A stretch of 24,461 nt of DNA from Methanobacteriota archaeon (GTDB taxonomy: Archaea; Thermoplasmatota; E2; DHVEG-1). Location of the stretch: NCBI GenBank assembly GCA_903930505.1, contig CAIYYQ010000404.1, forward strand, positions 1 through 24,461. The letters are read 5' to 3'. Below are positions 1 to 24,461 of this stretch, one piece after another. The notes beneath the pieces were generated by a model, which saw only the letters and a program-made list of their open reading frames with translations, did not search any database and was not told where the DNA came from. A program made the translations under genes and the position numbers. How positions within the stretch are numbered: position 1 is the stretch's first letter; every line of letters begins with the position of its first letter.

Positions 1-402
1 ATTGCCTGGGTTCTTTATACTAATGGATCTGGTGGATGGAATCAAGTAGCTAATATGTTTTTCTGGTGGTTCATCATCCATGGGAGTCTATCTGCACTTG
101 GTACTATTATTGCACGAGGACACCCCCTTTCATGGTTAACTGCATTTGTCTCTGCGCCATTTACTTCACTTGAACCGTTTTTTGCACCAGGTTGGTTTGC
201 TGGTCTTGTTGAAGCAAAGTTTAGAACTCCGGTCGTTAAGGACTTCCAAGACTTAAGTAAAATTGAAAGTATTAAGGATTTTTTCAGAAACAAAGTCGTC
301 CGTCTTCTCATGGTTGTCGCCTTAGCAAATTTAGGGAGTATCGTAGCGACAGGCGTGTATTTTATTGCGCTTCCCTGGATTCTAAGCCTTGGGGTTGGAT
401 AA
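1..402 (+). CDS. TraB/PrgY-family membrane protein, C-terminal part (5' end outside window)
   Basis: The frame is open from base 1 and ends with TAA at 400-402, so only the last 133 residues are present and the start lies upstream. The stretch reads as the hydrophobic C-terminal half of archaeal TraB-domain proteins: a membrane segment, then HPLSWLTAFVSAPFTSLEP, a GWFAGLVEA segment, a cytosolic-looking VKDFQDLSKIESIKDF linker, and a last membrane segment around VVALANLGSIVATG. This order is typical of the archaeal pheromone-shutdown-like branch from memory of the family. The biochemical role of archaeal members is not established; the conserved TraB catalytic-like part would lie upstream and cannot be seen. 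The stop is 8 bases before the next possible start, so it probably shares a transcript with the metalloprotease that follows. Confidence 0.75.
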   Translation: MAWVLYTNGSGGWNQVANMFFWWFIIHGSLSALGTIIARGHPLSWLTAFVSAPFTSLEPFFAPGWFAGLVEAKFRTPVVKDFQDLSKIESIKDFFRNKVVRLLMVVALANLGSIVATGVYFIALPWILSLGVG

Positions 403-410
403 ATAAAAAG

Positions 411-1172
411 GTGCACAAAACATTCATAAGCCCTTTTTTTATAAGATGTGACGTGGCTGAACAGAACAAAATCCGTCAATCACTTCACGACATACCACCT
501 AGAGAATACATGTATTTTCCGAAGGGAACCCTTGAACTAGGTAAACCAGGGCAGTTCAGCAGAATGGAAATCAGCCATATCGTAATCGCAATGGTGGTCC
601 TCACCGTTGCGTTTGCGTTTCCTCTTTCGCAGAGCAGCCTTCTTTTAGGCATCTCCCCGGAGCGATTGTTGCCAGCGCTTCCTCTTTCGTTTCTTGCATT
701 GTGTACCGCGTTTCTCGTGCATGAGCTTTCTCATAAATTTATGGCACAGAGATATGGACTCTGGTCTGAGTTTCGAATGTCTCTTAGTGGACTTGTGTTG
801 TCTATTCTCCTTGCGGTGTCAACAGGTATTGTGTTTGCTGCACCAGGAGCTGTGATGTTCCGTGGGGAGATACGCAGGTTTGAAATGGGGCGGATTGCGG
901 TTGCAGGGGCTTTAGCAAATATTGTTATTGCAGGGATTGCTCTTCCCTTGTATCTTTTTGTGTTTGCAAATGCTGGATTTGCTGGGAAGCTTGTTGGATT
1001 TGTGTGTTTTGTAAATGCTCTGCTTGCGACATTTAATCTCATCCCTGTTGGTCAACTTGATGGAGCAAAGGTTCTTTCATGGAATGAGATAGTCTGGGGA
1101 CTACTATTTATTGTTGCGATTGTGATTACGATTCTGATTGTAAGTCGTCTGCCTTCTTTCTGGTTTGGGTAA
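411..1172 (+). CDS. Site-2-protease-like M50 membrane metalloprotease
   Basis: A polytopic membrane protein with the two hallmarks of intramembrane zinc proteases of family M50. The zinc motif HELSH is at residues 104-108 inside a hydrophobic helix. The second motif, NLIPVGQLDG at residues 209-218, supplies the third zinc ligand, Asp217. I count five or six hydrophobic segments; no PDZ domain is visible. Members cut transmembrane substrates such as anti-sigma factors or membrane-bound regulators; the substrate here is unknown. The start is uncertain. The listed GTG follows the TraB stop closely but has no clear Shine-Dalgarno. An in-frame ATG at 510 (protein beginning MYFPKG) would remove 33 residues unlike the rest of the protein and may be the true start. 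The gene probably belongs to the TraB transcript. Confidence 0.85.
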   Translation: MHKTFISPFFIRCDVAEQNKIRQSLHDIPPREYMYFPKGTLELGKPGQFSRMEISHIVIAMVVLTVAFAFPLSQSSLLLGISPERLLPALPLSFLALCTAFLVHELSHKFMAQRYGLWSEFRMSLSGLVLSILLAVSTGIVFAAPGAVMFRGEIRRFEMGRIAVAGALANIVIAGIALPLYLFVFANAGFAGKLVGFVCFVNALLATFNLIPVGQLDGAKVLSWNEIVWGLLFIVAIVITILIVSRLPSFWFG

Positions 1173-1197
1173 AAACATTGTTTTTACTGGGGGAGGC

Positions 1198-1210
1198 AAA
1201 CGTATATATT
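1198..1210 (+). promoter_or_regulatory. BRE/TATA-like promoter of the RNase H-fold gene
   Basis: The bases AAACGTATATATT form an A-rich BRE-like element joined to a TATA box. The box centre is about 29 bases before the ATG at 1235, the spacing expected for a leaderless or nearly leaderless archaeal transcript. No Shine-Dalgarno is seen before that ATG. The same AAACGT-plus-TATA pattern precedes purH, gcvT and the DUF763 gene. Confidence 0.6.
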
Positions 1211-1234
1211 CCCACTTGATGATATTTTACTGAG

Positions 1235-2011
1235 ATGAAAACACTCGGGGTTTATACCAAGGATTTCTCATTATACCATGATCTGTTAAAAGTGCTAAAA
1301 AGACGAAAAATTGCGTATGTTTCATTGTCTTCACCAAAAGATATCCCTCAGCGAATAGGAGTCGTTCTCACTGCACATGCTGAGTTTCATGATATAAAAC
1401 ATAAAGAAGCGGTGGCTGCAGATGCATACGACTCATTGGATCATGCGGTGGATGTCGCCCTCCGTCTTCTACTAGGCAAAGAGATGTACGCAAAGGTTTT
1501 TATTGGAATTGACCCAGGTGAATTCCCAGGGGTTGCAATAGTCGGAGATGATGTTCTTTTACATAAAACCCAAGTTGAATCACCAGAAAAAGTTGTTTCC
1601 TTAATCAAACGATACCTGCGAGAATACCCCTCGACAGAAACCATAATTCGAATTGGACACGGTGCACTTATTATCAGAAACCGGATCATCAACTCCCTTA
1701 TTCCGCTTCATATACCAATCGAGATCGTCGACGAAACAAAAACAACACCATCCAAACAAATAAGTCGATGTGAAAAAGACAGCGAGGCAGCAGCAGCAAT
1801 CGCTCTACGTTCCGGAGGGAAGGTTCAGATGAAACTCCCGCTTAAACCTACAAGAGGTGCGATTAAAGACATCCAGCGACACAGCAGGCAGTTCACCGAT
1901 GGAATATTTACAATATCTGAGAAAACCGCAGAGGATGTATTAAAAGGTGTCCTGAGTTTGAAAGAAGCAGTGGAAAAGAAGAAAAAACCTTCGAAACCCA
2001 AACGTTTATGA
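1235..2011 (+). CDS. RuvC/YqgF-like RNase H-fold protein, unknown function
   Basis: I do not recognise a named gene. The 258-residue protein has an N-terminal part of about 85 residues containing a VVLTAHAEF segment, then an RNase H-like core. The strand VFIGIDPGEFPGVAIVGDD carries a likely catalytic Asp93; the segment IEIVDETKTT has Asp166 and Glu167; the helix KDSEAAAAIALRSG has Asp182 and Glu184. This order of acids, including a DE(x)TT-like element and a final D-x-x-AAA helix, resembles Holliday-junction-resolvase-type folds (RuvC, YqgF). The C-terminus is a basic tail rich in Lys that could bind nucleic acid. The gene has its own promoter and lies 31 bases before purH with no obvious functional link. 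The fold assignment rests on motif pattern only; a noncatalytic relative is possible. Confidence 0.6.
   Translation: MKTLGVYTKDFSLYHDLLKVLKRRKIAYVSLSSPKDIPQRIGVVLTAHAEFHDIKHKEAVAADAYDSLDHAVDVALRLLLGKEMYAKVFIGIDPGEFPGVAIVGDDVLLHKTQVESPEKVVSLIKRYLREYPSTETIIRIGHGALIIRNRIINSLIPLHIPIEIVDETKTTPSKQISRCEKDSEAAAAIALRSGGKVQMKLPLKPTRGAIKDIQRHSRQFTDGIFTISEKTAEDVLKGVLSLKEAVEKKKKPSKPKRL
2000..2010 (+). promoter_or_regulatory. BRE/TATA-like promoter of purH
   Basis: AAACGTTTATG overlaps the stop codon of the preceding gene and lies 40 bases (measured from its C) before the purH ATG. It matches the motif seen before three other genes in the window. A weaker alternative, GTATTTATG, lies at about 2017-2025. 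Initiation from the first box would leave a leader of roughly 10 bases. Confidence 0.45.
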
Positions 2012-2042
2012 GCCCGGTATTTATGTTCGTTGGGTAAGAGTA

Positions 2043-3593
2043 ATGGAATTGAAACGTGCGCTAATCAGTGTTTCTGATAAGACAGGCCTTGTTGAATTAG
2101 CAACCGTGTTTTCTGAAGAAGGTATTGAGATTATCTCCACAGGCGGCACTGCATCTGTTCTACAAAAAGCAGGGATATCATTTCGAGAAATCTCTGAAGT
2201 AACTGGTTTTCCTGAGATGCTTGACGGCCGGGTGAAAACCCTTCATCCAATTGTTCATGCAGGGATTCTTGCAGAGCGAAAGAAAAAAGACCATATGGCT
2301 ACATTACAAAAACACAGGATACAACCTGTTGATATCGTGGTGTGTAATCTGTATCCTTTTGAGCAGACCATTAAAAAACCAGATGTTAAAATCGAAGAAA
2401 CCATTGAGAATATTGATATCGGCGGGCCGACTCTGATACGTGCGGCAGCAAAAAACCATCAGGATGTCATCGTTGTTACCAATCCGCAGCAGTACCCTGA
2501 GATTATCGACGGCATTACATCAAAGAAAGGATTTACTGAAGAACAACGTAGAAGATTAGCTCTTGAAGCATATACACATACTGCGCAGTACGACAGCATT
2601 ATTTCCCAGTATCTTCGCAGCAAATGGACCACGGAAATATTACCAGAGAACCCGTCGTTTACCATGCGGAAAATCCAGGAGATGCGCTACGGGGAAAACC
2701 CTCATCAGAAAGGCGCATTCTACCGGATGCTCCCAGAGGTTACGGAACCATGTATAACTACTTCAAAACAGCTTCAGGGAAAGGAACTATCATTTAACAA
2801 CATCCTTGATGGAAACTGTGCGATTGAATGTATAAAAGAGTTTTCTGAACCAACATGTGTGATCATTAAACATGCGACACCGTGTGGGATTGCAAGTGCA
2901 AAAACAATGCTGCAGGCATGGAAGGATGCCTATGCCACTGATGTCCTTTCTCCGTTTGGCGGTATCGTCGCATTTAACCGAGAAGTAGATAAGGATATTG
3001 CTGAGGAACTTGCTCCTTATTTTCTCGAAGTGATTATTGCGCCTAACTTTAGTAAAGATGCTCTCTCTGTATTCGGGAAAAAGAAAAACCTCAGACTGCT
3101 TGAATGCACAGGCCTTGGCAAGAACATTGAATGCAAAGGTCTTGACATCCGCAGTGTGGTCGGCGGTTTTCTTATTCAAGAACGAGACGTATGGTTTTCA
3201 CCTAAAGAAAACTGGAAGGTTGTTACCACAAAAAAACCATCCCCCGAAGATCTTTCTTCGATGGAGTTTGCAGTGTGCTGTGTAAAACACGTGAAATCAA
3301 ACTCAGTGCTTTTTGTGAAAGGAACACAGACTGTTGCCATCGGTGGCGGACAAACATCAAGGGTTGATGCAGCATGGATTGCAACCCACAAAGGAAAAGA
3401 CAACATCAAAGGATCGATCATGGCAAGCGATGCGTTTTTTCCGTTCCGAGATGGAATTGATGTCGCAGCACAAGCAGGAGTAAAAGCAATCATTCAACCC
3501 GGCGGAAGCATCCGCGATGAAGAAGTAATCCGGGCAGCAAACGAACATGGGATTTCGATGGTTTTTTCCGGGCAGCGATACTTTAGACATTGA
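2043..3593 (+). CDS. purH: Bifunctional AICAR transformylase / IMP cyclohydrolase
   Basis: PurH performs the last two steps of purine synthesis: formylation of AICAR with 10-formyl-tetrahydrofolate, then ring closure to IMP in the cytosol. The N-terminal MGS-like cyclohydrolase domain (about residues 1-145) begins RALISVSDKTGL and contains STGGT and the DGRVKTLHP segment. The AICAR transformylase domain follows, with RYGENPHQ, the KHATPCG motif whose Lys276-His277 pair is the catalytic pair of the family, GGGQTSRVDA, and the terminal DAFFPFRDGID segment. The length of 516 residues fits full-length bacterial PurH. Many archaea use PurP/PurO instead, so a bacterial-type PurH implies a folate- or formyl-pterin-dependent route here. 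It starts shortly after the RNase H-fold gene but has its own promoter-like box. Confidence 0.97.
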   Translation: MELKRALISVSDKTGLVELATVFSEEGIEIISTGGTASVLQKAGISFREISEVTGFPEMLDGRVKTLHPIVHAGILAERKKKDHMATLQKHRIQPVDIVVCNLYPFEQTIKKPDVKIEETIENIDIGGPTLIRAAAKNHQDVIVVTNPQQYPEIIDGITSKKGFTEEQRRRLALEAYTHTAQYDSIISQYLRSKWTTEILPENPSFTMRKIQEMRYGENPHQKGAFYRMLPEVTEPCITTSKQLQGKELSFNNILDGNCAIECIKEFSEPTCVIIKHATPCGIASAKTMLQAWKDAYATDVLSPFGGIVAFNREVDKDIAEELAPYFLEVIIAPNFSKDALSVFGKKKNLRLLECTGLGKNIECKGLDIRSVVGGFLIQERDVWFSPKENWKVVTTKKPSPEDLSSMEFAVCCVKHVKSNSVLFVKGTQTVAIGGGQTSRVDAAWIATHKGKDNIKGSIMASDAFFPFRDGIDVAAQAGVKAIIQPGGSIRDEEVIRAANEHGISMVFSGQRYFRH

Positions 3594-3609
3594 TATACCT
3601 CTAATTTTC

Positions 3610-3650
3610 GAGAACGTGTTCTCACCGGTTTGTTTTTGTAAATTTTTTTT
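3610..3650 (+). terminator. Probable purH terminator: short hairpin and T-runs
   Basis: GAGAACGTGTTCTC (3610-3623) is an inverted repeat with 6-base arms. It is followed by TTTGTTTTTG and then by a run of eight T ending at 3650. Archaeal termination depends chiefly on T-runs, so the T tracts carry the weight. The palindrome could instead be a protein-binding site. Confidence 0.45.
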
Positions 3651-3700
3651 ACACGTAAAAAGAATTACATTGGTGTGTTGATTAGTTGTTTACAGGTAAA
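3646..3700 (+). promoter_or_regulatory. Two TTTACNNGTAAA palindromes, possible operator pair
   Basis: The first palindrome, TTTTTACACGTAAAAA (3646-3661), has 7-base arms and a 2-base centre. The second, TTTACAGGTAAA (3689-3700), has 5-base arms and a 2-base centre. Their centres are 41 bases apart, close to four helical turns, which would place both on one face of the DNA. They lie about 150-190 bases upstream of the RHS gene's TATA-like boxes. Function is inferred only from symmetry and spacing. Confidence 0.35.
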
Positions 3701-3841
3701 AATATTATCTCAGGTTTGAGAACTCTTTTTTTTCCTCTATGTAACTATAGAATGGATCAGTAATAATATCTTATTTTGAATGACGGGGGATCTTTGTGTT
3801 TTTTTCTGCTTTATAAGTATTTCTCTTAAAATTTCGACATA

Positions 3842-3869
3842 TTTATATAGCAGCAGTGATAAATATATA
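3842..3869 (+). promoter_or_regulatory. TATA-like boxes, probable RHS gene promoter
   Basis: TTTATATA (3842-3849) and AAATATATA (3861-3869) are the best TATA-like elements before the giant gene. With usual archaeal spacing they would start transcription near 3870 or 3890, leaving an untranslated leader of about 140-160 bases. That is long compared with the nearly leaderless genes elsewhere in the window. Neither box carries the AAACG element seen at the housekeeping promoters. Confidence 0.45.
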
Positions 3870-3953
3870 CACGCGCATGAAATTGCCACGCACGCAATGA
3901 AGGGGGCAAGGCTGTCAAGACGGAAATAAAACATATATGAAACAGGGGGAAAA

Positions 3954-4016
3954 ATGAGGAACAAGATTGAACAAGATAAATATTTGTTTGGATGGTGCTC
4001 AAACAACAAAAAATAA
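3954..4016 (+). CDS. Possible 20-residue leader ORF upstream of the RHS gene
   Basis: An ATG at 3954 preceded by GGGGG and four A (a passable ribosome binding site) opens a 20-codon frame beginning MRNKIEQDKY and ending in TAA at 4014-4016, 12 bases before the RHS start. The peptide is polar and basic with one Trp and one Cys; no membrane or signal character is seen. An even shorter overlapping frame (MKQGEK) starts upstream in the same leader. It may be a translated upstream ORF influencing the large gene, or chance. There is no homology evidence. Confidence 0.25.
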   Translation: MRNKIEQDKYLFGWCSNNKK

Positions 4017-4028
4017 GATACGGAGTGA

Positions 4029-7000
4029 ATGATGATGAATGCCATATCAAAAAGAAGTAAAACAATGATCGGTTGTCTGTTTGCGATCGCTATTCTTCTG
4101 GTAACAACAATACCGCAGACTGTGATTGTAAACGCGTGTAATTATCTCTCTGAAAAATCTGCAGAGAACAATGAAAAACAGGATACTCATTCTCAAGATA
4201 AAGAAATCGCTGTTCCTCTTATTCCTCAAAATGACGTGATGAAAGAAAATACTCCTGTGGATACCTCAAATGTGGTATCAAATGAGAAGCTTGTTGAATC
4301 GATAAAAGCAAAATATTTACAAAAAAACATTGGAAATGCCGGGTCGTTAACTCAGATTTCCCCCGGTCTCTCTAAGAATGTGTTAGTAAATCAAGTTGAA
4401 GAAATACCTAAAATGATTGAATCAGGAGGTAGTTCGACTGGATATGTTGATCTTGATGTTGATTCTGATAATGATCAAGGGATATCGTTTCCTACACGGA
4501 ACGCGACAGAAGATGCAATGGAAAATAACCCTTCTCCTTATCCTGGAAAATACATCATCCTCAACGATGACGACGATAACAAGGATCGGATGATCGATCT
4601 AAATGATAAGGGTCCTACGAAGAATGAAAATGAACTTGTCCCATTGGTTCTGGAAATTAATGTATCAAATAAACATAATGGCGATATTATTAATTTTGAG
4701 TTTGATGGCATTACTACAGATAATTTCCGTATTTGGAAAAATAAAACAAGAGGTAATTGGTCGAGCGATGGTTCAGGAGATAATATTGTTCAATACGTTC
4801 AACCCGGTCAAGAAAAAATCTATCAATATACTATTTTGCGTCTCGGCGACGTCAACAACGACAGCGTAGTAAGCTTTGCAGACATTGACCCGTTTGTCGC
4901 AGCAATTGGAATAAACGAAACAAACGAACTACGATTACAATTCCAAGCGAAACACCCCACCTGGTCTTGGCGTGCTGCAGACATCAACCAGGATGGTTCA
5001 GTCACCTTCGCAGATATTGACCCGTTCGTCGCGCATATAGGGAATAATGCACCGGTTGCTCTGGTTTTATGGATTGAAGGAATAAAACCATCTGATTATT
5101 ATACAATTACTGTTCGAGCAGATCTTAACAATAACGGTGATTTTGATGATGATGGTCCTAATTCCATAGATTCAGTAAAGATTACAGTCGCAGGTAGCTG
5201 CTCAGAAGGAGGGATATTTGGCGTCCCAAAGGGATATAATGGTAATGATCCTCAGTTTATGTCTCGTGGATGGTTCCTGGAAAGTAATTTGCTGTATTGT
5301 GGGAGAAGTTGGTATCCTGGCGGTGCAGGTTTTCCTCTTCAAATATCGTTACTTACTGGTTTCGGCCCAGGTGATTTCCCACCAACAAAAACCGACCCGC
5401 AACAAAGTACAGCACCATTGGTATCAAAAGAAACAGGGTATTTTGGGCGTCCCAATCCACCGATCGAACGTCCAACACACAATGATATTATCGATATGAT
5501 TACCGGCACGCCGCTTCTCCAAGAGACTGACTTTGAGCTTCCCTTTGGTGGCGCGGTTTTCCGTCATACGAGAACCTATTCAGAAAATATTGTTGATTCT
5601 TTAAAAAATCGTTATGGAACTGAAGCGATTTATGAACAAGACTCATGTGCAGGTGAAGATACGTTTTGGGATTGGAACGGAAAATACTGGATGATGAGTG
5701 AAAACCCAATTCTCCTCATCGATGCAACCTACAAAGATCTTGTGACACCGGCAGAAGCCGCAGCAGGAATAAAACGATGTTATTTCATCCCTGATGCACA
5801 TCATGCAATTCCATTTACACTCGATCCAAACATACGCGATGAAAATAACAATCCTGTTTATACAGCTCCGGATTGGTTCGATGCAATCATGACGTATTCT
5901 GGTGGAATATGGGATGATAATAAGACGGAATGGAAGGATTGGGCTGTTCATCCCACGGAGTACTATATCTGGTTAAATCACAATTCGATTAAATATACCT
6001 TTAAACCACAATATGAGGACGTATGGTTTGATCGAGATACAAATCCAAATCATAGTTATCCATATAGTTGGATTGATGCTCACGTGCCTCCTCCCGATTA
6101 CTCTTTTATATATCCCCCACCTGCACCGTATTCTACTTGGGATAGCGGCTATGGGGTCCCTTTTTATGGGTTAGTAACGAATATTTCCGACCAACATGGC
6201 AACCGGATGCAGTACGACTATTGTACTGTGCATCAATATCCATCTCCCCAGGATACTAATCCAAACGATGATTTCATTGAATGCCTTCAAAATACGAATG
6301 AAAAAGGACAGATCAAAGACATTAAACTTATCGATGGAAATGGAACCGTTGTTTGGACAATTCTATATTCCTACCGTGCTTTTGCCACGGGTGACAGAGA
6401 TTTCTATCCCGGCCCATCATGGCCTGATTCTCCTGGGAACAACGAGGCGTTCCTCGTCCATAAATTACATTCTATTCATGTTTACAATGGTAACATTCCT
6501 GCTAACGTGTTAAATGACTTTGTTTCAACTATTGGGTACTTTGGAAATTTCTCTGATCTAACCTCTTTCGATGCTTATGATCAAATCGAGAACCCATCAA
6601 TATCTACTGTGGAATCAAGAGCAGGGAATCATTGGGTTATTCGAGTGAATTATACCTATGAGGAAGCCCAACCATATTATTCATATCAAAATCCATGGTG
6701 CTATGACGGACCTACTAATTGGTATTCCGCTGCGGATCCAAACTCTCAATATTATAAATATTACATAAATTGTACGACTACTACTCCTTCATCCAAGGAT
6801 GTTATGGGATGTAATTTGTTAAAGACTACGATATCAAAAAAGACGCATGATAATCTTGCAAACGAGATTATCCAAACATCCCATACTATTTATCGATATG
6901 ATAATACACTTGGCCCAAGTGCTCATTTAACATTTTATGATGATACACATGGGTTGAAAGCAGTATTTTACGATTCTACTATTCAAAAAATCGTTGAAGA

Positions 7001-10000
7001 ATATAAACAGCGCCATCCGGGTGTTTCTGTAAATGAAAATATTCTATTCACACTCTCTGATAATTGTATTCTTATCCCCGATGATCCTTCAACTTCATTT
7101 GACGAATCGCAAACGCTTCTTCAGGCCTCTGATGTTTATATGACGACTGATGTTCGTTTTCCAGGTAATAGCTGGAGTGACCCTTTAGATTCTCCATATA
7201 CTGATCTTGTGAATTTCATTGGTACTGACCCAGCAAAAACTTCTAGTTCTGCATATGAAAAAACAAGTATGGTTGATCATCGTGCTGGTAGAAATGACGG
7301 GGGAACTTTTTACTATTATAACTTCAAAATATATCCACGTCCATTGTATGTCTATGAACCTCAATTCGGTAATGCTGTAGTAGATATTGTTTCAAGATAT
7401 CAATGGTTGAGTGAAGTCCATTATCCCTATCGTTATATGGTTCAATTAAATATAAATTTACCATATCATCCCGACACGATTGGTCCTACTGAAAATACTG
7501 GTTTACCTTTTGATCAACCGTTCCGTATCATGGTGATCGACGAGGTTGATACGACATCAGGTATCACATATGATGCTGCGTTGCAGACAGGGATTAAAAC
7601 ACGTCGCGTCGTCAGGATGAACCCGACCGGTTTTGTCCTGGAGGATGAAACATGGACGTATAACGGCACTGGCGCGCAAATGACGAGTCATATGGGATAT
7701 TCAGAGCACAGACTCTACAACGACAAAGGGCAACTTCTTCAACTTCGCAGTGCAGGTTGGGCAACCGATGAAAATCTTATGTGGAATGGCCCGGACTGGA
7801 AACTTACCCATGGATTTGTATGTAATTATACATATTATGATGATTATTTTAAAACAGTGATGGTGTGGGGTAAGTTTGGATTAGAACCGAAAATAATCCG
7901 AGTCCCTGGAAAGTTAAAATCAGAAGGAGTTCAATCAGGAGACGGCTCAGAGCAACCAGTGTATGTGCAGAAACTCTATGACCGAGATGTGAACAATCAA
8001 GAATATGTAAACAGAACAATACAATTCCCAACGCCGGTTCTTTGTTCGTCAGATCTGTTTTTAGCAAACGGGCGTATCAATATATCAAAAGTAAAGGAGC
8101 TTGGTGGAGAAATCACTGAGGAACAAATTACGTTTAGAGATAATGATTCTGATAAAGGTATTCTCAGTCAAACAGAGATCAAACCGCCAACGCCTCTCTC
8201 CGCTGATAACAACGACCTGTATTTTGGAGTGGATAAGATCCAGAATGATAACAATGGAAATATGATTTTACATGGATATGGTAGCCTTAAAAATATTAGT
8301 ATTCCTGGAACCGGTGTTCTCGATCAGTTCTTTGTTGATTATAATCAGTATGATATATACGGGCAGCCAATCTTGCAAGTCCAGGATGCAAACCCGAGTA
8401 ACTATCCTGATTTTCCTGTAGGTTGGGTGAGGGTACCTGCGAATGGTGCTTTGGATCTAACAACGCGATATGAGTATGATCTTGTCTATGGTCTTAAAAG
8501 GGTGATATATCCAACAGGTTTAGAGACATGGATTGTATATAATCAACCATCCTCTTATATTTTAGAACGATGGACATATAATAATGTCGACTTGAATAAG
8601 GCTAAGGTTGGATCTCCTGTTCAAATCAATATTTATATCAACGGGACCTTGAATTGTACGAAGCTTGTTCATCTGAATATACCTGGTGGATGGAGCTCTC
8701 CTACAGGTGATGAACCGTATGAGATCTTATCGATATCCGTGCCAGGATACGATACCAATGGACGGGTTACTGATGTGAAAACACAGGGAAAGAATGGGGA
8801 GACAGTATCTTCTAAAGTCTCATATCATGCGACTGGCCAGGTTGCTCGTGAGCAAACACCTGATGGAACGATTAAGCGGTATACCTATACGATGCGTGGG
8901 TATCTGGAACGAACCTATCAGGGGATGAATGATATTCATCCGTTCTGGGGCACGGCATGTCCACCGGTATTTGATTGTGGGTATTGTCAGGGGAATCCAT
9001 TGATATGCACCTATCCAGATACGATGACTCTTATCGAGAAACGATATTACGGAAATAAGACAACAGACGCCGGAAAACTCATTACGGTTCGGACGTATAC
9101 AGATAAACCGTTGAACCAGTATTTCGAAGTTGACAGCAGCGGTAATCCTGTTCCTGCGCCGAATAATGAAGACGAAATCGGGTCGGTGACGAATTATTCA
9201 TATGATTGGCGGATGCGACAGGTTTCTACCCAGTATAAAAATGAAACCGGTGTTCCATTAAAGTATGAGGTTGTCTGGTTGGATAATCTCGGTCGGAAAA
9301 TCCTTGAGGCAGAGTATGGTCCTGAGATGAACATCCCTGTGCAGATACAGCCGTGGAATCTGTCTCCGGGGTGGAATCTCACCATGCAAAATATTACTGA
9401 TATTCTCTCAGTTTCATTAAATCAAAAGCCGTTGTCATTGACCCAGACGATATATAACGCCCGTGGCCAAACTGAGGAGACACGTCGGTATAACGTAAGC
9501 GATTCCAGTGGTTTGTCGTATCTCTCTGATCAAACATTCTATGATAATAATGGGAAGACGGTTGAACAGCGTTCCTCCAATGGTGCGGTAACGAAAACCA
9601 TATATGATTCCAAGGGACGGCAGATCAGCAGTAGTTCCTGGGTGAATGTAAGCAGTGGCTGGACAGAGATCACGAGAACGAATATGACGTATAATAGTCG
9701 TGATCAAGTGATTAAAACCGTCAGTTGGGAACGCAAACACAATGCTCTAGTTTCCGATCGTGTTCTCACCGTTAGTAACAGTGTAAAAACCTATAGTTAC
9801 ACCTGGTATGATACAGCCGGGAAGGTCAGCTGTTCCGCGGAATATGGGACAAACAACGCACAAGGGTATATCACTGGTAATGATCCGTATCCTGATTGCC
9901 CTGAGGGGAATTATCCTCTAGATCCTCCTCAAGTTTTTCCTGCTGGTGTGTTGGTTACTCGCCATGGATACAACAATGCTAGTGTGGAGAATGCAACGTA

Positions 10001-13000
10001 TCAGCCTGATGGGACGGTGACCAGGACTGAATATGATGGCCTTGGTCGGCAAATCCTTGTAACGGAGAACGCTGATGATTCCAATGTGAACATGAGACGT
10101 TCGACTGCGTATTTCTATGATAATAAAACCGGTCAACTGCAGAAGATGGCAGCGGTGCTCCCTAATCATAATGGAACGGATGGGCTGCCCGGTCTTGCAA
10201 ACTGGAGTGATATCAACTGGAGTGCGACTAATGGTTCGTTGCAGGTCACGGAGATGGTGTATGGCGCTGATGTGGTTGAGAAAAACAATAAAGTATTGAC
10301 GTTTGATGGGAAAAATGATTATGTGGAAATCCCGAATTCGAATGCGATGTTACAACAATGTAGTAGTGGTTTTTCTGATGGTTCTTTCGCATTTATGATT
10401 TCAGTGTGGTTTAAAACCGATGATCCTCTTCGCGAGCAATCTATTGTTAATATGGGGTGTGATAAACTAGGGTCTGAATCTGGATGGAGAGTATTCCTAA
10501 AAGACGGTAAAGTTAACTTTACAGCGAAAGAAAATAATGACTGTACAGTATTTATGGATACACCATTAAATAACCCATCCTCATGGCATCATGTGGCTAT
10601 AATATATTATGCGATGAGTTGGAGTTATTATAGAGAAGCCCTGTACCTTGATGGCGTATTAAAGAATTGGTCTCGGTGGCCATATCCTCGTCCTAGTGCA
10701 CCCGTTGTTTTTTTGCATGGTGAGAATGTTACTATAGGACGTATGGCATATGTACCATCTGATGGTTCTGGAAAGTTCTTTATTGGTCAGATCAAGGAAG
10801 TCAGTGTATACAACATTTCTGATAATAGCGCACCCGAAACTCAATGGTTTTGGCAGACTTCTGAATCTGATATAGTCGCTTCATTATATAAAAATGGAGG
10901 TTATTCATCCGTTGTAGAGAATGCTACGATGTATTGGAAGATGAACGAAGGCAGTGGTTATCAGATTATTGATTCTAAAGGTCTTCGCAATGGGTTCGTT
11001 CATAGTGCATCTTGGATGGGGCAGTATGTGAATACGAACGGTGCGTTGATTAAAGAGGTCAGGTACCCCAATAATGTTACAGGACAGCCTGATGTGAATG
11101 ATTCGTTGAAATTTAGGTATTATTTCAACGGTGCGGTTGCATCACGAACTGATTCAAAAGGAGTAATATATCGATATTCGTACGATGAACTTGGGCGGAT
11201 GGTAGAAACCCTGGTTGATGATTCATATTACTATGACCCTAATGGGTCAGGGGTTGAACCGATTTTTGTCCCTCAACAACGTATCAGTAGAATTAATTAC
11301 TCGTATACCCCGGATGGTTCGCTTTCTTTGGTTACTGCGTTTAATCGAACTGGTACGGTTGTTTCTCAGGATAGGTTTGAGTATGATGTGGGAATGCGAA
11401 ATCTGGTGAAGGAGCAGCAGGCGCATGGAGGAAATGTCACTGGTACTACTCCTGCGGTCACGTACGGCTGGGAGTTTAACTCTACGACAGGTGGTGGGAA
11501 TTTCAACAGGTTGCGGAATATCACCTATCCTGGTGGTCGTATTGTTGGTTTCTGTTATGATGGTGGAAGTGGTTTGGATACGCTGTTGAGTCGCGTGTCG
11601 CGTATCACAGATTCCGTTTTAGGTATTACGGTAGCGAATTACACGTATGCGGGGTTGTCTCGCCGGGTGAATACCACTTTTGGAAATGGAATGACTCAAA
11701 AAATCTTTGATGACAGTGGATTGTATACTGGTCTTGATCGGTTCGGCCGGGTCACTAATCTTAACTTCACCAAAGACGGTACTATCATCCAGCGGTATCA
11801 GTATGGGTATGATGCCGCAGGGAATCGGCTGTACTCTAATGTGACCCAACTCAATCATGTGAATGATCGTTCTTTCCTTTATCAGTATGATGCGTTGAAT
11901 CGTCTTGTTAACGCGAGTATGGGTAAGTTGAATGCAATGAATACACAAATTATTCAAAACCAGGGTGTTCCCTCGCAGAACGTTTCCTGGCGTCTAGATA
12001 ATCTGGGTAACTGGGCTGGCGGTACAACTGCTGATGGAAGTCGGATACAAAAGAACGATACAAACGGTGATGGAACTTATGAACTAACATATGCGATTCA
12101 TCATGATGTGAATAAAGCGAATCAAATAACCAAGATTTACACAAATGGTGTCCCCCCTGGTGTTCAGGTTGTGTATGATCGTGCAGGAAACCTTGTCTAC
12201 GATGGACAGTATTTCTATCAGTATGATGGATTCAACCGGCTGGTACAGGTGAATTATTCTGGTATTGCTTTATTAGCAAGTGATTTTGATGGAGATGGAC
12301 GTATTAATTTGAGTCATGGTCATCTGCCAGCGAGTCTGGTTGCTCGGTATATTTATGATGGTCTTGGCAGATTAATTCGTAAAGAGACGCCACCATCATT
12401 ATATGAGGATTACTATTATGATGGTGTCCGTCGACTTCAAGAAGTACGGCAGGGCACGCAACTTTATCGCGAGTATGTGTATGGTCCTGATTCTGTTGAT
12501 GAGTTTATCCTTCAGTTAGATGAAAGCCATAATCCATTCTACGTGGTGCAGGATGCCAACTACAATGTGATGGCGCTTGTTGATGCTGGCGGGAGTGTCA
12601 AAGTTCAATATCAATATGATCCATATGGGACACTTGTTGCAATGGATACCTTCTCAGGTGCTCCAATCAACAAGGTTGGTCATCAGGGGTTGTTCTTTGA
12701 GAACTTCTCTAACGGCGGTATCGGTCTCAACACAGCAGGTTTGTATTACAATCGGAACCGCTGGTACAGTCCCACATTAGGAAGATTCCTCCAGCGTGAT
12801 CCAAACGAAGCTGCACAGCCGATTATGACTGCGTGTGTGATGAATGGGGATATCCTCCAATTAACTATGCACATGTACAGTTTGCAAGGGCAGTACAGTG
12901 ATGGAATGAACCTGTATAATTATTTAGGTTCAAATCCAGTGAATCATGTTGATCCTTCTGGGTTGTGGAAAGGTAGTGGTCATAAATCTTTAACGGTACC

Positions 13001-13568
13001 TGCTATGAAAGCAAAAGGATTTTCCTCTCAAGAGATAGAAAAAGCTGTATCCGCGGATATTGCTGTAGATTCACCAACCGGTGAAGGATTTGTTCATTAT
13101 GCTCATTATGAGTCTGGGTGCGATAGCAAAAAAGCTGAAGACCGTATTAGTTATTTTATACTGATTGCTGCCAAAAAATCATTAATAGGTGATGAGGACG
13201 GCGCCATGAGTTATTTAGGTAGAGCGCTTCATACCGCTCAGGATAAGGGCGCGCATTGGGATGCTGGTGTTGGAGGTTTTCTTGATCATGGTGTAAAAAT
13301 GGGCAAAAGTCTTTTTACGTTTTGTCCAGATGATCCTAATGATAATCCAACGGGCTATGCTAAGTCCATTCAGTACACTAATAATTTGTTAAATAGGTAT
13401 GCTAATGAAAAATCCAATTTTAAGGCAAACAACCCAGGTATACAACGTCTTGCTGCTGCCGCTCAGAAAGCAGGAGGAATTGGTGGAGCAATATTGGCAA
13501 TATTAAATTATGCTGATGCTCTTGAGGAGACAATGGCGGATATCGATGCAAATTGGGGTAACGGGTGA
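4029..13568 (+). CDS. Giant secreted RHS/YD-repeat protein with LamG insert and PLC/P1-nuclease-like C-terminal tip
   Basis: The 3179-residue protein has these parts in order. A signal peptide: basic KRSK, then a hydrophobic stretch ending near residue 36. An Asp-rich linker (about 140-200). Two dockerin-like calcium loops with FADIDPFVA signatures (274-293, 318-334). A DUF6531-type pre-RHS segment (about 488-520). Many YD repeats, for example YDELGR (Tyr2385) and YDALNR (Tyr2618). A LamG-like domain (2089-2332) set into the repeats. The RHS core with GLYYNRNRWYSPTLGRF (from 2904), Asp2924 and DPSGLW (2975-2980). A 199-residue tip. In characterised relatives the RHS shell encloses the tip and cuts after DPxGL. 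Tip residues W2980, H2985, D3010, H3023, H3068, D3072 and H3087 fit the zinc PLC/P1 nuclease pattern. It stands between housekeeping genes, looks mosaic, and is probably bacterial in origin (inference). An antagonistic toxin is likely; a surface adhesin is possible. The start is ATG 4029, 4032 or 4035, after GGAGTGA. Confidence 0.9.
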   Translation: MMMNAISKRSKTMIGCLFAIAILLVTTIPQTVIVNACNYLSEKSAENNEKQDTHSQDKEIAVPLIPQNDVMKENTPVDTSNVVSNEKLVESIKAKYLQKNIGNAGSLTQISPGLSKNVLVNQVEEIPKMIESGGSSTGYVDLDVDSDNDQGISFPTRNATEDAMENNPSPYPGKYIILNDDDDNKDRMIDLNDKGPTKNENELVPLVLEINVSNKHNGDIINFEFDGITTDNFRIWKNKTRGNWSSDGSGDNIVQYVQPGQEKIYQYTILRLGDVNNDSVVSFADIDPFVAAIGINETNELRLQFQAKHPTWSWRAADINQDGSVTFADIDPFVAHIGNNAPVALVLWIEGIKPSDYYTITVRADLNNNGDFDDDGPNSIDSVKITVAGSCSEGGIFGVPKGYNGNDPQFMSRGWFLESNLLYCGRSWYPGGAGFPLQISLLTGFGPGDFPPTKTDPQQSTAPLVSKETGYFGRPNPPIERPTHNDIIDMITGTPLLQETDFELPFGGAVFRHTRTYSENIVDSLKNRYGTEAIYEQDSCAGEDTFWDWNGKYWMMSENPILLIDATYKDLVTPAEAAAGIKRCYFIPDAHHAIPFTLDPNIRDENNNPVYTAPDWFDAIMTYSGGIWDDNKTEWKDWAVHPTEYYIWLNHNSIKYTFKPQYEDVWFDRDTNPNHSYPYSWIDAHVPPPDYSFIYPPPAPYSTWDSGYGVPFYGLVTNISDQHGNRMQYDYCTVHQYPSPQDTNPNDDFIECLQNTNEKGQIKDIKLIDGNGTVVWTILYSYRAFATGDRDFYPGPSWPDSPGNNEAFLVHKLHSIHVYNGNIPANVLNDFVSTIGYFGNFSDLTSFDAYDQIENPSISTVESRAGNHWVIRVNYTYEEAQPYYSYQNPWCYDGPTNWYSAADPNSQYYKYYINCTTTTPSSKDVMGCNLLKTTISKKTHDNLANEIIQTSHTIYRYDNTLGPSAHLTFYDDTHGLKAVFYDSTIQKIVEEYKQRHPGVSVNENILFTLSDNCILIPDDPSTSFDESQTLLQASDVYMTTDVRFPGNSWSDPLDSPYTDLVNFIGTDPAKTSSSAYEKTSMVDHRAGRNDGGTFYYYNFKIYPRPLYVYEPQFGNAVVDIVSRYQWLSEVHYPYRYMVQLNINLPYHPDTIGPTENTGLPFDQPFRIMVIDEVDTTSGITYDAALQTGIKTRRVVRMNPTGFVLEDETWTYNGTGAQMTSHMGYSEHRLYNDKGQLLQLRSAGWATDENLMWNGPDWKLTHGFVCNYTYYDDYFKTVMVWGKFGLEPKIIRVPGKLKSEGVQSGDGSEQPVYVQKLYDRDVNNQEYVNRTIQFPTPVLCSSDLFLANGRINISKVKELGGEITEEQITFRDNDSDKGILSQTEIKPPTPLSADNNDLYFGVDKIQNDNNGNMILHGYGSLKNISIPGTGVLDQFFVDYNQYDIYGQPILQVQDANPSNYPDFPVGWVRVPANGALDLTTRYEYDLVYGLKRVIYPTGLETWIVYNQPSSYILERWTYNNVDLNKAKVGSPVQINIYINGTLNCTKLVHLNIPGGWSSPTGDEPYEILSISVPGYDTNGRVTDVKTQGKNGETVSSKVSYHATGQVAREQTPDGTIKRYTYTMRGYLERTYQGMNDIHPFWGTACPPVFDCGYCQGNPLICTYPDTMTLIEKRYYGNKTTDAGKLITVRTYTDKPLNQYFEVDSSGNPVPAPNNEDEIGSVTNYSYDWRMRQVSTQYKNETGVPLKYEVVWLDNLGRKILEAEYGPEMNIPVQIQPWNLSPGWNLTMQNITDILSVSLNQKPLSLTQTIYNARGQTEETRRYNVSDSSGLSYLSDQTFYDNNGKTVEQRSSNGAVTKTIYDSKGRQISSSSWVNVSSGWTEITRTNMTYNSRDQVIKTVSWERKHNALVSDRVLTVSNSVKTYSYTWYDTAGKVSCSAEYGTNNAQGYITGNDPYPDCPEGNYPLDPPQVFPAGVLVTRHGYNNASVENATYQPDGTVTRTEYDGLGRQILVTENADDSNVNMRRSTAYFYDNKTGQLQKMAAVLPNHNGTDGLPGLANWSDINWSATNGSLQVTEMVYGADVVEKNNKVLTFDGKNDYVEIPNSNAMLQQCSSGFSDGSFAFMISVWFKTDDPLREQSIVNMGCDKLGSESGWRVFLKDGKVNFTAKENNDCTVFMDTPLNNPSSWHHVAIIYYAMSWSYYREALYLDGVLKNWSRWPYPRPSAPVVFLHGENVTIGRMAYVPSDGSGKFFIGQIKEVSVYNISDNSAPETQWFWQTSESDIVASLYKNGGYSSVVENATMYWKMNEGSGYQIIDSKGLRNGFVHSASWMGQYVNTNGALIKEVRYPNNVTGQPDVNDSLKFRYYFNGAVASRTDSKGVIYRYSYDELGRMVETLVDDSYYYDPNGSGVEPIFVPQQRISRINYSYTPDGSLSLVTAFNRTGTVVSQDRFEYDVGMRNLVKEQQAHGGNVTGTTPAVTYGWEFNSTTGGGNFNRLRNITYPGGRIVGFCYDGGSGLDTLLSRVSRITDSVLGITVANYTYAGLSRRVNTTFGNGMTQKIFDDSGLYTGLDRFGRVTNLNFTKDGTIIQRYQYGYDAAGNRLYSNVTQLNHVNDRSFLYQYDALNRLVNASMGKLNAMNTQIIQNQGVPSQNVSWRLDNLGNWAGGTTADGSRIQKNDTNGDGTYELTYAIHHDVNKANQITKIYTNGVPPGVQVVYDRAGNLVYDGQYFYQYDGFNRLVQVNYSGIALLASDFDGDGRINLSHGHLPASLVARYIYDGLGRLIRKETPPSLYEDYYYDGVRRLQEVRQGTQLYREYVYGPDSVDEFILQLDESHNPFYVVQDANYNVMALVDAGGSVKVQYQYDPYGTLVAMDTFSGAPINKVGHQGLFFENFSNGGIGLNTAGLYYNRNRWYSPTLGRFLQRDPNEAAQPIMTACVMNGDILQLTMHMYSLQGQYSDGMNLYNYLGSNPVNHVDPSGLWKGSGHKSLTVPAMKAKGFSSQEIEKAVSADIAVDSPTGEGFVHYAHYESGCDSKKAEDRISYFILIAAKKSLIGDEDGAMSYLGRALHTAQDKGAHWDAGVGGFLDHGVKMGKSLFTFCPDDPNDNPTGYAKSIQYTNNLLNRYANEKSNFKANNPGIQRLAAAAQKAGGIGGAILAILNYADALEETMADIDANWGNG
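4845..5043 (+). other. Duplicated dockerin-like calcium-binding module within the RHS protein
   Basis: Two calcium-loop units occur about 45 residues apart. The first is DVNNDSVVSFADIDPFVAAI, with ligand positions D274, N276, D278 and D285. The second is DINQDGSVTFADIDPFVAHI, with D318, N320, D322 and D329. The pattern (DxNxDGxVxxxD followed by a hydrophobic helix) is that of type I dockerin repeats. The first copy has Ser where the loop Gly is usual. The DNA is also repeated, with GCAGAYATTGACCCGTTYGT in both copies. Such modules fold with calcium and can mediate cell-surface or cohesin attachment; no cohesin gene is visible here. Confidence 0.7.
10293..11024 (+). other. LamG/concanavalin-like domain inserted in the RHS repeats
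   Basis: Residues 2089-2332 break the YD-repeat pattern. They begin LTFDGKNDYVEIPNS, then show ISVWFKT, WHHVAIIYY, ALYLDGVL, VTIGRM and IGQIKEVSVYN, the usual strand order of LamG-type jelly-roll domains. These domains bind glycans or proteins. After it, residues 2301-2325 (YWKMNEGSG...DSKG...SASW) look like the opening segment of a second LamG that never continues. The flanks read like one uninterrupted RHS segment if the insert is removed. Confidence 0.65.
12951..13568 (+). other. RHS cleavage motif and C-terminal zinc PLC/P1-nuclease-like tip domain
   Basis: The RHS core ends with D2975-P-S-G-L-W2980 and the variable tip follows. The tip shows W2980-KGSG-H2985, D3010 in ADIAVD, H3023 (and H3026) in VHYAHYE, YLGRALHTAQD with H3068 and D3072 in an HxxxD pair, H3076, and H3087 in FLDHG. 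In Bacillus cereus PLC the ligands are W1, H14, D55, H69, H118, D122, H128, H142 and E146; in P1 nuclease they begin W1, H6, D45, H60. Spacings here agree well: D to H is 13, H to HxxxD is 45. Two features do not fit: the His after HxxxD is at +4 instead of +6, and no acid lies four residues after H3087. The substrate (phospholipid head group or nucleic acid) cannot be read from sequence. Confidence 0.6.
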
Positions 13569-14051
13569 TGATTTAAGATAATTTTCCGTTTACTCACATC
13601 TGCTCTTTTTCCTCTTTCATTTCCTCGATCAATATATCATCTTTCACCAACCAACCATCAACCCATCATCAACCATTGTACGTTTTTCAGCATCTCCAAC
13701 CAAATTAAAAAACCCGCAAAACCCGGTATTTCCCATCGCTGTCACCTGAAACACCCTTCGTTGACCAAAAAAACAGGCTCTCTCTTAACCCTTGCTTTCC
13801 AGAAGAAAAACAGTTCCCATCTCTGTCACTTTTAGATTTCTCAACTGTGTCACCTGAAACAGGCCTCGTTGATTTCCCACCCTCCAAGAAAAATTCCCAT
13901 CTGTGTCACCTGGGATTTCCCGTCTTTGTGACAACGTGCTCCCCCAATTTTTATCACGTAATGCCCTTTGTCAGTCATTTTACTTATTCATCGCTACAAT
14001 GCTTTAAAAAATGCTAACCTTCTTTAAAGAGGAAAGCATATCTTTTATCCA
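13569..14051 (+). other. Intergenic region after the RHS gene, with low-complexity and repeat content
   Basis: No convincing gene is present in these 483 bases on either strand. The first part is pyrimidine-rich and includes a low-complexity CCAAC/ATCA stretch (about 13645-13676). A degenerate repeat array follows (13728-13935, listed separately). The last about 110 bases are an ordinary AT-rich upstream region for arcS, with CTTTAAAG at 14022-14029 as a possible TATA box 26 bases before its ATG. The position directly after an RHS tip is where an immunity gene would be expected, and none is seen. Confidence 0.6.
13728..13935 (+). repeat. Degenerate direct repeats, TTCCCATCTSTGTCACCTG-type unit
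   Basis: At least five related segments occur in about 200 bases: TTTCCCATCGCTGTCACCTG at 13729-13748 (continuing AAACACCCTTCGTTGA), TTCCCATCTCTGTCAC at 13814-13829, a copy at 13836-13872 with TGTGTCACCTGAAACAG then GCCTCGTTGA, ATTCCCATCTGTGTCACCTG at 13893-13912, and ATTTCCCGTCTTTGTGAC at 13915-13932. The block GTCACCTGAAACA is identical at 13741 and 13849. Spacing is irregular (84, 24 and 56 between GTCAC positions), so this is not a CRISPR array. I do not recognise the repeat family. Confidence 0.6.
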
Positions 14052-15899
14052 ATGCAATTTACTGTAAAAAAACGCGATGGCCCTGCTCGAATCGGTGAGC
14101 TTACTATTGAAAAATCCATTGTCACTACCCCTGCGATTCTTTATGTTCACACCACGCGATGTGCTGCCCCAGATTTTGCTGATATTCTTATAACGAATGA
14201 AGATAAGAAAACAAAGAAACCAACTGTCACAGTTCTTGGAAGTGTTTTTTCCCCTGAGAAACCAAAGAAAAACGATGAGATGACTCTCTTTAACTATTTC
14301 ATATATCCAAAAGACGTCACAACGCAATTACATAAAGATGCATTCAAACATACACAGAAAAAGAACGCAGGATGTATCATTGTTCCTGCAGATCCATTGA
14401 TGATCCCTGATGTAATACAAGATTCTACAGCGACTATATTTATTGTTGCGAATGCCGCTCAACTCTCCTCTCAGCAGTCCGCATTCATTAGTTTCATTAC
14501 TCAATTACGAGAACACATCGGCTATCAGAAAACAATCTATCTTCCTTGCCTTGGTGATCCGATGAATCTTGCGCTTTTCACATATATGGGTATTGATCTC
14601 TTTGATTCGATGGCAACGATTCTTGCTGCTCGAAACAACATATTCTTATTTTCGACAGGTCCTTGTCAAAAAAACGAGCTTAGTGAACTTCCCTGCAGCT
14701 GCCCTGCTTGTACTAATGCAGGAAACGACCCATCGAAAATGAATTACCCTGAGATCCTTCAGCATAACAATTTTGCTCTTTACAACGAGTTGAAACAAAT
14801 CAGAAATGCGATCACCCAAGGACTACTCAGAGAACTCGTGGAAATCAGGGTACGAGCACATCCTGAACTCACCGCAGTTCTTCGACATCTTGATTCTGAT
14901 CATTACCCTTTTCTTGAAGAACGAACTTCTCTAATACGAAAACATCCGTTGATTGCGACAACAAAGGAAGCACTCAGCCGTCCGGAGGTACGACGATTTC
15001 AAGAACGAGTAATTCGGCGATATAAAAAACCAAAAAACACAAAGATTTTACTCTTATTGCCCTGTTCCTCAAAAAAACCGTATTCCTTTTCAAAATCACA
15101 TAACCTCTTCCAACAGCGACTCTTTGGTACAAAAAACCCGTCTGTCGTTCATGAACTCATCATCACCTCCCCTCTTGGCGTTGTTCCAAGGGAACTCGAA
15201 CTTATCCCTCCTGCATCATCCTATGATATCTCAGTCACTGGACACTGGGACGAAGATGAAAAACACATGATTCGCACACTCCTTCAAACATACCTCAAAA
15301 AAAACAAATATGAAACAGTGATCATCCATCTGCCGTTAGGTCTAGCAGAGTTTGTCACTGATCTTTTCCAAGAGCCACTTATCACCTGTACCGATAAACC
15401 AACATCAGAGGAATCCTTACACAACCTCTCCATAGCCTTAGAAAAAACCACAGCATCCTACGACAACATCCCTGTTTCAATACGTGTAAAAGAAGACATG
15501 AAAGCAATAGCCAGATTTCAGTTCGACGAAAAAGCTGCAGACATCCTTTTCAATGACAGCCAAGTACGAGGAAAATACCCGTACTGGAAACTTCTCTCAA
15601 ACGGAAAACAAATAGGGATGATCACCCAGGAACGCGGATTTCTATCACTCACCTTAGATGGGGCAGAACGATTGAAACAATCAGGAACATATTGGGTAGA
15701 TATCGCTGATGATTTCATCTTGAAAGGATCGTTGTTTGCCCCAGGCGTCAAAGACGCAGACCCACTGATTCGAATTGGAGACGATGTTGTGGTAATTCGA
15801 AATCAGAAGGTTTGCGGAGTCGGTGTTGCTCAGATGAATGGTACAGAAATGAAAGAATCTACTAAAGGGGAAGCAGTGAAAATCAGACATATCACATAA
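14052..15899 (+). CDS. arcS: Archaeosine synthase ArcS (TGT-like, with PUA domain)
   Basis: ArcS modifies the preQ0 base that the archaeal tRNA-guanine transglycosylase places at tRNA position 15, on the way to archaeosine. In characterised archaea it attaches lysine, and a partner radical-SAM enzyme then completes the base. The N-terminal part is a degenerate TGT barrel ending in a zinc site: Cys215, Cys217, Cys220 in PCSCPAC and probably His238. The ArcS-specific domain has PCSSKKPYSFSKSH at residues 337-350, the signature that separates ArcS from TgtA. A PUA RNA-binding domain occupies about residues 505-615, beginning VRGKYPYWKLL. The length of 615 fits ArcS. The start is probably leaderless: no Shine-Dalgarno, with CTTTAAAG centred 26 bases upstream. 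It converges on gltX with a gap of 5 bases. Confidence 0.93.
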   Translation: MQFTVKKRDGPARIGELTIEKSIVTTPAILYVHTTRCAAPDFADILITNEDKKTKKPTVTVLGSVFSPEKPKKNDEMTLFNYFIYPKDVTTQLHKDAFKHTQKKNAGCIIVPADPLMIPDVIQDSTATIFIVANAAQLSSQQSAFISFITQLREHIGYQKTIYLPCLGDPMNLALFTYMGIDLFDSMATILAARNNIFLFSTGPCQKNELSELPCSCPACTNAGNDPSKMNYPEILQHNNFALYNELKQIRNAITQGLLRELVEIRVRAHPELTAVLRHLDSDHYPFLEERTSLIRKHPLIATTKEALSRPEVRRFQERVIRRYKKPKNTKILLLLPCSSKKPYSFSKSHNLFQQRLFGTKNPSVVHELIITSPLGVVPRELELIPPASSYDISVTGHWDEDEKHMIRTLLQTYLKKNKYETVIIHLPLGLAEFVTDLFQEPLITCTDKPTSEESLHNLSIALEKTTASYDNIPVSIRVKEDMKAIARFQFDEKAADILFNDSQVRGKYPYWKLLSNGKQIGMITQERGFLSLTLDGAERLKQSGTYWVDIADDFILKGSLFAPGVKDADPLIRIGDDVVVIRNQKVCGVGVAQMNGTEMKESTKGEAVKIRHIT

Positions 15900-15904
15900 T
15901 GTTT

Positions 15905-17623
15905 TTATTTATGGGAAAAAACCCCAATACATGATCCGTCTTTGTGTTTCTCAATTCGGACGAAACCAAACCGTTCAAACTGCACAATTTCTCCGTTTTT
16001 CACCGCAGATAATGTATCCTCGACGACACCATTTACCTCTGTAAGGCTTTTAGGGTTGTATTCTTCGTTGTTATCAACAAGAAGACCAGGGATAAGAATT
16101 TTTATGGCAATGTTTTTTTCTGTTGTCCACTGGATTTTAACGGTTCCAGGAAGCACCGCATCCCCTGCATGTTCACCGGTTATTTCGTCCCCAATTTTTT
16201 TGATTTTCACGTTCATGAGGTCTTTCAGTCGGAAGACGTCTCCTTCTTTCATTTTCATGATGTCGTCTTTGGGAACAAAAAAAACATTATGCGTATTCAG
16301 CGTTCGTTCCCCTAGATCAGCGGTCGGATGAAATTTCAGATGAACCGTACGTTTTGATGCGTTTTTTACAGAGAGTTTCATTGGGTTTGGAACAAAGAAA
16401 TACCGTTTCACCACTGGATCAAGGATTTTCCGATTGCATGCTTCGACAAGGCTGAACGTTACCTGGGATTCAACTTTAGAAATCCCCTGAGAAAACACAA
16501 ACTGTTTAATGGCCTCAGGGAGAATTCCTCGACGGTGCAACCCTCGCAATGTCGGTAACCGTGGGTCATCATATCCTGAAACCAAACCTTGTTCAATCAA
16601 AGGTTTTATCTTTCGTTTTGACACGGGCATTCCTTCAATAGAAAGCCTAGCAAACTCCATCAGATGTGGTTTTCGCAGTTTCAACAACGATAAAATATGA
16701 AAATATACCTCATCTCTGAGTTCATATTCTTTTGTTCGAAATGGATGTGTAACCCCACTGATGCTGTCTTCTATTGCCCCTGCAAAATCATATGTCGGCC
16801 ACATCCGATATTTTGTTCCTTTCAACGGATGCGCAGCATCAATAATCCTAAACAATGCAGGATCTCTCATCGCGGTGTTCGCACTCTGCATATTGCCACG
16901 TAGCCGCAGAATCGCACCCTGTTCACCTGATGTCACAAGGTCTCTCCACATATCTTTTGCATCACCAGGATGCGTATTTTTACAGCTACAGGATTTTGAA
17001 TGAAACCGAGATTCTTTCATCACCTCAGGCGGACATCGGCAGATATACGCATCACCCTGATCGATAAGCTGCTCCGCAAGTTCATAATGAGTCTCCAAAT
17101 GATCTGACGTATTGTATTCCTGGTCCCATTTTATTCCAAGCCACAACAGATCCTGTTTCTGAGCATCATAAAACTCAAGTTGAGCATGCTCCGGGTTTGT
17201 ATCATCAAAACGAAGGATGAACTTCCCATTATACATTCGCGCATATTCATGATCAACGATCGCTGCTTTAGCATGACCGATATGCAGATATCCATTTGGC
17301 TCCGGCGGAAAACGAGTAACAACCGCACCCATCTCAGCAAAAGGAAGATTCGGTAACGTAAAATCTCGTTCTTTTTTCTCTTTCTGTAAAAGCTCAGGGG
17401 CGAGTCGTTCCAACTCAGCCCGTTGTTTTTCTACTGAAATGCGGTTAACCTCTTCGACAACCTTGCTTGCAACCGGGAAAATATCCTTCGGACCAACACC
17501 AGTATCTTTCAATGCAGCAATGACTTTTCCAGCCACTGCTTTGAGATTTGCTTTACCTTCGAACTGAACCGCGTTCTGCAATGCGTACATCCGCGCAGTC
17601 TTTTGTATTTTCTCAGTCACCAT
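15905..17623 (-). CDS. gltX: Glutamyl-tRNA synthetase, archaeal type
   Basis: GluRS charges tRNA-Glu, and in many archaea also tRNA-Gln as the precursor for amidation. Class I signatures are present, numbered from the start chosen: HIGH at 114-117 in PPEPNGYLHIGHAKA, and the KMSKS-equivalent VSKRK at about 334-338 in GMPVSKRKIKP. Cysteines at about 195, 197, 212 and 214 resemble the zinc-binding insert of archaeal GluRS. The C-terminal half is the beta-barrel anticodon domain of the archaeal/eukaryotic type (PMKLSVKNASKRTVHLKF). The ATG at 17623 lies just after the idsA stop, with GAGAGAG upstream; a TTG at 17641 would add six residues and overlap idsA. The length is 572 residues. It is the last gene of the ipk-fni-idsA-gltX operon, an order met in many archaea. 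Confidence 0.96.
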   Translation of the reverse strand: MVTEKIQKTARMYALQNAVQFEGKANLKAVAGKVIAALKDTGVGPKDIFPVASKVVEEVNRISVEKQRAELERLAPELLQKEKKERDFTLPNLPFAEMGAVVTRFPPEPNGYLHIGHAKAAIVDHEYARMYNGKFILRFDDTNPEHAQLEFYDAQKQDLLWLGIKWDQEYNTSDHLETHYELAEQLIDQGDAYICRCPPEVMKESRFHSKSCSCKNTHPGDAKDMWRDLVTSGEQGAILRLRGNMQSANTAMRDPALFRIIDAAHPLKGTKYRMWPTYDFAGAIEDSISGVTHPFRTKEYELRDEVYFHILSLLKLRKPHLMEFARLSIEGMPVSKRKIKPLIEQGLVSGYDDPRLPTLRGLHRRGILPEAIKQFVFSQGISKVESQVTFSLVEACNRKILDPVVKRYFFVPNPMKLSVKNASKRTVHLKFHPTADLGERTLNTHNVFFVPKDDIMKMKEGDVFRLKDLMNVKIKKIGDEITGEHAGDAVLPGTVKIQWTTEKNIAIKILIPGLLVDNNEEYNPKSLTEVNGVVEDTLSAVKNGEIVQFERFGFVRIEKHKDGSCIGVFSHK

Positions 17624-17624
17624 A

Positions 17625-18608
17625 CTATTTTTCTCTCTCAATAGAATAATCAGCGAGCGCGTTCAAAATATCTTTTGCCTGCGAATCTCGAAGCACCTCA
17701 AGAGCTTTCTTTGCTTTCTTACAATATTTCATCGAGGTTTGTTTCGCGTAATCAATCGATCCATTCTCACGAAATACTGTAAGAATCTGTTTGATATCAG
17801 TCTCTGATGCATCAGGGTTCCCAAAAATCTTATTAAGCAATGTTTTCCCTTTTTTATCTGCATGTTCAAGTGCATGAACCGCAATCAAGGTTTTCTTCCC
17901 GTTGCGAATATCGTTGCCGATATCCTTGCCTAGAATTGTTTCACTGCTGCTTAAATCAAGGTAATCATCCCAGATCTGAAACGCAAGACCTAAAAACATC
18001 CCGAAATCAGCAAGCGCTTTGACTTCCTCGGATGTCCCATGGCCGATGAGCCCACTGCCTTTTGCTGCACAGGAAAACAACACCGCGGTTTTTTTATGAA
18101 TCATGTCAAAATACTCATCTTCAGAAACTTGTTTTCTTTTCTCAAACTCCATATCAAGCTGCTGCCCTTCGCAGATATCCTCAATACATTTCACCAAGTT
18201 ATATTCTACTTCTTTGAATACACGAAGATCCCCTGCAAGATCATGCATCGCCTCAAACGCTTTCGCAAACAGCAGATCCCCTGCCATAATTGCGGTTGGT
18301 TCCCCGTATTTCATATGAACCGTGGGAACATTTCTTCGCAGATTCGCTCGATCCATGATGTCATCATGAACCAATGTGAAATTATGCACAAGCTCAAGTG
18401 CAACAGCAAACGGCATCACCAAATCAACATCATCATAAACACTTTCACAGGATAGCATCGCAAGACACGGACGCAGCCGTTTCCCGCCACTTCGAGGAAG
18501 ATGCCATGATGCATCATAAAGGAGCTTGGGCTTCTTCTCATTCATATACAACTCAAGCTGTTTATTAAAAAGAGCGGCCCGTGTTGAAAGTTCATTTTTT
18601 AAATTCAT
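17625..18608 (-). CDS. idsA: Geranylgeranyl diphosphate synthase (short-chain trans-prenyltransferase)
   Basis: The enzyme condenses IPP with allylic diphosphates to make the C20 GGPP (possibly also C15 FPP) for archaeal ether lipids. GGKRLRP is at 41-47, the first Asp-rich motif DDIMD at 82-86, and the second, WDDYLD, at 213-218. Phe77, five residues before the first Asp-rich motif, is the bulky chain-length residue typical of archaeal GGPP synthases, which supports C20 as the product. The length of 327 is normal. Its ATG lies inside the end of fni (17-base overlap), suggesting translational coupling; gltX starts one base after its stop. Confidence 0.95.
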   Translation of the reverse strand: MNLKNELSTRAALFNKQLELYMNEKKPKLLYDASWHLPRSGGKRLRPCLAMLSCESVYDDVDLVMPFAVALELVHNFTLVHDDIMDRANLRRNVPTVHMKYGEPTAIMAGDLLFAKAFEAMHDLAGDLRVFKEVEYNLVKCIEDICEGQQLDMEFEKRKQVSEDEYFDMIHKKTAVLFSCAAKGSGLIGHGTSEEVKALADFGMFLGLAFQIWDDYLDLSSSETILGKDIGNDIRNGKKTLIAVHALEHADKKGKTLLNKIFGNPDASETDIKQILTVFRENGSIDYAKQTSMKYCKKAKKALEVLRDSQAKDILNALADYSIEREK

Positions 18609-19641
18609 CGTACGTGACTCCTACAGAAGAAAGTGCATCAATGTTTTCCGCTCCAACTAAAAACATCGTGGTTTGCAGCTCCCGCACAACAAGTTCACAA
18701 GCAAACAGTGTTGCATGGGAATCCTTCATAGCTGATTTCAATAAACAATGAGCAAGACCAGCTGCGTTTGCCCCAAGCACCAATGCTTTTGCTGCGTCAA
18801 GACCAGTACGAATGCCACCAGTGGCAATAATCGGGAGTTTCCAGTCGTTTGCCTTCCCCACTTCAAGGATGGACGTCGGCGTGGGAATCCCCCAGTCCCA
18901 AAATGTTTTCCCAAGTCGCATGTTTGCCTCTTCATTCTTCATTTGTGCTCGGTAATATTCCACAGCAGCAAAAGAGGTACCGCCTGCACCGCCAACATCA
19001 ATACCTGCAACACCTGCATGATACAGGGATTGCGCGGCATTAAACGAGATACCAGCACCGCTTTCTTTCACAAGCACAGGTTTTTTAAACTCTTTACACA
19101 ACATGGTGATTGCATCAAGGCATCCTTTTGCATGGGCTTCTCCCTCAGGTTGTACTGCTTCTTGTAAAAAATTCAGGCATATCGCAATGACATCCGCATC
19201 AATCATCTCCACAATCGTTTTTGCATGCTCCAACAACTCTTCTTTTTCCCACATGACAATCTGTGATGCACCGATGTTTGCGATCTTAAGAGGAACATCA
19301 TATTCTTTGATGATGCTATAGGTTTCTTTCAGCTTGGGGTTTTCAAGGGCTGCACGCTGGGAACCAACCCCGAGGCCCACCTGGAGTTTCTCTGCGGCCG
19401 CGGCAAGATTCTCATTGATTTTTTTTCCTTCCGCATATCCACCGGTCATTCCCGCGATGATAAGAGGGGCACCAAGTTTCTTCCCGAATAAGACTGTGGA
19501 GAGATCAATATCTTCTTTGTTCAATTCAGGGAGCGCATTATGCATAAGATGGACATCATCCCAGTAGTTATGATGCATAGCGATATCTTCATCAAGTGCG
19601 ATTTGCACGTGTTCTCGCTTTCGTTCTTCAGTCTGATTCAT
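18592..19641 (-). CDS. fni: Type 2 isopentenyl-diphosphate delta-isomerase (FMN-dependent)
   Basis: It interconverts IPP and DMAPP using FMN, NAD(P)H and Mg. Visible motifs, numbered from the chosen start: IIAGMTGG near 61-68, VGLGVGSQRAALE at 88-100, ANIGASQ, NFLQEAVQPEGE with Gln160-Glu161 (the Mg/substrate site of the family), VLVKESGAG, GGAGGTSFAAVE and ATGGIRTGLDAAKAL for phosphate/FMN binding. The family fold is a TIM barrel. I chose the ATG at 19641 because it forms a 4-base ATGA overlap with the ipk stop and is preceded by GGGATGA. A longer frame from 19668 would add nine residues and overlap ipk by 31 bases. The length is 349 residues. It acts directly after IPK in the archaeal mevalonate route. 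Confidence 0.95.
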   Translation of the reverse strand: MNQTEERKREHVQIALDEDIAMHHNYWDDVHLMHNALPELNKEDIDLSTVLFGKKLGAPLIIAGMTGGYAEGKKINENLAAAAEKLQVGLGVGSQRAALENPKLKETYSIIKEYDVPLKIANIGASQIVMWEKEELLEHAKTIVEMIDADVIAICLNFLQEAVQPEGEAHAKGCLDAITMLCKEFKKPVLVKESGAGISFNAAQSLYHAGVAGIDVGGAGGTSFAAVEYYRAQMKNEEANMRLGKTFWDWGIPTPTSILEVGKANDWKLPIIATGGIRTGLDAAKALVLGANAAGLAHCLLKSAMKDSHATLFACELVVRELQTTMFLVGAENIDALSSVGVTYDEFKK

Positions 19642-20420
19642 TTTTTCATCCCGTGAATGTAGGTGCATATGATTTCCTCCCCGACAAGGACCTTGTAGAG
19701 TCGATTTTTTTTATTTCCATTGACGACAATGGTATCAATACCTAATTGTGCAATCATTTTTATTGTATTAATCTTTCCTTTCATGCCTTCCGTTACATCT
19801 GCATGACCATCTGCTGCTGTTGTAAGGTTCTCAAGATCGCTGACTGATGCAGATTTAAGAAGAATTGCATCTGGATTTTTCTTTGGATTCTCTGAATAAA
19901 TCCCATCGACATCAACAACAAAAACCGCTTTTTTTGGTTTATAATGCTCGGCAAGACCCTTCATGAGAAGATCACCTGAACATATCGAGAATTGGAGGGT
20001 TTTATCCAAAACGACATCGCCAAAGGTCACCGGGGTGAACCCTTTTTCGAGATAGTCGTCCATCATAGCATAGTTGATATCAGTGAAACGATGGTCATTT
20101 AATCTAAGGAACGCATGAGGTGGTAGGGAAATCGCAGGAACTTTTTTCTTCTGAAGCGCATTCAACACAAGGGAGTTTAACTCTTGAACCTTTGACTGCG
20201 TGAGAGAAAAACCTTGGATTTGATCCTTATTTTTATATCCGTCGTTCAACCGGTATTCTTTTGCAAGGATATGCCCAAATGATCCTGCCCCATGCACGAG
20301 AACTAAGGAATCTGCAGCTTTTTGAATCTCTGATGCTAATCTCATCATTGTTTTTGCATGGAAACAATACCGTTTGCTCTTGTCAGTGATGACGCTTCCA
20401 CCGAGTTTTACGATAAACAT
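19638..20420 (-). CDS. ipk: Isopentenyl phosphate kinase
   Basis: IPK phosphorylates isopentenyl phosphate to IPP, the last step of the alternative mevalonate pathways used by archaea. It is an amino-acid-kinase-fold protein with VKLGGSVITDK at the N-terminus (Lys5), GAGSFGH with the catalytic His50, CSGDLLMKGLAEH in the middle, and VVDVDGIYSENP in the nucleotide-binding half. The start at 20420 gives MFIVKLGG, the usual family start, and has GGAGA at 20425-20429 four bases upstream. A longer frame from 20504 has an atypical 28-residue hydrophobic extension and is rejected. The length is 260 residues. It is the first gene of the operon; mevalonate kinase, often adjacent in archaea, is not here. 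Upstream it faces gcvT divergently. Confidence 0.94.
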   Translation of the reverse strand: MFIVKLGGSVITDKSKRYCFHAKTMMRLASEIQKAADSLVLVHGAGSFGHILAKEYRLNDGYKNKDQIQGFSLTQSKVQELNSLVLNALQKKKVPAISLPPHAFLRLNDHRFTDINYAMMDDYLEKGFTPVTFGDVVLDKTLQFSICSGDLLMKGLAEHYKPKKAVFVVDVDGIYSENPKKNPDAILLKSASVSDLENLTTAADGHADVTEGMKGKINTIKMIAQLGIDTIVVNGNKKNRLYKVLVGEEIICTYIHGMKK

Positions 20421-20521
20421 ACGTTCTCCGGAATGATTCTTGAGATAAAAAAGGATTGTGATACGAGAAAACGTTGCGAAGAACCAGTTTTTCTTCTTTT
20501 CCAACTGGAGAAAAGGTGTCG

Positions 20522-20536
20522 AAACGTTAAATTATG
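20522..20536 (+). promoter_or_regulatory. BRE/TATA-like promoter of gcvT
   Basis: AAACGTTAAATTATG matches the window's AAACGT-plus-TATA pattern. The C at 20525 lies 38 bases before the ATG at 20563, the same distance as for the DUF763 gene. Initiation about 26 bases downstream of the box would begin just before 20563 and after the alternative ATG at 20542, which favours 20563 as the gcvT start. Confidence 0.5.
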
Positions 20537-20562
20537 GGGATATGATACACTGGTCGATACCT

Positions 20563-21696
20563 ATGGCAGTGAAATCACCACTTCATCACATCCATGAAAA
20601 ACTTGGGGCTCGATTCACAGAATTCGCTGGGTTTGAGATGCCGGTGCAGTTCTCATCGATAAAAGAAGAACATCTTGCAGTGAGAACCGCGGTTGGTTTG
20701 TTTGATGTCTCTCATATGAGCAACGTGTGGATCTCGGGAAAAGACGCAACACAACTTCTCAGTCTTACCACTGTTGCTGATGCCTCAAAGGTTGAAAAAC
20801 ATCAAAGCCAATACACGGTGATCCTCAAAGATGACGGCACGATTATCGATGATACGATTTTCATGAACCTTGGAGACAAATACATGATGATCCCGAATGC
20901 GGGGATGAACATGACTGTAACAAAATGGTTGAATGACCAGGCGAAAAAACACAAACTTTGTGTAACGATAGAAGATGTATCTAGAGAGTTTGTGATTCTT
21001 GCGATCCAGGGTCCAAAAGCAAGAGACACCTTACAGAAGCTCACGGATACTGATCTGAACTTGGTTCAATTTTTCGGCTGTCAATACATTGATATCGCAG
21101 ATGTGCCCTGTGTTATCTCACATACCGGATATACTGGGGAGCTTGGATTTGAATTGCAGATTACCCCACCGAAAAAAGCAGAAAAAGTGTTCACTGCGAT
21201 CCTTGATGTAGGAAAAGAATTCAAAATCAAACCAATTGGACTTGGTGCCCGTGACACTCTTCGACTTGAGAAATGTTTCATGCTTGCTGGCAACGAATTT
21301 TCTGGAGGACGAACACCGCTTGAGGCAACACTTGGATGGACTATAAACTGGGATCATGAATTCATCGGGAAACAAGCATTATTGAAACAAAAAGAAAAAG
21401 GGACGTTTGATCGGATGACCTGCTTTGAGTGTGTTGATAAAGGTATCCCGCGGCATGGCTGTGAGATTCAGAAAGATGGGAAAACAATCGGTGTTGTAAC
21501 AAGTGGCACGTTGTCTCCTTGTCTGAACATCGGGATTGCAATGGGATATGTTCATCCTGATCATCGGGCAGAGGGTACAATCCTTGATATCATTGTTCGG
21601 GATAAACCCGTGAAAGCAAAGGTGGTAAAACCACCGTTTGTGAAAAAAGACTGGGCGCAAAACCATCATCAGTTGGAAACATTTAAGACACAGTAG
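20563..21696 (+). CDS. gcvT: Glycine cleavage system T protein (aminomethyltransferase)
   Basis: GcvT takes the aminomethyl group from the lipoyl arm of GcvH and transfers it to tetrahydrofolate, releasing ammonia. Family motifs: the start MAVKSPLHHIHEKLGAR, EMPVQFSSIKEEHLAVR, GLFDVSHM, DDGTIIDD with the catalytic Asp96, SHTGYTGELGFE, GLGARDTLRLE and TSGTLSPCLN. The start at 20563 matches where bacterial homologues begin and fits the promoter. An ATG at 20542 and a frame open from 20458 are possible but less likely. The length is 377 residues. It precedes gcvH by 23 bases and probably shares its transcript. No gcvP subunit genes are in the window, so they must lie elsewhere if the cycle is complete. 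Confidence 0.95.
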   Translation: MAVKSPLHHIHEKLGARFTEFAGFEMPVQFSSIKEEHLAVRTAVGLFDVSHMSNVWISGKDATQLLSLTTVADASKVEKHQSQYTVILKDDGTIIDDTIFMNLGDKYMMIPNAGMNMTVTKWLNDQAKKHKLCVTIEDVSREFVILAIQGPKARDTLQKLTDTDLNLVQFFGCQYIDIADVPCVISHTGYTGELGFELQITPPKKAEKVFTAILDVGKEFKIKPIGLGARDTLRLEKCFMLAGNEFSGGRTPLEATLGWTINWDHEFIGKQALLKQKEKGTFDRMTCFECVDKGIPRHGCEIQKDGKTIGVVTSGTLSPCLNIGIAMGYVHPDHRAEGTILDIIVRDKPVKAKVVKPPFVKKDWAQNHHQLETFKTQ

Positions 21697-21719
21697 AAAA
21701 TACGAAAGGATGGATTGTT

Positions 21720-22103
21720 ATGACAAGTGACATAAAAAAGGATTTGAGATACACGAAAACCCATGAATGGTTAAAAGTAAAAGGCAAAAACGCTGTGGTT
21801 GGCATCACTGATCACGCGCAGAAAGCATTAACCGATATCGTGTTTGTAGAATTACCTGCGGTCGGAAAACAGGTGAAAAAAGGAGAGGAACTCTGCGTTG
21901 TTGAATCCGTGAAATCTGTTTCAGAGATTTATGCACCAGTCAGTGGAAAAGTTGTAAGCGTCAACAAAGATCTTGAGGATTCCCCTGAGACGATCAACAC
22001 AAGTCCGTATGATGACGGATGGCTTGTTGAGCTTGAGATGAATACAAGTGCAGAGGTTAATAGTCTGATGGATGCAGAAGCGTATAAGAAAATTGCTGAC
22101 TAA
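21720..22103 (+). CDS. gcvH: Glycine cleavage system H protein (lipoyl carrier)
   Basis: GcvH is the small lipoylated shuttle between the P, T and L proteins. The lipoyl-accepting Lys65 lies in VVESVKSVSEIYAPVSG, the canonical context. Other family segments are THEWLKVKG, GITDHAQKALTDIVFVELP and the terminal NTSPYDDGWLVELEM. The length of 127 is normal. AAAGGATG about six bases before the ATG is a fair ribosome binding site. A T-rich terminator follows at once. Confidence 0.97.
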   Translation: MTSDIKKDLRYTKTHEWLKVKGKNAVVGITDHAQKALTDIVFVELPAVGKQVKKGEELCVVESVKSVSEIYAPVSGKVVSVNKDLEDSPETINTSPYDDGWLVELEMNTSAEVNSLMDAEAYKKIAD

Positions 22104-22111
22104 AAAAACTG

Positions 22112-22138
22112 TTTTTTTTCTTATTTTTTATATTTTTA
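22112..22138 (+). terminator. T-rich terminator after gcvH
   Basis: Eight T at 22112-22119, then TTATTTTTTATATTTTTATA, begin 8 bases after the gcvH stop. Successive T-runs without a strong hairpin are typical of archaeal intrinsic termination. The convergent small gene ends at 22143, so this may also mark the boundary between the two transcripts. Confidence 0.55.
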
Positions 22139-22142
22139 TATA

Positions 22143-22307
22143 TTAATGGATAACAAACATAATTGAAGCGCCAAGAACGATCAAGCAGACTGCAAGGGTA
22201 ATCTTCAAGTACATCGTTTTCTTTATTTCGGTGGTTCCATCTAGTGTTTGAAAACAAGAAATACTGGTGCTATCTTTCCTGCCGATAATGATGCACGTCA
22301 TAGTCAT
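22143..22307 (-). CDS. 54-residue single-pass membrane protein, unknown function
   Basis: I do not recognise the family. The frame runs from ATG at 22307 to TAA and encodes 54 residues: a polar N-terminal part (MTMTCIIIGRKDSTSIS, then TLDGTTEIKKT) followed by one strong C-terminal hydrophobic segment, ITLAVCLIVLGASIMFVI, flanked by Lys. A tail-anchored protein with its N-terminus in the cytosol is the simplest reading. Support for a real gene is the TATA-like box ATATAAAT (22335-22342) centred about 31 bases upstream and the clean coding-like composition. A second ATG two codons later (22301) is possible. It occupies most of the gap between gcvH and the DUF763 gene, so that gap is not empty. 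Confidence 0.5.
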   Translation of the reverse strand: MTMTCIIIGRKDSTSISCFQTLDGTTEIKKTMYLKITLAVCLIVLGASIMFVIH

Positions 22308-22334
22308 CAACCCTAATTATATTTATACTTTCTT

Positions 22335-22342
22335 ATTTATAT
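22335..22342 (-). promoter_or_regulatory. TATA-like box for the 54-residue membrane protein gene
   Basis: On the minus strand this reads ATATAAAT, centred about 31 bases before the ATG at 22307, which suits a nearly leaderless transcript. A second TATAAATA lies closer (22320-22327) and would be too near the start to serve it alone. Confidence 0.4.
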
Positions 22343-22395
22343 TGTTTTCTGTACAAATCATACCAAAAAATTGTTTACTTTCATTGACCCCTAAA

Positions 22396-22408
22396 AAACG
22401 TTTATATT
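22396..22408 (+). promoter_or_regulatory. BRE/TATA-like promoter of the DUF763 gene
   Basis: AAACGTTTATATT, preceded by more A, is the clearest example of the window's promoter motif. Its C is 38 bases before the ATG at 22437. A GGAGATGA at 22424-22431 also gives a good ribosome binding site, so the gene seems to have a short leader. Confidence 0.6.
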
Positions 22409-22436
22409 GCGTGAAGTAACTTGGAGATGAGATTCT

Positions 22437-23558
22437 ATGTCAAAAACAGGTGTCGCTCATCTTCCGTTGCATCCTGGGAAAGCACCCCCATGGTTATTCA
22501 AAAGGATGGTTGCATTATCCAAAGAAATAGTGAACGTTATCACATATGAATATGGAACAGATGAGTTTTTACGAAGAATTTCGGATCCATTCTGGTTTCA
22601 AGCACTTTCCTGCGTTCTTGGCTACGATTACCATTCCAGTGGGACGACCACGGTTACCTGTGGGGCATTAAAAGAAGCAATAAACCCAGAAACATATGGG
22701 TTTGCAGTTGCTGGCGGGAAAGGAAAAACATCTAGAAAAACACCTGAAGAAATCAAAACAATAGGAGACGTTTACAATCTTTCAACACAATCAATTGAAC
22801 ATCTTCAGTACGCAAGCCGTATGGCAGCAAAAATCGATAATACGGCGATACAGGATGGATACAATCTCTATCATCATGTCATGGTTTTTTCTGAACAGGG
22901 AAAATGGGCGGTGATTCAACAGGGAATGAACAATCAAAACTCGTACGCACGAAGGTACCACTGGTTGTCCGAACACGTGGAAAGCTTCATCTGTGAACCA
23001 CACAATGCAATTGTAGGGGATGGAAGGCAAGATTCTGCATTGGATATGACTGCAAAACAAAGCAAGTCTACACAGGAAATTTCTGTCGATCTCGTGAATG
23101 ATAACCCTTTTCATTTGCAGCGTGATTGGGCAGAAATTACACGACCAGAAACACAGCAAACATTGGATAGTTGGTGTTCTCCAAATAAACAGAAAAAACC
23201 GATCCCCTATCTTGATATGCCTCGGTCAATCAACTGGAAAAAGATGAAAGAAATCTATGAGTTTCAACCAAAAAACTATGAAGAGTTACTTGCTCTAAAG
23301 GGAGTTGGACCAAATACGGTGCGGGCGCTTGCATTAATCTCTGATCTTATATATGGACAGAAACCATCGTGGAAGGACCCAGTGAAATATAGTTTTACCG
23401 TTGGAGGCAAAGATGGCGTACCATATCCTGTTGATCGTAAAGCAATGGATGAATCAACCATAATGATTCAAAAGGCGGTCGAAGAAGCGAAAATCGGTGA
23501 AAACGAAAAGATGCATGCGTTGCGACGGTTGAAGGAATTCGTTCCATCCGCAAAATAA
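22437..23558 (+). CDS. DUF763-family protein with helix-hairpin-helix motif
   Basis: The 373-residue protein matches the DUF763 family from memory: TGVAHLPLHPGKAPPWLF at the N-terminus, SDPFWFQALSCVLGYDYHSSG, TVTCGALKEA, then VAGGKGKTSRKTPEEI. The function is not established. A helix-hairpin-helix element, LLALKGVGPNTVRALALIS with Gly289 and Gly291, resembles the non-specific DNA-binding motif of DNA glycosylases and repair proteins. A DNA-related role is therefore plausible, but a catalytic Asp of the HhH-GPD type cannot be assigned. The length is near full for the family. It has its own promoter and is convergent with the small Lys-rich gene, ending 2 bases from its stop. Confidence 0.88.
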   Translation: MSKTGVAHLPLHPGKAPPWLFKRMVALSKEIVNVITYEYGTDEFLRRISDPFWFQALSCVLGYDYHSSGTTTVTCGALKEAINPETYGFAVAGGKGKTSRKTPEEIKTIGDVYNLSTQSIEHLQYASRMAAKIDNTAIQDGYNLYHHVMVFSEQGKWAVIQQGMNNQNSYARRYHWLSEHVESFICEPHNAIVGDGRQDSALDMTAKQSKSTQEISVDLVNDNPFHLQRDWAEITRPETQQTLDSWCSPNKQKKPIPYLDMPRSINWKKMKEIYEFQPKNYEELLALKGVGPNTVRALALISDLIYGQKPSWKDPVKYSFTVGGKDGVPYPVDRKAMDESTIMIQKAVEEAKIGENEKMHALRRLKEFVPSAK

Positions 23559-23560
23559 CG

Positions 23561-23740
23561 TTATCTCTTATTTTTTTCTGGTTGTTTCTTAAACCCTGCA
23601 TCTATAAACTCTGCATGTTGTTTTGACCATATTTCATTGGGTGTTTTTTTCAGCCAATCGACATACATGTCAATAAACTTAAGACGTTCCTTCGTATTTT
23701 GTTTTTTTTTCTTATCCAATGCTTTCAGATCAATATTCAT
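23561..23740 (-). CDS. 59-residue Lys-rich protein paired with the nucleotidyltransferase
   Basis: A short frame starts with ATG at 23740, overlapping the nucleotidyltransferase stop by 4 bases (ATGA), and ends at 23561. It starts MNIDLKALDKKKKQNTKERL and continues with FIDMYVDWLKKTPNEIWSKQ and a basic tail. The mixed charged and aromatic helix-like pattern with TPNEIWSKQ recalls, from memory, small proteins found beside archaeal nucleotidyltransferases. Tight coupling suggests that the two proteins work together, possibly as an antitoxin or accessory subunit. No homology search was possible, so the role is inference from context. Confidence 0.7.
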   Translation of the reverse strand: MNIDLKALDKKKKQNTKERLKFIDMYVDWLKKTPNEIWSKQHAEFIDAGFKKQPEKNKR

Positions 23741-24348
23741 TGTAAACCCTTCAAATATTTCTTAATCAAGGTTTTTTTAATTCTGAACGATGCGATAAAG
23801 GTATTCAGTTTTCCTATATCAAGATGCTCTCGTAAAAGATCAAAGAGGAATTTTGCATCCTCGAAATCCTTGTCTGAACCAAGATACATCTTATATGCGA
23901 TCTGCATTTCCAACGGAGAAATCCTCAAAGAATTGCCATTTAATACCAACATTAACGCTTGAGTAATACTTATACGGTCATCGTTCCCATGGACAAATTT
24001 AAACTCAATATTTGGGATAAAGGTACCTTTCTTTGCGAAACGTATTCCGCATCCTTCAGAAAGGTAATCCATATATGCATCATTTGGATCTGAGGTGTTT
24101 ACGCATTCATATCTTTTGATTATATCGTTCCAGAGTATGTTGAAGATTGCCTGAGAGGTTTTTTCAACGATAACGTCAACATCTTCCGTGTTTCTGCTTC
24201 TCCCAAAAACAATCGCGATATATCCTGAGACTATCACATAATTCACATGATGTTTATCTAGGAGTTTAACAAAATCGATTACGAAATTATCCAGTAAAGA
24301 TAGTTCTCGGTTGAAGATAATTTTGTTTCCTGTAACTGTGAGTTCCAA
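23737..24348 (-). CDS. AbiEii/MNT-like nucleotidyltransferase, possible toxin of a two-gene module
   Basis: The 203-residue protein shows a nucleotidyltransferase-superfamily core: VSGYIAIVFGRSRNTEDVDVIVE (residues 40-62), with Gly49, the metal-binding Asp57 and Asp59, and a likely third acid, Glu115, in IPNIEFKFV. The C-terminal ISPLEMQIAYKMYLGSDKDFEDAKFLFDLL is like the helical part of AbiEii/DUF1814-type enzymes. In characterised type IV and MNT systems such enzymes modify tRNA or a partner protein; this target is unknown. The start is TTG at 24348. The codon before it in frame is a stop, and GGTGA at 24354-24358 is a good Shine-Dalgarno 5 bases away. It overlaps the downstream 59-residue gene by 4 bases. 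Confidence 0.75.
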   Translation of the reverse strand: MELTVTGNKIIFNRELSLLDNFVIDFVKLLDKHHVNYVIVSGYIAIVFGRSRNTEDVDVIVEKTSQAIFNILWNDIIKRYECVNTSDPNDAYMDYLSEGCGIRFAKKGTFIPNIEFKFVHGNDDRISITQALMLVLNGNSLRISPLEMQIAYKMYLGSDKDFEDAKFLFDLLREHLDIGKLNTFIASFRIKKTLIKKYLKGLQ

Positions 24349-24404
24349 TCATTTCACCAGTTGGATGGACAACCCCTAAAAACCTTGGTTGTTTTCTCCC
24401 TATG

Positions 24405-24418
24405 TACACAATAGTGTA
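24405..24418. promoter_or_regulatory. Inverted repeat upstream of the nucleotidyltransferase, possible operator
   Basis: TACACAATAGTGTA is an inverted repeat with 5-base arms and a 4-base centre, 57 bases upstream of the TTG start. Modules of this type are often self-repressed through such sites. The only support is symmetry and position. Confidence 0.3.
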
Positions 24419-24461
24419 GACTCTGATAAACTTTCCGTTTGTTTTGTTTATTTTCTTGAAA

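Follow-up and report, generated by a model that had tools for sequence, protein, structure and literature searches.

The question raised by this locus is whether the self-cleavage of an RHS protein, besides releasing its C-terminal tip, could also create the N-terminal residue by which that tip would bind metal. The window (i.e., the whole stretch of DNA analyzed here, 24,461 nucleotides in length) is archaeal chromosome. Upstream of the RHS gene, the archaeal models for glutamyl-tRNA synthetase and for isopentenyl phosphate kinase are matched above their cut-offs and purH is also present, and downstream of it lies a protein with TGT, DUF5591, and PUA domains (Pfam), which we take to be ArcS.

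The RHS Protein and Its Predicted Cleavage Site

The gene for the RHS protein (4029..13568, + strand) encodes 3179 aa and has no internal stop codons. The protein matches RHS_repeat (PF05593) with an E value of 2.8e-13, and its RHS core is called by TIGR03696 with 45.9 bits (cut-off 32.5). The N-terminus consists of a hydrophobic, signal-like stretch, as judged by eye, and residues 272–330 (4842..5018, + strand) form dockerin-like repeats, for which the match to PF00404 (E 0.016) is under the cut-off. A LamG-like stretch (FDGKNDYVEI...) was also recognized by eye, and on aligning the protein with P0004, at window positions 10300–10700 (residues about 2090–2230); Pfam made no call for it at E ≤ 5.

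The loci found via the RHS core number 13, viz. seven from Planctomycetota, five from sphingomonads, and one from an unclassified bacterium. A sister RHS protein, P0004 (2629 aa, JGI), aligns with much of the window shell, and the clear similarity between them ends directly past DPNGL, which is a hallmark of polymorphic toxin tips. This tip swap at the DPxGL boundary between close relatives was seen in one pair, viz. P0004 and the window RHS protein. P0004 has the same core with extra inserts (LamG-type, according to precomputed Pfam annotation) and a different, hydrophobic-looking tip, although the final ~20 residues of the two tips are faintly similar. With regard to a possible immunity gene, no ORF that starts at a common codon and reaches 80 aa lies entirely within the 483-bp gap downstream of the RHS gene; the gap contains shorter or Leu-started stretches of up to 93 aa. 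Within this gap, short repeated strings around ctgtcacctg are seen at window positions 13737–13960.

In RhsA, the catalytic pair consists of D1324 and D1346, and the consensus is PxxxxDPxG followed by W, L, or F, with the map in the available part of that report stopping after the fifth residue (PMC8765631); for Rhs1, the part of the text available states that the change D1338N abolishes its C-terminal cut (PMC8636562). The end of the window RHS core (residues 2901–2979; 12729..12965, + strand) falls within the TIGR03696 match, and the matched core end is 65% identical to that of P0004. By comparison with RhsA, D2975 (12951..12953, + strand) of its PxxxxDPxGL motif is the candidate second autoprotease Asp, and from the sequence the upstream Asp is most likely D2924 (12798..12800, + strand), which lies in an RDP motif. 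The two candidates are separated by 51 residues as compared to 22 in RhsA, because of a loop insertion, NEAAQPIMTACVMNGDILQLTMHMYSLQGQYS (window 12798–12953), and the same insertion is present in P0004 and the Planctomycetota RHS proteins L002 and L007. As D2975 and L2979 fit the cut rule, PxxxxDPxG[W/L/F], W2980 (12966..12968, + strand) is predicted to become residue 1. By analogy with RhsA, we infer that an autoproteolytic cut occurs after L2979 and exposes W2980, the junction being D2975-P-S-G-L2979/W2980-K-G-S-G-H2985 (here and below, the slash marks the predicted cut).

Residues of the Tip and Its Proposed Relationship to DUF6765

The tip (200 aa; 12966..13565, + strand) is predicted from register, alignment, and profile tests to be a DUF6765/zinc-PLC-like domain. 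Searches with the tip itself revealed no homolog. In the protein database, a tip-length query (387 candidates) found no homolog of the tip, a full RHS-length query (1051 candidates) found only the protein itself, and a query of middle length (320 candidates) found itself and P0004, the latter sharing the core only. No match to the tip was obtained from plasmids and phages; in genome and viral contigs, 30 and 6 stretches, respectively, contained a pattern match and none was confirmed as a tip homolog; and the PDB sequences yielded two rows, with E values of 0.6 and 2.2. A viral pattern scan gave four matches, none of them in the DUF6765-like family. Among 392 Planctomycetota genomes, the tip had a match at E ≤ 1 in 34 (best 0.0235), and the 12 loci fetched from this search were chance or antisense matches, as judged from a scan for HxxxDxxxH. 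Pfam found no match of the tip to DUF6765 (PF20551), S1/P1 (PF02265), PF00882, or PF07217, and the HMM check against the zinc PLC and S1/P1 families that had been suggested by an earlier sequence-only reading of this DNA hence gave no profile match. A search of seven genomes for PF07217 (Het-C) also found nothing, but it is uninformative because its control was likewise without signal.

The DUF6765 family was chosen on the basis of motif similarity, the families tried being PF07217, PF02265, PF00882, and PF20551. DUF6765 proteins begin with Mxx[DE]xH, and most of the S1/P1 and PF00882 proteins examined begin with WxxxxH behind a signal peptide. Residues 1–36 of the tip align with residues 1–36 of DUF6765 without any gap; the in-register score with seven proteins was matched by none of 20000 shuffles, and register 0 was the best of 150. 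When a weighted profile of columns 1–36 from 16 non-RHS members was run over all 3144 positions of the RHS protein, it peaked at position 2980 with a score of 8.4, the next best being −4.8. This peak at W2980 has a z value of 5.2, was reached in none of 20000 shuffles, and stays at the top when columns 1 and 6 are omitted. A profile of five RHS relatives (described below) also peaks at 2980 (12.5; next −0.1). When all six frames of the window were scanned, a stop-rich antisense frame reached 8.5 with the 16-member profile (stops being scored as zero), and W2980 ranked first with the RHS-relative or the joint profile. Two independent rules, viz. the RHS cut rule and the family start profile, therefore name the same residue. 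Among 18 control tips scored in register with the profile, one came within about 11 bits (−2.3) and the next scored −30.4.

In alignment A2 (8 sequences, with 17–28% identity to the first), the invariant positions are His6, Asp35, a Gly, the His of HF/HY, another Gly, and HxxxDxxxH, and all of the metal-type columns among them (His6, Asp35, the HF/HY His, and HxxxDxxxH) are kept in the tip. H2985 (12981..12983, + strand) and D3014 (13068..13070, + strand) correspond to His6 and Asp35, each invariant in the family alignments. H3023 and H3026 of the sequence HYAH (13095..13106, + strand) are aligned as the counterpart of the family HF/HY His, and H3068xxxD3072xxxH3076 (13230..13256, + strand) is the putative metal motif, which is also the HET-C motif in the part of the 2012 survey available (PMC3482391). 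Further downstream, H3087 (13287..13289, + strand) may be the last metal His by inference from the family GH before PDxP, although the aligner placed it outside the family GH column, and PDDP (13326..13337, + strand) aligns with the family PDxP.

The residues listed in the sequence-only reading, viz. W2980, H2985, D3010, H3023, H3068, D3072, and H3087, are all present and constitute positions 1, 6, 31, 44, 89, 93, and 108 of the tip, with H3076 (tip 97) completing HxxxDxxxH. Its assignment of D3010 as a metal ligand has been dropped in favor of D3014, where the family alignments place the conserved acid, and the acid of the metal site is probably D3014. Similarly, the His at +4 after HxxxD, which had been regarded as an oddity, is not odd because HxxxDxxxH is found among DUF6765 members, in L037 and L038 (both PF00882 proteins above the cut-off), and in the published Tox-HET-C motif. 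In 200000 composition shuffles of the tip, for motifs that were picked after the sequence had been seen, HxxxDxxxH arose in 1.1%, W1 together with H6 in 0.047%, and all three in none. Compared with its five RHS relatives, the tip is ~40–130 aa shorter, and it has no clear last acid. A single-sequence AF2 model of it (pLDDT 40) was unusable, the secondary structure being mainly helical at very low confidence.

Over the whole length of the tip, the family HMMs scored 3.3–3.4 bits, which was equalled by 12 and 10 of 2000 shuffles and is not significant; none of the 18 control tips scored as high as the window tip. A local hhalign comparison of the tip with the family was equalled in quality by 13 of 600 shuffles. 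Because of these whole-length HMM and hhalign results, the tip is referred to here as DUF6765-like and not as a proven member of the family. The S1/P1 family was rejected as a parent of the tip, since its hhalign score was equalled by 208 of 600 shuffles; with 36 columns, the in-register score with S1/P1 peaked at register 0 (9 of 20000 shuffles), whereas with 45 columns the best register was −20 (27 of 20000 shuffles). DUF6765 is itself weakly linked to zinc PLC. The hhalign probability for this link is 0.7–3.6%, and the RHS relative L061 matches PF00882 with an E value of 0.044, under the cut-off. The DUF6765-like profile scores 21.0 against a PF00882-type profile on the HxxxDxxxH stretch (none of 200 column-permuted controls was as high, the best being 20.5; hhalign probability 0.7%), and it does worse against S1/P1 alone (15.5).

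The Junction in Other RHS Proteins

A DUF6765 profile search of 392 Planctomycetota genomes had matches in at least 63 genomes at E ≤ 0.5 and in at least five over the cut-off. Most of the weak rows listed fall within profile columns 113–141 and are probably unrelated. Of the 30 loci considered, seven were read, three of which are RHS proteins; the other set of 24 loci (L064–L087, with L079 in both sets) was scanned only for RHS core ends, HxxxDxxxH, and long-frame starts. The junctions of the three Planctomycetota RHS proteins are DSLGL/FEIDFH (L060), DPSGL/YDEAGH (L061), and DPLGL/YEEDVH (L062). Alignment searches of Pseudomonadota (299 and 349 genomes, overlapping) added L106 (DPTGL/YQEDMH), and a search of 124 genomes in the class of genome G594 added L121 (DPFGL/YGENVH). 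Two more searches, one covering 9 genomes in the family of G205 and the other 81 genomes in that of G245, brought up no further RHS case, and a scan of 139 loci, whose regex missed L106 and L130, found no further RHS protein with such a tip. Pfam matches to DUF6765 were over the cut-off for L060 (E 2.6e-20), L061 (1.3e-10), and L106 (2.5e-16) and slightly below it for L062 (1.2e-5); L121 was matched by a purpose-built family profile (E 6.4e-14), the Pfam run having covered the other four relatives. The stop codon of L060 is overlapped by a 115-aa membrane-type ORF, a candidate immunity gene, followed by another RHS fragment, which may indicate a cassette array.

In all six of these RHS proteins (the five relatives and that in the window), there is no linker after D[PS]xGL, residue 1 is aromatic, and residue 6 is His. 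As residue 1 is F, Y, Y, Y, Y, and W across the six tips, the earlier view that Trp specifically is needed here does not hold, with Phe or Tyr replacing it in the five relatives. Among 19 other RHS tips, none has His6 and three have an aromatic first residue (Y in L007, W in L138, F in P0004), which for the aromatic residue (6 of 6 versus 3 of 19) gives a Fisher value of 0.0005. The 19 control tips comprise 17 core ends identified by regex, L127 by eye, and P0004; in the 25 loci screened for them, no core end was found in L003, L004, L134, L135, and L139, only false matches were found in L006 and L012, and second matches in other loci that proved false were discarded. Another RHS protein, L117 (DPTGF/YDRDVH), was excluded from every count, as the pattern by which it was found demanded an aromatic residue and His6. 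For linker length, an AHH control yielded three loci.

N-termini of Relatives Without an RHS Shell

The position of His6 was tabulated for 51 proteins, whose maturation was predicted by simple rules, and it was found at this distance from the predicted mature N-terminus in 47 of them. The proteins consist of 6 RHS proteins, 23 in which Met is retained, 4 in which it is removed before Pro, 14 of the signal-peptide type, and 4 that do not fit. As scored, the misfits are L059 (HINT-fused), L108 (lipoprotein-like), and L122, which are without an obvious new N-terminus, and L030, which has W1 and H6 but no AxA site. In L059, the DUF6765-like domain lies behind a HINT-like domain and the His6 register is absent. 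The table includes L036, L039 (assuming a GTG start), L040, and L109; many of its Met-type members are closely related and the fragments L105 and L111 are counted. Same-gene repeats (such as L035, L043, L088–L092, L101, L103, L119, L123, and L124) were left out, as were L056/L057/L099 (the second half of the L111 gene), L045 (short), L118 and another plasmid hit, and L125 and other chance hits.

Three examples illustrate these routes. In L107, a signal-like stretch is followed by ...VHA/YNEAGH, a start that closely resembles that of L061 and is probably made by signal peptidase. The PF00882 proteins L044, L047, L039, and L040 begin with MP or, where the start is GTG, with VP, and removal of Met before Pro would leave Pro at position 1 and the conserved His at position 6, i.e., in the same register. 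Lastly, L109, a VWA-type secreted protein from Pseudomonadota that has no RHS, shows by eye a signal-like ESLA/FKQRYH, with an aromatic residue 1 and His6. Its sequence LGRALHTVQDIYSH is nearly the same as LGRALHTAQDKGAH in the tip, while its E value against the purpose-built family profile is only 0.008. L109 suggests that domains of the HET-C/VWA7 type share the aromatic-1/His6 rule.

Proposed Mechanism and Alternative Explanations

The sequence-only reading proposed that a PLC/P1-like tip obtains its metal-binding N-terminus through the RHS cut. This proposal is partly supported: comparison speaks strongly for it, in that the profile peaks at W2980, all six RHS junctions agree, and the register is kept in most non-RHS relatives, but the whole-length HMM match is not significant. 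From these sequence comparisons, we consider it fairly likely that a DUF6765-like metal hydrolase, shortened and divergent, makes up the tip, and that the RHS cut after L2979 both frees it and makes W2980 a metal ligand. As a toxin of the zinc PLC/S1-P1 type, the tip would then be carried by a secreted RHS protein of an archaeon. Once the shell has folded, the D2924/D2975 aspartyl autoprotease would cut after L2979 while the shell holds the tip, and the amino group and carbonyl of the new W2980 would join H2985, D3014, H3023 or H3026, H3068, D3072, and H3076 in binding the metal cluster. One cut would have two effects, freeing the tip inside the shell and making residue 1, and as the uncut site would be incomplete, the RHS protein would be its own zymogen. 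The released tip may hydrolyze a phosphodiester, in either a phospholipid or nucleic acid. In this scheme, the cleavage, fold, metal, and activity of the tip are all predicted.

A first alternative accepts a DUF6765-like tip but attributes its zero-length junction simply to tip exchange at DPxGL, the new N-terminus being no metal ligand. Tip exchange at this boundary does occur, as P0004 shares the core and diverges past DPNGL, and in three family members (L059, L108, and L122) a new N-terminus is not obvious at the corresponding place. However, mere exchange does not account for relatives without a shell keeping five residues before the His via three other routes to an N-terminus, nor for an aromatic residue 1 in 6 of 6 tips as compared to 3 of 19 other RHS tips. 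It is also at odds with the need for residue 1 in S1 nuclease and zinc PLC. According to the available part of that report (PMC5201275), the N-terminal main chain of S1 nuclease holds its zinc ions jointly with His and Asp side chains, and in a bacterial PLC every W1 substitution but W1F reduces activity and a single residue added ahead of W1 abolishes it, as described in the accessible text (PMC10576769). The tolerance of W1F in PLC fits with Trp, Phe, or Tyr as residue 1 of the RHS tips. On balance, we regard the tip exchange explanation as unlikely. A second alternative, under which an unrelated helical domain forms the tip and its PLC-like residues occur by chance, accords with the lack of a significant whole-length profile match and of homologs and with the motifs having been picked post hoc, but a profile made from other proteins lands exactly on the predicted cut and the metal-type columns coincide, so that this explanation appears quite unlikely. 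A third alternative sees the tip as a member that has decayed and lost its activity but persists as a structural or adhesive end, in the manner of teneurins. This would suit its shortness, the missing clear last acid, the lack of a recognized immunity gene, and the dockerin-like and LamG-like surface features, but is highly improbable given the intact ORF and the retention of the family-invariant positions.

If W2980 becomes a ligand as preferred here, chemistry would explain where the shell is cut in one toxin class, and a producing cell could have a means besides immunity to hold the enzyme inactive. The sequence rule D[PS]xGL followed by an aromatic residue 1 and His6 would serve to locate such tips, and the uncharacterized DUF6765 proteins could be annotated as likely metal hydrolases in which the N-terminus is important. 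The broader proposal, that there is an RHS toxin class in archaea and bacteria in which the autoprotease performs the last step of active-site assembly in place of signal peptidase or Met processing, with no activity before the cut and with selection for the five-residue spacing, is in our view evenly balanced.

Comparison with Known Systems

In the literature searched, outside of which lay most subscription papers and preprints, DUF6765 is unnamed and no statement was found that an Rhs cut creates a metal-binding toxin N-terminus. The tip shares with DUF6765 (PF20551) the register to His6, Asp35, the HF/HY-type His, HxxxDxxxH, and PDxP, whereas the members of that family are mostly standalone proteins of about 320–390 aa with Met1 and not Trp1. 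S1/P1 proteins carry HxxxDxxxxxH, with their last His/acid pair being clear, whereas the tip has HxxxDxxxH and no HxxxD thereafter. In common with PF00882 and S1/P1 (PF02265), most examined members of which have W1xxxxH6 after the signal peptide and also HxxxD (with HxxxDxxxH in L037 and L038), the tip would start with W1 and His6; its WKGSGH, if cut as predicted, corresponds to the mature WxxxGH6 start of S1/P1. Tox-HET-C, a polymorphic-toxin relative of PLC/S1-P1 with HxxxDxxxH, differs from it in combining HxD with this motif, where the tip has HYAH in place of HxD and no PF07217 match; in the portion of the 2012 survey available, RHS is absent from the Tox-HET-C table entry (PMC3482391). 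Lastly, the window protein resembles RhsA of Pseudomonas protegens (PMC8765631) and Photorhabdus Rhs1 (PMC8636562), as far as the available parts of these reports describe them, in its YD shell, PxxxxDPxGL end, two candidate Asp residues, and swapped C-terminal tip. In contrast to them, it is archaeal, has a signal-like N-terminus and a loop between the two Asp residues, and residue 1 of its tip is apparently part of the active site.
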